Below are positions 1 through 64,000 of a DNA stretch of 64,000 nucleotides, piece after piece. Each line of letters begins with the position of its first letter. The first letter of the stretch is position 1. This DNA comes from Flavobacterium haoranii. Lineage in GTDB: Bacteria > Bacteroidota > Bacteroidia > Flavobacteriales > Flavobacteriaceae. The notes under the pieces were generated by a model. That model was not told the DNA's origin and ran no database searches. It saw only the letters and a program-made list of their open reading frames with translations. The stretch lies in assembly GCF_009363055.1 (NCBI RefSeq), contig NZ_CP045292.1:744001-808000 (forward strand), read 5' to 3'. The position numbers and the translations under genes were made by a program.

Positions 1-79
1 TAAGCATGAATAATATTTAATTGCAAAGGTATTAAAGGTACTAAGAAAGATATGTTAATCTAACTTAAAATTATAAAAA

Positions 80-100
80 AAGAGGATTAAAAATCCTCTT
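80..100 (-). terminator. rho-independent terminator of rsmD
   Basis: Perfect 9-bp stem AAGAGGATT/AATCCTCTT with a 3-base loop. On the minus strand it is followed by a T-run. It overlaps the last codons and stop of rsmD, so the hairpin is partly coding. The remaining bases 1-79 hold no gene that I can support. Confidence 0.75.
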
Positions 101-671
101 CATTTTCTTCTTCAAAATCTTCTTCTTCTTCAAATTCAAATTCGAAGAACGAAAAAGTGGTACCACCATAATGTTTAGAAAATGAAAAATGCATCATGTG
201 ATCTAACTTCATATCTTTTGAATGTTCGACAATTAACATGCCATCTTCTTCTAGTAATTCATTCTCAAATATTAAAGTAATTATACTTTCAAACTGTTCT
301 TGTGATAAATGATAGGGTGGATCGGCAAAAATAATATCGTAAGAACTATTACTTCTTTCTAAAAATTTAAAAACATCACTTTTTATTGTTGTAATATCAA
401 AATCGAGTTCTGTAGAAATTTTCTTGATGTAATTGATACAACCAAAATCGGCATCAACACTTGTAATGGGTTTTGCACCTCTAGAAGCAAATTCATAACT
501 AATATTTCCTGTTCCAGAAAACAAATCTAAAATACGTAATTCACTGAAATTGAAGTGATTGTTTAAAATATTGAATAGCGATTCTTTCGCCATATCCGTT
601 GTTGGTCGAACAGGCAATTTTTTTGGAGCAATTAGTCTTCTTCCTTTATATTTTCCCGATATAATTCTCAT
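87..671 (-). CDS. rsmD: 16S rRNA (guanine(966)-N2)-methyltransferase RsmD
   Basis: RsmD methylates G966 of 16S rRNA in the small ribosomal subunit using S-adenosylmethionine. The 194-residue protein has the family N-terminus with RPTTDMAKESLFN (residues 22-34), the SAM-binding motif DLFSGTG (49-55) and the N6/N2-methyltransferase catalytic motif DPPY (117-120). Length fits the family apart from a very acidic tail (about residues 179-194, mostly Glu/Asp), which is unusual but seen as simple low-complexity sequence. Its ATG overlaps the stop of the upstream DUF3822 gene as ATGA, so the two are probably translationally coupled. Identification is firm. Confidence 0.95.
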   Translation of the reverse strand: MRIISGKYKGRRLIAPKKLPVRPTTDMAKESLFNILNNHFNFSELRILDLFSGTGNISYEFASRGAKPITSVDADFGCINYIKKISTELDFDITTIKSDVFKFLERSNSSYDIIFADPPYHLSQEQFESIITLIFENELLEEDGMLIVEHSKDMKLDHMMHFSFSKHYGGTTFSFFEFEFEEEEDFEEENEEDF

Positions 672-1480
672 GAATGAATTAGAATGAAATGTTCTCTAGC
701 TTGTTTTTCTGTAATTGAATATTTTTCTGCAATTGAGCTTACTTTAAAAATACTACAATTTCTAATATATTTATAAGCAATTTTATAAAAATCGCTTTCT
801 TCTGTTATGGTTCCTAACAGCGCAACCGAACAATTTTCAGGATTTAATTGTAATTGTTCTAGTGAAAAAAGGATGTAATAAATAAAATCTTCTGGAGTAG
901 AAGGTTCAAAAGAATTAAAAAACAATAGCTTTCCGTTTTGTACCACTACCATTTCAAAATGCTTTTGCTGAACATGAACAAAGACTTGTTTTTCAAAAAT
1001 GTATTTCGAATTGTCTAAAATTTTATCTACTAATACTGAATTTACATGTAAATAATCGAAAGTTTGAAATTGGTCTAAAAGGAAATTGTTAATATTTACA
1101 TACGGAACATAAACATTATTGATTTGCTGAACTTTTAAACTATCAAAAGCAAATAAATCGTTTTCAAATACTTTTATGTTGTATTGAAGATAACTTCCAA
1201 GATAATTTTCATCGAAAAGTGACTGCGGAACAAAAGTGTTTAAATTATTATCGTGAATAATTTTTATTTCATCAAATCGTTCACTCAAAATAGGAAACTC
1301 AGAAAAAGTTTTCCATAATTGCTCTTCGATAACTTGATTCTCTTGAAAAGTTACAGATTTTAAAACACTTATATTGTTTTGTAATAAGTCAAAAACACAA
1401 AAAGAAAGTCCACTCAAGGAAACCTGAATGGACAACTTTTTGTAATTTTTTTGAGTAATATCGTTATTCGTTACTACCAT
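668..1480 (-). CDS. DUF3822 family protein
   Basis: A 270-residue protein that matches, from memory of the family, the Bacteroidota DUF3822 proteins that commonly sit directly upstream of rsmD. No signal peptide or membrane segment is visible, so it is probably cytoplasmic. The function is not known; the coupling to rsmD (4-base ATGA overlap) hints at a ribosome-related or housekeeping role, but that is inference. Its start lies 17 bases inside the end of the upstream membrane-protein gene, making a compact three-gene minus-strand unit. Confidence 0.8.
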   Translation of the reverse strand: MVVTNNDITQKNYKKLSIQVSLSGLSFCVFDLLQNNISVLKSVTFQENQVIEEQLWKTFSEFPILSERFDEIKIIHDNNLNTFVPQSLFDENYLGSYLQYNIKVFENDLFAFDSLKVQQINNVYVPYVNINNFLLDQFQTFDYLHVNSVLVDKILDNSKYIFEKQVFVHVQQKHFEMVVVQNGKLLFFNSFEPSTPEDFIYYILFSLEQLQLNPENCSVALLGTITEESDFYKIAYKYIRNCSIFKVSSIAEKYSITEKQAREHFILIHS

Positions 1481-2225
1481 ATTTTTTTGGCCAGTTTCCA
1501 GTTACGATAGCTTCTTCTAAAGAACCTAATGTAATTGTTGGACCGTTAATTTCGTCAATTGATTCAACTTTGTTTTCTTGTGCCACTAATTCTTGATCTA
1601 AATCAGCTAATAAAGCATTTTTATCAATTTCAGCTTTAAATACAGGCACTTTAGTATCATTACGAACAATAGAACTTGCTTGCATTTTAACTGGAACTTC
1701 AACACCACCCACTTTAACAATGTTTAATCTTTTGTAACGATCAGAATTTTTAAATAATGAATCTTTTACTGTAACATATCCTAAAGTATCAACAACTACA
1801 ACGTCTTTAAAGAAACCACCTTTACCTGTAGCGTCAGTTGTAATACCAAAAGCTTTGTTTTTAGCAGCATCAATAACTGAAGTATCTTTACGAGAAACAA
1901 TTGCAAATTTTTCACTTTCGATGAAAGCAACTAATTTATCAAATGAATCTGCAAATTCTTTGTATTTAGATTTGTATCCTAATTGAGCTTTTTTAAGGTC
2001 TAACATTTTTTTAACGGCAACCTCATAACGCTCACTTTTTGCTTTTTCAAACTCAATAGGTTTCATTACAGAACCATAGATTAAATAAGCAAGATAACCA
2101 CACACTAACCATAAAATTAAAGATAAGAAAGGGCGTGCTTTTGCAGAAACAAATTTATCAATCAGTTTTACTAATGCAAAAACTATAACTACTAGTAATA
2201 CAACAAAAATTGCAATTTTTAACAT
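1464..2225 (-). CDS. hypothetical membrane-anchored protein
   Basis: I do not recognise a named family. The 253-residue product begins with two hydrophobic segments (about residues 3-22 and 33-52) followed by a charged, partly coiled-coil stretch and a soluble domain of about 190 residues, so it is probably an inner-membrane protein with a large soluble part. It is the first gene of the unit with DUF3822 and rsmD. A -7 box TAGATTTG (minus strand, 2259-2266) lies about 33 bases before the ATG, consistent with the operon promoter. It appears intact with codon use like its neighbours. Confidence 0.7.
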   Translation of the reverse strand: MLKIAIFVVLLVVIVFALVKLIDKFVSAKARPFLSLILWLVCGYLAYLIYGSVMKPIEFEKAKSERYEVAVKKMLDLKKAQLGYKSKYKEFADSFDKLVAFIESEKFAIVSRKDTSVIDAAKNKAFGITTDATGKGGFFKDVVVVDTLGYVTVKDSLFKNSDRYKRLNIVKVGGVEVPVKMQASSIVRNDTKVPVFKAEIDKNALLADLDQELVAQENKVESIDEINGPTITLGSLEEAIVTGNWPKKYGSNE

Positions 2226-2258
2226 GTTTATTTAAAGTTTATTAGTTTAATAGGTACG

Positions 2259-2266
2259 CAAATCTA
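2259..2266 (-). promoter_or_regulatory. -7 box for the hypothetical-DUF3822-rsmD unit
   Basis: Minus-strand TAGATTTG fits the Bacteroidota -7 consensus TAnnTTTG, about 33 bases before the first ATG. No clear -33 TTTG is seen, so confidence is moderate. Confidence 0.45.
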
Positions 2267-2311
2267 CAATTTTTTTTTCTTCTTAAAAGAAATTCTTTTA
2301 AAAATCATCAG

Positions 2312-2319
2312 TATATTTG
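2312..2319 (+). promoter_or_regulatory. -7 box that fixes the helicase start
   Basis: TATATTTG matches TAnnTTTG. It overlaps a possible TTG start at 2317, so that codon would lie upstream of the transcript start. This argues for the ATG at 2350. Confidence 0.5.
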
Positions 2320-2349
2320 AAAAATATATACCTGCCAATTTTTAACCTT

Positions 2350-3774
2350 ATGAATTCAAGCTTGTTTTACAAAACGTTACGTGAAAATTTTCCATTTGAG
2401 CCAACACTAAAACAAGATGTTTTTCTTCAAAAAATTTCAGAATTTGTAACCAATAATAATACATCTGAACTTTTTATCCTCAAAGGTTATGCCGGAACTG
2501 GTAAAACAACAATAATTTCTACGCTTGTTAATTACTTACAAAACGTAAAAAGAAAGTATATATTGTTAGCGCCAACAGGTAGAGCTGCAAAAGTAATTTC
2601 TAATTATTCGAGCAAACAAGCCTTTACAATTCATAAGAGAATTTATTTTCCTAAAAAAAGTAAATCAGGTGGTATTTCTTTTACATTACAGCAAAATAAA
2701 TTTAAGAATACAGTTTTTATTGTTGATGAATCTTCAATGATTGCCGATTCTAATCAAGATTCTAAAATGTATCAGTATGGCTCTTTGTTAGACGATTTAA
2801 TGTATTATGTAGATTCTGGCGAAAATTGCAAACTTATATTTATAGGTGATACAGCTCAGTTACCGCCAATAGGAATGGATGTTAGTCCAGCTTTAGATAT
2901 CGATATGATGTCGCTTCATTTCGATAAAGAAGTTTACCATATAGAATTAGACGAAGTTATGCGTCAGGCTGAATCTTCAGGAATTTTATACAATGCAACA
3001 CAATTAAGAGAATTGTTAAAGCAAAGTTATATTACCGATTTTCAATTTCGATTAAATCCATTTAAAGATATTGTTCGCTTACAAGATAGTTATGAAATTT
3101 TAGATGCGATTCACGATTCGTTCCGACAATATGGTGCAGATGAAACTACTTTCATAGTACGATCAAATAAAAGAGCAAATCAGTATAACCAACAAATTCG
3201 CGCTAAAATTTTAGATAGAGAAAGTGAGTTAGCTGTTGGCGATTTATTGATGGTTGTAAAGAATAATTATTTTTGGTTAAAAGAAACTTCAGAAGCTGGC
3301 TTTATTGCGAATGGTGATATTATTGAAGTACAACGCATTAAAAATATTGTAGAATTATATGGATTTAAATTTGCTACAGTAACCGTAAAAATGGTCGATT
3401 ATCCCGATCAGCCTGCTTTTGAAACGGTTTTACTTCTAGATACTTTAACTAGTGAATCGCCTTCGTTAACTTATGACGAATCGAATATGTTATATAATGA
3501 AGTAATGAAAGATTTTGAAGATGAAAAACATCAATATCGTAAATTTTTAAAAGTAAAAAGTAGTCCTCATTTTAATGCACTTCAGGTAAAGTTTTCTTAT
3601 GCAATGACTTGTCATAAATCGCAAGGTGGACAATGGCATACGGTTTTTATAGAACAACCTTATTTACCAAATGGCATCGATATAGATTATATAAGATGGT
3701 TGTATACCGCTGTAACTCGTGCCAAAGAGAAGTTGTATTTGATTGGTTTCAAAAATGATTTTTTTGAAGAGTAA
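2350..3774 (+). CDS. RecD-like ATP-dependent DNA helicase (AAA ATPase, UvrD-type C-terminus)
   Basis: A 474-residue superfamily 1 helicase. Counting from the chosen start, the Walker A motif GYAGTGKTT is at about residues 46-54 and the Walker B VDES at about 125-128. The C-terminal part carries the SF1 motif around TCHKSQGGQW and ends with YTAVTRAKEKLYLIG, typical of the UvrD_C_2 domain. It resembles the short RecD2/Dda-like helicases conserved in Bacteroidota. A longer reading from TTG at 2317 adds 11 residues, but a -7 promoter box covers that codon, so ATG at 2350 is preferred. Its cellular role (repair or replication restart) is inferred from the family only. Confidence 0.85.
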   Translation: MNSSLFYKTLRENFPFEPTLKQDVFLQKISEFVTNNNTSELFILKGYAGTGKTTIISTLVNYLQNVKRKYILLAPTGRAAKVISNYSSKQAFTIHKRIYFPKKSKSGGISFTLQQNKFKNTVFIVDESSMIADSNQDSKMYQYGSLLDDLMYYVDSGENCKLIFIGDTAQLPPIGMDVSPALDIDMMSLHFDKEVYHIELDEVMRQAESSGILYNATQLRELLKQSYITDFQFRLNPFKDIVRLQDSYEILDAIHDSFRQYGADETTFIVRSNKRANQYNQQIRAKILDRESELAVGDLLMVVKNNYFWLKETSEAGFIANGDIIEVQRIKNIVELYGFKFATVTVKMVDYPDQPAFETVLLLDTLTSESPSLTYDESNMLYNEVMKDFEDEKHQYRKFLKVKSSPHFNALQVKFSYAMTCHKSQGGQWHTVFIEQPYLPNGIDIDYIRWLYTAVTRAKEKLYLIGFKNDFFEE

Positions 3775-3817
3775 TTTTTTTGAAATATAATTCAGTTATT
3801 TGTTTTAAATTTAAAAT

Positions 3818-4549
3818 ATGAAAATTATCGCTGTAATTCCCGCGCGTTATGCATCTACACGATTTCCGGCTAAATTATTACAAGATTTAGGAGGAAAAAC
3901 CGTAATTTTAAGAACATATGAAGCAGCTTTAGCTACAAATTTATTTGATGATGTTTTTGTAGTAACCGATTCTGATTTAATTTTTAATGAAATTGAATCG
4001 AATGGAGGTAAAGCTATTATGAGTATTAAAGAACATGAAAGCGGAAGCGATAGAATAGCAGAAGCTGTTGAAAATATGGATGTTGATGTTGTTATTAATG
4101 TTCAAGGAGACGAACCTTTTATAAATAAATCGGCTCTAAGTCAGTTGGTTGAAGTTTTTAAAAATGATGCCGACAAAAAAGTAGATTTAGCTTCGTTAAT
4201 GTTTGAAATAAAAGATAATGAAGAAATTTCAAATCCAAATAATGTAAAGGTTATTATAGACCAACAAGGTTTTGCGTTATACTTTTCGCGTTCGGTAATT
4301 CCTTTTCCTAGAGAAGAAAATGCAGGAGTTCGTTATATGAAACACATTGGTATTTATGCTTTTAGAAAAACAGCTTTAATGGATTTTTATCGTTTACCAA
4401 TGTTGAGTTTAGAAGCTTCTGAAAAATTAGAACAACTTCGCTATTTAGAATACGGAAAAAGAATTAGAATGATAGAAACTTCACATGGAAGTATAGGAAT
4501 TGATACACCTGAAGATTTAGAAAAAGCAAGGTTATTATTAAAATCTTAA
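3818..4549 (+). CDS. kdsB: 3-deoxy-manno-octulosonate cytidylyltransferase (CMP-Kdo synthetase)
   Basis: KdsB activates Kdo with CTP to give CMP-Kdo for lipid A core synthesis in the cytoplasm. The 243-residue protein starts with the diagnostic nucleotide-binding sequence [15 protein letters not shown] and contains NVQGDEPF and the late GIDTPEDLE motif. Length matches the family. It is followed after 4 bases by a membrane protein gene, so the two are probably co-transcribed. A kdsC-like phosphatase of the same pathway is found 21 kb away at 25685-26215. Confidence 0.95.
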
Positions 4550-4553
4550 AAAC

Positions 4554-5171
4554 ATGACACAAGAAGAAATTAAAAATTTAATTGGTTATAAAGAAGATCG
4601 AGCACAAGTTTTAAAAAACAAAAAACAATCTTTGGTTGATTTAGAAGCTGAAATTTCTAAATCGAAGTTAAAACGAACAGTTCAAAGTGCATTTTATACA
4701 GTTAAATATTTTTTCTTGATGTTCTGTTTAATTCTTTCACTATTAATTGGAGTAGTAGGATTAATTTATCCCAACGCACTTTTTTTGAATTCTAGTAAAT
4801 TTAAAAGTGATTTTGTAGATGATTACAAAAGTGAATATCAAAAAGAGACCAGTAAAAATTTAGAAATTAGTTTTAAAGAAATTCAAGGAAATTCTAAATT
4901 TACTAGTAAAACTTTAGAACAAAATATCGACAAGTCGGTTACTACAACAGCTGTTAAAAACTCACATTTTTATATTAGAGTTATAGCGTTTGTTTTTTTG
5001 TGTTTTGCCGGAATAATTTGGTATTTAATTAAAATGAATAACAAATTAAAAGAAAGTGATAAGGTAATTGAAAAAGTAATTAAAACCAATCAAGAAATAA
5101 TCAAAGATTATGAATTGAGTATTGATGAAGAAAATAGAGAAATTTCTGATTTAAAACAAAAACTAAGCTAA
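4554..5171 (+). CDS. hypothetical two-helix membrane protein
   Basis: Not recognised. The 205-residue product has an N-terminal charged helical segment, a membrane helix at about residues 51-72, a roughly 65-residue Lys/Ser-rich domain that probably faces the periplasm, a second membrane helix at about 140-159, and a C-terminal coiled-coil-like tail (about 161-205). It lies 4 bases after kdsB, which suggests co-transcription but does not show a role in Kdo metabolism. Its 3' end overlaps the convergent methyltransferase gene by 9 bases. Confidence 0.65.
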   Translation: MTQEEIKNLIGYKEDRAQVLKNKKQSLVDLEAEISKSKLKRTVQSAFYTVKYFFLMFCLILSLLIGVVGLIYPNALFLNSSKFKSDFVDDYKSEYQKETSKNLEISFKEIQGNSKFTSKTLEQNIDKSVTTTAVKNSHFYIRVIAFVFLCFAGIIWYLIKMNNKLKESDKVIEKVIKTNQEIIKDYELSIDEENREISDLKQKLS

Positions 5172-5825
5172 TTTCTTAATTGTAAAAAGTTCGTTATGAA
5201 CTTCAACTTTTGGATACATTCTTACTGAATATTTTTCATCAAATCTACTTTTGTAGGCAGCGTTTCTACGTCTATCTTTGTAATCTAAAACCATAGTATT
5301 AAATAAGATAAACCCATTTACATTAAGTAAAAAGTTAACTCTTTGAATAAAGAAATCTTCAAATAAAAAGTTAGGCATTGTTGTATCTTGAAAGATGTCA
5401 ATTATAATTAAATCGTACTTTTCTTTTGTTTTTAATACAAATTCAAAAGCATCATCAACTACAATATTTAAGTTTTCAATTTGGTCTAATTTAAAAAATG
5501 AATTAGCAATTTCAACCACATCTTTATCAATTTCAACTCCAGTAATTTTTCTTGTAAATTTCACTTCATCAACAAGTGTTTTAATAACACTTCCGCCAGC
5601 AACACCAAGTACTAAAACCGAATTAAAATTTTGAATTCGCGAATAACCAATATATTTTAAGCCTTTTCTTAAAATACGTTGTAAACTTCCATAAGAATAA
5701 TTTGTGTTCTCAGAGTCTAAGACAAGTTGTCCATTATTCCATGTAACTTCCAGATTTTTACTTATTTGCGAAGTTTTTTTGTGAATATTAACGGGTAAGA
5801 AATAGCTTAAATATTTTTTAAACAT
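5163..5825 (-). CDS. spermidine synthase-like SAM-dependent methyltransferase fold protein
   Basis: A 220-residue Rossmann-fold protein with a glycine-rich motif GVAGGS (residues 74-79), an acidic ribose-binding position in GVEID (96-100), a DDAF motif (124-127) and a DIFQD motif (143-147). This pattern matches the spermidine synthase/SpeE-like family that Bacteroidota annotate as spermidine synthase or fused-MFS spermidine synthase. It is shorter than SpeE (about 280-300 residues), so real polyamine synthesis is uncertain and a methyltransferase role is equally possible. It converges with the kdsB-linked membrane protein gene with a 9-base overlap. Confidence 0.7.
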   Translation of the reverse strand: MFKKYLSYFLPVNIHKKTSQISKNLEVTWNNGQLVLDSENTNYSYGSLQRILRKGLKYIGYSRIQNFNSVLVLGVAGGSVIKTLVDEVKFTRKITGVEIDKDVVEIANSFFKLDQIENLNIVVDDAFEFVLKTKEKYDLIIIDIFQDTTMPNFLFEDFFIQRVNFLLNVNGFILFNTMVLDYKDRRRNAAYKSRFDEKYSVRMYPKVEVHNELFTIKKLA

Positions 5826-5836
5826 TCAGTTTTAAG

Positions 5837-5866
5837 TTTGTAATCGTAAATATAATGTTATTTTTG
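5837..5866 (+). promoter_or_regulatory. Bacteroidota-type promoter for the acyltransferase gene
   Basis: TTTG at 5837-5840, an 18-base spacer and TATTTTTG at 5859-5866 match the -33/-7 consensus. The predicted transcript starts around 5870, about ten bases before the ATG. Confidence 0.6.
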
Positions 5867-5880
5867 ATGAAATTTTAAGA

Positions 5881-6435
5881 ATGAAAAAGTTTATTTACAA
5901 GCTTATATTTTTCAAAATATTTGGATGGAAAATCACAGGAACAATGTCACCTGAGGTTAAGAAAAGTATTCTTATGGTAGTACCACACACAAGTTGGTAC
6001 GATTTTTTTCTTGGTCTTTTTACAAGAGGAATCATTGGATTACAAATGAATTTTGTAGCTAAAAAAGAGCTTTTTATTTTTCCCTTCGGTTATTACTTTA
6101 AATGGGTTGGAGGAGCGCCATTAGACAGAGGTAAAAATGAAAATAAAGTAGATGCTATTGCAAAAATATTTGAGGAAAAAGAAGAATTTAGGCTAGCAAT
6201 AGCTCCAGAAGGAACGCGTAAAAAAGTAAATGAGTTAAAAACTGGGTTTTACTATATAGCATTAAAAGCTAATGTTCCCATTATTCCTGTAGCTTTTGAT
6301 TACGGTAAAAAAGAAGTAAAATTATTCGATCCATTTTATCCTACAGGAGATAAAGATGCAGATTTTCAATACCTTATAAGTCTATTCAAAGGAGTTAAAG
6401 GAAAGTATTCTGAAAATTCTTTCGATTCTTTTTAA
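5881..6435 (+). CDS. lysophospholipid acyltransferase (PlsC-like, 1-acyl-sn-glycerol-3-phosphate acyltransferase family)
   Basis: A 184-residue LPLAT-family enzyme that would transfer an acyl chain to a lysophospholipid or related glycerolipid at the inner membrane. Catalytic motif I is HTSWYD (residues 36-41, H-x4-D), a motif II-like GGAPLDR lies at 77-83, and motif III APEGTR is at 108-113. It lacks the long hydrophobic N-terminus of classical PlsC and is nearer the short, uncharacterised Bacteroidota branch, so the exact acceptor cannot be told. A good promoter lies just upstream. Its end overlaps the convergent XRE gene by 4 bases. Confidence 0.85.
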   Translation: MKKFIYKLIFFKIFGWKITGTMSPEVKKSILMVVPHTSWYDFFLGLFTRGIIGLQMNFVAKKELFIFPFGYYFKWVGGAPLDRGKNENKVDAIAKIFEEKEEFRLAIAPEGTRKKVNELKTGFYYIALKANVPIIPVAFDYGKKEVKLFDPFYPTGDKDADFQYLISLFKGVKGKYSENSFDSF

Positions 6436-6917
6436 GGAGTATATTTTTTAAATTTTCCATTTTTGAAGAATATCACTATATAATCAATATCAGATTCAAT
6501 TATTGTTTCTGATATTTTTTTTTCCGTAATAAGCTCATTAGTGATTTTTTCAATGGGAGTAGAAGTAGAAGCTTCAGAAACTTCACTAAATAGATCCTGT
6601 GAAAAATTATCATTAATTTTTAAATTCTCTCTTAACACATCATTTGAGTTTTTTTCAACTTCTTTAATTGCTTCAGTAATTTTCTTTTCACTTTTAGGAA
6701 ATGTTCCAGTTCCATTTAATAGCCAATACAAATCTACTTCTTCAAATACTTCATCTACTTTTAAAATAAAATCTAAACTAGGCTTATTTCTACCAGAGAG
6801 TAGGTGAGACAAACTAGATCGTTGAACGCCTATTTTATCTGCAAATGTAGAAGCAGATAAACCATAAAATTCAAAGATAGCTTCGAGTCTTTTTATAAAA
6901 TCATCAGTGTTTATCAT
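6432..6917 (-). CDS. XRE-family helix-turn-helix transcriptional regulator
   Basis: A 161-residue DNA-binding protein with an N-terminal XRE/Cro-C1 helix-turn-helix (about residues 8-65, containing ADKIGVQRSSLSHLLSGRNK) and a Ser/Glu/Asn-rich linker and tail with no recognised sensor domain. It is divergently transcribed from an M14 carboxypeptidase gene across 302 bases that hold at least five TTACAnnTGTAA palindromes. One palindrome covers the -7 box of this gene's own promoter and a half-site overlaps its ATG, so autoregulation is strongly suggested. I infer that this protein binds the palindromes. Its wider regulon is unknown. Confidence 0.88.
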   Translation of the reverse strand: MINTDDFIKRLEAIFEFYGLSASTFADKIGVQRSSLSHLLSGRNKPSLDFILKVDEVFEEVDLYWLLNGTGTFPKSEKKITEAIKEVEKNSNDVLRENLKINDNFSQDLFSEVSEASTSTPIEKITNELITEKKISETIIESDIDYIVIFFKNGKFKKYTP

Positions 6918-6947
6918 TGTAAACTCAACAATTAAATTAATACTTTA

Positions 6948-6979
6948 CAAATGTAAACAAAGAAGTTGAATTTACCAAA
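6948..6979 (-). promoter_or_regulatory. promoter of the XRE regulator
   Basis: On the minus strand TTTG (6976-6979), a 20-base spacer and TACATTTG (6948-6955) fit the Bacteroidota consensus. The -7 box sits inside the operator palindrome at 6944-6957. Confidence 0.65.
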
Positions 6980-7174
6980 ATTACAATTGTAAATAATAAA
7001 AATATAGTAAAGTATAGGTTTATGTAAAAGAATATAAATAACTGATTATAAATAATAATTAATATAAATATTTAGAAATTTACAATAGTATACATAAGAA
7101 ATGCTTCTTAGTCTTTATGTCCTAAATAAAGTGTTTACAGCTGTAACATAAACAATGAAAATTACTGTTTACAA

Positions 7175-7201
7175 TTGTAAAAAGAATCTTGTTTACATTT
7201 G
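7175..7201 (+). promoter_or_regulatory. promoter of the M14 carboxypeptidase gene
   Basis: TACATTTG at 7194-7201 is a -7 box inside the operator at 7193-7204. A TTG at 7175-7177, 16 bases upstream, lies inside the operator at 7168-7181 and may be the -33 element. Confidence 0.5.
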
Positions 7202-7219
7202 TAATCTAAATAAAACACA

Positions 7220-8383
7220 ATGAATTTACAGCAATTAGCCCAACAATATAAGTACTCAAATATTAGCGGAAGATATGTTACCAATATACAACTTGAACCA
7301 TTTTTAGTATCTCTTTCTCCTAGTTTTAAAATAGATGTTATTGGTAAATCTGTAGAAAGTAAACCTATATATAGTGTAGCATTCGGAACAGGAAAAAAGA
7401 AGATTTTAATGTGGTCTCAAATGCACGGAAATGAATCGACAACCACAAAAGGGTTAATTGATTTTTTACATTTTTTAAATACAAATACAGTTTTATCTTC
7501 TACTTTCTTTGATGAATTTTCTGTTTTATGTATTCCAATTCTAAATCCTGATGGTGCAGAACGTTATACTAGAATAAATGCAAACTTAGTTGACTTAAAT
7601 AGAGATGCAAAGGATATTACACAACCAGAAAGTAAGATATTAAGGCAAGTATATTTAGAATTTAAACCTGATTTTTGTTTTAATTTACACGATCAAAGAA
7701 CAATTTTTGGTACTGAAGGTAAAGATTTACCTGCAACGATGTCTTTTTTAGCGCCAGCTTATAATGAGGAACGCGAATACAATGATTCTCGTTTAAAAGC
7801 TGTTCAGGTAATTAATAAGATTAACGATTATTTACAAAAAATAATTCCAAATCAGGTAGGAAGGTTTGATGATAGTTTCAATGATAATTGTATTGGTGAC
7901 TATTTAATGACGCAAAATACACCAACTTTATTGTTTGAAGCGGGGCATTATCAAAATGATTATCAAAGAGATATTGTAAGAGAGTTTGTGTTTGTTTCGC
8001 TTTTTAGTGGAATGATAGGAGTGAATGAAATTTACGAAAACGATATAGTTAATAATGTTTTAGATAAATATTTGAATATTCCTCAAAATAAAAAGTATTT
8101 TTTTGATTTTTTGTATAAAAATGTCAATGTTTTTAAAGATGATATTGAAAAAATAATTACATTTGCAGCTCAATATGAAGAGGTTTTAGATGATGGAAAA
8201 GTCAAATTTGTAGCCAAAATTCAAGCTGTTGAACTTTCTTCAGAATACAAAGGGCACGTTGAATATGATGCCGAAAAGAAAAAATTTAACTCAGAATTTG
8301 GATTTTATCCGTTAATTTCAAAAAAAGCTGATTTTTCTTTAAATAAAATGTTAAATTTTTACAATGGTTTGCAATTATTTTAA
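7220..8383 (+). CDS. M14-family zinc carboxypeptidase
   Basis: A 387-residue metallopeptidase of the M14 (carboxypeptidase A-like) superfamily. The zinc ligands are visible as H69 and E72 in QMHGNEST and H157 in NLHDQR; the catalytic glutamate is probably E240 in LLFEAGHY. A substrate-binding NPDG motif lies at about residues 109-112. No clear signal peptide is seen, so the protein may be cytoplasmic, which is unusual for digestive M14 enzymes and suggests a peptide-processing role. The gene is divergent from the XRE regulator and its promoter is embedded in the operator array, so it is the likely target of that regulator. Confidence 0.88.
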   Translation: MNLQQLAQQYKYSNISGRYVTNIQLEPFLVSLSPSFKIDVIGKSVESKPIYSVAFGTGKKKILMWSQMHGNESTTTKGLIDFLHFLNTNTVLSSTFFDEFSVLCIPILNPDGAERYTRINANLVDLNRDAKDITQPESKILRQVYLEFKPDFCFNLHDQRTIFGTEGKDLPATMSFLAPAYNEEREYNDSRLKAVQVINKINDYLQKIIPNQVGRFDDSFNDNCIGDYLMTQNTPTLLFEAGHYQNDYQRDIVREFVFVSLFSGMIGVNEIYENDIVNNVLDKYLNIPQNKKYFFDFLYKNVNVFKDDIEKIITFAAQYEEVLDDGKVKFVAKIQAVELSSEYKGHVEYDAEKKKFNSEFGFYPLISKKADFSLNKMLNFYNGLQLF

Positions 8384-8391
8384 TACTTTTG
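8384..8391 (+). promoter_or_regulatory. -7 box for the Lrp/AsnC gene
   Basis: TACTTTTG matches TAnnTTTG and begins directly after the M14 stop codon, 36 bases before the next ATG. No clear -33 element is seen. Confidence 0.4.
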
Positions 8392-8426
8392 CAGAATAAT
8401 TTATAAAAAATAAATATAAGCACTAT

Positions 8427-8906
8427 ATGAGTAAGTTTCGTTTAGATGAAGTAGATCATCAAATTTTGGACATGTTAATTGATAACACTCGTGTACCATT
8501 TACAGATATTGCAAAAAAACTATTGATTTCTGCTGGTACAGTTCACGTACGTGTTAAAAAAATGGAAGATGCTGGTATTATCCAAGGTTCTTCATTAACA
8601 TTAGACTATGAAAAGTTAGGTTATTCATTTATCGCTTATGTTGGTGTATTTTTACACAATACCTCACAAACTAAATTTGTTTTAGAGCGTATTGCTGATA
8701 TTCCGTTTGTTACGGTTGCTCATGTAACTACAGGAAAGTTTAATATTTTCTGTAAAATTAGAGCAAGAGATACTAAACATGCAAAAGAGGTAATCTTTAT
8801 GATTGATGATATTGAAGGAGTTTACAGAACTGAAACAATGATATCACTAGAAGAAAGTATCAACGATAAAAAAAGGTTAATGCATACCATTTTTAAAGAA
8901 TTATAA
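8427..8906 (+). CDS. Lrp/AsnC family transcriptional regulator
   Basis: A 159-residue regulator with an N-terminal winged helix-turn-helix (about residues 5-60; VDHQILDMLIDNTRVPFTDI is the family opening) and a C-terminal RAM ligand-binding domain (about 65-145). Such proteins form octamers that respond to amino acids. It has its own -7 box and is followed by a strong terminator, so it is likely monocistronic. It follows the M14 peptidase gene, which would fit an amino-acid-related role, but the target genes cannot be told from this window. Confidence 0.92.
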   Translation: MSKFRLDEVDHQILDMLIDNTRVPFTDIAKKLLISAGTVHVRVKKMEDAGIIQGSSLTLDYEKLGYSFIAYVGVFLHNTSQTKFVLERIADIPFVTVAHVTTGKFNIFCKIRARDTKHAKEVIFMIDDIEGVYRTETMISLEESINDKKRLMHTIFKEL

Positions 8907-8914
8907 TATATTTG

Positions 8915-8943
8915 AAAGGCTCTAAAAAAAGAGCCTTTTTTTA
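8915..8943 (+). terminator. terminator after the Lrp/AsnC gene
   Basis: Stem AAAGGCTCT/AGAGCCTTT with an A-rich loop and a following T-run. A TATATTTG at 8907-8914 could be the -7 box of the downstream DinB gene, overlapping this hairpin. Confidence 0.8.
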
Positions 8944-8955
8944 TATAAAGAAGTT

Positions 8956-9468
8956 ATGGAACAATTATCAAACACAGAATTCGGGAGTTATTATCAAAAC
9001 TATATTGAAAAAGCCTCTAATTATAATAGTATTTTAGAAGGTTTAGAAAGTACCCAAAATGAATTATTAGAATTCTATAATGCTTTACCTGAATCTAAAT
9101 TGACTTATCAATATGAAGTTGGTAAATGGACACCCAAAGATATTTTATTGCATTTAATTGATTCCGAAAGGATTTTTGCTTACAGAGCGTTACGTATCGC
9201 AAGAAACGATAAAACTAGTTTACCAGGTTTTGAAGAAAATGATTATGTTCCACAAGCTAATGCAAACATGAGAGATTTATCAGATTTATTAGAAGAATTT
9301 ATTTCAGTTAGAGTGTCAACTTTGACTTTATTTAAATCTTTTTCTGAAGAACAATTATTGAGAATTGGAACAGCTTCAAGTTATCCTGTTTCTGTAAGGG
9401 CAATTGGCTATATTACAATAGGTCATGCATTACATCATAAACAAATAATTGAAGAAAGATATTTATAA
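8956..9468 (+). CDS. DinB-family (YfiT/DinB four-helix) protein
   Basis: A 170-residue DinB-superfamily protein. The family consists of metal-binding four-helix bundles, many acting as thiol-dependent transferases. The metal-ligand pattern is visible as H in DILLHLIDSE (around residue 62) and the late GHALHHKQI (around 156-164). There is no signal peptide. It lies between two strong terminators, so it is a single-gene unit. The substrate is unknown; the family is named after a damage-inducible Bacillus protein, but a repair role is not implied here. Confidence 0.85.
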   Translation: MEQLSNTEFGSYYQNYIEKASNYNSILEGLESTQNELLEFYNALPESKLTYQYEVGKWTPKDILLHLIDSERIFAYRALRIARNDKTSLPGFEENDYVPQANANMRDLSDLLEEFISVRVSTLTLFKSFSEEQLLRIGTASSYPVSVRAIGYITIGHALHHKQIIEERYL

Positions 9469-9497
9469 AAAAGGTGCTTAAAAAGCACCTTTTTTTT
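9469..9497. terminator. bidirectional terminator
   Basis: Stem AAGGTGCTT/AAGCACCTT flanked by A-run and T-run on both strands. It can end the DinB gene (+) and the convergent exported-protein gene (-). Confidence 0.8.
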
Positions 9498-9506
9498 ATT
9501 TGTTTT

Positions 9507-10796
9507 TTAGGCTCTTCCGCCACGTCCACCACCATTTGAATGTGATGAATTTCCTCTACTTGAATTTCCCGAATTGCTACTTCCTCTCGATCCGCTAAAA
9601 GAACCTCCGCTACTTCTAGGAGTAGAATTTCCACCACTCATAGAACTATTGTTTCTTCTTGGTTCATTATAACTTCTTGGATTAGAATTTCCTGATGAAG
9701 AACCATAGTTTCTTGGTGAAGAACTTCCATTACCTAAAGTGTTATTGTTTTTTCTTGGTTCATTATAACTTCTTGGATTTGAATTTCCTGAAGATGAACC
9801 ATAGGTTTTAGGAGATGAAGATGTTCTTGGTGTATTCGATGAATATTCTCTTGGGCTATTATTTCTTGGAGACGATTCATTTGTATAAGATCTTGGTTTA
9901 ACTCCGTCATTTGTGGCTCTTGAATTTGAATTGGTTACTCTAGGAGCACTGGTTCTTGGAGCACTATTATTTTCTCTTGGAGAAACATTTCCATTAGAAC
10001 TTCTAGGAGAGTTATAAGCTAATTCTCTAGAACCTGCAACTCTAGTCTTAATAGTTCTATTTTGATCTAATTCATATCTATTAGAATAACCTTGATGTCT
10101 AGAAGCAAATGAACGATTAGGATATCTTCTTTCGTAACCATTTCCTCTTCTTCCACTATAAGCGTTATAAGCATAAGAACATCTTCTATGTGTTACATAA
10201 TGGTAACTGTGACCAAAATTAATGTGTACTATTATATTGTTTCTATATCTAAATACAGGCCAAGGATTCCAATAGTAAAAATAACTTGGATAGTATCCCC
10301 AATACCAACTAGAGCAGTAAGGTCTATAATTTGTTACCCAAAAAGTTGTGTAAATAACAGGACGGTGAACATATACTGGTTCGTAAATGTAATTAGCACC
10401 ATACATATAAACATCACCTACAACTTGAACTTGAACATTGTTATCACGATCTCTTTCAACTTCAACCGATGCAACATCTTGATAAACATCTTTTTCTAAT
10501 ACTGCTTGAATTACAATAATGTGAGCATTTCCTTCAACCGATTCTACAACTCTTAAATAATCTACATAATTATCTCCATTTAAATCTAAATTAGAAATTT
10601 GACTTTTAGGATCATTTAAACGTTGTTCGAAGTCTTCTAAATCTTTACTATCACCAAAAATAGTAGCTACAGCTCTTAAATCTAAATTATCACTAATATC
10701 TGAACTATTAGCCCTAACAGTAGTTTTATCTTGTGCAAATGATGGCATTGCCATTAAAAAGGCACCTAAAATCGAAGTTATAATTCGTGTTTTCAT
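9507..10796 (-). CDS. exported low-complexity Ser/Asn/Arg-rich protein
   Basis: A 429-residue protein with a signal peptide (about residues 1-21, ending SFAQ). Residues 22-130 form a soluble domain with a calcium-loop-like DLNGDNYVDYL segment and a VESVEGNAHIIVIQAVL stretch. Residues 130-200 are extremely rich in Tyr, Trp and Phe, and 220-429 are low-complexity Ser/Asn/Arg/Gly sequence containing a near-perfect 32-residue tandem duplication (NPRSYNEPR units). The layout resembles hypothetical exported proteins common in Flavobacterium; no function is known. The tail could be a surface-adhesive or cell-wall-like region, which is a guess. No T9SS domain is seen. Confidence 0.7.
   Translation of the reverse strand: MKTRIITSILGAFLMAMPSFAQDKTTVRANSSDISDNLDLRAVATIFGDSKDLEDFEQRLNDPKSQISNLDLNGDNYVDYLRVVESVEGNAHIIVIQAVLEKDVYQDVASVEVERDRDNNVQVQVVGDVYMYGANYIYEPVYVHRPVIYTTFWVTNYRPYCSSWYWGYYPSYFYYWNPWPVFRYRNNIIVHINFGHSYHYVTHRRCSYAYNAYSGRRGNGYERRYPNRSFASRHQGYSNRYELDQNRTIKTRVAGSRELAYNSPRSSNGNVSPRENNSAPRTSAPRVTNSNSRATNDGVKPRSYTNESSPRNNSPREYSSNTPRTSSSPKTYGSSSGNSNPRSYNEPRKNNNTLGNGSSSPRNYGSSSGNSNPRSYNEPRRNNSSMSGGNSTPRSSGGSFSGSRGSSNSGNSSRGNSSHSNGGGRGGRA
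9655..9812 (-). repeat. 96-bp tandem duplication inside the exported protein gene
   Basis: Two copies of about 60 well-conserved bases begin near 9655 and 9751, offset by exactly 96 bases (32 codons), so the frame is kept. The copies differ at a few bases. They encode NPRSYNEPR-type units. Confidence 0.75.
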
Positions 10797-10913
10797 GTTT
10801 TATAGGTGTTATGATTATTAAATTTTAAAACATAAAACCAATTATTGTGCCAAAATTTTATTTAGTTGATTATCAGAAGTTAAAAAGTAGTAAATTAGCA
10901 AATAAAAAATTTT

Positions 10914-11969
10914 ATGAAAAGATTCCTTACTTTTTTAGCTTTATTGTTAATGATTTTTTCTTGTAAAAAAGAAAATAAAATTACTGATAGTGAACTTGTT
11001 AGTATTTCAAAGATTGATACATTATATCACGATTCCATTAGTATTAGAGCTTTAACAATTAAAGATAGCGAAGTTTGGTTTGCGGGGAGTAATGGAAAAT
11101 ATGGAGCTATAAATTTTGAGACTCATAAAATTTTTAGAGGAAGAATTCAATTTGATACTATTTTTCCTGAATTTAGAAGTATTGCAAGTAATAAGGAAGA
11201 AATTTTTATAATGAGTGTAGCTTCGCCTGGTTTGTTATATAAAATTAGTAATGATAAAAAAGTTACCAAATTAGTGTACCAAGAAAATGGAGAAAAAGTC
11301 TTTTACGATAGCATGCAATTTATAGATAATAGTTCTGGATTTGCAATGGGAGATCCGGTTGAGAATTGTTTGAATGTTATTAAAACAGAAGATGGAGGGA
11401 AAAATTGGTCTAAAATAAATTGTGATGTTTTACCTAAAGTAGAAGACGGTGAAGCGGCTTTTGCAGCAAGTAATACTAATTTAATAATAAGAAACAATAC
11501 AATTTTTATGCTTTCGGGTGGAAAGAAATCGCGTTGTTTTGTGAGTGAAGATTTAGGAAAAACATGGAATGTTTATGATACTCCAATTATTCAAGGTGAA
11601 ACGATGACGGGAATTTTTACTGCTGATTTCTATAATGATAAAATAGGAATTGTTGCGGGAGGAAATTATGAAAACCAAACCGATAACTCAACTAATAAAG
11701 CGATTACTACTGACGGTGGAAAAACTTGGAAATTAATTGCTAAAAATAAAGGTTTTGGTTATGCTTCTTGTATTCAGTTTGTGCCTAATACTGAAGGAAA
11801 AGAAATAATGTGTGCTGGCGGAACAGGTATTTATTATTCTAAAAATTTTGGTGAAGATTGGAAAAAAATTCACGAGGCAAAAAATATTTATACCTTTAGA
11901 TTTTTAAATGATAGCATTGCTTTTGCAGCTGGACGAAATAATGTATTGCGAATTAATTTAAAAAAATAA
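10914..11969 (+). CDS. YCF48/BNR-repeat lipoprotein
   Basis: A 351-residue putative lipoprotein: signal sequence with lipobox ending IFSC (Cys about residue 17) followed by KKEN. The body is a predicted beta-propeller with repeated Asp-box-like motifs, visible as GGKNWSKI, LGKTWNVYD, DGGKTWKLI and FGEDWKKI. This is typical of the photosystem II stability factor YCF48-like or sialidase-like propellers that are widespread in Bacteroidota without photosynthesis. Catalytic sialidase residues are not evident, so an enzymatic role is not claimed. It is single-gene, ending at a bidirectional terminator. Confidence 0.8.
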   Translation: MKRFLTFLALLLMIFSCKKENKITDSELVSISKIDTLYHDSISIRALTIKDSEVWFAGSNGKYGAINFETHKIFRGRIQFDTIFPEFRSIASNKEEIFIMSVASPGLLYKISNDKKVTKLVYQENGEKVFYDSMQFIDNSSGFAMGDPVENCLNVIKTEDGGKNWSKINCDVLPKVEDGEAAFAASNTNLIIRNNTIFMLSGGKKSRCFVSEDLGKTWNVYDTPIIQGETMTGIFTADFYNDKIGIVAGGNYENQTDNSTNKAITTDGGKTWKLIAKNKGFGYASCIQFVPNTEGKEIMCAGGTGIYYSKNFGEDWKKIHEAKNIYTFRFLNDSIAFAAGRNNVLRINLKK

Positions 11970-11997
11970 AGGCTCATTTAATGAGCCTTTATTTTTT
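11968..11997. terminator. bidirectional terminator
   Basis: Perfect 10-bp stem AAAGGCTCAT/ATGAGCCTTT with a TTA loop and T-run. It serves the YCF48-like gene (+) and probably the convergent PAS gene (-). Confidence 0.85.
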
Positions 11998-12016
11998 ATG
12001 TATGTGCGTTTATTTA

Positions 12017-12618
12017 TTAGCTAAAAAATCTAGCAAAAAATCCTTTACTTTCTTTTGGAGCGTTTGCAGAATTTTCTTTTTGAGCAACTTCTTTTTCATA
12101 CTCAGCCATTAAGTCTTTTAAAAACTCAACATAATCTTTACCTTGTTCTTCTAAGAATCCTATTAAATATTTTTCACTTCCTTCTATTCCAGAAACTTCT
12201 TCAATTTGAAGTAATTTTCTATATAATGGTTCTACTTTTGCAACTACTTCAGCAGGAACGGCTTTTCTTCTTTCAAAATAGTGTGTAATTTCACCTGCTT
12301 CGTTTTTAGAAATATCAAAATCTGTAACCACCCAATAGTATCTTCCTGATTTTGCTAAATTTTTACAATTGCGTGAAAGTTATTTCCTTGTTTTAAGTTA
12401 TCCCATAAAACTTTGAAAACTACTTTTGGCATATCTGGATGTCTAATAATATTGTGTGGTTGTCCAACTAATTCATAGTCTTCATAACCACAAACATCTA
12501 CAAATACATCATTTGCATATTCAATTGTTCCAAATTTATCAGTTTTACTCATAATAGTTTTAGACTTGTCCCAAACTACTTCTTTGTCAATAATCGTTGG
12601 TGTATTTTTCACTTCCAT
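12017..12618 (-). CDS. PAS-domain protein, disrupted here by an apparent -1 frameshift
   Basis: Read together, two minus-strand frames (12618 to about 12360, and about 12360 to 12017) give one protein of about 200 residues. The first part carries a PAS fold (GTIEYANDVFVDVCGY, then QPHNIIRHPDMP), like the Aer-type sensor PAS, and the second resumes with the PAS end (YYWVVTDFDIS) and a helical tail. The break is at a run of five A on the minus strand (12360-12364); one extra A restores KNLAKSGRYYWVVTD. PAS proteins of this kind sense redox or small ligands; here no output domain is present. I infer a sequencing error rather than a true pseudogene. Confidence 0.75.
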
Positions 12619-12693
12619 TTTTTTAAGTTTTTATCGTTACGGAAGAAAAATAACTCACTTTCAAAATTCTAAAACATGATATATATCAGGATG

Positions 12694-13143
12694 CTAATTT
12701 TTTTTACGTTCTTTAAATTCGCGAAGTAATTTTCTATTAAATTCCTCTTCAGTTTTCTTAAGAAGTATGATCTTTTTTGCAGGAATAACTTTTTGTAAGT
12801 CTTGCATAAATTTTTTTTTCAAATTATGAAGTTCGTCTTCACTATTTTCCATTTGAGAGATTAAATTTTGTGCTTCTTTTTCCGAAATATTCTCCATGCC
12901 GCCTTCTTCGATTTTTTTAATAATCGCTTTCATTTTATTATGACGAATTTCAAACTGTTTTTCGTCGAAAGTGTTATAAATTGGCCAAAATTTTTGAGCT
13001 TCATCAGTTGTGAAGTCGAGTTTTTCAGTAATATATGCTACTTTTAAAGCTTTAATTTTCTCTTTTTTCTCTTTAAATCCTTGAGCAAAACTGAAGTTTG
13101 CTACAATTAAAATCATTACAATTAATATCTTTTTCATATTCAT
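12694..13143 (-). CDS. Spy/CpxP-like periplasmic protein ('sensor of ECF-type sigma factor')
   Basis: A 149-residue exported protein: signal peptide ending NFSFAQ (about residue 20), then an almost entirely helical Lys/Glu-rich body with the segment KLDFTTDEAQKFWPIYN that is typical of Bacteroidota proteins annotated as sensors of ECF sigma factors and related to LTXXQ/Spy chaperones. It starts 5 bases after the anti-sigma-like gene and is the third gene of a sigma factor operon. It therefore probably senses envelope state and signals to the anti-sigma factor, which is inference from context. Confidence 0.8.
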   Translation of the reverse strand: MNMKKILIVMILIVANFSFAQGFKEKKEKIKALKVAYITEKLDFTTDEAQKFWPIYNTFDEKQFEIRHNKMKAIIKKIEEGGMENISEKEAQNLISQMENSEDELHNLKKKFMQDLQKVIPAKKIILLKKTEEEFNRKLLREFKERKKN

Positions 13144-13148
13144 TAAAT

Positions 13149-13546
13149 TTATTCGTTTAAATAGTAATCTAAATTGGGTGTATTCATTAAATAATTCTCT
13201 AGATTATCGTTGCTAAGTTCAATAACATCATCTGCTGATGCTATATTTTCTACGTCAATTTTATCTATTAAATCATAACTAGAAACTTCAGTAACCAAAT
13301 AGTTTTCTAGAGTAGTATCGTCAATAGAATTTATATTGTTTCTATTTGTAAATACCCCCCAATTACCAGCAAAATTGTAGCAGCAATAGAAGCAACATAA
13401 AAATATTTTCTTCTAAATATCGAAATAACTTTTGGTTCTTCATTCTCAATCTGTTTCATTATTTTGTTCTCAAAATTTTCAAAATAACCATCGGGAATTA
13501 TAAAACCATTCTTTATTTTAATATCTTCTAAATTAGAGTCTTTCAT
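13149..13546 (-). CDS. small anti-sigma-factor-like membrane protein, apparent -1 frameshift
   Basis: The first 69 or so codons encode a cytoplasmic N-terminus containing IPDGYFENFENKIMKQI and one membrane helix (YVASIAATILLVIGG). The frame then hits a stop, but adding one G to the run of six at 13355-13360 continues it in a clearly coding acidic tail (SIDDTTLENYLVTEV ... NLDYYLNE) up to 13149. The full product is about 132 residues. Position between an ECF sigma gene and a Spy-like gene indicates an anti-sigma role; I see no zinc-binding ZAS motif, so it would be a minimal non-ZAS type. The frameshift is probably a sequencing error. Confidence 0.7.
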
Positions 13547-13576
13547 GTATGTTAGATTGATTTTGTGTTAAAAGGT

Positions 13577-14119
13577 TTAATTGTTTTTTAAAAATTCTTC
13601 TATTTTTTTTACCGCTAAATGATAACTTGCTTTTAAGGCACCAACTGAAGTATTTACTATTTCAGAAATTTCTTCATACTTCAATTCTTCAAAATATTTC
13701 ATGTTAAATACCAGTTGTTGTTTCTCGGGTAAACTAGCAATAGCTTTTTGAAGCTTGATTTTTATTTCATCGCCATCAAAATAAACATCGCTTTCTAGTT
13801 TATTAATGAGTTTTTGTTTTTGTTCTTCATTTGATATACCATTTTTCTTTGCTTTTTGCTGAAGAAATGTGAGAGATTCATTTGTTGCTATTCGGTACAA
13901 CCATGAATAGAGTTTACTATCCCCTTTAAAATTTTTAATGTTTTGGTACACTTTTATAAATGTATTTTGTAAAACATCATCAGTATCATCGTGATCTAAA
14001 ACTATGTTTCTAATGTGATTATACAAAGGTCTTTGGTACAATTGCAAAAGTTTCCTAAAAGCATCATTTTGAGTTTTAGGGTTTAATAAGGCGTTTATTA
14101 AATCTTTTTCTTCTTGCAA
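13577..14119 (-). CDS. ECF-type RNA polymerase sigma factor (sigma-70 family)
   Basis: A 180-residue extracytoplasmic-function sigma factor. Region 2 is at about residues 20-90 (NTFIKVYQNIKNFKGDSKLYSWLYRIATN is the hallmark; shown in parts DVLQNTFIKVYQ and SWLYRIATNE) and region 4 is at about 125-175 (LPEKQQLVFNMKYFEELKY, then GALKASYHLAVKKI). It heads an operon with an anti-sigma-like membrane protein and a periplasmic Spy-like protein, a common Bacteroidota envelope-stress arrangement. It is divergent from the HAD phosphatase gene. Confidence 0.93.
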   Translation of the reverse strand: MQEEKDLINALLNPKTQNDAFRKLLQLYQRPLYNHIRNIVLDHDDTDDVLQNTFIKVYQNIKNFKGDSKLYSWLYRIATNESLTFLQQKAKKNGISNEEQKQKLINKLESDVYFDGDEIKIKLQKAIASLPEKQQLVFNMKYFEELKYEEISEIVNTSVGALKASYHLAVKKIEEFLKNN

Positions 14120-14174
14120 CTTTAAATATTTTTCATTGGACTAAAAATACTTAAAAAGGTTTAATTATATAATG

Positions 14175-14182
14175 TACTTTTG
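14175..14182 (+). promoter_or_regulatory. -7 box for the HAD gene
   Basis: TACTTTTG matches TAnnTTTG, 17 bases before the ATG at 14200. No convincing -33 element is visible. Confidence 0.45.
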
Positions 14183-14199
14183 CTAAAACACAACTTTAA

Positions 14200-14856
14200 A
14201 TGATACAAACTGTAATTTTCGATATGGATGGCGTAATTGTAGATACCGAGCCGGTACATCATTTTGCGTATTACCAACATTTTAATGAATTAAACATCGA
14301 AGTTTCAGATGAAATGTATCGTTCGTTTACAGGGAATTCTACACGAAATATCTTTCAGAAATTAAAAGTACAGTTTGATTTGCAGGAAGATGTGGAAGAT
14401 TTAATTTTGAGAAAACGTCATTTATTTAATGAAGCTTTCGATTTGAAAGAAGATTTGTATCTAATTGAAGGTGTAGAAGAGTTAATCAAAGATTTGCATG
14501 CAAACGGAATCCAGTTAATTGTAGCATCTTCAGCTTCGAATGTGACGATTAATCGAGTGTTTACGCGATTTAATTTACATCAATATTTTACCCATATTGT
14601 TTCGGGAGAAGATTTTCCGAAGTCGAAACCGCATCCAGCTATTTTTGAACATGCCGCGAGTTTATCAATTGCTCCAAAAGAAAATTGTATCGTAATTGAA
14701 GACAGCACTAACGGAATTCAAGCAGCAGTTTCAGCCGGAATTTTCTGCGTTGGTTACGATAGTTTTCATTCTAAAGACCAAGATTTGTCAAAAGCCAATA
14801 TCATTATTCGAAATTTCAACGAATTGAATTTTGAGAAAGTTCGAGATTTGAATTAA
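14200..14856 (+). CDS. HAD-superfamily phosphatase/phosphomutase (beta-phosphoglucomutase-like)
   Basis: A 218-residue haloacid dehalogenase-family enzyme, subfamily IA with an alpha-helical cap. Motif [12 protein letters not shown] (residues 8-18) supplies the nucleophilic Asp and the acid/base Asp; motif II is in VASSAS (about 108-113), motif III is a Lys in FPKSKPHP, and motif IV is EDSTNGI. The DGVIVDTEP form is typical of beta-phosphoglucomutase/phosphatase-like members; the real substrate is a small phosphorylated metabolite that cannot be named. The end overlaps the convergent cryptochrome gene by 4 bases. Confidence 0.88.
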
Positions 14857-16313
14857 CTCATTTCTTGATCGTGCAGCGTATGTTTCGCTAAAATGCGCTT
14901 ACTATCTTTTTTAACCGATTCATTTTTTCGCATAGACCAAAAGAAATCACTGGAAAACTTTCTAGCTTCTTCCAAATTCACAATGGGATTTGGATAATCT
15001 CGTCCCAATTCAAACCCATACAACATGGATTCTATTGGAGTCAATTTCCAAGGTTCGTGGATAAATTCCGTTGGAATATTAGCTAATTCTGGTACCCATT
15101 TTTTGATGAAATTTCCATCTTCGTCATGTTCGTACGAATTTTTAACTGGATTGTAAACTCGCAACGTATTAATTCCCGTAACGCCAGCTTGCATCTGAAT
15201 TTGCGGATAGTGAATTCCAGGTTCAAAATCTAAAAATTGTTGGGCCAAATGCGGACTACAATTTTGCCAAGGTTGGAACAAGTGATGCGTATAAAACGAC
15301 ACTACTAAAGCACGCATTCTAAAATTCAAATATCCGGTTGTATTCAAACAGCGCATGCAAGCATCAACCAACGGAACACCTGTTTTTCCGTTTATCCAAG
15401 CCTTATGATATTTTTCGTTAACTCTTTGATTCAAATTGCGATAGCCTTTGTTTACAGCAATAAATTCCATCGAACATTCCATTTCAAACTTTTGAATGAA
15501 ATGCGCTTGCCAACGTAAACGTGAAGCAAAATTAGAAATCTGACGCTTGAATTTTCCTTGCTGATGCAATTCCCAAGCTTTGGTATACACTTGTCGAATT
15601 GATAAATTTCCCCAAGCAATATAAGGCGATAAACGACTACAGCCTTTTCTGGCTAATTCTGGTTTTGAAATGTGACTACTGTAATTTTGAACACGTTCTT
15701 CAAAAAATGATTTCATGTAGCGTAACGCCGTTGGAACGCCACCTTTCTGAAAATTGGGATTGTGAACCGTTTGAATTGATGGAATTTCGAAATGATTTTC
15801 TAATTCTTCAATTTCAATGTATTTAACAAAACTTCTGGGTGTAGGTTGAAAAGGAAGACAATCTTTATCCATAAAGTCATACCAATCTTCTTTCCATGTT
15901 TTTCGGTTTTTGATGCCACGAATAACGCCGTTAGTGATGTATTCATTCCAAATAATACCTTTGTTTTTCAATAATTTAGCAATTGCCAAGTCCCTATCAA
16001 AAGTTAATTTTATTCCCGTTTCTTTATGTGAATAAACCGCTCTAATAGAAATAAGTTTGGTTAGTTTTTCAAAAACTGCAACTGCTTCACCCTGAACGAT
16101 TAAGATTTGCGTGTGATATTTTAAAAGTTCTTTTTGTAAAGCTTCTAGCGATTGTTTAATAAAATCAAAATGACGTTGACTATAGTGATAATCTTTCATC
16201 AACGAAGGTTCGAAAATGTAAAGCAATAACGTTTTCCCAGAAGTCGATAAGGCTTCATGTAAGGCTTCATGATCGTGCAAACGCAAATCTCTCTTGAACC
16301 AAACAATTTTCAT
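14853..16313 (-). CDS. cryptochrome/deoxyribodipyrimidine photolyase family protein
   Basis: A 486-residue FAD flavoprotein with an N-terminal photolyase alpha/beta domain (starts [18 protein letters not shown]) and a C-terminal FAD-binding helical domain (about residues 200-430) with the flavin-pocket signature around [14 protein letters not shown]. It is a second, divergent paralogue beside the class I photolyase and may be a cryptochrome-like or different-lesion enzyme. A longer reading from ATG at 16373, whose ATG overlaps the upstream stop as TAATG, adds 20 residues of non-family sequence. The internal ATG at 16313 matches the family start, so I prefer it. Confidence 0.87.
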
Positions 16314-16372
16314 TTTAATAGGTTTGTGGTTTATTGTTAGTTGTTTATTGTTTTGAACTAACCATATATTCA

Positions 16373-17659
16373 TTAACCAACTGCTTCCTTGTAAACTTTA
16401 AGGCATTTTTCTCTTGCTTCTTTGTGGTCTACAATAGGTTTTGGGTAATATTGAGTTTCCAATTCAGGAATCCATTTTTTGATGTATTTTAAGTCTTTAT
16501 CAAACTTCTTGATTTGCTCAGTTGGGTTGAAAATTCGGAAATAAGGTGCGGCATCTACTCCAGAACCAGCAGCCCATTGCCAATTCCCAACGTTACTCGC
16601 CATTTCGTAATCTAAAAGGTTTTGAGCAAAATAAGCTTCGCCCCAACGCCAATCGATTAATAAATGCTTACATAGAAAACTAGCAACAATCATGCGCACG
16701 CGATTGTGCATGTGACCGGTTTTATTTAGTTCACGCATTCCGGCGTCAACAAAAGGATATCCGGTTTTTCCTTGACACCATTTTTTGAATTTCTCTTCGT
16801 TATTTTCCCATTTAATAGCATCATATTTTGCCTTGAAGCTATTTTTAGATGTATTTGGGAAGTGCCATAAAATTTGCATGAAAAATTCGCGCCAAATCAA
16901 TTCATTCCAAAACGTTTCGTTTTTCTCGACGATAGCCTTCTGTATCATTTTTCGAATGGAAACTGCACCAAAACGAAGATAAATTCCTAAAAATGAAGTT
17001 TTATTTAATGCCGGGAAATTTCTTGTTGCTTCATAATTTTGAATAAGCGTTTCTGAAACATCAAATGGTGTTATTTTTATATCTGATTTTTCAAAACCAA
17101 TATCCGATAATGATAAAAAAGGGTAGGAGTGATTAGCTATTTTAACCAATTTTTCTTCGGAAGGATAATGAACTAATTTTATTTTCTTAAAATTCTCTTT
17201 CCACTTTTTCGAATAAGGCGTGTAGACCACATACGGACTCCCATCATCTTTTACTACTTCGCTTTTTTCAAATATTACTTGATCTTTTGAGGTTAAAAAC
17301 GAAATTCCTTTACTTACAAATAACTGATTCATTTCCTTATCACGTTTACGCGCGTAAGGTTCGTAGTCGTGATTCGTGTAAACCGCATTAATTTTATTTT
17401 CATCAATTAACTTTTCGAAAATTTCTATTGGTTTGCCATGAAAAACCGCTAATGATTTTCCGTTTTTCTTCAATTCCGATTGAATTTTCTCTAGTTGTTC
17501 GTGGATAAAGGTTACTCGAGCATCATTTTTTGGTAATTGCGATAGAATATTTTCATCAAAAATGAAAATAGGTAGCACTTCTTCATTGCTATTGAAAGCA
17601 TGAAAAAATCCAACGTTGTCATCTACTCTTAAATCGCGTCTAAACCAAAAGATGTTCAT
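16373..17659 (-). CDS. phrB: deoxyribodipyrimidine photolyase (class I CPD photolyase)
   Basis: A 428-residue light-driven DNA repair enzyme that splits cyclobutane pyrimidine dimers. It begins [15 protein letters not shown], the typical photolyase start, and has the FAD-binding signature near the C-terminus ([26 protein letters not shown], residues about 370-400) and the [13 protein letters not shown] segment. Upstream in-frame sequence to 17686 is not family-like; ATG at 17659 lies only one base from the SRPBCC stop and is preferred. It is the middle gene of a SRPBCC-phrB-cryptochrome operon. Confidence 0.93.
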
Positions 17660-17660
17660 G

Positions 17661-18125
17661 TTATTTAAATTCTCCAAATAATTCAATTAATTTTTTTCTT
17701 CTGTACTCAAATATTTCATTCAATTTAGGTTTTACTAAGAAAGGATGAACTAATTCACCTAAAATTCCCATTGGTACTTTATAATCTACAATATCTTCCA
17801 TTTCTATGCCACCAGGAATTTCTTTAATAAAATGCTTGTGATGCCATAAAGAATAAGGGCCAAAACGCTGTTCATCTACAAAATATTTCTTGTCTACTAC
17901 GTGAGTGATTTCGGTAACCCATTTCGTTGGAATCCCTAAAACTGGCGTAACTATATATTGAATAATTTGCCCCGGATACATCGGTCTATCAGCTCCAGAA
18001 AGAATTTTGAATCCCATGTAATCGGGAGTGATGAGTTGTAGATTCTTTGGATCCGATAAAAGTTCCCAAGCTTTGTCAATTGATATTGGTAAATTTTGTT
18101 TGGTATGTAGCGTGTAGATTTTCAT
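17661..18125 (-). CDS. SRPBCC family protein
   Basis: A 154-residue START/Bet v1-like (SRPBCC) fold protein, with the usual opening (PISIDKAWELLSDPKNLQ at about residues 15-32) and the segment VDEQRFGPYSLWHHKHFI. Such proteins bind hydrophobic ligands or pigments. In many Flavobacteriaceae a SRPBCC gene lies beside photolyase genes, and here it is the first gene of that operon, one base before phrB. A role in light- or pigment-linked physiology is inference. A -7 box flanked by an inverted repeat lies just upstream. Confidence 0.85.
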   Translation of the reverse strand: MKIYTLHTKQNLPISIDKAWELLSDPKNLQLITPDYMGFKILSGADRPMYPGQIIQYIVTPVLGIPTKWVTEITHVVDKKYFVDEQRFGPYSLWHHKHFIKEIPGGIEMEDIVDYKVPMGILGELVHPFLVKPKLNEIFEYRRKKLIELFGEFK

Positions 18126-18140
18126 TTTGAATGAAATTTA

Positions 18141-18176
18141 TTTTGTTTAACAAAATTAGTAAAATATTAAACAAAA
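18141..18176. promoter_or_regulatory. inverted repeat around the photolyase operon promoter
   Basis: TTTTGTTTAA (18141-18150) and TTAAACAAAA (18167-18176) are perfect 10-base inverted repeats with a 16-base spacer. The spacer contains CAAAATTA (18151-18158), which on the minus strand is the -7 box TAATTTTG. A dimeric regulator bound here would sit on the promoter of SRPBCC-phrB-cryptochrome. Confidence 0.5.
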
Positions 18177-18256
18177 TAAAAATAATTTTAGGATTAGGTT
18201 AACAAAAAAAAAAGTAAAAAACTGTAATTTAGGTGCGAAGTAAAAAATTAAAAAAT

Positions 18257-19108
18257 ATGAAAAAATTAATTGTAGTAGCTTTTGTAGTATTAAGTACTCT
18301 ATTTGTTGAAGCTCAAGTTAAAACGCCTCAAGCGAGTCCGTTATCGAAAGTAGAACAGACAGTTGGTTTAACGAATGTTCAAGTAGAATATAGTAGACCA
18401 AGTGCAAAAGGAAGAACAGTTTATGGTGATTTAGTGCCTTTTGGTAAAAATTGGAGAACAGGAGCAAATGCTAACACAACAATCTATTTTAGCGATGATG
18501 TGACTTTTAATGGTAAGACTTTGCCAAAAGGAAAATATGCTTTATTTACTACACCAAAAGCAGATAGTTGGGATATTATTTTTTATACAGATACTAATAA
18601 CTGGGGATTACCAGAAAAATGGGACGAGTCTAAAGTTGCTTTAAAAACTAGTGTTAAACCAGAAACGTTATCAAAATCTGTAGAATCTTTTACAATTGAA
18701 ATAAATAATCTTACTAATGATGGTGCTAGTTTAGATTTGGCTTGGGAAAGAACAAAAGTTTCTGTTCCATTTACTGTGCCAACAAAAGAAATGGCAATGG
18801 CAAGCATTGAAAAAGTTTTAGCTGGACCAAGTGCTAATGATTTTTATTCGGCTGCAAGTTATTATTATCAATCAAATCAAGATTTAACAAAAGCGTTATC
18901 TTGGGTAAATAGTGCAGTATCTATGACTCCTGCAGGTCAAAGTGCTCCATTTTGGTACTTAAGATTAAAATCTTTAATTCAAGCAAAATTAGGAGATAAA
19001 AAAGGAGCTATTGAAACTGCAAAATATTCTCTTGAAGGTGCTCAAAAAGCAGGTAATGCTGATTATGAAAAAATGAATAGAGAAAGTATTGCTGAGTGGT
19101 CTAAATAA
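18257..19108 (+). CDS. DUF2911 domain exported protein
   Basis: A 283-residue protein with a signal peptide (MKKLIVVAFVVLSTLFVEAQ) and a DUF2911 domain over about residues 25-180, seen as VEYSRPSAKGRTVYGDLVPF, WRTGANANTTI and LPKGKYALFT. The C-terminal part (about 195-283) is helical with repeats resembling TPR units. The family is widespread and secreted in Bacteroidota; its function is unknown. An upstream non-ATG start would add eight Lys-rich residues and disrupt the signal peptide, so ATG at 18257 is chosen. Confidence 0.88.
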   Translation: MKKLIVVAFVVLSTLFVEAQVKTPQASPLSKVEQTVGLTNVQVEYSRPSAKGRTVYGDLVPFGKNWRTGANANTTIYFSDDVTFNGKTLPKGKYALFTTPKADSWDIIFYTDTNNWGLPEKWDESKVALKTSVKPETLSKSVESFTIEINNLTNDGASLDLAWERTKVSVPFTVPTKEMAMASIEKVLAGPSANDFYSAASYYYQSNQDLTKALSWVNSAVSMTPAGQSAPFWYLRLKSLIQAKLGDKKGAIETAKYSLEGAQKAGNADYEKMNRESIAEWSK

Positions 19109-19130
19109 GATTGTGATATTATAATATAAA

Positions 19131-19157
19131 AAACCAACTTTTAAAGTTGGTTTTTTT
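19131..19157. terminator. bidirectional terminator
   Basis: 10-bp stem AAACCAACTT/AAGTTGGTTT with T-runs on both strands, between the convergent DUF2911 and symporter genes. Confidence 0.85.
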
Positions 19158-19161
19158 ATAT

Positions 19162-20871
19162 CTAATTGTTTTGTATAATATTTTCTGCTGGATAATTCTT
19201 ATTTATAAAATATTGAAATAAAGTTGAAAGTAAAATAGTGAGTAGAGCACCAATGAAGTTTAACCACAAGAAACTTACAACATCAATATAATAAATATAA
19301 AAGATAATTAATTGAGAGATACTTGCTCCTAAAAAGATAGCTTTAGCTTTAATGTATTTTATATAAAAACCAACTAAAAATATCCCTAGAACAGTTCCGT
19401 AAAATATTGACCCAATTATGTTTACCAACTGAATTAAGTTTTCAAATAAAGTACCAATACACGCAAATAAAATAGCAATAATTCCCCAAAAAAGTGTAAA
19501 AAATTGTGTAGCATAAACATAATGTTTGTCAGATTTTTCTCCCACATTTCTTTTGTAAATATCAATAGCTGTTGTTGCAGCTAATGAATTTAAACCCGAA
19601 GCGCTCGAAGACATTGCAGCACTAAAAATAACTGCTAAAAGCAACCCTAAAAGTCCTTTTGGTAAATAATTTAGAATGAAATATAAAAATACATAATCTT
19701 TATCGTTAGTTTCAGAATTTGAATCTATTGACGCAATCAATTCTTTTGCTTCTTCACGTAAATCTTTTTCATTGTTAGCTAAAGTTACCATTTGTTTACG
19801 TAACGTAGGATTGTCATAATCGTTGTGTTGTAATTGCTCAACATATAACTGATTTACAACTTTTTTGTCAACGTTTATTTCTTCTAATTTTTTTTCTAAG
19901 GCTAAATATTCGGTTTTCTTATCAGATGCTTTAATTTTTGCTACGTTATTTGGATTAAAATGTAACGGTGTATCGTTAAATTGAAAAAATACAAATACTA
20001 AAACACCAGTAAGTAATATAAAAAACTGCATGGGAACTTTAAGAATACCATTCATAATTAATCCCATCTGACTTTCTTTTATGGACTTTCCTGTTAAATA
20101 ACGTCCAACTTGCGATTGATCGGTTCCAAAATATGAGAGCATTAGAAAAAATCCGCCAGTAATTCCGCTCCAAAAAGTATAACGAGTTTCTGGATTATAA
20201 GAGAAATCTAAAATATCCATTTTACCATTGGCACCTGCAACGTGTAAGGCATTTCCAAAGTCTAAATCATCAGGTAAATAGGAGAGAATGGTAAAAAAAG
20301 TAATAAACATTCCGCTCATAATCACAAACATTTGTTGTTTTTGCGTAACATTTACCGCTTTAGTTCCTCCTGAAACAGTATAAACGATAACTAAAATTCC
20401 AATTACAATATTTAGCATGGTTAGATTCCATCCTAATAAGGCTGATAATATAATTGAAGGAGCATAAATAGTTAATCCTGTACCTAATCCGCGTTGAATT
20501 AAAAATAAAATAGCAGCTAAAGAGCGCGTTTTTACATCAAAACGTTCTTCTAAATATTCATAAGCTGTATATACTTTAAGTTTATGATAAATAGGAATAA
20601 AAGTATAAGCAATAACAATCATGGCTATTGGTAAACCAAAATAGAATTGCACAAAACCCATTCCGTCATGGTAGGCTTGTCCTGGTGTAGAAAGAAAAGT
20701 AATAGCACTAGCTTGTGTTGCCATTACGGATATTCCTACTGTAAACCAAGGGGTTTCATTGTTATCTAAAAGATAGTCTTTTACATTTTCGCTTCCTTTC
20801 GTTTTTAAGGCTCCATAAACCACTATGAAAAGTAGTGTACAGATTAAAACAATCCAATCTAAACTTTCCAT
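19162..20871 (-). CDS. sodium:solute symporter (SSS family)
   Basis: A 569-residue inner-membrane transporter with about 13 predicted membrane helices. The SSS core is recognisable: TQASAITFLSTPGQAYHDGM early, RFDVKTRSLAAILFLIQRG, and SAAMSSSASGLNSLAATTAID in the second half. An unusual charged insertion of roughly 80 residues (about 310-390, Lys/Glu-rich and coiled-coil-like) interrupts the helices and probably projects from the membrane. Substrate is unknown. It is the last gene of an operon with PIG-L deacetylase and a 35-residue membrane protein; its ATG follows the small gene's stop after one base, so an amino-sugar or sugar-linked substrate is possible. Confidence 0.92.
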   Translation of the reverse strand: MESLDWIVLICTLLFIVVYGALKTKGSENVKDYLLDNNETPWFTVGISVMATQASAITFLSTPGQAYHDGMGFVQFYFGLPIAMIVIAYTFIPIYHKLKVYTAYEYLEERFDVKTRSLAAILFLIQRGLGTGLTIYAPSIILSALLGWNLTMLNIVIGILVIVYTVSGGTKAVNVTQKQQMFVIMSGMFITFFTILSYLPDDLDFGNALHVAGANGKMDILDFSYNPETRYTFWSGITGGFFLMLSYFGTDQSQVGRYLTGKSIKESQMGLIMNGILKVPMQFFILLTGVLVFVFFQFNDTPLHFNPNNVAKIKASDKKTEYLALEKKLEEINVDKKVVNQLYVEQLQHNDYDNPTLRKQMVTLANNEKDLREEAKELIASIDSNSETNDKDYVFLYFILNYLPKGLLGLLLAVIFSAAMSSSASGLNSLAATTAIDIYKRNVGEKSDKHYVYATQFFTLFWGIIAILFACIGTLFENLIQLVNIIGSIFYGTVLGIFLVGFYIKYIKAKAIFLGASISQLIIFYIYYIDVVSFLWLNFIGALLTILLSTLFQYFINKNYPAENIIQNN

Positions 20872-20872
20872 A

Positions 20873-20980
20873 TTATGAGTAAATTTCCATTAATAAATAA
20901 AAAAGCAAAATATAAAGCGCATTTAGTAATAATACTATCGTATAACTTTTTTTCCATTGATGTTTTTTGTTGTCTATCAT
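20873..20980 (-). CDS. 35-residue single-helix membrane protein (small ORF)
   Basis: A short frame of 35 codons: a charged N-terminus (MIDNKKHQWKKSY) and one hydrophobic helix (TIVLLLNALYILLFYLL) ending MEIYS. It fits exactly between the PIG-L and symporter genes: its ATG overlaps the PIG-L stop as ATGA, and its own TAA is one base before the symporter ATG. Such tight coupling on both sides is strong evidence that it is translated. It may be a small partner of the symporter, as DUF485- or DUF4212-type proteins are for other SSS carriers; this is inference. It is too short for ordinary gene finders. Confidence 0.75.
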   Translation of the reverse strand: MIDNKKHQWKKSYTIVLLLNALYILLFYLLMEIYS

Positions 20981-23418
20981 TGTTTTAATGCTATTAAATT
21001 TGCTAATAATTTATAAGCGCCGCTAACTCCTTCGGGTAATTCTCTAAAGAATGAAATTCCGGTGTAAATGTAATTTCCTTTTCCATATTTGGCTATAAGT
21101 AAACTTCCTTTAGTTTCGTCTTCGCCGTTGTCATGCATAGCTAATATAGGAATAAAATCATTATCCCATTTATTAGGAAAATATAAGCCTCTTTCTTGAA
21201 CCCAACCTTCAAAATCTTTTGATGTTATTTTATTAGGTGTATTTAAGACAGGATGATTAGGATGTATGAATTTTACTTCTGCATCTTCATTAGTTACTCG
21301 CTCTCTTGAAAGAGTAATTGGATATGGAGCTAAATTGTTAGTTAATAAATTATTAGTAGTGTTGTATTGAACTATTACATTACCTCCCTGATTTGTATAT
21401 TCAAATAGAATTTTATTCTTAAATTTAAGTTCATCTAAAACATTGAAAGCTCTAATTCCCACAATGACAGCATCAAATTTTTTAAGGTTTTCTAAGGTAA
21501 TTTCTTTAGGATTTATATAAGTAACTTTATAGTCTAAATTCTCTAAATTTTTACCAACTTCATCTCCAGCTCCCATGATGTAACCAATATTTTTACCTGT
21601 TGTTTTAATATCTAGATTAACAAATTTAGCAGAAGAAGTTTCAAGAATTGTTTGTTTTGGAATATGTTTATAATCAATTTGTATTAATGATTTATCGAAA
21701 ACTTTATCATTTGATTCTACAATTGCTTTAATGTTTACTTCAGAGTCGAAATCTGGAGAAGTAACATTGAAACTCACTAAGAAGGATTCATTTTTTCCAA
21801 CAACTGTTGTAGGAATCTTTTTTACATCTGAAATCCAACCGTTTGGCAATTGTAAGCTCACAACTCCTGAAGCATTCTCTTCAAATGCAGTTACTTTAAC
21901 CTGAACCTCTTTAGTTTGATTAGCACTAAACACGTATACATTTGAAGTTAGTTCTACTGCAAACTTTGGAACAACTACAAATGGGTTATAAGTTTCGCCA
22001 TCATTAGGCTCATTTTTCTTGAAACTAAGATTTTTTGTAATACTAAATTTTTGATTTTCGATTTCCAACTCAAAAACTACTGGAAACGGATTATTAAGTT
22101 CAGGTAAATTTCTTAAAGCAGAATTTGAAACGGTATACAAACCATTTTGTTGTGGCTCATTTAACCAAAATAAATTTGATAAAGGCCAATTTTCTGGAAT
22201 TTTAAATTCAAAGTTTTTGGTGTATTTTTCGTTATTATTTAATTGAATATTAACGTTTTGGTTGTTTTGGTTTAAGAAGAGAACAGTATTTAATTTAATT
22301 GTTGCATCACTTCTGTTTATTGCTTCGATAGAAATTTCGATATTTGAATTTGGTGTAGCTAATTCTACTGAACTAATAGCTTCTAAATACAAACCAGCAC
22401 AAGCTTCAATTATTGATTTTATTTCTTCAGTCTTATTTTTTTTCCAATGTTCGTCTTCAAGATTCTGAATCAATTGGTATGCTTTAACCAACTGAGGTAA
22501 ATGAGAAGCTGGATTTTTAAAATTGAAGTATTCTTGAATAGGAAGTAAAATTTTAGCAATTTCGTTTCCTCCTTTAATTCGGTTCCAAGAAGTGTCTATT
22601 CCTTCAAATAAATTATCTTTAGATGGTAAATTTCCTTTAATTAATTCTAAATATTCTAAATCGTCTCCACGTGTTCCAATAGAACCAAAACCTTGACATT
22701 TATGCTGACTACGACTTAATGCAGCAATTTCATGATTACTTTTTCCCAGAATAGGATAATAAACATTAGCATTTATTGATAATAATTTAGATTTATCTGC
22801 TTTGTTGAATTTTTCTTCGCTTCCATAAAACCACCATGAAGTATTAAAAAACAATCTTTTAGGTTTTACTTTAACTAAATCGTATGCTTCTAAACTTAAC
22901 ATTGCCGAAGCAGTATGATGTCCGTGAGTAGTTCCTGGCGTTCTATAATCGAAACGATTAATAATAATATCAGGTTGAAAATTTTCTATAGCTTGAACAA
23001 CATCGGCAAGTACTTCTTTTTTGTTCCAAATAGAGAAAGTTTCATTAGGTTCTATACTGTAACCAAAATCGTTTGCTCTAGTAAAATATTGTGTTCCGCC
23101 ATCAATTCTTCTAGCAGCTAAAAGTTCCTGAGTTCTAATAGCTCCAAGTTTTTCTCGCAATTCTGGACCAATTAAGTTTTGACCACCATCGCCACGAGTC
23201 AAAGATAAATAAGCAGTATTAGCATGATAATGATTTGAAAAATAGGTGATGAGTTTTGTGTTTTCATCATCTGGATGTGCCGCAACATATAAAACTTTTC
23301 CTAGAAAGTTAAGTTTTTGAATCTTTTCGTAAATTTCGTTAGTACTTGGTTTTTTGGGAGCTTGGGCAAATAATGTTGTAGTAAATAATATTGCTAAAAA
23401 GCTTATCTTTTTCATCAT
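20977..23418 (-). CDS. PIG-L family deacetylase (exported)
   Basis: An 813-residue protein with a signal peptide (about residues 1-19, ending LFAQ) and an N-terminal PIG-L/LmbE zinc hydrolase domain. The metal-binding motif AHPDDE is at residues 47-52, followed by LTRGDGGQNLIGPE and the later THGHHTAS motif. Residues about 350-813 are beta-rich and end in a glutamine-amidotransferase-like/ThuA-like region (GIRAFNVLDEL, GNVIVQYNTT). The enzyme probably deacetylates an N-acetylglucosamine-containing compound outside the cytoplasm. A -7 box at 23436-23443 precedes it. A start one codon later is equally possible. Confidence 0.88.
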   Translation of the reverse strand: MMKKISFLAILFTTTLFAQAPKKPSTNEIYEKIQKLNFLGKVLYVAAHPDDENTKLITYFSNHYHANTAYLSLTRGDGGQNLIGPELREKLGAIRTQELLAARRIDGGTQYFTRANDFGYSIEPNETFSIWNKKEVLADVVQAIENFQPDIIINRFDYRTPGTTHGHHTASAMLSLEAYDLVKVKPKRLFFNTSWWFYGSEEKFNKADKSKLLSINANVYYPILGKSNHEIAALSRSQHKCQGFGSIGTRGDDLEYLELIKGNLPSKDNLFEGIDTSWNRIKGGNEIAKILLPIQEYFNFKNPASHLPQLVKAYQLIQNLEDEHWKKNKTEEIKSIIEACAGLYLEAISSVELATPNSNIEISIEAINRSDATIKLNTVLFLNQNNQNVNIQLNNNEKYTKNFEFKIPENWPLSNLFWLNEPQQNGLYTVSNSALRNLPELNNPFPVVFELEIENQKFSITKNLSFKKNEPNDGETYNPFVVVPKFAVELTSNVYVFSANQTKEVQVKVTAFEENASGVVSLQLPNGWISDVKKIPTTVVGKNESFLVSFNVTSPDFDSEVNIKAIVESNDKVFDKSLIQIDYKHIPKQTILETSSAKFVNLDIKTTGKNIGYIMGAGDEVGKNLENLDYKVTYINPKEITLENLKKFDAVIVGIRAFNVLDELKFKNKILFEYTNQGGNVIVQYNTTNNLLTNNLAPYPITLSRERVTNEDAEVKFIHPNHPVLNTPNKITSKDFEGWVQERGLYFPNKWDNDFIPILAMHDNGEDETKGSLLIAKYGKGNYIYTGISFFRELPEGVSGAYKLLANLIALKQ

Positions 23419-23435
23419 AGTTTATTGGGTTTCAT

Positions 23436-23443
23436 CAAAATTA
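23436..23443 (-). promoter_or_regulatory. -7 box for the PIG-L/symporter operon
   Basis: Minus-strand TAATTTTG fits TAnnTTTG, 17 bases before the PIG-L ATG. Confidence 0.45.
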
Positions 23444-23446
23444 AAA

Positions 23447-23470
23447 AAAGGAAGTCAAAATACTTCCTTT
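23447..23470 (-). terminator. terminator after the mscS gene
   Basis: Stem AAAGGAAGT/ACTTCCTTT with flanking A- and T-runs, just downstream of the small mechanosensitive channel gene on the minus strand. Confidence 0.75.
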
Positions 23471-23492
23471 TTAAATTTTTTTTATGAATTGA

Positions 23493-24029
23493 TTAGTCTG
23501 TAAATTCGCTAATTTCCTTATGCTTTTTGATAACTGAAATCCCTTTTTGCATCAATAGATTGTTAGGATACGTTATGGTTTCTCCATCTATTGTTTTTAG
23601 TAAAATGTAAAAAGCCTTAATGTCTTCAATTTCAGCTTCAATAGGAAAATCTTTATCATGAATTTTGATAACATCTCCAATTTTAAAAGGATATGAAAAA
23701 AACAATACAATTCCTGCAGTAATATTACTTAATATAGACCATTGTGCAAATGAAGCTACACCTACAACAGCGAAAACAGATGAAATAAATAATAATATCT
23801 GGTCGCGTTTAACGCCCCATATAATAACAATACTTAAAATTGCTAAGACACCTAAAAGAATATTAATATATTTTATAATTAGATTGGTACGGTGTTCTAA
23901 TGCATCGTTTAAAGTTGCATATTTTATAACTATTTTAGCAATAATTGATTTTAATATTAAGAATACTATTAAAATAATAATTGTTAAAATCTCTTCTTGT
24001 AAATATGGGTTTTCAATTATTTTAAACAT
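23493..24029 (-). CDS. small mechanosensitive ion channel (MscS family)
   Basis: A 178-residue inner-membrane protein with about three hydrophobic helices (about residues 12-33, 50-73 and 80-110) followed by the MscS beta domain, recognised by FSYPFKIGDVIKIHDKDFPI and IDGETITYPNNLLMQKGI. It is much shorter than E. coli MscS (286 residues) because it lacks the C-terminal alpha/beta cage, a form common in Bacteroidota. It would relieve turgor on osmotic downshock. Its start overlaps the maf gene by 8 bases, in the mscS-maf-ubiA operon. Confidence 0.87.
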   Translation of the reverse strand: MFKIIENPYLQEEILTIIILIVFLILKSIIAKIVIKYATLNDALEHRTNLIIKYINILLGVLAILSIVIIWGVKRDQILLFISSVFAVVGVASFAQWSILSNITAGIVLFFSYPFKIGDVIKIHDKDFPIEAEIEDIKAFYILLKTIDGETITYPNNLLMQKGISVIKKHKEISEFTD

Positions 24030-24603
24030 GTTCTAATAATTTATCGTAAACTCTGTCAATTGGCATTCCTACAACATTTGCATAAGAACCTTCAATTTTA
24101 TCTAATCCTACTAATCCTATCCATTCTTGAATTCCGTAAGCACCTGCTTTGTCAAATGGTTTGTAGGTTTCTAAATAATAATGTAAAGCTTCATTCGAAA
24201 GGTTTTTGAAACTAACTTTGGTTACTTCGTAAAATGTATCAATTGAATTTGAAGTTTTAAAGCAAACAGATGTAATAACTTGATGGGTTTTTCCACACAT
24301 CGATTGTAACATATTAAAAGCATCGTTATAATCTTTTGGTTTTCCTAAAGCTTTATTTTCGTGCCAAACAATTGTATCGCTTGTAATGATAATTTCGTTA
24401 TCGGCTATTTCAGTGAAAGCATTAGCTTTTAATTCGGCTAAGAAATTTGTTATTGCTGATGCTTTTAGATGTTCAGGATAAATTTCTTCAACTTCTTTTA
24501 AACGAATCTCAAAATCAATATCTAATTCTTTAAAGAATTGTTGTCTTCTTGGCGAACCCGAAGCTAAAATAATTTGTTTATGTTGTAATTTTTCTCTAAG
24601 CAT
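24022..24603 (-). CDS. maf: Maf-family nucleotide pyrophosphatase
   Basis: A 193-residue Maf/HAM1-fold enzyme that hydrolyses dTTP/UTP or modified nucleotides to monophosphates and so cleans the nucleotide pool. The conserved opening LASGSPRR is at residues 14-21, the catalytic SDTIVW around 74-79, and GKPKDYNDAFNML and YGIQEWIG follow. The length is typical. It overlaps the genes on both sides by 8 bases, so translation is probably coupled with ubiA upstream and mscS downstream. Confidence 0.93.
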   Translation of the reverse strand: MLREKLQHKQIILASGSPRRQQFFKELDIDFEIRLKEVEEIYPEHLKASAITNFLAELKANAFTEIADNEIIITSDTIVWHENKALGKPKDYNDAFNMLQSMCGKTHQVITSVCFKTSNSIDTFYEVTKVSFKNLSNEALHYYLETYKPFDKAGAYGIQEWIGLVGLDKIEGSYANVVGMPIDRVYDKLLEHV

Positions 24604-25537
24604 TTGTACTTGTTATAGCATAAGTAATGACCCAAATTGAAAATATTCCGAAAAGTAAAACCAATTTTAATAGTAAACTTAAATTTTTGTAATCTTTTTG
24701 TGTTTTAGCTGACCAAGATTTGATTACAAAAAATAGGAGTGGAGCTGCTACAAAAAGTATTAAATAATACACTGCAATATCATACTGAGCAAGATTTTTA
24801 CTCATATAATAGGTAAGTATCGCGATTGCAGTAATTCCTATTGCAAAAGCTATTTTCATAGTTCTATTTTTTCCAATAAGAACTGGTAAAGTTGCAATTC
24901 CAGATGCGTAATCAGCATCAGTATCTTCAACATCTTTAACTATTTCGCGAATTAAATTAATGATAAATGCAAAAATGGCGTAATCTTTTAGAATTCCGAA
25001 AGTTTGTATCATTTGTTCTTTATTTCCGTCATAAATCATTGGAACTAAATCAAAAATTCCTAAAATGATGATACTAAAAGATAAAACTGCCGCAACTACA
25101 ACATTTCCTAAAAAGGCAATTTGTTTTAAAGTAGTTGAATAAACATATAACAAAGCTGCAATAACAATAAAAACAGAAGCAAAACTTGGTTTTTCAATTA
25201 CATTTGATAAATAAAAACCTAATCCAACTCCAAAAATATTCAATCCAACATATAAATTGTAAGCAGTTTTTTCAGAAATGGAAACTCCTATGATTCGCTT
25301 TTTAGCAATTTCATCAGTTTCTTGATCCATAATGTCGTTAATAACATAACCGGCAGCTGCTATTAGTATAGTAGACAAAACCAACAAAAAGAATTGAAAA
25401 TGATTTAAAGCTAAAAAATTAAAACTTTCTGTTATTGTTGTAAACGTTGCCGTTTTCATAAATGTATAACGAAATACATATTGCATTAAAGCAATCATAG
25501 CAAGGTTCTGTATGCGTATAAGTTTTAGGAAGTTCAT
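24596..25537 (-). CDS. UbiA-family prenyltransferase (geranylgeranylglycerol-phosphate geranylgeranyltransferase-like)
   Basis: A 313-residue polytopic membrane enzyme with about eight or nine helices. The two Asp-rich Mg-prenyl-diphosphate motifs are visible: NDIMDQETDE at about residues 67-76 and DVEDTDADYASG at about 202-213. Bacteroidota members are usually annotated as geranylgeranylglycerol-phosphate geranylgeranyltransferase; the acceptor is not proven and quinone or other prenyl acceptors remain possible. First gene of the ubiA-maf-mscS operon; REP-like repeats fill the region upstream. Confidence 0.85.
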   Translation of the reverse strand: MNFLKLIRIQNLAMIALMQYVFRYTFMKTATFTTITESFNFLALNHFQFFLLVLSTILIAAAGYVINDIMDQETDEIAKKRIIGVSISEKTAYNLYVGLNIFGVGLGFYLSNVIEKPSFASVFIVIAALLYVYSTTLKQIAFLGNVVVAAVLSFSIIILGIFDLVPMIYDGNKEQMIQTFGILKDYAIFAFIINLIREIVKDVEDTDADYASGIATLPVLIGKNRTMKIAFAIGITAIAILTYYMSKNLAQYDIAVYYLILFVAAPLLFFVIKSWSAKTQKDYKNLSLLLKLVLLFGIFSIWVITYAITSTNA

Positions 25538-25576
25538 TTTTTTGGTAAAAGGTTATTGGTAAAAGGTAATAGGTTT

Positions 25577-25600
25577 GTCAGGTCGAGCGGAGTCGAGACC
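25577..25600 (+). repeat. REP-like palindrome, copy A
   Basis: GTCA, then closing bases GG, TCGAG, loop CGGAG, TCGAGA, closing bases CC. It is the short-loop form of the family. It forms an inverted pair with copy B, with both GTCA ends outermost. Confidence 0.75.
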
Positions 25601-25629
25601 AAATATAATTTTAATTAGTTTTAATGTTA

Positions 25630-25676
25630 ACCACAAACGATGTTTGTTCCTCTTAATATCAAATGCTCGATGTGAC
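25630..25676 (-). repeat. REP-like palindrome, copy B (incomplete)
   Basis: On the minus strand it reads GTCA, CA, TCGAGC and then a body that matches copy C (42752-42792) over 41 bases with one mismatch (25630-25670). The far closing half TCGAGA is missing, so it is truncated or merged with copy A. The matching body contains the small hairpin ACAAAC/GTTTGT. Confidence 0.75.
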
Positions 25677-25684
25677 AATTAAAA

Positions 25685-26215
25685 TTAATCATACTTCGCA
25701 TCAAAATGTTCCATCCATTTATGCTGTACTTTCATTACTTGTTCAATAACATCTCGTACACATCCTGTTCCGCCATCTTTATGAGAAACATATTTTGAAA
25801 TTCCTTTTATTTCAGGAGCAGCATTTTGTGGGCATGTTGGTAAACCAACCAATTTCATCACGTGATAATCTGGAATATCATCGCCCATGTATAATACTTG
25901 TTCAGGTTTAATATTATAAATGTCACAATACTCTTTAAAGGTTTCCACTTTATCTGAAACGCCCAAATGAATATCGGTAATTCCTAAATTTCGTAAACGA
26001 ACACGAACACCTTCATTACTTCCTCCTGAAATAATACAAACATTATAACCATTTTCTACGGCGGCTTTCATAGCATAACCATCGCGAATGTTCATGTTTC
26101 GGAGCATTTCTCCTGTTTGGGTAACATGAATAGTTCCATCTGTTAAAACACCATCTACATCTAAAATAAATGTAGTGATGTCATTCATTAATTCTTTATA
26201 ACTCTTTTGCGACAT
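25685..26215 (-). CDS. kdsC: 3-deoxy-D-manno-octulosonate 8-phosphate phosphatase-like HAD hydrolase (KdsC family)
   Basis: A 176-residue capless HAD phosphatase of the KdsC/YrbI type. Motif I is LDVDGVLTDGTI (about residues 18-29), then VCIISGGSNEGVRVR (motif II), a Lys in SDKVETF and the MGDDIPDYHVM motif. The enzyme would release Kdo from Kdo-8-phosphate in lipopolysaccharide synthesis, upstream of KdsB (3818-4549). It overlaps the DUF2520 gene by 20 bases. Some KdsC-like proteins act in other sialic-acid-like pathways, so the symbol is a best guess. Confidence 0.88.
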   Translation of the reverse strand: MSQKSYKELMNDITTFILDVDGVLTDGTIHVTQTGEMLRNMNIRDGYAMKAAVENGYNVCIISGGSNEGVRVRLRNLGITDIHLGVSDKVETFKEYCDIYNIKPEQVLYMGDDIPDYHVMKLVGLPTCPQNAAPEIKGISKYVSHKDGGTGCVRDVIEQVMKVQHKWMEHFDAKYD

Positions 26216-26957
26216 TTTGTATCGATTGGGTTAATAATTTATAAATATCTTGATAATTTGAATCTTTTAAAAATTCAATATGCTTTTCAATAGTTTTGGT
26301 ATCATTTCGCAATGCTGGTCCTGTTTGCGCTTCTTTTGGAGAAAGGAAATTAATTTTATTGGCCACTTCCTGAATTAAAGGTTGTAAAACTTCAAACGGA
26401 ACATTATTAGTTGCACAAATTTCACTGCCAATAACGTACATATGATTCACAAAATTACTTACAAAAACAGCTGCTACATGTAAGCTTTTTCGTTGTTCCG
26501 ATGAAATATTGTAAACTTTATTTGAAATAGAGTTTGCTAATAGTTCTAAAGTCTTGTAATCTTCTTCGTTTTCAGCTTCTAAACACAATGGAATAGAAGA
26601 GAAGTCGACTTCCTTACTTTTAGAAAATGTTTGTAACGGGTAAAAAACACCTTTTCTATTTTTTGAACCCAAAACTTCTAAACTTGAAGTTCCTGAAGTA
26701 TGAACGACTAACTTATTTTTAAACGGAATTTGGCTTGAAACTTCATTTATAGCATTATCAGTTACTGAAATGATATAAACATCAACTTCTTGTAAAGCAT
26801 TGTAATCGTTAGTAATTTGTTCTTTTGGCAACAAATGTATAAGCGATTTTGGTTGGCGTGCAAAAGCTTGCACCAAAGAAACTTCTTTCGTTTGCAAAAA
26901 CACTTTAATTAAGTGTTGGGCGACATTACCACTACCAATTACCGTTACTTTTAACAT
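26196..26957 (-). CDS. Rossmann-like/DUF2520 domain protein
   Basis: A 253-residue protein with an N-terminal NAD(P)-binding Rossmann motif VTVIGSGNVAQHL (about residues 4-16) and a C-terminal DUF2520 helical domain (about 125-250). The layout is like F420-dependent oxidoreductase/pyrroline-5-carboxylate reductase-type dehydrogenases. The substrate is unknown. It overlaps the kdsC-like gene by 20 bases, a pairing I recall as common in Flavobacteriaceae, so co-transcription is likely. Confidence 0.85.
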   Translation of the reverse strand: MLKVTVIGSGNVAQHLIKVFLQTKEVSLVQAFARQPKSLIHLLPKEQITNDYNALQEVDVYIISVTDNAINEVSSQIPFKNKLVVHTSGTSSLEVLGSKNRKGVFYPLQTFSKSKEVDFSSIPLCLEAENEEDYKTLELLANSISNKVYNISSEQRKSLHVAAVFVSNFVNHMYVIGSEICATNNVPFEVLQPLIQEVANKINFLSPKEAQTGPALRNDTKTIEKHIEFLKDSNYQDIYKLLTQSIQNVAKEL

Positions 26958-27097
26958 GTTGCTAAATTAGTGAATTTTTAGTATTATTATTTATCACAAT
27001 ACTTCGAATCACGTGTTATAAAATTTAAAGTTGATTATCAATTTGTTAAATAGTTTATTTTTAGATAAGTTTTAAAAGTTAATTGAATATAGATATG

Positions 27098-27105
27098 TAC
27101 ATTTG
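27098..27105 (+). promoter_or_regulatory. -7 box for the T9SS cargo gene
   Basis: TACATTTG matches TAnnTTTG, 24 bases before the ATG at 27129. No clear -33 is seen. Confidence 0.45.
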
Positions 27106-27128
27106 AGTTTATCTTTATTCTTTTAAAT

Positions 27129-28925
27129 ATGAAGAAATTTTACTTTTTTGTACTATTTTTCTTTTCAATTTTTGCAAATAGCCAAGTTATAATGTACTTA
27201 TATGGAAATTTACAAGATACTAATAATGATAGTATAATTTCTCCTGGTGATACTATAATTTATTCAATATATTTACAAGTAAGTAATGTTTCTATAGGAA
27301 ATGCAATTTTTACAGATTCCCTTACAAATTTTATGTATGACTCTAGTCAGTATGTTATTCAACCTGGTTATCATGTATATAACGGCCCAATTTATACTAT
27401 TAATCAGGCAGATATTGATTTTGGATATGTATATAATTCAGTGTTTTTAAACGGAAATACAATAAGTCCATTTCAACAAATATCTATTTCTTCTATTGAT
27501 GATGTAATATGTCCGTTTTGTCCAATTGATCCATTATGTCCAAATTGTACAGTTACACCTTTAGTTTCGTATCCTACAGGAAATAATAATGTTCAAGGAA
27601 ATATAAAATATGATTTTAATTCTAATGGATGCGATATTAATGATTTTGACTTCTCAAATCTAAATTTTAGTTTTTCTAGTAGTAATATTACCTTTTCTTT
27701 TTATCCAAATACTAATGGACATTTTATTACTTATTTAAACGATGGTTTATATTCTATAACTCCAAATTTAGAAAACTCTACCTATTTCAATATTTCACCA
27801 ACCAATTTTATAGTAGATTTTCCTTCACAAGCAAGTCCTTTTACGCAAGATTTTTGCGTTACAGCAAATGGTGTACATTCTGATGTTGAAATTATGATTG
27901 TACCAACAACTTCTGCTCGTCCAGGTTTTGATGCAAATTATAAGCTGGTTTATAGAAACAAAGGAAACCAAGTTGAAAATGGAAGTATTTCTTTAACTTT
28001 TGATGATTCGGTTTTAGATTATTTGTCTTCAAATCCTATTTATAATAGTTTAGCAACCAATAGTTTTATTTGGAATTATACAAATTTACAACCATTTGAA
28101 ACCAGAGAAATTGAAATTTCATTTAATGTAAATTCTCCAATGGAATCTCCAGCTGTAAATAACGGAGATATTTTAAATTACACAGCTACTATTACAACAG
28201 CAAATACAGATGAAACTCCTGTAGATAATACATTCACTTTAAACCAAACAGTTGTTGGTTCTTATGATCCAAATGATAAAACATGTTTAGAAGGTGAGTA
28301 TGTGTCATCAAATGTTGTTGGAAAATACGTTCATTATGTAATTCGTTTTGAAAATACAGGAACCTATCCTGCAGAAAATATTGTAGTTAAAGATATGATT
28401 GATATTTCTAAGTTTGATATTTCAACTTTAGTGCCATTACATGGAAGTCATGAGTTTTACACAAGAATTAAAGACAATAAAGTAGAATTCATTTTTGAAA
28501 ACATCAATTTAGATTTTAACGATGCTACAAACGATGGTTATGTTGCGTTTAAAATTAAAACATTACCAACTTTGAATATTGGGGATTCTTTTAGTAATAA
28601 TGCAAATATTTATTTCGATTATAATTTTCCAATTACGACGAATACATACAACACAACAATTAATAATGTTCTAAACAATCAAGATTTTGTTTTTGAAAAC
28701 GAATTTGTATTGTATCCAAATCCTGCAAATGAAATTATTAATATTTCGACTAAAAATCAAACAGAAATCAATTCAGTTGAAATCTATAATTTAGTAGGAC
28801 AAATTGTATTAGCAATTCCAAATACTACAAATAAAATTGATGTTTCAAACTTAGAAACGGGAACGTATTTTATTAAAGTGAATACAGAAAAGGGTAGTAC
28901 TACGACGAAGTTTGTGAAAGAATAG
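27129..28925 (+). CDS. T9SS type A sorting domain-containing secreted protein
   Basis: A 598-residue secreted protein. It has a signal peptide (about residues 1-19, ending FANSQ), a Cys/Pro-rich stretch at 128-140 (CPFCPIDPLCPNC), beta-sandwich DUF11/DUF7619-like repeats with the hallmark GSYDPNDK at 377-384, and a C-terminal T9SS type A sorting domain (about 525-598; YPNPANEIINI ... GTYFIKVNTEKG). It would be exported by Sec, moved across the outer membrane by the type IX system and anchored or released. Its specific role is unknown. It has its own promoter and terminator. Confidence 0.9.
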   Translation: MKKFYFFVLFFFSIFANSQVIMYLYGNLQDTNNDSIISPGDTIIYSIYLQVSNVSIGNAIFTDSLTNFMYDSSQYVIQPGYHVYNGPIYTINQADIDFGYVYNSVFLNGNTISPFQQISISSIDDVICPFCPIDPLCPNCTVTPLVSYPTGNNNVQGNIKYDFNSNGCDINDFDFSNLNFSFSSSNITFSFYPNTNGHFITYLNDGLYSITPNLENSTYFNISPTNFIVDFPSQASPFTQDFCVTANGVHSDVEIMIVPTTSARPGFDANYKLVYRNKGNQVENGSISLTFDDSVLDYLSSNPIYNSLATNSFIWNYTNLQPFETREIEISFNVNSPMESPAVNNGDILNYTATITTANTDETPVDNTFTLNQTVVGSYDPNDKTCLEGEYVSSNVVGKYVHYVIRFENTGTYPAENIVVKDMIDISKFDISTLVPLHGSHEFYTRIKDNKVEFIFENINLDFNDATNDGYVAFKIKTLPTLNIGDSFSNNANIYFDYNFPITTNTYNTTINNVLNNQDFVFENEFVLYPNPANEIINISTKNQTEINSVEIYNLVGQIVLAIPNTTNKIDVSNLETGTYFIKVNTEKGSTTTKFVKE

Positions 28926-28949
28926 TTCTCGACTCTGCTCGAACTGCAA
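28925..28949 (-). repeat. REP-like palindrome, copy D
   Basis: Minus strand: closing bases GT, TCGAG, loop CAGAG, TCGAGA, closing AC, preceded by a degenerate GTTGCA instead of GTCA. It touches the T9SS gene stop codon. Confidence 0.65.
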
Positions 28950-28956
28950 CATACAA

Positions 28957-28990
28957 AAAAACTCCAAAATTTAATTTTGGAGTTTTTTTT
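28957..28990. terminator. terminator after the T9SS gene
   Basis: Stem ACTCCAAAAT/ATTTTGGAGT with A-run and T-run flanks; it can serve both the T9SS gene and convergent pheT. Confidence 0.8.
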
Positions 28991-29021
28991 ATATTGTAAA
29001 CTGTAATCTATCTACTGTAAA

Positions 29022-31451
29022 CTATCGAAGCGAAGCTCCTAATTCTTTTTCAAGATTAGTTTGTAATTTCGACATAATTTTCTCGATCTCTTTATCGTTT
29101 AATGTTTTGCTTTCATCTTGAATGGTAAAACTTACAGCATATGATTTTTTACCTTCGGGTAAGTTTTTGCCTTCGTAAACGTCAAATAAATTAATGTCTT
29201 TTAATAATTTTTTCTCGGTTTGTTTCGCTACTTTATAAACTTCTTCAAAAGCTACAGAACTATCTAATAATAATGCTAAATCTCTACGAACTTCGGGATA
29301 TTTAGGAATATCAGTATACTTAATTTTATTTGAAATGTATTTTTGAATTTTATCCCAAAAAATATCAGCATATAGAACTTCTTGTTTAATATCGAAATGC
29401 TTTAATACCGATTTTTTAACCGTTCCCATCTCTAAAATAATTTCTTTACCAATCGCTAAAGCAATTCCTTCATTAAAAATATCATTTTCAAAAGGTAAAG
29501 TCGATACTTTAGAATCTAAACCAATTCTTGATAAAATGGTATTGATATATCCTTTAAATAAGAAAAAGTCCGATTTTTGTTGAGCTTGCGCCCAAGATTC
29601 ATCATTTCTATTACCTGTCAAAAACAAAGTTAAATGTTTATTTTCTTCATAACCAGAAGGTAATTTATGATAGGTTTTTCCAAATTCAAAAAACTTTAAA
29701 TCAGCACGTTTTCTATTAATGTTGAATGAAACGGCTTCTAAACCAGAAAACAACATTGATTGACGCATTGCTGATAAATCGTTACTTAAAGGGTTTAACA
29801 TTAATACATTAAACTCTTCTCTAATTTTATCAGAAAGCTTTACATAATCTGGAGTTGTAAGCGAATTCGCCATCATTTCGTTAAATCCTAAAGAACACAA
29901 CTGATTAGAAATGATATTTTGAACTTTAAATTCTTCTGTTCTTGATGAATTTGAAATCGTTGCGTTTAATTTTTGAGAAAACTCAATGTTGTTATAACCA
30001 TAAACACGTAAAATTTCTTCAATTACATCAATTTCTCTTTGAACATCAACACGGTAAGAAGGAATTAATAAACCTAAACCAGCTTCTGTAACATTGTTAA
30101 TTTTAATATCTAAAGCAACTAAAATCTTTTTAATAATATCTTTTGGAATATCTTGACCAATGATTTTTTTAATTTTATCAAACGTCAAAAAAACTTGGAA
30201 ATCCTCAATTTTCTTTGGATAAATATCAGTTACATCTGAAGTAATTTCTCCACCAGCAACTTCTTGAATTAATAAAGCAGCACGTTTTAAAGCATACTCT
30301 GTAATTGTAGGATCAATTCCTCTTTCAAAACGGAAAGAAGCATCAGTACTCAAAGTATGTCTTTTTGCTGTTTTACGAATTGAAACTGGATTGAAATAAG
30401 CACTTTCTAAGAAAATAGAAGAAGTGTTTTCATTTACCCCAGAATCTTTTCCGCCAAAAACTCCAGCAATACACATTGGTTCTTCTGCATTACAAATCAT
30501 TAAATCTTCAGCATCTAATGTACGCTCTATATCGTCTAATGTTGTAAATTTAGTTCCGGCTTCAACAGTCTTAACAACTATTTTATTTCCTTTAATTTTT
30601 GCAGCATCAAAAGCATGTAAAGGTTGTCCTAATTCGTGTAACACATAATTAGTAACATCAACCACATTATTTTTTGGAGTTAAACCAATAGCTTTTAATC
30701 TATTTTGTAACCAACTTGGAGATGGTTTTACACTAATTCCAGAAATTGTAACACCACAATAACGAGGTGCTAATTTGTCGTTTTCAACCTGAACGTCTAT
30801 TTTTAAAGTACGCTTGTCAACTTTAAAATTACTAACTGAAGGTGTAATTAATTCCGATTGTTTATCGCGAATAATTTTTGCAGCTCTCAAATCCCTTGCA
30901 ACACCATAATGGCTCATCGCATCTGCTCTGTTTGGTGTTAAACCAATTTCGAAAACTTGATCACTTTCTATATTGAAAATTTTAGCAGCAGGAGTTCCAG
31001 GTTTTAAATTTTCATCTAAAATTAAAATTCCATCATGACTTTCACCAAGACCCAATTCGTCTTCAGCGCAAATCATTCCATTACTTTCTTCGCCTCTAAT
31101 TTTTCCTTTTTTTATTTCAAATGCGTTTCCTTCTTTGTCATATAATTTAGTACCAATAGTTGCAACGGGTACTTTTTGTCCTGCTGCTACATTTGGAGCA
31201 CCACAAACAATTTGTACTGGTGCATTTCCATCTCCTAAATCTACTGTGGTAATTCTTAGTCGGTCAGCATTTGGATGTTGTACACATGTTAAAACATGCC
31301 CTACAACAACTCCTTGTAAACCTCCTTTTAAACTTTCGTAAGTATCTACACCTTCAACTTCTAAACCTAAATCTGTTAAGATTTCAGAAATTTCTTCAGT
31401 ACTTAAATCTGTCTTAATAAATTGTTTTAACCAATTTAATGAAATACGCAT
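29022..31451 (-). CDS. pheT: phenylalanine--tRNA ligase beta subunit
   Basis: An 809-residue PheT, the beta chain of the alpha2-beta2 synthetase that charges tRNA-Phe. Domains in order: N-terminal helix (MRISLNWLKQFI), OB-fold tRNA-binding domain (about residues 40-150), B3/B4 editing domain (about 210-390), B5 domain (about 400-480), catalytic-like core, and the C-terminal anticodon-binding FDX-ACB domain (about 715-809, starting YTDIPKYPEVRRDLALLLD). Length is typical. pheS is not in the window. A -7 box TATCTTTG (minus strand, 31473-31480) lies just upstream. Confidence 0.96.
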   Translation of the reverse strand: MRISLNWLKQFIKTDLSTEEISEILTDLGLEVEGVDTYESLKGGLQGVVVGHVLTCVQHPNADRLRITTVDLGDGNAPVQIVCGAPNVAAGQKVPVATIGTKLYDKEGNAFEIKKGKIRGEESNGMICAEDELGLGESHDGILILDENLKPGTPAAKIFNIESDQVFEIGLTPNRADAMSHYGVARDLRAAKIIRDKQSELITPSVSNFKVDKRTLKIDVQVENDKLAPRYCGVTISGISVKPSPSWLQNRLKAIGLTPKNNVVDVTNYVLHELGQPLHAFDAAKIKGNKIVVKTVEAGTKFTTLDDIERTLDAEDLMICNAEEPMCIAGVFGGKDSGVNENTSSIFLESAYFNPVSIRKTAKRHTLSTDASFRFERGIDPTITEYALKRAALLIQEVAGGEITSDVTDIYPKKIEDFQVFLTFDKIKKIIGQDIPKDIIKKILVALDIKINNVTEAGLGLLIPSYRVDVQREIDVIEEILRVYGYNNIEFSQKLNATISNSSRTEEFKVQNIISNQLCSLGFNEMMANSLTTPDYVKLSDKIREEFNVLMLNPLSNDLSAMRQSMLFSGLEAVSFNINRKRADLKFFEFGKTYHKLPSGYEENKHLTLFLTGNRNDESWAQAQQKSDFFLFKGYINTILSRIGLDSKVSTLPFENDIFNEGIALAIGKEIILEMGTVKKSVLKHFDIKQEVLYADIFWDKIQKYISNKIKYTDIPKYPEVRRDLALLLDSSVAFEEVYKVAKQTEKKLLKDINLFDVYEGKNLPEGKKSYAVSFTIQDESKTLNDKEIEKIMSKLQTNLEKELGASLR

Positions 31452-31472
31452 TTTGTATCGATTTTAAAGATG

Positions 31473-31480
31473 CAAAGATA
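31473..31480 (-). promoter_or_regulatory. -7 box for pheT
   Basis: Minus-strand TATCTTTG fits TAnnTTTG, 21 bases before the pheT ATG. The rest of 31481-31706 is very AT-rich and shows no gene. Confidence 0.45.
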
Positions 31481-31706
31481 CTTTTAAATTTAGAATTGTG
31501 AAATTTGATAGAATAAAATTTATTTGAAACTCATTTTAAATGAAATGTAACAAAATTTGTGACAATTCTTAATTACGTTTAAAAATTAATAAAAATTAAG
31601 CTTTAAAAATGTTAATAATTAAAAAAAATAAGGTTAAAAATATGTTATATGTAAAATAGTGCTATTTATTGAAAATATAATGCTACTTTTTTGAGAATTG
31701 AACTTA

Positions 31707-31714
31707 TAATTTTG
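31707..31714 (+). promoter_or_regulatory. -7 box for the aldehyde dehydrogenase gene
   Basis: TAATTTTG fits TAnnTTTG, 22 bases before the ATG at 31737. Confidence 0.45.
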
Positions 31715-31736
31715 AATAAACCAAAAATTTAAAAAT

Positions 31737-33242
31737 ATGAGTAGTTTAATTCAAAGACCACAATTAAAAGAAAAGTACGATAATTATATTAACGGAAAAT
31801 GGGTTGCACCATCAACAGGACAATATTTTGAAGTATTATCACCAGTTGACGGAAAATTAATGGCTAAAGCAGCACATTCTGCAAAATTAGATATAGAAAA
31901 TGCTGTAGATGCAGCAGCAGTAGCTTTCAAAGCTTGGAGTGAAACTTCAGCAACAGAAAGAAGCATTATATTAAATAAAATTGCAGATAGAATGGAAGCT
32001 AATTTAGAATATTTAGCTGCTGTAGAAACATTAGATAATGGTAAAGCAGTTCGCGAAACTTTAGCGGCTGATATTCCATTAGCAATTGATCACTTCCGTT
32101 ATTTTGCAGGAGTAATTCGTGCAGAAGAAGGTTCAATTAATGAATTAGATAAAGATACTGTTTCTGTAATTGTACATGAGCCAATTGGTGTAATTGCACA
32201 AATTATTCCATGGAATTTTCCAATTTTAATGGCTGTTTGGAAGTTAGCTCCAGCTTTAGCTGCAGGTAACTGTGTGGTATTAAAACCAGCTGAAAGTACA
32301 CCAATTTCTATTATGGTATTAATGGAATTAATTGGTGATTTACTTCCTGCAGGTGTAATAAATGTTGTTAACGGATTTGGTGCAGAATTAGGACGTGGAT
32401 TAGTAACAAATCCAAAAGTTTCTAAAGCTGCATTTACAGGTTCAACAGCAACAGGTAGAATGGTAATGCAATATGCAACTGAAAATATTATTCCAGTTAC
32501 TTTAGAGTTAGGAGGAAAATCGCCTAATATTTTCTTTCCATCTGTTATGGATGCTGATGATGAATTTTTAGATAAAGCTATAGAAGGAGCTGTATTATTT
32601 GCATTAAATCAAGGTGAAATTTGTACTTGTCCATCGAGATTATTAATTCACGAATCAATCTACGATAAATTTATTGAAAGAGTTTTAGCACGTGTTAAAG
32701 CTATTAAAACAGGTAGCCCTTTTGACCCAACAGTAATGATGGGAGCTCAAGCTTCACAAATTCAAAAAGATAAAATTTTATCTTACATTAAATTAGGTAA
32801 AGAAGAAGGTGCAGAGTTGTTATGTGGTGGAGATGTTAACCATTTAGGTGGTGATTTAGAAGGTGGATATTACATTCAACCAACTTTATTTAAAGGGCAC
32901 AACAAAATGCGTATTTTTCAAGAAGAAATTTTTGGACCAGTATTAGCAGTAACAACTTTCAAAACTACTGAAGAAGCTTTAGAAATTGCAAACGATACTA
33001 TGTATGGTTTAGGTGCTGGTGTATGGACTCGTGATGCTCACGAATTATACCAAGTTCCTAGAGCAATTCAAGCGGGTAGAGTTTGGGTAAATCAATATCA
33101 TTCTTATCCAGCGGGAGCTCCGTTTGGTGGTTACAAACAATCAGGTATTGGTCGTGAAAATCATAAAATGATGTTAGATCATTACCGTCAAACTAAGAAT
33201 ATGCTAATTTCTTACAACAAAAATAAATTAGGATTCTTTTAA
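31737..33242 (+). CDS. NAD-dependent aldehyde dehydrogenase (AldB/ExaC-like)
   Basis: A 501-residue aldehyde dehydrogenase that oxidises aldehydes to acids. The oxyanion Asn is in IPWNFP (N160), the general base is E257 in LELGGKSP, the nucleotide-binding FTGSTATG lies at 233-240, and the catalytic cysteine is C296 in GEICTCPSR. The GE(I/V)CTCPSR form is characteristic of the AldB/ExaC acetaldehyde dehydrogenases. A DUF779 gene follows, a known pairing for this subgroup, and an AraC-type regulator is convergent. A substrate of acetaldehyde type is inferred from the subgroup. Confidence 0.94.
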
Positions 33243-33263
33243 TGGTTAAATTTTGGTAACTTT

Positions 33264-33287
33264 AAGCCACGAGATTTCTCGTGGCTT
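33264..33287 (+). terminator. hairpin between the aldehyde dehydrogenase and DUF779 genes
   Basis: Perfect 11-bp arms AAGCCACGAGA/TCTCGTGGCTT with a 2-base centre, followed by ATATTTTT. It could be a partial terminator that lowers DUF779 expression, or an mRNA-stabilising hairpin. Confidence 0.55.
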
Positions 33288-33302
33288 ATATTTTTAAATA
33301 TT

Positions 33303-33686
33303 ATGGAAAAATTAAATAGAGTAGATGTTACAGCAGCAGCATTAGAAGTTATAAAAATGCTAGAAAGTAAGTTTGGCGACTTAATGTTTTATCAAGCAGG
33401 TGGATGTTGTGAAGGAACGCAACCACAATGTTTTGAGAAAGGTGGATTTTATTTGCGTACTGGAGATGTTTGTATTGGAACAGTAAATGGCCACGAATTT
33501 TGGTTAGATAAAGATTTGTTTGAATATTGGAAATATTCTCACTTTACTTTAGATGTAGTTGATGGTCACGGACCTGGTGGATTTTCATTAGAAACTCCTT
33601 ATGGAAAAACTTTCAAAGTAATTTATAGGTTATTTACCGAAGAAGAATTAGAAAATTTAGAACCTCTAAAACGTTTTGATTATTAA
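33303..33686 (+). CDS. DUF779 domain protein
   Basis: A 127-residue protein of the DUF779 family with the Cys-rich metal-site-like motif GGCCEGTQPQCFEKG (about residues 38-52) and FTLDVVDGHGPGGFSLE. The family nearly always accompanies aldehyde dehydrogenases of the AldB/ExaC group, as here, so a role as accessory or maturation factor is plausible but unproven. It probably shares the dehydrogenase promoter across an intervening hairpin. The stop overlaps the convergent AraC gene by 4 bases. Confidence 0.88.
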   Translation: MEKLNRVDVTAAALEVIKMLESKFGDLMFYQAGGCCEGTQPQCFEKGGFYLRTGDVCIGTVNGHEFWLDKDLFEYWKYSHFTLDVVDGHGPGGFSLETPYGKTFKVIYRLFTEEELENLEPLKRFDY

Positions 33687-34609
33687 CGAGTAAAATTCAT
33701 TAATTGGTATTGTTTTGGAGTAACTCCTTCATATTTTTTAAATAAACGTATGAAATAGTTGCTATCTTCAAAACCAGATGCAAAGCTAACTTCATTTATT
33801 TGAATTCCAGGATTTTTTAATAATTTTTTTGCAAACTTAATTTTTTCATTCAAAATAAATTCTACCGGAGTTACGCCTAATTCACGTTTAAAATAACGAT
33901 AAAAGGAAGTAGAACTCATGCAAGCTTTATCGCTCAAATCTTTAATATTGATGTTTTCGGTAATATTTTGACGAATATATTCAACAACCTGACTCATGGG
34001 ATTTGAACTATCTAAAAGTAATTGTTCATTTTCATAAGAACGCATTGTTTGCGTTTGTATAATTCTAATAATCAATTCTTGTAATGTTAAATCGGTAATA
34101 ATATCTTTAGTTACCGATGTACTCATACATTCTTTAATCAATTTGTTTAAAGTAGTTGCCAATTCTACATTATTATAAAAAAAGTAGTTTTCGTAATCTA
34201 GTTTCCAAAAATTACTTTTTCCTTCTTTCGGATAACGTTCGTTTAAAATAGTTAAAGTGTCTTTAATCTTAAAATGATCGATAGCTAAAGCTAAACATTG
34301 TGTAGGATTTTTTTGAGAAGCTTCAGGAAAGTCAATTTTCATTTCAACATTTGAAGGAACTACAACAGTTTCTCCGGGTAAATATTCAAACTCAGGATCG
34401 TCAAACAAATGCATTACTTTTTTACCTCGAAGCATGCTTGTGACTACTAAATCATTGAATTTTAAAGGAACTAAAGCCGATTCTTTATAAGTTTCAAATA
34501 AATTTAACTCACAATTATTTAACGAAAATACAGTTCGATTTTCGACTAAAGTTTTTAACGATTTTTCGTGCGTTAAAGCGGGAGTAGTGAGTAAATTTTT
34601 AGAAGGCAT
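33683..34609 (-). CDS. AraC family transcriptional regulator
   Basis: A 308-residue regulator with an N-terminal AraC_N-like sensor domain (about residues 20-190) and a C-terminal double helix-turn-helix (about 205-305; IKDLSDKACMSSTSFYRYFKR is helix-turn-helix 1 in part, and ASGFEDSNYFIRLFKKYEG is helix-turn-helix 2). It is convergent with, and overlaps by 4 bases, the DUF779 gene. By position it is the likely regulator of the aldehyde dehydrogenase-DUF779 pair, as seen in other bacteria with this gene set. Confidence 0.92.
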   Translation of the reverse strand: MPSKNLLTTPALTHEKSLKTLVENRTVFSLNNCELNLFETYKESALVPLKFNDLVVTSMLRGKKVMHLFDDPEFEYLPGETVVVPSNVEMKIDFPEASQKNPTQCLALAIDHFKIKDTLTILNERYPKEGKSNFWKLDYENYFFYNNVELATTLNKLIKECMSTSVTKDIITDLTLQELIIRIIQTQTMRSYENEQLLLDSSNPMSQVVEYIRQNITENINIKDLSDKACMSSTSFYRYFKRELGVTPVEFILNEKIKFAKKLLKNPGIQINEVSFASGFEDSNYFIRLFKKYEGVTPKQYQLMNFTR

Positions 34610-34708
34610 TTTAGATTTTAGTAAATTTATAAATCTAATTTATGAAAAATAAAATAAAAATAAAAGGAAACTATATCTAATTAGCGTTAATCTAACTAAA
34701 CAAATTAT

Positions 34709-35572
34709 TTATAAAATTTCTTCTACGTGTTTTTTAATATTTGCTGCCATTTTTTTTGTAGGTAAATCGTTAGCATCATTACCAAAAGGATCTTCAATTT
34801 CTTCAGCAATTAACTCTAAACTAGCCAATACATAAAAAATGAAAATTACAACAGGAATTGCATAATAACCTAAGCTAAAAACATAACCAAATGGCAACGT
34901 CATAATGTAAAAGAATATAAATTTCTTTATAAACGAGCTATAAGAGTAGGGAATAGGTGTGTTTTTGATTCTTTCACAAGCACCACAAATATCCGTAAAC
35001 GATTGTAATTCGGCATTGATAACAATTAGTTGGTCGCCTGAAATTTTACCCGAAACATATAAATCATTTGCTTTTTGAAACAACATTTTTGCAATTTGAT
35101 TTGGACGATGTTTATGATCATCAATTTCTAAATCTAAACCTTCAATTAGCATTAAAGCCGTTTCTTCATCAGCAAGATGTTTTTGTAAAATTGAAGCATA
35201 GCTTGGAATCAACTTTCGATAGTAATTTCTATCGTGTTCGTCTTTTAAATAAGCAGAAAGTTTTAAGGCTAGATTTCGACTATTATTTACTAATGCACCC
35301 CAATGTTTTCTTCCTTCCCACCAACGATCATAAGCTGTATTTGTTCTAAAAACCAATAAAAGTGAAATTACAAAACTTAAGGTTCCGTGCATTAATGTTA
35401 AGTTTTTTAAATTGTGCTTTTCACTCAATTGCCAATATTCCATTTCTAAATAAGCAACGCCATATGCGTATAAACCTATAAAAATCATCATAGGAATTAA
35501 TTGACGAAAGGTATCCGATTTATGGAAACGGAAAATAAATGTAATCCAGTCTTTTGGGTTGTATTGAACCAT
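34709..35572 (-). CDS. bestrophin family ion channel
   Basis: A 287-residue bestrophin-type (UPF0187) membrane channel. It starts MVQYNPKDWITFIFRFHKSD; the family motif LVFRTNTAYDRWWEGRKHWG is at about residues 70-89, followed by NSRNLALK. About four hydrophobic helices are visible. Bacterial homologues conduct ions; selectivity varies. In-frame sequence upstream to 35605 would add eleven residues without homology, so ATG at 35572 is preferred. Confidence 0.88.
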   Translation of the reverse strand: MVQYNPKDWITFIFRFHKSDTFRQLIPMMIFIGLYAYGVAYLEMEYWQLSEKHNLKNLTLMHGTLSFVISLLLVFRTNTAYDRWWEGRKHWGALVNNSRNLALKLSAYLKDEHDRNYYRKLIPSYASILQKHLADEETALMLIEGLDLEIDDHKHRPNQIAKMLFQKANDLYVSGKISGDQLIVINAELQSFTDICGACERIKNTPIPYSYSSFIKKFIFFYIMTLPFGYVFSLGYYAIPVVIFIFYVLASLELIAEEIEDPFGNDANDLPTKKMAANIKKHVEEIL

Positions 35573-35663
35573 AATTTTTAAATTTTCAATGTGTCGATAT
35601 ATCAATGATTCAATGCACTTTATTTAATTAATTGGCATATTGACACATTCTCTTATTGTCTAA

Positions 35664-38198
35664 TTAACTAATGTAATTCCAAATATTCTTCTTTTTACTC
35701 AATTCTAAGAAGATTTGTTTCATTTTTTGATGTTCGGGTTTTGTCATATTCGGATCTTCTTTTAAAATCTTTATGGCTATATGACGTGCCAATTGTAAAA
35801 TGTCTCTGTCTTTAACTAAATCGGCAATTTGTAAATTGAGCACACCACTTTGTTGGGTTCCCATTATATCACCCGGACCACGAAGTTTTAAATCGACTTC
35901 GGCAATTTCAAAACCATCATTGGTTGCACACATGGTTTCCATTCGTGTTTTACTATCATTACTCAATTTGTGTCCCGTCATTAAAATACAATAACTCTGT
36001 TCGGCGCCACGACCTACGCGACCACGTAACTGATGCAATTGCGACAACCCAAAACGTTCGGCACTTTCAATAACCATAACGGAAGCATTAGGAACATTTA
36101 CACCAACTTCAATAACGGTTGTTGCGACCATAATATTTGTTTTTCCTTCTGCAAAACGTCGCATTTCTTCTTCTTTATCTGCTGGTTTCATTTTTCCGTG
36201 AACAATAGAAATGGAATATTGTGGCAACGGAAAATCGCGTGAAATACTTTCGTAACCATCCATCAAATCTTTATAATCCATTTTTTCAGATTCTTGAATC
36301 AATGGATATACGATATAAATTTGACGCCCTTTGGCAATTTCGTCTTTTAAGAACTTCCAAACTTTTAATCGGTTATTATCAAATCTATGAACAGTTTGTA
36401 TTGGTTTTCGTCCTGGTGGCAATTCGTCAATCACAGAAATATCCAAATCGCCATACATGCTCATGGCTAATGTTCGCGGAATAGGAGTAGCGGTCATCAC
36501 CAAAACGTGAGGTGGAATCGCCCCACTAATCTCCCCGGAGGGGAGACTTTCCAGGGTTTGACTTATTTTGTTAAGTGTATTATTAGTTTCATTAATGACT
36601 TCTTCATTTGTAAAGCGAATTACTTTAAATCCAATTTCGTTAAGAATTTGAGTTCTTAATTCGTCTGCTTCACGTTGCAATATCGTGTTGTGGTAACCAC
36701 CATCAACTTCAATAATTAATTTTTTTTCTATGCAAACAAAGTCAGCAATAAAAACATCAATTATATGTTGACGTCTAAATTTATAACCTAGTTTCTTATT
36801 ACGTAATTCTTCCCAAAGCAAGGTTTCAGCTTTTGTATTGTTCTTTTTGTTTTGAGATTTAAGTTCCTTTAAAATGTTGTACGTAGAAGGACGAGCCGTC
36901 ATATATTTTTGCACAACTTTTTGGACTTCCTTCCTTTGGAAGGATGGAGGAAGGCTTCCTTTCTTCCACAACTTACTTCTTTGTTCAACACCAAAACGAT
37001 GTTGTTCGTCAATAATAGCTAAACCTAAATTATGAAATTGAACTTTGTCTTCTAAAATGGCGTGTGTACCAATTAAAATATCTAAACTTCCGTTTTCGAG
37101 TTCTTCGTGAATAATTCTTCTTTCGGCAGTTTTAGTCGAACCTGTTAATAGTTTGATGTTGATATTTAGGTTTTTAGCCAAATCAGAAAGTCCGTTGAAA
37201 TGTTGTGTAGCCAAAATTTCTGTTGGCGCCATCAAACAACTTTGGAATCCGTTGTCTTTAGCAATCAACATCGAAAGTAAAGCGACAATCGTTTTTCCGG
37301 AACCCACATCGCCTTGTAATAAACGATTCATTTGAGCGTTACTTCCGAGATCATTTCTGATTTCTTTGATTACGCGTTTTTGTGCATTAGTCAGTTCAAA
37401 AGGCAAATGGTTTTGGTAGAAATCGTTAAAGTTATCACCAACAATTTCAAACGGATGTCCTTTTATTTTGTGTTTTCTAATTAAGTTTTTAGTAATTAAT
37501 TGTAATTGAATGTAAAACAATTCTTCAAACTTTAATCGGAATTGTGCTTTAGCTAATAATTCTTGACTTTTAGGAAAATGAATATTAAATAGAGCCGCAT
37601 TTTTCGGAATTAATTGTAATTCTTGTAGGATGCTTTCCGGTAAAGTTTCAGTAAATAATGCTTGTGTTTCCACAAACAATTGCTGCATCATTTTATTGAT
37701 GACTTTATTCGTAATGTTTTTGTTGGCTAATTTTTCCGTACTTGGATAAACCGGTTGCATCGCACTTCGTAAACTCGCTTTGTGTTCGTCTAACAATTCC
37801 ATTTCTGGATGCGCCATATTGAACATTCCATTAAAAGAAGTTACTTTTCCAAAAATTACATAAGGAACATTAATTTTTAAACTTTCTTTTATCCATTTAT
37901 GGCCTTGAAACCAAACCAATTCCATTTCACCAGTATCATCAATAAATGTGGCAACTAAACGCTTGCCTCTTTTTTGTTCAACGGTTTTTATATGAATGAT
38001 TTTACCCACAATTTGAACTTCCGAATTACTATTAACCAACTGATTGATTTTGTAATAACGAGTCCTATCGATGTATCGATTGGGATATAAATTCAGTAAA
38101 TCTCCATAACGATGAATGTCTAACTCCTTGCGAAGCAAATCGCCACGTTGTGGACCAACGCCTTTTAAGTATTCTATAGGAGTGTCGAGTAAATTCAT
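35664..38198 (-). CDS. recG: ATP-dependent DNA helicase RecG interrupted in frame by a DUF559 endonuclease domain
   Basis: An 844-residue RecG, which regresses stalled replication forks. The wedge/OB domain is at about residues 50-150, Walker A GDVGSGKT at 296-303, DEQH at 397-400, motif III TATPIPRTL at 569-577, and the RGRVGRG motif at 725-731. Normal RecG is close to 700 residues. The extra 146 or so residues (about 415-560) between DEQH and motif III form a DUF559/Vsr-like nuclease. Removing them rejoins KLWKKG to IPPHVLVMT. There are no stops, so the fusion should be translated; whether helicase activity survives is unknown. Intein splice motifs are absent. Confidence 0.93.
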   Translation of the reverse strand: MNLLDTPIEYLKGVGPQRGDLLRKELDIHRYGDLLNLYPNRYIDRTRYYKINQLVNSNSEVQIVGKIIHIKTVEQKRGKRLVATFIDDTGEMELVWFQGHKWIKESLKINVPYVIFGKVTSFNGMFNMAHPEMELLDEHKASLRSAMQPVYPSTEKLANKNITNKVINKMMQQLFVETQALFTETLPESILQELQLIPKNAALFNIHFPKSQELLAKAQFRLKFEELFYIQLQLITKNLIRKHKIKGHPFEIVGDNFNDFYQNHLPFELTNAQKRVIKEIRNDLGSNAQMNRLLQGDVGSGKTIVALLSMLIAKDNGFQSCLMAPTEILATQHFNGLSDLAKNLNINIKLLTGSTKTAERRIIHEELENGSLDILIGTHAILEDKVQFHNLGLAIIDEQHRFGVEQRSKLWKKGSLPPSFQRKEVQKVVQKYMTARPSTYNILKELKSQNKKNNTKAETLLWEELRNKKLGYKFRRQHIIDVFIADFVCIEKKLIIEVDGGYHNTILQREADELRTQILNEIGFKVIRFTNEEVINETNNTLNKISQTLESLPSGEISGAIPPHVLVMTATPIPRTLAMSMYGDLDISVIDELPPGRKPIQTVHRFDNNRLKVWKFLKDEIAKGRQIYIVYPLIQESEKMDYKDLMDGYESISRDFPLPQYSISIVHGKMKPADKEEEMRRFAEGKTNIMVATTVIEVGVNVPNASVMVIESAERFGLSQLHQLRGRVGRGAEQSYCILMTGHKLSNDSKTRMETMCATNDGFEIAEVDLKLRGPGDIMGTQQSGVLNLQIADLVKDRDILQLARHIAIKILKEDPNMTKPEHQKMKQIFLELSKKKNIWNYIS
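36520..36552 (+). repeat. terminal inverted repeat of the DUF559 cassette (3' side of recG)
   Basis: Contains the perfect hairpin TCTCCCC/GGGGAGA with loop GGA (36530-36546). Starts GCC and ends CTTTCC; aligns with the other end in inverted orientation. Confidence 0.75.
36923..36955 (-). repeat. terminal inverted repeat of the DUF559 cassette (5' side of recG)
   Basis: On the + strand it contains CCTTCC/GGAAGG with loop TTT. On the minus strand it starts GCC and ends AGTCC, like the partner at 36520-36552, but the stem bases have changed together. Confidence 0.75.
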
Positions 38199-38235
38199 TT
38201 TTTAGTTTACAATGTTCAGTCGCAGTATTCAGTTT

Positions 38236-38285
38236 GTTACTTCGAGCTGTCACCCCGAGCGGAGTCGAGGGGAGCGAGAAGTAAC
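38236..38285 (+). repeat. nested REP-like palindromes, copy E
   Basis: An outer hairpin GTTACTTC/GAAGTAAC encloses a complete inner copy (38249-38272): GTCA, CC, CCGAG, CGGAG, TCGAGG, GG. The inner copy has a paired change (C opposite G in place of T opposite A). It looks like one repeat inserted inside another. Confidence 0.75.
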
Positions 38286-38341
38286 ATAATAAATATAGTA
38301 GCGAAGATAACTTTTAATTTACAAATTTTGAAATGGAAAAG

Positions 38342-39070
38342 TTATTTTGGTAAAAGGTCAATATACCAAAAACCGTAATTGGGTTGGTCTTCAGTTACAG
38401 AACAAACATCGTTTGAAACGGATTTAGGTCTTTCGTATTCTCGATAGACTTTTTCTCCCACAATGAATTCAACCGGATTTTTAAAAATGGGTCCGTCAAA
38501 AGTAAAGGTGTGAAATTCTCCGTTTTCGCCACAAACATCTACATTTTCAGGTAAATCAGCTATAAATTGTTCGTCAATAATTCTTCCTACAAAAGATTCG
38601 TCTAAATATTCCGAATTCACGCAAGTAACAATGGTTTTGAAGCCCAAGTCTAAAAATTCGGTTATTAGTTCCTTGGTGTTCACTTTCCAAAGCGGAAATA
38701 GTCCTTGTAAACCAACTTCCTTTAATTTTTCTTCGCGGTATTGTTTTAAATCTTCTAAAAAAATATCACCAAAAGCACTGTGTGTAATTCCTTCTTGAAC
38801 TATTGGAATCAAGGCATTTTTCATAGCTTGATTGTAACTTTCCATAGAAGGCATTTCGGGTAAACTCAATATTTTTAGTGGAATTCCAATACTTTCAGCT
38901 TGATGGAGAAGTAGTTCTTTTCGAACGCCATGCATGGAAATTCGATTGTATTTTTCGCTTACAGATGTAAAAAGATAGTCAATTTGGTAATCTTGATTTT
39001 GAAGTAATTTATAGAGTGATAATGAAGAATCTTTTCCGCTACTCCAGTTAAACAATACTTTTTTACTCAT
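38342..39070 (-). CDS. Dph6-like adenine nucleotide alpha hydrolase (diphthine--ammonia ligase family)
   Basis: A 242-residue N-type ATP-pyrophosphatase with a PP-loop SSGKDSSLSLY (about residues 10-20) and later family motifs GDIFLEDLKQYREE, VTCVNSEYLDESFVG and CGENGEFHTFTFDGP. The last is typical of diphthine--ammonia ligase Dph6. Bacteria lack diphthamide on EF-G, so the true substrate is different and unknown. Bacterial members are often annotated under the eukaryotic name. The gene is separated from recG by a nested REP-like repeat. Confidence 0.85.
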   Translation of the reverse strand: MSKKVLFNWSSGKDSSLSLYKLLQNQDYQIDYLFTSVSEKYNRISMHGVRKELLLHQAESIGIPLKILSLPEMPSMESYNQAMKNALIPIVQEGITHSAFGDIFLEDLKQYREEKLKEVGLQGLFPLWKVNTKELITEFLDLGFKTIVTCVNSEYLDESFVGRIIDEQFIADLPENVDVCGENGEFHTFTFDGPIFKNPVEFIVGEKVYREYERPKSVSNDVCSVTEDQPNYGFWYIDLLPK

Positions 39071-39153
39071 TTAGCATAAATTTTGATGTAAACTTAGTAA
39101 ATATGCTGCTTAAATGAAATAGTTTGTATTTTAGTAGTCTCAAAAAATAAAGA

Positions 39154-41229
39154 ATGAAGAAACTTATTGGTTTACTGTTTTTATCGCAAATTTTTTACGC
39201 CCAACAATATAAGAAGGTTGATTTTATTACATGTGATGCTTTTGTGTCACCAAATTTTAATGAAAAATCAATTTCTGGTAAAGTTAATTATGAATTCAAA
39301 GTTTTAGAAAAAATAGATACTATTAGTATTGATGCAGTTGCTGTAGATTTTTCTGATGTTAGAATAAACTATAAAAAAGTTCCATTTGTGTATGATGGAA
39401 AGCATTTGAAACTTTATAAAGGTTTTAAAAAGAAAGACAATGTTTTATCATTTACTTATTCGGCAAAGCCAAAGCAAACTCTATATTTTGTTGGAGATGA
39501 ACAAGATTTTCAAATTTGGACGCAAGGACAAGGAAAATATACAAGTCTTTGGTTGCCAAGTTTTGATGATGTGAATGAAAAGGTTATTTTTAATTTAAAT
39601 ATTGGTTTTGACGAAAATTATACTATTTTATCAAATGGAAAGGTTAGTTTTCCTTGTTTTCAAGAAAATAATGAAAGGCTTTGGATTTATAAAATGCAAA
39701 AACCAATGTCATCTTACTTAGTTATGTTAGCCATTGGCAATTTTGCAAAACAAACTGAAACCACTTCATCGGGAACTATTTTAGAATATTACTTAGATAA
39801 AAAAGATTGTGATAAATTTGAACCAACGTATCGTCATACCAAAGCAATATTTGAATTTTTAGAACAAGAAATTGGTATGAAATATCCGTGGGAAATATAC
39901 CGTCAAGTTCCCGTTCGCGATTTTTTGTATGCCGGAATGGAAAATACAACTTCAACTATTTTTTCTCAAGATTTTGTGGTGGATGCAATTGGTTACAACG
40001 ATAAAAACTATTTGAATGTAAATGCGCACGAATTAGCACATCAATGGTTTGGCGATTTGGTTACAGCAAAAGAAAGTAAACACCATTGGTTGCAAGAAGG
40101 TTTTGCCACGTATTATGCTTTGTTGGCTGAGCAATCGGTCTTTGGAGAAGATTATTTTTACCATCAATTATGGGAAATGGCAACCCAATTACAGAAAGCT
40201 TCCGCAGAAGATACAGAACCCATTTTAAGTGAAAAAGCGAGTTCGTTAACGTTTTACAAAAAAGGAGCGTGGGCTTTGCATGCATTACGAGAAGAAATTG
40301 GTGCCGAAAATTTCAAAAAAGCTGTAAAAAATTATTTAGAAAAATACCAATTCAAAAATGTAGATACAGATGAATTTTTAGCTGAAATAAAAACTGTTTC
40401 TCCCAATTTTGATATACAATCTTACAAGAAAAATTGGTTACAAACTTCAGGTTTCGATTTTCAAGGTGTACAAAAGTATTTAGCTAAAGCTTCTTTCATT
40501 CAAACTTTCTATGAAGTAATTAATAGTTACCAAGTTCCTTTTGCTGATAAACAACAACGTTTTGAAGAGATTATGCAATCTGAGGTTTATTTTCCTGTAA
40601 AAAAAGAGATTTTGTATCAGTGTGAGACAATTCCTTTTGAAGAAAAAAGACGTTTAATTGAATTAGCTTTGGCAACAAATAATCTTGAAGTTCGCCAAGC
40701 AGTTGCACAAACTGTAAATACAATTCCAGATGATTTTAGAGAACAATTTGAAAGTTTGCTTCAAGATAAATCGTATATAACTCGTGAGATTGCATTATTC
40801 AAATTGTGGAAAACATTTAAAGAAGATCAATATTATTACACACAATTAAGTAACGGTTGGGAAGGATTAAATTATAACTTAAAAATCGCCAACTTAACCT
40901 TGAAAGTTGTTACAAAAGGAATTTCACCTTCTGAAAAAATGGAAGCTATTGCTGAATTAGAAAAAATGACGCAATTACCTTATGAATCGGGTGTTAGACA
41001 AGCAGCGATGGAAACTATTTTAAGTTTGCAGTTACCTTCGGAACAAGTTTTAATTAGTATATTAGAGTCAACATTGCATCATAAATGGCAGTTTGTAAAA
41101 TTTGGAAAAGATAAAATAAGAAGAATGTTATCGAATTCTCAAGATAGAGCACGATATTTAGCTATTCAACCTCAATTATCAGAAACATTACAAGCGAGAT
41201 TACAAACATTTTTAAAAGAAACAGAATAA
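39154..41229 (+). CDS. M1 family metallopeptidase (aminopeptidase N-like)
   Basis: A 691-residue exported aminopeptidase with a signal peptide (about residues 1-17, ending FYAQQ). The M1 exopeptidase motif is AGMENTT (260-266) and the zinc site is HELAHQW (292-298) with the third ligand E315 in WLQEGFATY. The C-terminal half has HEAT-like helical repeats (about 440-691). It probably removes N-terminal amino acids from peptides in the periplasm. Its TAA overlaps the patatin start as TAATG, so the two are translationally coupled. Confidence 0.93.
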   Translation: MKKLIGLLFLSQIFYAQQYKKVDFITCDAFVSPNFNEKSISGKVNYEFKVLEKIDTISIDAVAVDFSDVRINYKKVPFVYDGKHLKLYKGFKKKDNVLSFTYSAKPKQTLYFVGDEQDFQIWTQGQGKYTSLWLPSFDDVNEKVIFNLNIGFDENYTILSNGKVSFPCFQENNERLWIYKMQKPMSSYLVMLAIGNFAKQTETTSSGTILEYYLDKKDCDKFEPTYRHTKAIFEFLEQEIGMKYPWEIYRQVPVRDFLYAGMENTTSTIFSQDFVVDAIGYNDKNYLNVNAHELAHQWFGDLVTAKESKHHWLQEGFATYYALLAEQSVFGEDYFYHQLWEMATQLQKASAEDTEPILSEKASSLTFYKKGAWALHALREEIGAENFKKAVKNYLEKYQFKNVDTDEFLAEIKTVSPNFDIQSYKKNWLQTSGFDFQGVQKYLAKASFIQTFYEVINSYQVPFADKQQRFEEIMQSEVYFPVKKEILYQCETIPFEEKRRLIELALATNNLEVRQAVAQTVNTIPDDFREQFESLLQDKSYITREIALFKLWKTFKEDQYYYTQLSNGWEGLNYNLKIANLTLKVVTKGISPSEKMEAIAELEKMTQLPYESGVRQAAMETILSLQLPSEQVLISILESTLHHKWQFVKFGKDKIRRMLSNSQDRARYLAIQPQLSETLQARLQTFLKETE

Positions 41230-42137
41230 TGAGAGCATTAATCATATCGGGTGGAGGAAGTAAAGGTGCATTTGCTGGAGGCGTTACACAATATCTTATA
41301 GAAGATCTTCATAAAGATTATGATTTTTATTTAGGAACTTCAACTGGAAGTTTGTTGGTTTCTCATTTAGCTCTAAAAGAAGTAGAAAAAATAAAAGAAG
41401 CTTATACGTCTGTAAATCAAAATAGTATATTTAGTAACTGTCCTTTTAAAATTAAAAAACGCTTTGGAGAGGACACCATTTTGATTAATCACTTTAATGT
41501 ACTTCGTAACTTTTTAAAAGGTTCTAAAACTTTTGGTGAAAGTAAAAATTTGAGAAAATTAATTGGTGAGTTTTTTACAGAAGAAGAGTTCGAAAAATTA
41601 AAAGCTAGTCCAAAAGAAATTATCGTTACGGTTTCAAATTTATCTTTAAATACTGTAGAATATAAATCGATTAACGAATTTGAATATGATGATTTTTGCG
41701 ACTGGATTTGGATTTCATGTAATTATATTCCTTTTATGTCTTTGGTACGAAAAAATGGTTGTGAATATGCCGATGGCGGTTTTGCTGCAATGGTTCCAAT
41801 AGAAGAAGCAATTAAGCGAGGCGCAACACATGTAGATGCAATTATACTTCATACCGAAACGCCTTTATACAATCGTTTACCAGCAAGAAGTCCGTTTACA
41901 GCATTGACCAATTTATTTAATTTTATGATGGATAGAATTGAATATCAGAATATTAAAATTGGTAAATACGAAGCCCGATTTAAAGATGCCACTATTAATT
42001 TTTATTATACACCAACATTATTAACTACAAATTCTTTGGTTTTCAATAAAGAGAAGATGAAAGAATGGTGGCAAGTTGGTTATAACTATGCCAGAACAAA
42101 AGAAATTGATAGTCAGGAAATTCAAGGAGAGGAATAA
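41229..42137 (+). CDS. patatin-like phospholipase
   Basis: A 302-residue patatin-fold lipid acyl hydrolase. The oxyanion-hole motif is SGGGSKGAF (7-15), the nucleophile elbow is GTSTG (36-40, Ser38), and the catalytic Asp is D182 in ADGGF. No signal peptide is visible, so it acts in the cytoplasm or at the inner membrane. It is coupled to the M1 peptidase gene by a one-base overlap and followed by a strong terminator. The lipid substrate is unknown. Confidence 0.92.
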   Translation: MRALIISGGGSKGAFAGGVTQYLIEDLHKDYDFYLGTSTGSLLVSHLALKEVEKIKEAYTSVNQNSIFSNCPFKIKKRFGEDTILINHFNVLRNFLKGSKTFGESKNLRKLIGEFFTEEEFEKLKASPKEIIVTVSNLSLNTVEYKSINEFEYDDFCDWIWISCNYIPFMSLVRKNGCEYADGGFAAMVPIEEAIKRGATHVDAIILHTETPLYNRLPARSPFTALTNLFNFMMDRIEYQNIKIGKYEARFKDATINFYYTPTLLTTNSLVFNKEKMKEWWQVGYNYARTKEIDSQEIQGEE

Positions 42138-42170
42138 AAAAATCCCAATCAAATGATTGGGATTTTTTTA
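42137..42170. terminator. terminator after the patatin gene
   Basis: 10-bp stem AATCCCAATC/GATTGGGATT with A-run and T-run; bidirectional with the convergent hypothetical gene. Confidence 0.85.
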
Positions 42171-42172
42171 TT

Positions 42173-42694
42173 TTAGAAAACTCTTTTCAATTCATTTTTC
42201 AACATTGCAATTGCAATATCTGTAGCAACTTCATCTTGTGCAACATCTTCAAAAATAGCTTTTTGCATTGCTTCAGCCGTTGTAATTCCTTCCGTAACCG
42301 ATTTTGATGTAACAATATTCATAATACTGTTTTTAGCTTTTAAAACAGCTTCCCAACCTTCATTCGAAATGTAAACCTGTTGGGTAATATTATGTTCATA
42401 TTCCGTTTGTATCGAATGAATTAACAAAGTAGCATAGCTTTTAGGATCTAAACCATTTGGTTGTACACGCAATAATAATTGAACCGGATTAATTCGTTCT
42501 AAAAACAAAACCACTCTTTCATAGGCTTGTAAACGCAATGGTAAAGATTGTTTTTGGTTTTCTTTTAAAAGCTCAAAACGTCTTCTGTTTTCTTCATTAT
42601 TAAAAAACTTAGAAAATAAAACAAAAGCAGTTCCACCAGTAATTAATGCCGGTAAAGTATAACTTGCTAATTCTATAATTTTATTAGTGTCCAT
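42173..42694 (-). CDS. hypothetical membrane-anchored protein (Bacteroidota-specific)
   Basis: A 173-residue protein with one N-terminal hydrophobic segment (about residues 9-29, YTLPALITGGTAFVLFSKFF), then NNEENRRRFELLKENQKQSL and LRLQAYERVVLFLERINP. I recall similar proteins across Flavobacteriaceae, recently given a DUF number (possibly DUF7935), but no function. It is probably anchored in the inner membrane with a helical cytoplasmic domain. It is a single gene with REP-like repeats upstream. Confidence 0.7.
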   Translation of the reverse strand: MDTNKIIELASYTLPALITGGTAFVLFSKFFNNEENRRRFELLKENQKQSLPLRLQAYERVVLFLERINPVQLLLRVQPNGLDPKSYATLLIHSIQTEYEHNITQQVYISNEGWEAVLKAKNSIMNIVTSKSVTEGITTAEAMQKAIFEDVAQDEVATDIAIAMLKNELKRVF

Positions 42695-42745
42695 AATTAT
42701 ATTTTTTTATAAGCTTTTTCCTGCTGTACGTTGTATCTTTTTGCC

Positions 42746-42804
42746 GTCATCTCGAGCATTTGATATTAAGAGGAACAAACAACGTTTGTGGTAATATCGA
42801 GAGA
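42746..42804 (+). repeat. REP-like palindrome, copy C (long-loop form)
   Basis: GTCA, closing TC, TCGAG, a 40-base body with inner hairpin ACAAAC/GTTTGT, TCGAGA, closing GA. Its body 42752-42792 matches copy B at 25630-25670 with one mismatch, 17 kb away. Confidence 0.8.
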
Positions 42805-42891
42805 AACAAAAAGGATGTCACTACCATCAGGGCTATTTTTACACAAAATAAAACGAAACTTTTTCAAAAAACAAATTCAAAGTTAATTTTC

Positions 42892-42929
42892 GTCAGTTCG
42901 AGTGATTTCTTAGAAATCGTATCGAGAAC
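42892..42929 (+). repeat. REP-like palindrome, copy F
   Basis: GTCA, closing GT, TCGAG, a stem GATTTCT/AGAAATC around a single T, TA, TCGAGA, closing AC. A long near-perfect hairpin. Confidence 0.8.
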
Positions 42930-42981
42930 AATTCAAACAAACAACAACTAACAACCAATATATAAATAGTTAATAAATTCA

Positions 42982-43013
42982 TTTGTAAGTACAGTTGTCT
43001 TGGCTTATTTTTG
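42982..43013 (+). promoter_or_regulatory. Bacteroidota-type promoter for the UvrD-like helicase
   Basis: TTTG at 42982-42985, a 20-base spacer and TATTTTTG at 43006-43013. The transcript should start around 43018, before ATG 43031 or 43037. Confidence 0.65.
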
Positions 43014-43036
43014 TAGTTTAGAAGATTTTGATGACT

Positions 43037-45370
43037 ATGATAGAGCAATATATTAGCCAACTCAACGAAGCGCAACGTGCACCAGTTTTACAAAAAGACG
43101 GACCAATGATTGTTATTGCAGGTGCGGGCTCGGGTAAAACTCGTGTTTTAACTATGCGTATTGCTTATTTAATGAGTCAAGGTGTAGATGCTTTTAATAT
43201 TTTAGCGCTTACTTTTACTAACAAAGCTGCTCGCGAAATGAAAAATCGTATTGCGAGTATTGTTGGTAATAACGAAGCAAAAAACTTATGGATGGGAACA
43301 TTTCACTCGGTTTTTGCTAAAATTCTAAGAATAGAAGCTGATAAATTAGGTTATCCTTCAAACTTTACAATTTATGATACTCAAGATTCGGTTCGTTTAA
43401 TTGGTGCTATCATCAAAGAAATGCAATTAGATAAAGATGTCTACAAACCAAAACAAGTTTTAGGCCGTATTTCTTCTTATAAAAACTCATTAATCACTGT
43501 TAAAGCTTATTTCAATAATCCAGAATTACAAGAGGCTGATGCCATGAGTAAAAAACCTCGTTTAGGAGAAATTTATCAAAATTACGTAGAACGTTGTTTT
43601 AAATCGGGTGCCATGGATTTTGATGATTTATTATTGAAAACTAATGAATTATTAAATCGTTTTCCAGATGTCTTAGCAAAATATCAAGACAGATTTAGAT
43701 ATATTTTAGTAGATGAGTACCAAGATACCAACCATTCACAGTATTTAATAGTTCGAGCGCTTTCAGACAGATTCCAAAACATTTGTGTTGTAGGTGACGA
43801 TGCTCAAAGTATTTATGCATTTCGTGGTGCAAACATTAATAATATTTTAAATTTCCAAAAAGATTACGATGGTGTTCAAATGTATCGATTAGAGCAAAAT
43901 TATCGTTCAACTCGAAACATTGTAGAAGCAGCAAATGACGTAATTGATAAAAATAAAACAAAACTAGAAAAAGTAGTTTGGACGGATAATGAAGAAGGAC
44001 CAAAAATTAAAGTGCACCGCAGTTTAACCGATAGTGAGGAAGGAAGATTTGTAGCTTCAACTATTTTTGAACAAAAAATGCAAAATCAGTTACCTAACAA
44101 TCATTTTGCAGTTTTGTACAGAACCAATGCACAATCACGTTCTATTGAAGATGCTTTGCGAAAAAGAGATATTCCTTATAGAATTTATGGAGGTCTTTCC
44201 TTTTATCAACGTAAAGAAATTAAAGATGTTTTAGCTTATTTACGATTAGTTGTAAATCCTAAAGATGAAGAAGCTTTAGTTCGTGTTATTAATTATCCCG
44301 CAAGAGGAATTGGAGATACAACTGTCGAAAAATTAACAGTAACAGCAAATCATTATAAGCGTTCTATTTTCGAAGTAATGGAACATATCGATAAGATTGA
44401 TTTAAAATTAAATTCTGGAACAAAAGCTAAATTACAAGATTTTGTAACAATGATTAAAAGCTTTCAAATCATTAATGAAAATCAAGATGCTTTTTATTTA
44501 ACAGACCATGTTACCAAAAAAACTGGATTGGTTCAAGAACTTAAAAAAGATGGTACTCCAGAAGGAATTGCTAGAATTGAAAATATTGAAGAATTACTAA
44601 ATGGTATTAAAGATTTCACGGAAGGTCAAAAAGAAGTTGATGGAGCAAGAGGTTCGTTAGCCGAGTTTTTAGAAGATGTAGCTTTGGCAACCGATTTAGA
44701 TAAAGATACTGGCGATGATGATCGAGTGGCTTTAATGACAATTCACTTAGCAAAAGGATTAGAATTTCCTCACGTATTCATTGTAGGAATGGAAGAAGAT
44801 TTGTTTCCAAGTGCTATGAGTATGAATACCAGAAGTGAGTTAGAGGAGGAGCGACGATTGTTTTATGTAGCATTAACGCGTGCAGAACATCAAGCTTACT
44901 TAACATATGCACAATCTCGTTACCGATGGGGAAAATTAGTAGATAGTGAACCTTCTAGATTTATTGAAGAAATAAATGACCGCTTTTTAGATTATTTAAA
45001 TCCCGAAAATGTTGGAAATTATCGTTATAAACCTATGATGGATATCGATATTTTTGGAGATGTAGATAAATCTAAATTAAGATTGGCAAAACCTGTAAAT
45101 AGTGCACCACCAAAATATTTAGAAAACCCTTCTGAAAAACCAAATATTAGAAAGTTAAAACCTGTTTCGGGAATTAAAACTCAAGCTACAACAAATTTAT
45201 TTGATTCTAGTTTAGTGGTTGGGAATGTTGTAATGCACGAGCGTTTTGGAAAAGGAGAAGTAATTAGCTTAGAAGGAGTAGGAGCCGATAAAAAAGCAGA
45301 AATAAAGTTTGATGTTGGAGGAGTTAAAAAACTTTTATTGAAGTTTGCTAAGCTTGATGTGATTGGGTAA
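43037..45370 (+). CDS. uvrD: UvrD/PcrA-type ATP-dependent DNA helicase
   Basis: A 777-residue superfamily 1A helicase (3'-5') for excision repair, mismatch repair or removal of recombination filaments. Motifs in order: Q-motif LNEAQRAPV, Walker A GAGSGKTR (about residues 29-36), DEYQDTN, QSIYAFRGANI, QNYRSTRNI, TIHLAKGLEFPHVFI and ALTRAEHQAYLTYA. The C-terminal tail ends in a Tudor-like MHERFGKGEVISLEGVG module known in PcrA. The start is ATG at 43037 or 43031; sequence in frame before 43031 has no ATG. A consensus promoter lies just upstream. Confidence 0.94.
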   Translation: MIEQYISQLNEAQRAPVLQKDGPMIVIAGAGSGKTRVLTMRIAYLMSQGVDAFNILALTFTNKAAREMKNRIASIVGNNEAKNLWMGTFHSVFAKILRIEADKLGYPSNFTIYDTQDSVRLIGAIIKEMQLDKDVYKPKQVLGRISSYKNSLITVKAYFNNPELQEADAMSKKPRLGEIYQNYVERCFKSGAMDFDDLLLKTNELLNRFPDVLAKYQDRFRYILVDEYQDTNHSQYLIVRALSDRFQNICVVGDDAQSIYAFRGANINNILNFQKDYDGVQMYRLEQNYRSTRNIVEAANDVIDKNKTKLEKVVWTDNEEGPKIKVHRSLTDSEEGRFVASTIFEQKMQNQLPNNHFAVLYRTNAQSRSIEDALRKRDIPYRIYGGLSFYQRKEIKDVLAYLRLVVNPKDEEALVRVINYPARGIGDTTVEKLTVTANHYKRSIFEVMEHIDKIDLKLNSGTKAKLQDFVTMIKSFQIINENQDAFYLTDHVTKKTGLVQELKKDGTPEGIARIENIEELLNGIKDFTEGQKEVDGARGSLAEFLEDVALATDLDKDTGDDDRVALMTIHLAKGLEFPHVFIVGMEEDLFPSAMSMNTRSELEEERRLFYVALTRAEHQAYLTYAQSRYRWGKLVDSEPSRFIEEINDRFLDYLNPENVGNYRYKPMMDIDIFGDVDKSKLRLAKPVNSAPPKYLENPSEKPNIRKLKPVSGIKTQATTNLFDSSLVVGNVVMHERFGKGEVISLEGVGADKKAEIKFDVGGVKKLLLKFAKLDVIG

Positions 45371-45379
45371 AATGTTTTC

Positions 45380-45431
45380 GTCACTTCGAGTGTTTTTATG
45401 AAGTGAAACATAATAAAAATGTATCGAGAAG
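45380..45431 (+). repeat. REP-like palindrome, copy G (left of the GIY-YIG gene)
   Basis: GTCA, closing CT, TCGAGTG, arm TTTTTAT, loop, arm ATAAAAA, TGTA, TCGAGA, closing AG. Confidence 0.8.
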
Positions 45432-45432
45432 C

Positions 45433-45720
45433 ATGCAACAATCATTTGTTTATATTTTAAAATGCTCAGACAACTCATATTATACCGGAGTGACAAGTAA
45501 TTTGTCTCAGAGAATTTTTCAACATAACGTTGGCTTTTATCCAGATTGTTATACAATAAATAGAAGACCAATTGAATTAGTTTATTATGCTGAATTTACA
45601 GATATATCTATTGCAATTGAATTTGAGAAAAAAATTAAAAAATGGTCGAGACGTAAAAAAAAAGCATTAATAAATGAAGAATACGATAAGTTACCTAATT
45701 TAGCAAAAAAGAAATTTTAA
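45433..45720 (+). CDS. GIY-YIG nuclease family protein
   Basis: A 95-residue stand-alone GIY-YIG endonuclease domain of the small UPF0213/UvrC-N-like type. The GIY position reads VYILKCSDNSYYTGVTS (residues 6-22, YIG as YTG), the catalytic Arg is R27 in LSQRIFQH, and the metal-binding Glu is E65 in EFEKKIKKWSRRKK. All expected catalytic residues are present. An upstream GTG at 45403 lies inside the repeat, so ATG at 45433 is preferred. The gene is tightly bracketed by inverted REP-like palindromes, which suggests a functional link between nuclease and repeat. Confidence 0.88.
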   Translation: MQQSFVYILKCSDNSYYTGVTSNLSQRIFQHNVGFYPDCYTINRRPIELVYYAEFTDISIAIEFEKKIKKWSRRKKKALINEEYDKLPNLAKKKF

Positions 45721-45723
45721 TTG

Positions 45724-45763
45724 GCTCTCGATACTTTCATCTACGATGAACACTCGAGCTGAC
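45724..45763 (-). repeat. REP-like palindrome, copy H (right of the GIY-YIG gene)
   Basis: Minus strand: GTCA, closing GC, TCGAGTG, arm TTCATC, loop GTA, arm GATGAA, AGTA, TCGAGA, closing GC. Confidence 0.8.
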
Positions 45764-45781
45764 GAAAGTAAATCATAAAAA

Positions 45782-46402
45782 ATGGCAGAATTTATCAAAA
45801 TTTACGAAGACAAACCTAGCGAAGCAGCCATAAAAAAGGTTGTTGACGTACTTAGAGATGGTGGTTTGGTAATTTATCCTACTGATACTGTTTATGGTTT
45901 AGGTTGCGATATTACAAATTCTCGTGCTTTAGAGAAAATAGCAAAAATTAAAGGGATAAAACTCGAAAAGGCAAATTTCTCTTTTATTTGCTACGATTTA
46001 AGTAATATTTCCGATTATATAAAGCAGATAGATACTTCAACTTTTAAAATTTTAAAAAGAGCATTACCTGGTCCTTATACTTTTATTTTACCAGGAAATA
46101 ATGATTTACCTAAAGAGTTTCGTAAAAAGAAAACTGTTGGTATTCGTGTTCCTGATAATAATATTGCTCGTGAAATTGTGAAAATACTTGGAAACCCAAT
46201 TGTTTCTACTTCAATTCACGATGAAGATGAAGTATTAGAGTATTCTACTGATCCTGAACTAATTTTTGAAAAATGGCAAAACAAAGTCGATTTAGTAATC
46301 GATGGTGGTTATGGAGACAATGTAGCTTCTACAATAATAGATTTATCTAGTTATGAGCCTGAAGTAATACGTGAAGGAAAAGGAAGTTTAGATATTTTAT
46401 AA
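45782..46402 (+). CDS. L-threonylcarbamoyladenylate synthase (Sua5/YciO/YrdC family)
   Basis: A 206-residue YrdC-fold protein with the family signature GGLVIYPTDTVYGLGCDITN (about residues 27-46) and the KRALPGPYTFILPG and KKTVGIRVPDN motifs. Sua5/TsaC members make threonylcarbamoyl-AMP for the t6A modification of tRNAs at position 37. The sequence is closest to the YciO-like subgroup, whose role is less certain. It lies just after the GIY-YIG cassette and ends at a strong terminator. Confidence 0.87.
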   Translation: MAEFIKIYEDKPSEAAIKKVVDVLRDGGLVIYPTDTVYGLGCDITNSRALEKIAKIKGIKLEKANFSFICYDLSNISDYIKQIDTSTFKILKRALPGPYTFILPGNNDLPKEFRKKKTVGIRVPDNNIAREIVKILGNPIVSTSIHDEDEVLEYSTDPELIFEKWQNKVDLVIDGGYGDNVASTIIDLSSYEPEVIREGKGSLDIL

Positions 46403-46404
46403 TA

Positions 46405-46438
46405 AAAAAAGGTTAGCAAATTCGCTAACCTTTTTTTA
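46405..46438. terminator. bidirectional terminator
   Basis: Stem AAAGGTTAGC/GCTAACCTTT with A- and T-runs between the convergent Sua5-like and yebC genes. Confidence 0.85.
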
Positions 46439-46442
46439 TTTA

Positions 46443-47156
46443 TTATGATTCTTGCATGTTATGAAAAACGTTCATAACGTCGTCATCTTCTTCAATTTTT
46501 TCTAATAATTTTTCAACATCAGCTACTTGCTCTGGAGTTAGCTCTTTTGTTACTTGAGGAATTCTATCAAAACCAGAAGACAAAATTTCCATTCCACGGT
46601 TTTCTAACTCTTTTTGAATAGTTCCAAAACTCTCAAAAGGGGCATACATTACGATTCCGTCTTCATCGGCAAAAATTTCTTCTACTCCAAAATCAATCAT
46701 TTCTAATTCTAATTCTTCAACATCTAAACCTTCTGCAGGAATTCTAAAATTACAAGTATGGTCAAACATAAATTCTACAGAACCTTGAGTCCCCATTGTA
46801 CCATTACATTTGTTAAAGTAACTTCTAATGTTTGCAACAGTTCTATTATTATTATCAGTAGCTGTTTCTATTAAAATTGCAATTCCGTGAGGAGCATATC
46901 CTTCAAATAAAACTTCTTTAAAGTTAGCAGTATCTTTATCTGAAGCTTTTTTAATAGCTCTTTCTACATTGTCTTTTGGCATGTTAGCTGCTTTCGCATT
47001 TTGAATCACCGCTCTTAATCGCGAGTTAGTTTCAGGATTTGGACCTCCTTCTTTAACTGCCATTACGATATCTTTACCAATTCTTGTAAACGTTTTAGCC
47101 ATTGCTGACCAACGTTTCATTTTACGTGCTTTTCTAAACTCAAACGCTCTTCCCAT
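46443..47156 (-). CDS. yebC: YebC/PmpR family protein (TACO1-like)
   Basis: A 237-residue protein with the typical start MGRAFEFRKARKMKRWSAMAK in its Bacteroidota form (first 20 residues seen) and ARKAGPNPETN-like segment GGPNPETNSRLRAVIQNAKA, then NMPKDNVERAIKKA and GTMGTQGSVEFMFDH. The family was named as transcriptional regulators; recent work on YebC/TACO1 proteins places them on the ribosome to relieve stalling at proline stretches. Length is standard. A -7 box TATTTTTG lies at 47188-47195. Confidence 0.94.
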   Translation of the reverse strand: MGRAFEFRKARKMKRWSAMAKTFTRIGKDIVMAVKEGGPNPETNSRLRAVIQNAKAANMPKDNVERAIKKASDKDTANFKEVLFEGYAPHGIAILIETATDNNNRTVANIRSYFNKCNGTMGTQGSVEFMFDHTCNFRIPAEGLDVEELELEMIDFGVEEIFADEDGIVMYAPFESFGTIQKELENRGMEILSSGFDRIPQVTKELTPEQVADVEKLLEKIEEDDDVMNVFHNMQES

Positions 47157-47187
47157 TTCTGTATGGATATTAATTTAATTTGAGTTG

Positions 47188-47195
47188 CAAAAATA
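47188..47195 (-). promoter_or_regulatory. -7 box for yebC
   Basis: Minus-strand TATTTTTG fits TAnnTTTG, 31 bases before the yebC ATG. Confidence 0.45.
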
Positions 47196-47212
47196 AGAAA
47201 TTATATCAAAAA

Positions 47213-47234
47213 AAAAGAGGCCTAAGCCTCTTTT
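47213..47234 (-). terminator. terminator of the TM2-DUF2752 operon
   Basis: Perfect 9-bp stem AAAAGAGGC/GCCTCTTTT with loop CTAA, running over the DUF2752 stop codon and followed on the minus strand by a T-run. Confidence 0.8.
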
Positions 47235-47557
47235 GGATATGTAAGTTTGCCAATAAATCCTGGCATTCTTTTACCTTGTATATCGTAAATTGCTTTTATC
47301 CATAAAACTCCCATCATTGGAAATACTATAAATGATAATTTATTATATCCCCAAGCACCAGAAAAATCAAAATGTATAATATGCATAATTGCTCTAGTTA
47401 AACCACATGCATAACATTCTATTCCCGCTAATTGAACTGAGAGGCAAATACTTTCGCCATTATCAAAAAAATCAACTGGTAAAAATAATAATATTATTGG
47501 TGCTAATATTATGACTATATTAGAAGAATAAAAGTAAAGTTTACGAAAGAATTTCAT
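47222..47557 (-). CDS. DUF2752 domain membrane protein
   Basis: A 111-residue inner-membrane protein with two or three helices. The DUF2752 core motif is visible as ECYACGLTRAIMHIIHFDF followed by AWGYNKLSFIVFP. The conserved Cys-x-Gly-(L/M)-(T)-R signature is thought to form the family's defining site, but no function is established. It follows the TM2-domain gene by 12 bases and shares its promoter; DUF2752 and TM2 genes are often neighbours in Bacteroidota. Confidence 0.87.
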   Translation of the reverse strand: MKFFRKLYFYSSNIVIILAPIILLFLPVDFFDNGESICLSVQLAGIECYACGLTRAIMHIIHFDFSGAWGYNKLSFIVFPMMGVLWIKAIYDIQGKRMPGFIGKLTYPKEA

Positions 47558-47569
47558 ATTTTAATATGA

Positions 47570-47917
47570 TTACAGAGTTTTAGAATAACTTCCGTTTTTA
47601 GGTTGTAAGTCACCTGTAATGATTCTAATTAAATCAATTAAAGCCCAAACACCACAACCACCTAATGTCAATAATTGAACAATTCCTTGCCAAGTATATC
47701 CTAAATAAAAACGGTGAATTCCTAAACCACCAATTAAAGCTACTAAAATAAGAGCAGTAACTTGACTTTTTCCGCTTCCAGCAGCAGGAGAACTTAATTC
47801 ATCGTCTAATTGATTAACAGTTTCAGTTTGTGTTTGAACAGGGAATGAAGCATAACTAATTGAAGTAATTGCTCCGAAGGCAAAAAATAATGCCGCTAGA
47901 AATAATTTTAGTTTCAT
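47570..47917 (-). CDS. TM2 domain-containing protein
   Basis: A 115-residue membrane protein. It begins with a signal-like helix (MKLKLFLAALFFAFGAITSI), then a Gln/Thr/Ser-rich linker, and ends in a TM2 domain (about residues 60-110) with the hallmark IGGLGIHRFYLGYTWQGIVQ, GGCGVWALIDLIRIITG. TM2 proteins have two closely spaced helices and no settled function. Upstream in-frame sequence to 47944 would break the signal, so ATG at 47917 is chosen. A full promoter (47942-47973) lies just upstream. Confidence 0.9.
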   Translation of the reverse strand: MKLKLFLAALFFAFGAITSISYASFPVQTQTETVNQLDDELSSPAAGSGKSQVTALILVALIGGLGIHRFYLGYTWQGIVQLLTLGGCGVWALIDLIRIITGDLQPKNGSYSKTL

Positions 47918-47941
47918 ATAAAATAATGTTTTAGATTTGCA

Positions 47942-47973
47942 CAAATTTAAATAAGTGATAAAATGTTTCCAAA
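47942..47973 (-). promoter_or_regulatory. promoter of the TM2-DUF2752 operon
   Basis: Minus strand TTTG (47970-47973), a 20-base spacer and TAAATTTG (47942-47949). The -33 element lies inside the start of the divergent gene at 47963. Confidence 0.6.
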
Positions 47974-48853
47974 TTTTTTTAGGTATTTTTTAATAGTATT
48001 TTTATTAATAATCAATTTTACCTATTCACAAACTGAATATGAGTTTTATGGAGCACTACAACTCAATGGTAATCAAGAGCATTCAATCTCCTATAAAATA
48101 AATTTCAAAATTAATAATGGTAAGATTAATGGTTACTCGGTTACTGATATAACTGGTGAACATGAAACAAAAAATGTTATTTCAGGATTTTATGACAGTA
48201 ATACAAAAATTTTACAATTTAAAGAAGAAGAAATTTTATATACAAAATCTCCAATAAGTGAAAATTCATTTTGTTTTGTAAATTTTAAAGGTAAAGTTGA
48301 CTTAGGTTCAAAAAACACTATTATTAAGAATAACTTTAAGGGTTTATTTAAAAATAAACAAAAATGTATTGATGGACTTCTAACATTAATTAGTGTTGAA
48401 AAAGTTGAAAAACTTGTAAATAAAGTTGATAAAAAAATTCAACGTTCAAATAAAGTTGACAACGCAACAAAAGAAAAGTATAGTCCTGTTAAAATTTATG
48501 ATAGTTTGAAGGTAAATTATGTGAAAGCAAACCAAAATGTAAATTTGTTTTTTAAAGGAAATAAAGTTGAATTAAAAATTTGGGATGTTGGAAAAGAAGA
48601 TGGTGATATAATTGATTTGTATCAAGATGACAAAATTTTATTAAAAGATTATACAACTACCAAAATAATTAAAATTATTCCAGTAAGTCTTAAGAGTAAT
48701 ACTGAATTTAAAATTTCAGCTAAAAATTTAGGAACTATAGGTTTAAATACTCCTAAAATAGAAGTTTCTGATGGTGATCGAAAATTTGAACTAATGATTA
48801 ATTTAAATACTAATGAGTCAGCAAAAATAACAATAATAAAAAATGAACCCTAA
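47963..48853 (+). CDS. hypothetical exported protein
   Basis: Not recognised. The 296-residue product has a signal peptide (about residues 1-22, ending NFTYSQ), a beta-rich N-terminal domain (about 23-140) with GALQLNGNQEHSISYKINF, a Lys-rich linker (about 145-175), and a C-terminal beta domain (about 180-296) with NKVELKIWDVGKEDGDIID and NLGTIGLNTPKIEVSDGD. The last motif set recurs in my memory of Flavobacteriaceae hypothetical proteins. It is divergent from the TM2 gene; a -33 element of that operon falls inside its first codons. It is probably periplasmic or outer-membrane associated. Confidence 0.65.
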   Translation: MFPNFFRYFLIVFLLIINFTYSQTEYEFYGALQLNGNQEHSISYKINFKINNGKINGYSVTDITGEHETKNVISGFYDSNTKILQFKEEEILYTKSPISENSFCFVNFKGKVDLGSKNTIIKNNFKGLFKNKQKCIDGLLTLISVEKVEKLVNKVDKKIQRSNKVDNATKEKYSPVKIYDSLKVNYVKANQNVNLFFKGNKVELKIWDVGKEDGDIIDLYQDDKILLKDYTTTKIIKIIPVSLKSNTEFKISAKNLGTIGLNTPKIEVSDGDRKFELMINLNTNESAKITIIKNEP

Positions 48854-48867
48854 TGGTTCATTTTTTA
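48838..48867. terminator. bidirectional terminator
   Basis: 9-bp stem AAATGAACC/GGTTCATTT with T-runs, overlapping the stop of the exported-protein gene and facing gcvT. Confidence 0.75.
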
Positions 48868-48880
48868 TTATTGTTATTTT

Positions 48881-49966
48881 TTAGTTCTTCTTATAAAAAG
48901 GTAATTTCACCACTTTAGCTTTTAAATCTTTATTTCTAATTCTAATATAAATTTCACTTCCTTCTGTAGCTAAAGTTGTAGGAACATAACCTAAACCAAT
49001 TGCTTTTCCTAAAGAAGGCGATTGTGTTCCAGAAGTTACAATTCCAATTACAGTGCCTTTTGCATCAACAATTTCATAATCGTGACGAGGAATTCCTCTA
49101 TCAATTAATTCAAAACCAACTAATTTCTTAGAAACTCCAGCTTCTTTTTGTTTTTTCAAGTTTTCAGAATTTGTAAATTCTTTATCAAACTTAGTAATCC
49201 AGCCTAATCCTGCTTCAAGTGGAGAAGTGGTATCGTTAATATCGTTTCCGTATAAACAGAATCCCATTTCTAGACGTAAGGTATCACGAGCCGCTAAACC
49301 AATTGGTTTAATTCCAAATGCAGCGCCTGCTTCAAAAACTTTGTTCCAAATTTGTTCGGCATCTTCATTTTTGAAATAAATTTCGAATCCACCAGAACCA
49401 GTATAACCTGTAGCTGAAACAATTACGTCGCTTTTTCCTGCGAAATCTCCAATTTGGAAGGTGTAATATCCCATATTAGCTAAATCAATAGATGTTAAAG
49501 ATTGCATCGCTTCAGCCGCTTTTGGTCCTTGAATTGCTAATAATGAATACTCGTCAGATAAATTTTGCATGTCTACACCTAAATCATTGTGTGAAGCAAT
49601 CCAATTCCAATCTTTTTCAATGTTAGAAGCATTAACTACTAACATATAATTATTGTCTTCAATTTTATAAACAATTAAATCATCAACAATTCCGCCTTCT
49701 GTATTAGGTAAACAAGAATATTGTGCTTTACCATTAACTAATTTAGAAGCATCATTAGAAGTTACTTTTTGAATCAAGGCTAAAGCATTTTCTCCTTTTA
49801 AGAAAAATTCGCCCATGTGCGATACATCAAACACTCCAACACCATTACGAACAACTTCGTGTTCTGCATTTACTCCTTCGTATTGTACTGGCATGTTGAA
49901 ACCTGCAAAAGGAACCATTTTTGCTCCTAGTTGTTCATGAACATGAGTTAAAGCTGTATTTTTCAT
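48881..49966 (-). CDS. gcvT: aminomethyltransferase (glycine cleavage system T protein)
   Basis: A 361-residue GcvT that transfers the aminomethyl carbon of glycine to tetrahydrofolate in the glycine cleavage complex. It starts [20 protein letters not shown] and contains [38 protein letters not shown] and the C-terminal [21 protein letters not shown]. Length matches the family. gcvH and gcvP are not in the window, so the genes are dispersed, as is usual in Flavobacteria. It sits alone between the terminator and the thr operon. Confidence 0.96.
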
Positions 49967-50063
49967 TTAGTAGTTTGTGTTATATTTTTATGGTGCTAAA
50001 TTATTCTTTTTAAATAAAGTGTACAAGTTTAAAAATATAAAATTTTTAACTACTTCTGTTGCA

Positions 50064-51355
50064 TTATCTGTAAATTAAAGCCAGACTTTCCTTCAGTTCT
50101 TCGTAATTCTCAATTACAATCGATTTTTTTTCTTTATCAATAATTCCCGAAATATCGTCGGGCAACGGCAATTCTTTGCCAATAACTTGTTCTACAGTGT
50201 CTTTAAATTTGATAGGATGTGCCGTTTCTAAAAATACTTTTACGCTATTTGGAATCGTTGCTTTTTGTGTTCCTAAGTAACCAACAGCACCATGAGGATC
50301 AGCAACATAATCGTATTGAGAATATAGTTCTTGTATCGCTTTTTTGGTTTGTAAATCATTATAGGAATACGACGAAAACACCGATTTCAATTCCGGAACA
50401 TTTTGATGAAATAATTCTAAAATTCGCACAAAATTACTCGGATTGCTTACATCCATAGCGTTTGATAATGTGGCAACCGTTTGCGACGGTAAATATTCTT
50501 CCGTTTCTAAAAAGCGTGGAACCGTATTATTAGCATTGGTTGCTGCTATAAATTGTTCGATTGGTAATCCCATTTTGTAAGCCAACAAACCGGCACAAAT
50601 GTTTCCAAAATTTCCACTTGGACACGAAATAACTACTTTTTGCTGTAGCTTTTTCAGTTTTTTATAAGCCACAAAATAGTAAATCATTTGAGGCAACCAG
50701 CGCGCCACATTGATAGAATTAGCTGAAGTTAGATTGTATTTTTGCAATGAACTATCCAAAAAGCTTTTTTAACCATAGCTTGGCAAGTGTCGAAAGTATC
50801 GGTTACTTCCAAAGCAAAAATGTTTCCTCCCAAAGTAGTTAATTGTTTTTCCTGAATTTCACTTACACGTTTAGAAGGGTAGAGGATTACCACTTTTACA
50901 CCTTTCACGCCTAAAAAGCCATTAGCAACCGCACCACCGGTATCACCGGAAGTTGCAACTAAAACAGTCACATTTTCATTAGAATTTCTATTAAAGTAAC
51001 CCAAACAACGCGACATGAATCTTGCGCCAACATCTTTAAAAGCTAATGTTGGTCCGTGGAAAAGTTCTAATGAATACAAATCTTCCGTTATTTTGACTAC
51101 CGGAAAATCGAAAGTCAAGGTTTGGTTGATGATTTCTTTTAAAGCATATTCCGGAATTTCGTCGCCAATGAAAGGTTGTAAAACGGTATAAGCGATTTCG
51201 GTATCCGAAAGATTTTCGATAGTATCAAAAAAGCTTTGTGGTAATTGCGGAATTTCTTCTGGAAAATACAAACCTTTATCGGGCGCTAATCCATGAATAA
51301 CTGCGTCTTTAAAACGAACTTTTATATTGTGATTATTGGTACTGAAATATTGCAT
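50064..51355 (-). CDS. thrC: threonine synthase, disrupted here by an apparent -1 frameshift
   Basis: ThrC converts O-phosphohomoserine to threonine with pyridoxal phosphate. The N-terminal frame (51355 down to about 50760) holds the start MQYFSTNNHNIKVRFKDAVI, the PLP lysine K107 in LAFKDVGARF and ATSGDTGGAVANGF. The C-terminal frame resumes as LDSSLQKYNLTSANSINVAR and runs to 50064. The break is at five A on the + strand (50758-50762); one extra base joins them into a product of about 430 residues, normal for ThrC. It is the last gene of thrA-thrB-thrC. I infer a sequence error. Confidence 0.9.
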
Positions 51356-51370
51356 TTTTAAATTTACAAA

Positions 51371-52291
51371 TTATATAATTACTACACCAGTGTTGTTTAC
51401 TTTAGAACAATGAACATCAAAAGAAGTATAAAATTCTTTTCCTAATTCATTGAATTTATCTTTCACTTTTTCAGCTACTTGATTTCCTTTACATAAAGCA
51501 AAAATTGAAGGTCCTGAACCCGAAATTCCAGAGTTCAAAGCGCCGTTTTCTAAAGCACTTTGCTTCAATTCTTCAAAATGAGGAATCAAATTTTTACGAG
51601 CCGGTTCTACGATTACATCAACTGCTGAACGACCAATTAAGTCATAATCTTCGGTGTACAAACCTGCTACTAATCCGGCCACATTTCCCCATTGCGTAAT
51701 GGCACTTTTCAACGGAACCTCTTTCGGTAAAACGGCTCTGGCTTCTGAAGTTTTGACTTCAATATGTGGATGAATAACCACAACATGCAATTCACTCGGG
51801 CTTTCAATATTGATTAAATCTAAAGGTTCGTAACCTCTAATTAAGGAAAATCCACCTAAAAGAGCAGGAGCAACGTTATCGGCATGTAAAGAGCCACTAG
51901 CAATGGCTTCACCAATCATACTAAAAGGAACCAATTCTTTTTTAGTCAACGGATTACCGGCTAAAACGTTAATGCCATAAACGGCTCCGGCAGCACTTGC
52001 TGCGCTACTTCCAATACCACTTCCGACTTTTATTTTCTTGTGAATTTCAATTTCAAAACCATAATCGAGTTGTAAATGATCGACTAAAGCTTGAGCGGCA
52101 ACTCCAGACACATTTTTTGAAGTTTCATAAGGTAAATCAGCGCCGGTAATTTGAGTAATGGTAATTCCTGGTGCTTCTTTTTTACGGAAAATCATTTCGT
52201 CGCCAATGCCTTCTAAACACAGTCCGATGATATCGAAACCACAAGAAAGATTAGCAACTGTTGCGGGGCAAAATATTTTTATTTCGTTCAT
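51371..52291 (-). CDS. thrB: homoserine kinase
   Basis: A 306-residue GHMP-family kinase that phosphorylates homoserine. The family motif I is FCPATVANLSCGFDIIGLCL (about residues 6-25), the ATP-binding GHMP loop is KVGSGIGSSAASAAGAVYG (about 86-104), and the C-terminal motif 3 is NGALNSGISGSGPSIFALCK. It lies 10 bases after thrA and 15 bases before thrC in the threonine operon. Confidence 0.96.
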   Translation of the reverse strand: MNEIKIFCPATVANLSCGFDIIGLCLEGIGDEMIFRKKEAPGITITQITGADLPYETSKNVSGVAAQALVDHLQLDYGFEIEIHKKIKVGSGIGSSAASAAGAVYGINVLAGNPLTKKELVPFSMIGEAIASGSLHADNVAPALLGGFSLIRGYEPLDLINIESPSELHVVVIHPHIEVKTSEARAVLPKEVPLKSAITQWGNVAGLVAGLYTEDYDLIGRSAVDVIVEPARKNLIPHFEELKQSALENGALNSGISGSGPSIFALCKGNQVAEKVKDKFNELGKEFYTSFDVHCSKVNNTGVVII

Positions 52292-52301
52292 AATCGATTT
52301 T

Positions 52302-54748
52302 TTAAAAGTTTCCTACACGTATTACATCTGCAAAAATTCCCGAAGCTGTTACGTCAGCGCCAGCACCGGCACCTTTAATGAGTAAAGGTTGTTCTTTGTA
52401 GCGATCGGTGTAGAATAATACAATATTGTCTTTTCCATCTAAATGATAAAACGGATGGTCTTTAGCGATGAATTGTAAACCAACAGACGCTTTTCCGTTG
52501 TCAAATTGGGCTACATATTTTAAGCGAAATTCTTTAGTTTGAGCTTCTTTCAATAATTCGTTAAAATGTGCTTTATGAGTTTCTAAACTCGTTAAAAAGT
52601 CGGGCACTGAAGTCGTGTCCAAACATTCTTTTGGTAGAAAGCTTTCGTTTGCAATATCACTCATTTCGTAAGCATAACCACTTTCTCTGATAAGAATTAA
52701 AAGCTTACGCATGACATCAACACCACTTAAATCAATCTTAGGATCTGGTTCTGTATAGCCTTCAATTTGAGCTTGTTTGACTATATCAATGAAAGTATCA
52801 CTCGTATTGAAATTATTGAAAATAAAGTTCAAACTTCCTGATAAAACCGCTTGAATTTTATGAATTCTGTCGCCGCTGGCAATACAATTTTTTAGCGTAT
52901 CGATAATTGGTAAACCGGCTCCAACATTCGTCTCGTATAAAAATGGAACTTTGTATTGGCGTACCAAATCTTTCAGTTCTCTGTAATTTTCTAGCGGAGA
53001 CGAACAAGCAATTTTGTTACAAGTAACCACCGCAATACTATTTTTTAAACAAGTGTTGTACCAAGTTGAAACATCGGCATCCGCTGTATTGTCAACGAAA
53101 ATACTATTACGTACATTGATTTCTTTGATCTTGGAAGTGAATTCGGCTAACGATGCTTTTTTACCGTTTTCTAAAGTTTCTTTCCAGTTTTTTAAGTCGA
53201 TTCCTTCTTTATCAAAATGCATTTTTCGGCTGTTGGATAATCCCAAAATACGAACCGAAATATTTAGGTTTTGTTTCAAAAATTCTTGTTGGTTTGAAAT
53301 TTGTTCAATGAATTTACTTCCAACATTTCCCGTTCCAACCACAAATAAATTTAATTGTTTGGTTACGGTTTCAAAGAAAACTTCATGCAATGCATTTAAT
53401 GCTTTTATCACATCTTTTGAATTGATTACAGCCGAAATATTACGTTCGGAAGCTCCTTGTGCAATGGCGCGAACATTAACATTATTTCGACCTAAAGTAC
53501 TGAACATTTTTCCGCTCAATCCTTGATGATTTTTCATTTGGTCACCCACAAGTGCAATGATACTCAAATCTTTTTCTAATTGACACGCATTCAATTGACC
53601 GTGAGTAATTTCCTTGTGAAATACTTCGTCAATATATTTTTTCGCTTTTTCTGCTTGATTTTCTAAAATTCCGATACAAATAGAATGTTCGGATGACGCC
53701 TGAGTGATAAAAATAACATTGATGTTGTGCAACGATAAGGTTTCGAAAAGCTTTTTAGCAATACCGGAAACACCAACCATTCCGCCGCCTTCAAGCGTTA
53801 GTAAAGCGATTTTATCAATATTACTAATTCCTTTTACCGATTGCTGTGGCGTTGTATTTTCATTAGAAATCAAAGTTCCATGTTCGTTAGGAGCAAAGGT
53901 GTTTTTGATCCAAATAGGAATTTGTTTTTTAAGCGCCGGTTGGATTGTTGGTGGATACAAAACTTTGGCACCAAAATGAGATAATTCCATCGCTTCTTGG
54001 TATGAAATAGAAGCGATAGGTTGCGCTTGTTTCACAATTTTAGGATTGGCCGCATACATTCCGCTGACATCTGTCCAAATTTCTAGAGAATCAGCAGAAA
54101 CACCATTAGCTAAGATGGCAGCTGTATAATCAGAACCTCCGCGACCTAAAGTAGTGGTGCTGCCATTTCGAGAACTAGCGATAAATCCGGGTAAAACAAA
54201 TAGTGATTTCTCTGTTTTTTTGAAATAATCATCAATATGTTGATAGGTTTCGGGATAAAAAACATTGGCATTACCAAAATTTTCATCGGTTACAATTAAA
54301 GAACGACTATCAACAAATGGATTCTGACTATCAAATTTTTGAGCAAAAAAACTAGAAATTATAGTAGAAGACAATAATTCGCCATAACCAATTATAGCGT
54401 CGTGAATTTTAGGTTGTACATCGCCCAAAAGATAGCAGCCTTCTAACAATGTTTCTAAATGTTTGAAATGCTTATGAATAGTTTTTTGAAGTTTTTCATC
54501 CTGTATCAAGTCAAGTTCTTGAATAACTGTTTCGTGTTGTTCTTTTAAGTTTGAGAACTTGGTTTTGTATTCTTTATTTTTTTCAGAAACCAAGTGTGTC
54601 AACTGAACTAGTTGGTCGGTTACACCGCTACAGGCAGATACTACAACAATTATTTTTGATTGTCTTTTTTTTGCTGAACAATATCAGCGACTTTTTTTAT
54701 ATTTTGAGCATTGGCTACTGATGTACCGCCAAATTTGAGTACTAACAT
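52302..54748 (-). CDS. thrA: bifunctional aspartokinase/homoserine dehydrogenase, apparent -1 frameshift near the N-terminus
   Basis: ThrA catalyses the first and third steps from aspartate to threonine. The aspartokinase half starts at ATG 54748 with MLVLKFGGTSVANAQNIKK; the frame breaks at eight A (54665-54672 on the T strand). One extra A continues it as QQKKRQSKIIVVVSACSGVT into the long frame ending at 52302. Full length is about 815 residues, as usual. Later motifs: GRGGSDYTAAI, two ACT regions (about residues 320-460, GVSGIAKKLFETLSLHNINV), the homoserine dehydrogenase Rossmann segment LFVVGTGNVGSKFIEQI, and GYTEPDPKIDLSGVDVMRK. It follows a Thr-rich leader peptide. Probably a sequencing error, not a real null. 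Confidence 0.92.
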
Positions 54749-54795
54749 AATGGAATATATAGATTAAAAGAATTTTTCTTACTAAAAAATAGCAA

Positions 54796-54855
54796 TACAG
54801 TTATAGTATTATATGTAAGAATTAAACCCCAAATGGGGTAGTAGTTGTAACTGTA
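54796..54855 (-). promoter_or_regulatory. putative thr operon attenuator structures
   Basis: In the leader transcript (minus strand) TACAGTTA (54855-54848), inside the Thr codons, can pair with TAACTGTA (54803-54796), followed by a U-rich tract down to 54784, giving a terminator-like stem. Within the Thr codons TTGTAAC/GTTACAA (54865-54859 and 54851-54845) form a competing 7-bp hairpin, and ACCCCA/TGGGGT lies at the leader stop. A ribosome stalled on Thr codons would cover the first strand and prevent the terminator stem. These pairings are seen; the switch is inference. Confidence 0.5.
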
Positions 54856-54938
54856 GTCGTTACAATAGTCGAAATGCCACAAGAAGAAATGATCTGTGCA
54901 TTAGAATTTGATAAATATTTCGACTGACTTTTAATCAT
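54822..54938 (-). CDS. thrL: thr operon leader peptide (threonine-rich, 38 residues)
   Basis: A 38-codon frame upstream of thrA: MIKSQSKYLSNSNAQ then IISSCGISTIVTTTV and TTTTPFGV. Eight Thr lie within residues 24-34, with Ile and Val between, as in E. coli ThrL although the sequence is unrelated. The stop is 73 bases before the thrA ATG and the intervening RNA can form alternative stems. This strongly suggests translation-coupled attenuation by threonine (and perhaps isoleucine) supply. A -7 box at 54944-54951 lies so close that the mRNA may begin at or next to the ATG. Confidence 0.78.
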   Translation of the reverse strand: MIKSQSKYLSNSNAQIISSCGISTIVTTTVTTTTPFGV

Positions 54939-54943
54939 TGGTA

Positions 54944-54951
54944 CAAATTTA
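54944..54951 (-). promoter_or_regulatory. -7 box for the thr operon
   Basis: Minus-strand TAAATTTG fits TAnnTTTG and ends 6 bases before the leader-peptide ATG, which predicts a nearly leaderless leader mRNA. A TTG lies only 14 bases upstream, so the -33 is poor. Bases 54952-55143 show no gene. Confidence 0.45.
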
Positions 54952-55143
54952 GAAAAAGAAAAAAACAATTAAAAATTTTACATTCTTTTTATGATTTTAT
55001 TAAATTTTAATTATTGAAAATACTTTAATTAATGAAATTACATTATTTATCTGTTAAATTTTATTTTATTGATAATTTTTATTTCAGTTTAATTTGCTTT
55101 TTCACGAATGTTTGCGGAATTTTGGGCTTTTAAAAATGTAAAA

Positions 55144-56652
55144 ATGGAATCTGTTCATTATATAAGTTCTGATATCTTAACAATTGAGAAAATTGATAGT
55201 ATTATTTCTCAAGATTTAAAATTGGCTTTATCAGAAGAAGCAAAAGTTTTAATTGAAAAATGTAGAACGTATTTAGACAAGAAAATGGAGACAAACGAAA
55301 CTCCTATTTATGGAATAAATACAGGGTTTGGTTCTCTTTGTAACGTTAAAATTTCTGATGAAAATTTATCGAAATTACAAGAGAATTTAGTTCGTTCTCA
55401 TGCTTGCGGAACAGGTGAAGAAGTGCCACATGAAGTGGTGAAAATAATGTTACTTTTAAAAATTCAATCCTTAAGTTATGGTCATTCGGGAGTGCAATTG
55501 GCAACAGTAGAAAGATTAATTGACTTTTATAATAACGATGTTTTACCTGTTGTTTATCAATTAGGTTCTTTGGGAGCATCTGGTGATTTAGCGCCTTTAG
55601 CACATTTATCTTTACCATTAATAGGTGATGGAGAAGTATATTATGATGGATTTAGACAACCCGCTCAAAAAGTTTTAGATAAATTAGGTTACGATCATAT
55701 AAAATTACAATCTAAAGAAGGATTAGCTTTATTAAATGGAACTCAATTTATGAGTGCTTATGGAGTTTATACTTTAATGAAAGCTAGTAAACTTTCTTAT
55801 TTAGCTGATGTTATTGGAGCAATTTCACTAGAAGCTTTTGATGGTAGAATTGAACCTTTTACTGATTTAATTCATTTAGTTCGTCCGCACAAAGGTCAAA
55901 TTCAAACTGCAGAACGTTTTCGTGAACTTTTAGAAGATAGTGAAATTATTAATCAGCCTAAAAAACATGTCCAAGATCCTTATTCTTTTAGATGTATTCC
56001 TCAAGTGCATGGAGCGTCAAAAGATACAATTGATTATGTGAAGAAAGTTTTTAGAACGGAAATAAATTCGGTTACTGATAATCCAAATATTTTTGCAACT
56101 GAAGATTTAATTATTTCTGGTGGAAATTTTCATGGGCAGCCATTAGCTTTAGCTTTAGATTTCTTAGGAATTGCCGTTGCTGAACTAGGAAGTATTTCTG
56201 AAAGAAGAACTTATCAATTAATTTCGGGTTTAAGAGATTTACCTGCATTTTTAGTAAACGATCCGGGATTAAATTCTGGTTTTATGATTCCGCAATATAC
56301 TGCGGCGAGTATTGTGAGTCAAAACAAACAATTGGCAACTCCAGCAAGTATTGATAGTATTGTTTCGAGTAACGGACAAGAAGATCATGTAAGTATGGGA
56401 GCAAACGCTGCTACAAAAACACTTCGTATTGTTGAAAACTTAGAGCGTATTTTAGCGATTGAATTACTAAATGCATCACAAGCTATAGAATTTAGACGTC
56501 CGTTAAAATCGAGCGAGTTTATTGAAAGTTTCTTAAAACTTTACAGAGAAGAAGTAAGTTTTGTTGATGAAGATAGATATTTACACTTAGATATTGAAAA
56601 ATCAATTTTGTTTATCAATAGTTTTCAAATTGATAGCGAAGTTTTAAATTAA
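55144..56652 (+). CDS. hutH: histidine ammonia-lyase
   Basis: A 502-residue MIO-dependent ammonia-lyase converting histidine to urocanate. The catalytic Tyr is in IYGINTGFG (Y56), the MIO-forming triad is A145-S146-G147 in GSLGASGDLAPLAHL, and GNFHGQPLALALDF and QEDHVSMGANAA follow. Length fits HutH. The in-frame extension to 55108 adds a Phe-rich segment with no homology, so ATG at 55144 is preferred. No other hut genes are adjacent. Tyrosine/phenylalanine lyases share the fold, but the motifs favour histidine. Confidence 0.93.
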   Translation: MESVHYISSDILTIEKIDSIISQDLKLALSEEAKVLIEKCRTYLDKKMETNETPIYGINTGFGSLCNVKISDENLSKLQENLVRSHACGTGEEVPHEVVKIMLLLKIQSLSYGHSGVQLATVERLIDFYNNDVLPVVYQLGSLGASGDLAPLAHLSLPLIGDGEVYYDGFRQPAQKVLDKLGYDHIKLQSKEGLALLNGTQFMSAYGVYTLMKASKLSYLADVIGAISLEAFDGRIEPFTDLIHLVRPHKGQIQTAERFRELLEDSEIINQPKKHVQDPYSFRCIPQVHGASKDTIDYVKKVFRTEINSVTDNPNIFATEDLIISGGNFHGQPLALALDFLGIAVAELGSISERRTYQLISGLRDLPAFLVNDPGLNSGFMIPQYTAASIVSQNKQLATPASIDSIVSSNGQEDHVSMGANAATKTLRIVENLERILAIELLNASQAIEFRRPLKSSEFIESFLKLYREEVSFVDEDRYLHLDIEKSILFINSFQIDSEVLN

Positions 56653-56657
56653 TAAAA

Positions 56658-56680
56658 AAAGCCACTTATTAAGTGGCTTT
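56658..56680. terminator. bidirectional terminator
   Basis: Perfect 10-bp stem AAAGCCACTT/AAGTGGCTTT with loop ATT and T-runs on both sides, between hutH and the convergent DUF1304 gene. Confidence 0.85.
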
Positions 56681-56685
56681 TTTTA

Positions 56686-57042
56686 TTAATTCATAATTAG
56701 TACAATTGTAATTATTGCAGGCAAAGCTTGAATATAAAATATTTTTTTAGAAGCAGATAAAGCTCCATAAATTCGAGCAACTGATACGCAAATTAAAAAG
56801 AACAATGCTATATTCTTACTCCAAAATTCATCGTTTATAAATAAAGACCAAAGTAAACCCGCTGAAAGAAATCCGTTATACAATCCTTGATTTGCTGCTA
56901 ATGTTTTTGTAGGTTCAAATAATTCATTAGGGAAATTACGAAATACTTTTGGGCCTTTTGTTGTCCATAAAAACATCTCTAATACTAAAAAGTAGAAGTG
57001 AAGTAAAGCTATTATAACTATTAGAATTTTGGCAACAATCAT
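56686..57042 (-). CDS. DUF1304 domain membrane protein
   Basis: A 118-residue inner-membrane protein with about four helices and the DUF1304 features LLHFYFLVLEMFLWTTKGPK and KTLAANQGLYNGFLSAGLLW. No function is established for the family. Its ATG overlaps the stop of the GldL-like mini-gene (57039-57042, ATGA), so it is translationally coupled in the rimK-like operon and is its last gene. Confidence 0.88.
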   Translation of the reverse strand: MIVAKILIVIIALLHFYFLVLEMFLWTTKGPKVFRNFPNELFEPTKTLAANQGLYNGFLSAGLLWSLFINDEFWSKNIALFFLICVSVARIYGALSASKKIFYIQALPAIITIVLIMN

Positions 57043-57221
57043 TTTTTAGTTTTTAAAATATTAATTATTAAAATCAAAATTGCACCGACCTCCGAAAGCA
57101 TTCCAATAAATAATAGAATTTTGGCACCAGGCCAATGCATTATTTTGAATAACGCGCCTATAATTGTTATAGCAAATCCAAGCAAGAAAAAAACTAAAGG
57201 AAACTTATATTTGTTTTCCAT
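57039..57221 (-). CDS. GldL-like two-helix mini-protein
   Basis: A 60-residue membrane protein with two helices (about residues 7-26 and 34-55) and the loop ALFKIMHWPGAKILLFIGM. This closely resembles the N-terminal membrane part of the gliding/T9SS motor protein GldL, but the cytoplasmic C-terminal domain of GldL is missing. It begins on the base after the rimK-like gene's stop and overlaps DUF1304 as ATGA. A role in gliding is not implied; many Bacteroidota carry such small GldL-related proteins. Confidence 0.8.
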   Translation of the reverse strand: MENKYKFPLVFFLLGFAITIIGALFKIMHWPGAKILLFIGMLSEVGAILILIINILKTKK

Positions 57222-58592
57222 CTATTGTTTCCATTTAAAATTTTTCTCAATAGCTTTAATCATTTCACCAGCAATATCTTTTTGAGTTGCTCCTTCAATT
57301 CCTTCAAGACCTGGAGATGAATTTACTTCTAATAATAATGGACCTTTAGAAGAACGAATTATGTCTACACCAGCTACTTTTAAATCCATTGCTTTAGTAG
57401 CACGAATTGCTATTTTCTTTTCTTCGGCAGTAACTTTAACTACAGATGCAGTTCCACCCATATGAATATTCGCTCTAAATTCCCCTGGAGCAGCTTCTCG
57501 TTGCATAGCAGCTACAACTTTTCCGTCTACAACAAAAAGACGCAAATCTTTACCATTTGCCTCTTTGATGAATTCTTGTACTAAGATGTTAGCATTTAAA
57601 CTTTTAAAAGCGTTGATTACTGATTCTGCTGCTTTTTTAGTTTCTGCTAAAACTACACCTTTACCTTGTGTTCCTTCTAAAAGTTTAACAATTAAAGGCG
57701 AACCACCTACCATTTTAATTAAATCGTCAGTATCCAAAGGAGAATTAGCAAATCCTGTTGTAGGAATATCAACTCCGTTATTTAATAATAATTGTAGTGA
57801 AAACAATTTGTCTCTGGACTGACTAATGGCAGCTGCGCCATTTAAGGCAAAAACTTTTAAAGCTTCGAATTGACGAGTTAAAGCACAGCCATAATAAGTC
57901 ATACTCGGTCTTATTCTTGGAATTACAGCGTCAAAATCATTTAAAATTTTACCACCACGATAATGAATCTCAGGAGTTTCAGCATCTAGTTTCATGTAGC
58001 AATATTTCAAATTTAAGAAGTGCATTTCATGACCACGCATTTCTCCGGCTTCAATAATTCTTTTATTACTATAAAGTTCAGGATTACTTGCTAATACGGC
58101 AATTTTTAAACCTTTTTTAGCTTCAACATCTGAATAATAATATTCTTTTAATTTTTCTTTAGTTGGTTGACCTAATAAATATTTTGCTTCAGGATCAACT
58201 AAGATTCTTCCCGACATAGCTTCTCTTCCTAAAAGCATACGGAATCCCATTGAATCTCTGTTAGTTAAAGTAACTTCAATTTCCCAAGATTTACCACCAA
58301 TTTCTAAAGTTGTTTTAATTACATAACGTTTTTCTCTAAATCCGCTTGAACTTTTTACAACCCTTTGGTCGACTAGTTTTGCTTCGCAATGAATAACTGC
58401 TTTAGCATTGTTTTGAATAGGGTTAATATCAAACTTTATCCATTCTTCATTATCTTTTTGAAAAGGTTTAATATTTATAGCGTGAAGTGCAGAAGTTTTT
58501 GCTCCAGAATCAACACGAGCTTTAATAGTAGGAATACCAAGAGTAGGGAAAGAGCACCATTCTTCACTACCAACAATTACTTTATCTAACAT
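57222..58592 (-). CDS. RimK-type ATP-grasp ligase fused to a retropepsin-like zinc-protease-type domain
   Basis: A 456-residue fusion. Residues 1-145 are a RimB/RloA-like putative ATP-dependent zinc protease domain with the retropepsin-type [14 protein letters not shown] and a second half ending [15 protein letters not shown]. Residues 155-456 are a RimK/glutamate ligase ATP-grasp domain with [30 protein letters not shown], and [14 protein letters not shown]. RimK adds Glu residues to ribosomal protein S6; the fused domain is usually a separate gene beside rimK. The exact target here is unknown. First gene of an operon with the GldL-like and DUF1304 genes. Confidence 0.88.
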
Positions 58593-58638
58593 TTATTGTT
58601 TCTAATTTTAATCTAAAGTACTAATTTTTTTTAATAAA

Positions 58639-58665
58639 AAAATCCTGCTTATTTAGCAGGATTTT
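58639..58665 (-). terminator. terminator of clpC
   Basis: Perfect 11-bp stem AAAATCCTGCT/AGCAGGATTTT with a 5-base loop, 10 bases past the clpC stop on the minus strand, followed by a T-run. Confidence 0.85.
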
Positions 58666-58674
58666 CTTTGGTTT

Positions 58675-61195
58675 TTACTTGAATTGTAAGTTCACTTTTT
58701 CTTCATCTAAATCCATAAAAATTTCATCACCTTCATGTATTTTTGAAGTTATAATTTCTTCTGCAAGAGCATCTTCAACATATTTTTGAATAGCACGTTT
58801 TAAAGGTCTTGCTCCAAATTGCTTATCAAAACCTTTTTCTGCAATATAATCTTTAGCTTTTTCAGAAAGTCTTAAATCGTAGCCTAAATCTTTAACTCTG
58901 TCGTATAATTTAGCCATTTCGATGTCGATAATTTTATCAATATCTTCTTTATCAAGCGGATTGAAAACAATTACATCATCAATACGATTTAAAAACTCAG
59001 GTGCAAAGGCTTTTTTCAATGCATTTTCAATTACTCCTTTTGCGTGATCTTCTGCTTGAGAAGTTTTTGCTGTTGTACCAAAACCAACACCTTGACCAAA
59101 GTCTTTTAATTGTCTTGCTCCAACATTTGAAGTCATAATAATTATAGTATTTCTAAAATCAATTTTACGACCTAAACTGTCAGTTAAATGTCCGTCATCT
59201 AAAACTTGAAGCATCATGTTGAATACATCAGGATGCGCTTTTTCAATTTCGTCTAAAAGAACAACGCAATAAGGTTTTCTACGAACTTTTTCAGTTAATT
59301 GACCGCCTTCTTCATAACCTACATATCCAGGAGGTGCTCCAACTAATCTCGAAATTGCAAATTTTTCCATGTATTCACTCATGTCAATTCTTACTAAAGC
59401 ATCTTCAGAATCAAATAATTCTTTTGCCAATACTTTAGCTAATTGAGTTTTTCCAACACCAGTTGAACCTAAGAAAATAAACGAACCAATTGGTTTATTT
59501 GGATCTTTTAATCCGGCTCTATTACGTTGAATAGATTTTGCGATTTTCTCAACAGCTTCATCTTGTCCAATTACTTTACCTTTAATTAGTTCAGGTAGTT
59601 TAGCTAACTTATTACTTTCAGTTTGTGCAATACGATTTACAGGAATTCCTGTCATCATAGAAACTACATCTGCAACATTATCTTCAGTTACCGTTACACG
59701 ATTGTTTTTAGAATCTTCTTCCCATTTTTCTTGAGCAATTGCTAAGTCTTTTTCAATTTTCTTTTCATCGTCTCTTAACTTAGCCGCATCTTCATATTTC
59801 TGTTTTTTAACAACTTCATTTTTCTTTACACGAACATCTTCTAATTGACGTTCTAATTCTAAAATTTGTTTAGGAACATCAATATTTGTGATGTGAACAC
59901 GAGATCCTGCTTCATCTAGAGCGTCAATGGCTTTGTCTGGTAAAAACCTATCAGTCATGTATCGACTTGTTAATTTAACACAAGCTTCAATAGCTTCGGG
60001 TGTATAAATAACATTGTGATGATCTTCATATTTAGCTTTAATGTTGTTCAAAATAGTAATAGTTTCTTCAACAGATGTTGGTTCAACTACAACTTTTTGA
60101 AAACGACGTTCTAAAGCTCCATCTTTTTCAATGTATTGACGATATTCGTCTAGAGTAGTAGCTCCAATACATTGGATTTCACCTCTAGCTAGAGCGGGTT
60201 TAAACATATTGGATGCATCCAAAGAACCAGTTGCGCCACCAGCGCCAACAATAGTATGGATTTCATCAATGAAAAGAATGATGTCGTCGTTTTTCTCCAA
60301 CTCATTCATTACAGCTTTCATTCTTTCTTCAAATTGTCCTCTGTATTTAGTTCCAGCTACTAAACTGGCTAAATCTAGAGTTACAACGCGTTTGTTGAAT
60401 AAAATACGAGATACTTTCTTTTGATAATCATTAAAGCTAATCCTTCTGCAATAGCAGATTTACCAACTCCTGGTTCTCCAATTAATAAAGGATTATTTTT
60501 CTTTCTTCTACTTAGAATTTGAGAAACACGCTCAATTTCTTTTTCTCTACCTACAACAGGATCTAATTTTCCTTCTTCGGCAAGTTCAGTTAAATCACGA
60601 CCAAAATTGTCTAATACAGGAGTTTTAGATTTTTTTGTTGTTTTATTACCTTGTGGAGGATTATTAAATCCACTATCTTTTGATAAATCATCATTATCAG
60701 CATCATCGTTGAAAGACTCTGCTTTAGGTAAGTTTTCTATATAATCATCTTCGTTTGTTGTCATGGCGGTATATTGTTCTTTTACTGTTTCATAATCAAT
60801 TTTTAGCTTATTCAATAGTTTTGTTGTGGGATCATTTTCATTACGTAAAATACATAACAATAAATGAGCTGTACTTATAATGCTGCTATTGAAAAGTTTT
60901 GCTTCTAAAAAGTTGTTTTTAAAGCTCTTTCAGCTTGTCTAGTTAAATGAAGGTTTTTTTTATCATTATTTTGAACTCCAACTGAATTAGCAGGGCTTAG
61001 TATTTCAACCTTTTTTCGTAATAAATCAAAGTCAACTGCCATATTATTCAATATCGTCATTGCTTTGCCATTACCTTCTCTTAAAAGTCCAAGCATAAGA
61101 TGTTCGGTGCCAATAAAATCGTGCCCCAAACGTAATGCTTCTTCTTTACTATAAGAGATTACTTCTTTTACTCTTGGTGAAAAATTATCGTCCAT
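58675..61195 (-). CDS. clpC: ATP-dependent Clp protease ATP-binding subunit ClpC, with two apparent -1 frameshifts
   Basis: ClpC is the Hsp100 unfoldase that feeds substrates to ClpP. Three frames together give about 840 residues, the normal size: the N-terminal Clp_N repeat ([20 protein letters not shown], from 61195), the linker and first ATPase ([18 protein letters not shown]), and the second ATPase ([20 protein letters not shown]) with C-terminal D2 domain to 58675. Breaks are at five A (60907-60911; one more base gives TTFLEAKLF) and in the A-rich tract at 60415-60422 (one more gives [15 protein letters not shown]). A central coiled-coil with UVR-like residues is present. Probably sequence errors in an essential-type gene. 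Confidence 0.93.
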
Positions 61196-61450
61196 TATTA
61201 TTAATATCTAATTGTAAATATACTAAGAATTCTATTGAAATTGCAAATAATATGCCTAATCTTAGTATACTGACGAATTGACAAACTTTATTTTAAATAT
61301 GAAAGAAATTGAAAATAAAATCATAAACATTTTGTAAAATTCATTGTTAATAAAAAAATCAAATTAATTTAAAATTAGCTTATATAAAAAGGTAAAAAGG
61401 CGTATATTGGCACGTTTAACATATAGATGATAAATTAAATATAAATACTT

Positions 61451-63994
61451 ATGTCTGAAGGAGAAAAGTTAATTCCTATTAACATTGAAGATGAAATGAA
61501 ATCAGCTTACATCGATTATTCGATGTCAGTTATTGTTTCGAGAGCGCTTCCAGATGTTAGAGATGGATTAAAACCCGTACATCGAAGAGTATTGTTTGGA
61601 ATGCACGAATTAGGAATTCGTTCTAATAGTGCCTATAAAAAATCAGCGAGAATCGTTGGAGAAGTGTTAGGTAAATATCACCCACATGGTGATTCATCAG
61701 TATATGATACTATGGTTCGTATGGCTCAAGAATGGAGTTTACGATACTTAATGGTAGATGGTCAAGGTAACTTTGGTTCGATTGATGGCGATAGTCCAGC
61801 TGCAATGCGTTATACTGAAGCTAGAATGAAGAAAATATCAGAAGAAATGCTTGCTGATATAGAAAAAGAAACTGTTGATTTTCAGTTAAATTTTGATGAT
61901 TCATTAGAAGAGCCAAAAGTATTACCAACTCGTGTACCTAATTTATTAATTAATGGAGCTTCTGGTATTGCTGTTGGTATGGCTACAAATATGCCACCAC
62001 ATAATTTAACTGAGGTTATTGATGGTACTTTAGCTTATATTGATAACAATGATATCGAAATTGATGAATTAATCAATCATGTAAAAGCTCCAGATTTCCC
62101 AACAGGTGGTATTATCTATGGTTACGAAGGTGTGAGAGAAGCATTCAAAACAGGTCGCGGTCGTATTGTAATGCGTGCTAAAGCTAATTTTGAAGAATCT
62201 AACGGGCGTGAAGCAATTATTGTAACTGAAATTCCGTACCAAGTTAACAAAGCCGATATGATTAAGAAAACGGCTGATTTAGTTAACGATAAAAAAATTG
62301 AAGGAATCTCAACTATTCGAGATGAATCGGATAGAAGTGGTATGCGTATTGTTTACGAACTAAAACGTGATGCTGTTCCAAATGTTGTTTTAAATACACT
62401 TTATAAATATACACAGTTACAATCTTCGTTTAGTGTAAATAATATTGCATTAGTAAACGGACGTCCGCAATTATTAAATTTAAAAGATTTAATTCACTAT
62501 TTCGTAGAACACCGTCATGATGTTGTTACGAGAAGAGCACAATTCGATTTACGCAAAGCAGAAGAAAGAGCACATATTTTAGAAGGTTTAATTATTGCTT
62601 CTGATAATATTGATGAAGTTATTGCTTTAATTCGTTCATCTAAAGATGGAGAAGAAGCAAGAGCTAAATTAATGGAGCGCTTTAAATTATCTGAAATTCA
62701 AGCGAGAGCTATTGTTGAGATGCGTTTACGTCAGTTAACAGGTCTTGAGCAAGATAAACTTCGTGCAGAATATGAAGAGATAATGAAGTTAATTGCATAT
62801 TTAAAAGACTTACTTGCAAGCAAAGAAATGCGTATGCAAGTAATTAAAGACGAATTAACTGAAATTAAAGATAAATATGGAGACGCTCGTCGTTCTCAAA
62901 TTGAATATGCTGGTGGAGATGTAAGTATTGAAGATTTAATTGCTGATGAATCTGTAGTTATTACAATTTCTCATGCAGGTTACATTAAACGTACATCTTT
63001 ATCGGAATACAAAACACAAAATAGAGGAGGAGTTGGTCAAAAAAGTGCCGCAACAAGAGATCAAGATTTCTTAGAGCATTTATTTGTAGCAACTAATCAC
63101 CAATATTTAATGTTCTTTACGCAAAAAGGAAAATGTTTCTGGATGCGTGTGTTTGAAATTCCTGAAGGAACAAAAGCCAGTAAAGGTAGAGCTATTCAAA
63201 ATATCATCAATATTGAACCAGATGATAAAGTAAAAGCTTATATCTGCACTCAAGATCTTAAAGATGAAGAATACATTAACAACCACTTTGTAATTATGGC
63301 TACAAAGCAAGGAATTGTTAAGAAAACTCCTTTAGAACAATATTCTCGTCCACGTCAAAATGGTATTAATGCAATTACAATTCGTGAAGATGATGAATTA
63401 CTAGAAGCAAAATTAACAACTGGAAATAGTCAAGTTTTATTAGCCGTTAAATCTGGTAAGTTAGTTCGTTTCGAAGAAGAGAAAACTCGTCCAATGGGAA
63501 GAACTGCATCTGGAGTTAGAGGTATTACTTTAGCTGATGAAAAAGATGAAGTAATTGGTATGGTTTCAATTGATAAAAACCACATCAACGATTCACAAAT
63601 TTTAGTTGTAACTGAAAATGGTTATGGTAAGAGAACTAAATTAGTAGATGAAGATGGAGAAGATGTTTACCGTATTACAAATCGTGGTGGAAAGGGAGTT
63701 AAGACATTAAATATCACAGATAAAACAGGTCAATTAATTGCAATTAATGCTGTAACTGATGAAGATGATTTAATGATTATCAATAAATCTGGTTTAACTA
63801 TCAGAATGAGAATTGATGATTTACGTGTAATGGGTAGAGCTACACAAGGTGTTCGTTTAATTAATATTAAAGGAACTGATTCAATTGCTGCAGTAACTAA
63901 AGTTTTACGTGAAGAAGAAGTTGATGATATTAATGAAGGTCAAGAAAACGGTACAGAATTTGATAATTCAGAAAACAACGAAAATCAAGAATAA
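61451..63994 (+). CDS. gyrA: DNA gyrase subunit A
   Basis: An 847-residue GyrA. The catalytic tyrosine is Y121 in [10 protein letters not shown], the quinolone-determining region reads [10 protein letters not shown] (residues 77-86, with Ser at E. coli 83 and Asp at 87, the sensitive form), and the C-terminal beta-pinwheel has GyrA boxes such as [11 protein letters not shown]. The domain order is the winged helix, tower, coiled coil and pinwheel. An acidic tail (about 818-847) ends the protein. It is divergent from clpC; 61196-61450 is AT-rich with no gene. The gene is complete, ending 6 bases before the window end. Confidence 0.97.
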
Positions 63995-64000
63995 TTAAAA

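Follow-up and report, generated by a model that had tools for sequence, protein, structure and literature searches.

A candidate homing-type mobile element, bounded by hairpins and carried in frame within the RecG helicase of a Flavobacterium

The usual view is that a homing nuclease gene can reside within another gene because it is spliced out, and that REPs, under the RAYT/REPIN model, are moved by RAYTs. Vsr-like homing endonucleases are already known (PMC3943268, as far as the accessible excerpt goes), and the accessible part of another paper, in its treatment of inteins, counts a DUF559 gene among the EDxHD homing endonucleases (PMC9403480). Excerpts of further papers tie VsrA, a Vsr-like DUF559 protein of Caulobacter, to DNA damage (PMC12907096) and identify segments with DUF559 as hotspots of recombination in Legionella (PMC12308824). 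Palindromic DNA lying in frame in functional genes is familiar from the Rickettsia palindromic elements (RPEs) and from intragenic REPs, and for in-frame palindromes of the RPE type the available portion of one source stresses genes of DNA synthesis and repair (PMC3733652).

We describe here a block of ca. 435 nt in a recG gene that, judging from comparisons of sequence, is rather probably a homing-type mobile element translated within its host protein without any sign of splicing. It has the Vsr-like fold in common with EDxHD homing endonucleases such as I-Bth0305I (3r3p) and, like homing elements, seems to use a fixed point with occupied and empty alleles and to spread horizontally, uncoupled from its host. 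I-Bth0305I, however, is by its PDB name a mobile intron protein, whereas no intron or splicing domain was found for the recG insert, whose nuclease seems to stay in the host protein, belongs to a unit bounded by hairpins, matches 3r3p at only some active-site positions (E and last D) and has a predicted cleavage activity only. Inteins with homing endonucleases likewise sit in frame within conserved genes and are mobile at their site, but the recG insert, in which no protein-splicing domain was found, seems to remain. RPEs and intragenic REPs, to which the nuclease-free forms reported below are similar, carry no gene according to the available part of PMC3733652, in contrast to the recG unit with its conserved nuclease. 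REP/RAYT systems (REPtron, REPIN) also consist of a nuclease gene flanked by inverted hairpins, with nuclease-free copies in the genome, and hairpin copy number follows the gene there as it does among the same-genus genomes analysed here. The same partly available source describes RAYTs as tyrosine transposases of the HUH class whose hairpins bear a GTAG tag (PMC3733652), whereas DUF559 is a PD-(D/E)XK/Vsr-like nuclease; between the hairpins lies PF04480 instead of an HUH partner, and neither GTAG nor CGTC tags occur in the hairpin feet that were read.

The window, i.e., the whole stretch of 64,000 nucleotides that was analysed, spans positions 744001 to 808000 of a single-contig genome of 2.87 Mb. 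Its features are, in window coordinates:

35664 to 38198, minus strand: recG, the host gene, a single open reading frame of 844 codons that is open throughout, with helicase domains flanking the insert
36519 to 36959, minus strand: putative in-frame mobile insert, RecG residues 414 to 560, in which 147 codons replace 2 of the empty site
36923 to 36956, minus strand: 5' end of the element, with the pyrimidine-rich foot AGCCTTCCTCCA followed by the hairpin TCCTTCC-AAA-GGAAGGA
36900 to 36902, minus strand: internal ATG that had been proposed as a start of the nuclease, not conserved among relatives
36552 to 36851, minus strand: DUF559/Vsr-like nuclease core (PF04480), RecG residues 450 to 549
36519 to 36548, minus strand: 3' end of the element, an inverted copy, with the hairpin TCTCCCC-TCC-GGGGAGA followed by the foot TTAGTGGGGC

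The original prediction of an 844-residue RecG with an extra internal block that forms a complete DUF559 domain is borne out by the single reading frame, by Pfam, which places PF04480 (E 9.9e-32; 109.5 bits against a curated cut-off of 20.6) after the wedge and DEAD domains and ahead of the helicase C-terminal domains, and by T. maritima RecG (1gm5), which aligns as two stretches (query residues 4–416 and 565–811) that lie two residues from each other in the solved structure. The insertion point lies between helicase motifs II and III. Close relatives have the uninterrupted empty site EQRSKLWKKND-IPPHVLVMTATPIPRTL, so the expected restored junction KLWKKG-IPPHVL has to be replaced by KLWKKND-IPPHVL, and the proposed excess of 438 nt was nearly right in size, the actual net gain being 435 nt (441 nt replacing 6). 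Uninterrupted RecG had further been expected to reveal the exact junction and any target duplication; the former emerged as the swap of 147 codons for 2, and a target-site duplication is not definable at the recG junctions because the filler bases vary at both. No other full-length RecG match was found in the genome; a further match, with query residues 250–410, falls into a 1069-aa frame at 2588336 that is probably Mfd.

Each insert end is made of a pyrimidine-rich foot and a hairpin, and the two ends are, as had been noticed, imperfect inverted copies of each other, with hairpins at 36928–36944 and 36530–36546. Read in the direction of recG, the 5' end is AGCC-TTCCTCCA-TCCTTCC-AAA-GGAAGGA (stem 36944–36938 pairing with 36934–36928, loop AAA) and the 3' end TCTCCCC-TCC-GGGGAGA-TTAGTGGGGC (stem 36546–36540 pairing with 36536–36530, loop TCC). 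That stem bases differ and stay complementary applies to the 5' hairpin, which is paired in 94.3% of cells across 11 RecG inserts (10 distinct) at a covariation score of 0.359, with both pairing and score reached in 0 of 500 shuffles. Three of its seven pairs are changed on both sides (equalled in 68/500 shuffles), its four further pair types are no excess over shuffling (500/500), and slid versions of the hairpin all score lower. The 3' hairpin is almost invariant, one cell being changed on both sides (48/500 shuffles), and is therefore little informative. Mixed stems were shifted by MAFFT, and a covariance model was hence built on one stem class from 13 ends of AddA-like, LeuRS, MCM and HsdR elements, including no RecG sequence. 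Across the 64-kb window, this model has exactly two matches at E ≤ 1, and these are the two ends of the recG insert (36927–36955, minus strand, E 0.018; 36517–36549, plus strand, E 0.41); the resemblance of the insert ends goes beyond chance. The foot consensus is about CCTCNCCCCAR in the ends from outside recG.

Within the nuclease, all 78 aligned RecG inserts retain the E, D and H of EVDGGYH and the next D without exception, and dN/dS is mostly 0.1 to 0.2, a pattern which indicates purifying selection on the nuclease and an active-site region free of variation. The nearest solved fold with known function among the matches listed is that of the Vsr-like homing endonuclease I-Bth0305I (3r3p), to which E and the last D align as matches, with the middle D facing N and the H facing W of 3r3p; the EDxHD motif residues are what we take to define the homing endonuclease family of 3r3p. 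Independent expression from an own ATG at 36902, as first proposed, is unsupported: methionine is found at this position in only 13 of the 78 aligned inserts, and any methionine before the nuclease core in 14. Because the internal ATG is not conserved, translation of the nuclease probably takes place within RecG.

To follow the insert through related genomes, we read the recG site in the best 80 of 420 named recG loci, which are mostly named Flavobacterium and of which 79 are readable at the site. Nine carry the full insert, three a short in-frame insert (L039, L074 and L084, the first and last being a single hairpin unit) and 67 neither, with L030, counted among the latter, two codons longer. 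The full insert, absent from 70 of these 79 loci, is thus not shared by all relatives, and related palindromic ends are present in other genes; the opposite of both had been named as grounds for giving up the original prediction. Placing the 10 inserts, that of the window among them, on a 92-row RecG tree takes eight changes, at least five of which are forced by well-supported branches; labels come out as clustered as this in 22 of 500 shuffles. At five loci (L023, L040, L044, L057, L078), the empty site reads KA[AST]I or KAAL before PPH, not KN[DE]I; by their sequence these sites might be near-precise excision footprints and could equally represent the pre-insertion allele.

The insert of the window is identical to that of L010 (JAIXHM010000047.1) at 438 of 438 nt, with flanks matching at 1095/1224 and 764/852 positions, and L011, about as close to the window as L010, has an empty site. 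Across the five closest pairs, synonymous divergence of host and insert is 0.636 and 0, 0.259 and 0.022, 0.708 and 0.202, 0.445 and 0.273, and 1.091 and 0.813, respectively; the gap is significant in the first three (1e-19, 6e-7, 2e-7) and not in the last two (0.06, 0.22). Insert divergence is the lower one in 38 of 44 estimable pairs (of 45), which are non-independent. Host and insert point to the same nearest relative in 28 of 78 full RecG fusions (from 121 proteins), and single pairs diverge in both directions: hosts of P0029 and P0107 are 97.6% identical with inserts at 71.3%, and hosts of P0098 and P0111 are 76.3% identical with inserts at 98.0%. Host and insert identities of RecG still correlate (Spearman 0.53). 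In LeuRS, a pair with hosts at 91.5% has inserts at 60.4% (L192/L203) and the nearest relative agrees in 13/34, compared to 9/20 in MetH and 4/15 in AddA-like hosts, where nearest host and nearest insert relatives were compared in the same way and the overall correlation is positive. From several pairs and hosts taken together, we infer that the history of the insert is uncoupled from that of recG. The window and L010 also share a second near-identical tract of ca. 500 bp in the neighbouring peptidase gene (about 40454–39900), because of which we consider their lineages joined by ordinary homologous recombination, a process that could have carried the recG insert as well. The tract around the insert (36511–36983) is distinguished only by its edges, which lie within about 25 bp of the insert, and no co-conversion tract was seen around the recG insert, though long-range homing repair would often leave one.

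Elements of the same type, in sister lineages, occupy fixed points in other host genes, namely those of MetH, LeuRS, IleRS-like and AddA-like proteins. DUF559 was detected in 135 of 249 same-genus genomes (102 with E below 1e-10) and in 222 of 395 genomes of the phylum, and the 150 matches listed for each survey comprise 92 (genus) and 51 (phylum) frames of 250 aa or more. From these surveys, 122 long frames were chosen for frame length, so that their hosts, named from one Pfam-scanned member per group or by sequence reading, give no frequency estimate: MetH (35, at two sites), LeuRS (35), an AddA-like UvrD helicase (16), HsdR (5), RecG, Type ISP, Eco57I-like and coproporphyrinogen oxidase (4 each), HsdM and methylmalonyl-CoA mutase (2 each) and 11 singles. 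Reading of the sequences points to clear insertions in MetH, LeuRS, AddA-like and RecG hosts and to less sure ones in the others; IleRS-like hosts came from the protein search and were recognised by domains and flanks. DUF559 may truly belong to restriction-modification proteins and is not claimed as an insertion in them; nor is it in coproporphyrinogen oxidase, HisA and RNase H, where it precedes the host domain in the stop-to-stop frame.

Hairpins scoring at least 10 flank 83 of 121 elements on both sides (L231, with a run of N, was left out), versus 25 of 493 single control windows and 43 of 726 shuffled flanks that reach this score. The remaining 38 elements are below threshold on one side or more and include 9/16 AddA-like, 3/4 Eco57I-like and 2/2 HsdM elements. 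Closely related LeuRS hosts differ markedly in the palindromes of the elements that they carry at one point, flanked by GKSVGAMV and VFTTRPDTIFG. The IleRS point DTTxVAxFK / FLAWTTTPW is occupied by a nuclease element in P0003–P0005 and by two hairpins without nuclease in L269, and at MetH site 2 full, hairpin-pair and short forms are all present. Palindromes thus lie in frame inside protein-coding genes with and without the nuclease, in part at identical points, and the comparison with Rickettsia palindromic elements drawn early on is apt because nuclease-free in-frame palindromes also occur here.

A nuclease tree of 162 domains and 114 columns, on which many forks are unresolved, requires 28 changes of site label compared to 111 with shuffled labels. 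The 19 RecG nuclease rows form one group (99% SH-aLRT), and the nearest relative comes from the same site for 35/35 LeuRS1 and 15/16 AddA-like rows. Other site labels are not all clades (six changes for LeuRS1, five for MetH1 and three for MetH2; L179 and L148, two incomplete MetH rows, carry the site 1 label in the tree, although their flanks look like those of site 2), and free or other elements occur dispersed over the tree. A search with the insert only found, among the best 120 of 2482 matches, five at 62 to 67% identity, of which four are RecG fragments by their flanks and one has RecG-insert ends; the remaining matches listed are DUF559 proteins of at most 61% identity. The idea of a mobile cassette that keeps the frame stands, then, without its freely jumping aspect: since the elements of each gene mostly form their own lineage and seem to be exchanged at a fixed site, the sequences indicate the behaviour of homing elements more than free jumping.

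The same hairpins link the element to a REP-like family. Hairpin-model matches were found in 112 of 249 same-genus genomes, with counts per genome that are lower bounds since at most 28 candidates were scored in each; several relatives have at least 28. Genomes with at least 10 matches number 40 with strong DUF559 and 4 without, compared to 62 and 143 for those with fewer (Fisher 4e-14, counting genomes as independent and ignoring kinship), and with at least 20 matches there are 28 and 1, respectively. The best-scoring hairpin form is close to TCCTCACCCCAACCCTCTCCAAAGGAGAGGGAG. Among the best 30 hairpin loci, four with an off-centre hairpin were left out (L261, L262, L268, L270); 15 of the 26 assessable ones are located outside any frame of at least 180 aa, nine near a frame end and two well inside, in IleRS-like L269 and in porphobilinogen deaminase (L286). 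High hairpin copy number is a property of relatives; in this genome, the 150 candidates scored, of 270, included two matches at E ≤ 1, one of them the recG insert's own end.

The unit would accordingly be a Vsr-like (DUF559, EDxHD-type) nuclease gene without stops between two inverted REP-like hairpins that encode linkers. When DNA from a carrier enters a cell, the nuclease would cut or otherwise target the empty allele, and repair would copy the element into it, as with homing endonucleases. Only arrivals that are in frame and in tolerant loops would persist, and survival in a needed gene would depend on a tolerable translated protein, with no stops, a length that is a multiple of three and short linkers; insertion points adjoin conserved motifs. 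Palindromic ends are not in themselves required for homing. The hairpins would be element ends recognised by the DUF559 nuclease family and may be the nuclease substrate, in which case the short hairpin elements would be non-autonomous relatives, offspring of the kind that REPs are thought to be of RAYTs. Whether Bacteroidota harbour an entire class of translated, unspliced homing elements in which a hairpin-bounded Vsr-like nuclease occupies fixed points of housekeeping genes such as recG, metH, leuS, ileS and addA-like genes, stays for good as a domain of the host protein, forms one lineage per point, spreads across species and seeds nuclease-free hairpins appears to us evenly balanced.

A homing-type origin has to be weighed against movement in the manner of a transposon, with DUF559 recognising the terminal hairpins and mobilising both the unit and the short hairpin pairs, by cut or by copy, in the way proposed for RAYTs and REPs, and with shared points reflecting insert-tolerant loops and a short target preference. 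This is a rather unlikely though not negligible reading, since free transposition would hardly leave nuclease lineages so largely bound to their sites, no target-site duplication is definable and, to our knowledge, DUF559 is not a transposase. The shared peptidase-gene tract, which shows recombination in a gene free of inserts, speaks for a passive passenger spread at a fixed site by ordinary homologous recombination alone, with the nuclease uninvolved. Such a history is improbable in view of the discordance between insert and host in four different host genes, of three among the five closest pairs in which the insert is much more recent than the sequence flanking it, of the association between hairpins and DUF559 across genomes and of catalytic residues and dN/dS values (see above) that would be unexpected in a dead passenger.

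An ancestral or domesticated RecG domain, acquired a single time, cooperating with the helicase and lost repeatedly, would agree with RecG inserts forming one group at one point with a conserved active-site region. We consider it very improbable and have rejected an ancient RecG domain, as the insert is much younger than its host in close pairs, host and insert histories are discordant with inserts swapped between hosts, and elements of this type also occupy methionine synthase and tRNA synthetases, enzymes in which a function tied to the helicase would be meaningless. Hardly credible is also a spliced element, intein or self-splicing intron, of unusual form. Residence in frame near conserved motifs is typical of inteins, and DUF559-type nucleases occur in intein context in the accessible part of PMC9403480. 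Pfam, however, detected no intein or Hint domain in RecG, and Rfam no intron family at E ≤ 1 (the sole match, SECIS_5, reaches 22.1 bits against a gathering score of 50), so that intron or intein identity obtains no support from either. Nuclease and linkers take up the 147 codons of the insert, and its residues vary among the aligned RecG inserts both at the start (K-A-S, K-G-S, K-G-G and others) and at the end (GGAT, GGAI, SGAI and others), in agreement with the original observation that intein splice residues are missing.

What would be new is an element that bears a nuclease, is bounded by hairpins and stays unspliced within core genes: the open-access literature, partly accessible as excerpts and with most subscription journals outside it, yielded no prior description of DUF559 with palindromes or as unspliced in-frame inserts. 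If true, such elements would add to introns and inteins a third way for a homing nuclease gene to persist inside a gene that its host needs, and would supply a partner enzyme for an abundant REP-like palindrome family. They would account for the odd annotation of RecG, MetH and tRNA synthetases as "DUF559 domain-containing", suggest a testable function for a family still labelled as unknown and offer natural experiments on how much foreign protein core enzymes tolerate.

Stand-alone DUF559 proteins have the same domain but are free ORFs of about 120 to 200 aa. Palindromes of score 10 or more flank 11 of 22 such short-ORF copies on both sides, a count made without control, and in several stand-alone copies the foot lies on the inner and the hairpin on the outer side, opposite to the arrangement in the in-frame elements.

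The genome to which the window belongs carries free-standing DUF559 genes in a tandem array (L007, positions 20000-27500), where three DUF559 ORFs at 22421, 23285 and 24150 are spaced by 864-865 bp and two of the three have equal scores. The palindrome TCCCCTTGAGGGGA lies upstream of each of them, with a GGGGTGT foot inside, and these ORFs are of the free-standing, foot-in type. At about position 1080800 of the same genome, a VapE-like/primase ORF of 466 aa (L259) contains an in-frame palindrome coding SSSSLSGRSGGAKKK as well as a second palindrome near its end, and this genome therefore also has in-frame hairpins that are free of any nuclease.

Among other host genes, single ORFs can hold two DUF559 elements, either at both site 1 and site 2 of MetH (one ORF each in L122 and L135) or at different points of one LeuRS (L200). 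The LeuRS inserts of L218 and L221 occupy the usual point and have a different, GTCATCCCgAGCGCAGTCGAG-like repeat class at their 5' end that translates as NVIPSAVEG or NVIPSAVEE. The IleRS-like proteins P0006 and P0127 carry DUF559 at a second point following LIDVWFDSGAMPYAQ. In the HsdR restriction subunit of L228, two further domains lie between HsdR's own, GIY-YIG at 251-316 and DUF559 at 443-547.

The empty recG sites of L023, L040, L044, L057 and L078 read KA[AST] in place of KN[DE], and these residues may be excision footprints. Outside recG, the window and L010, the relative with the matching recG insert, are near-identical at window positions 39900-40454 in an M1-type peptidase gene (including an identical run of 329 nt) against a background divergence of about 10%, a pattern that probably reflects recent recombination.
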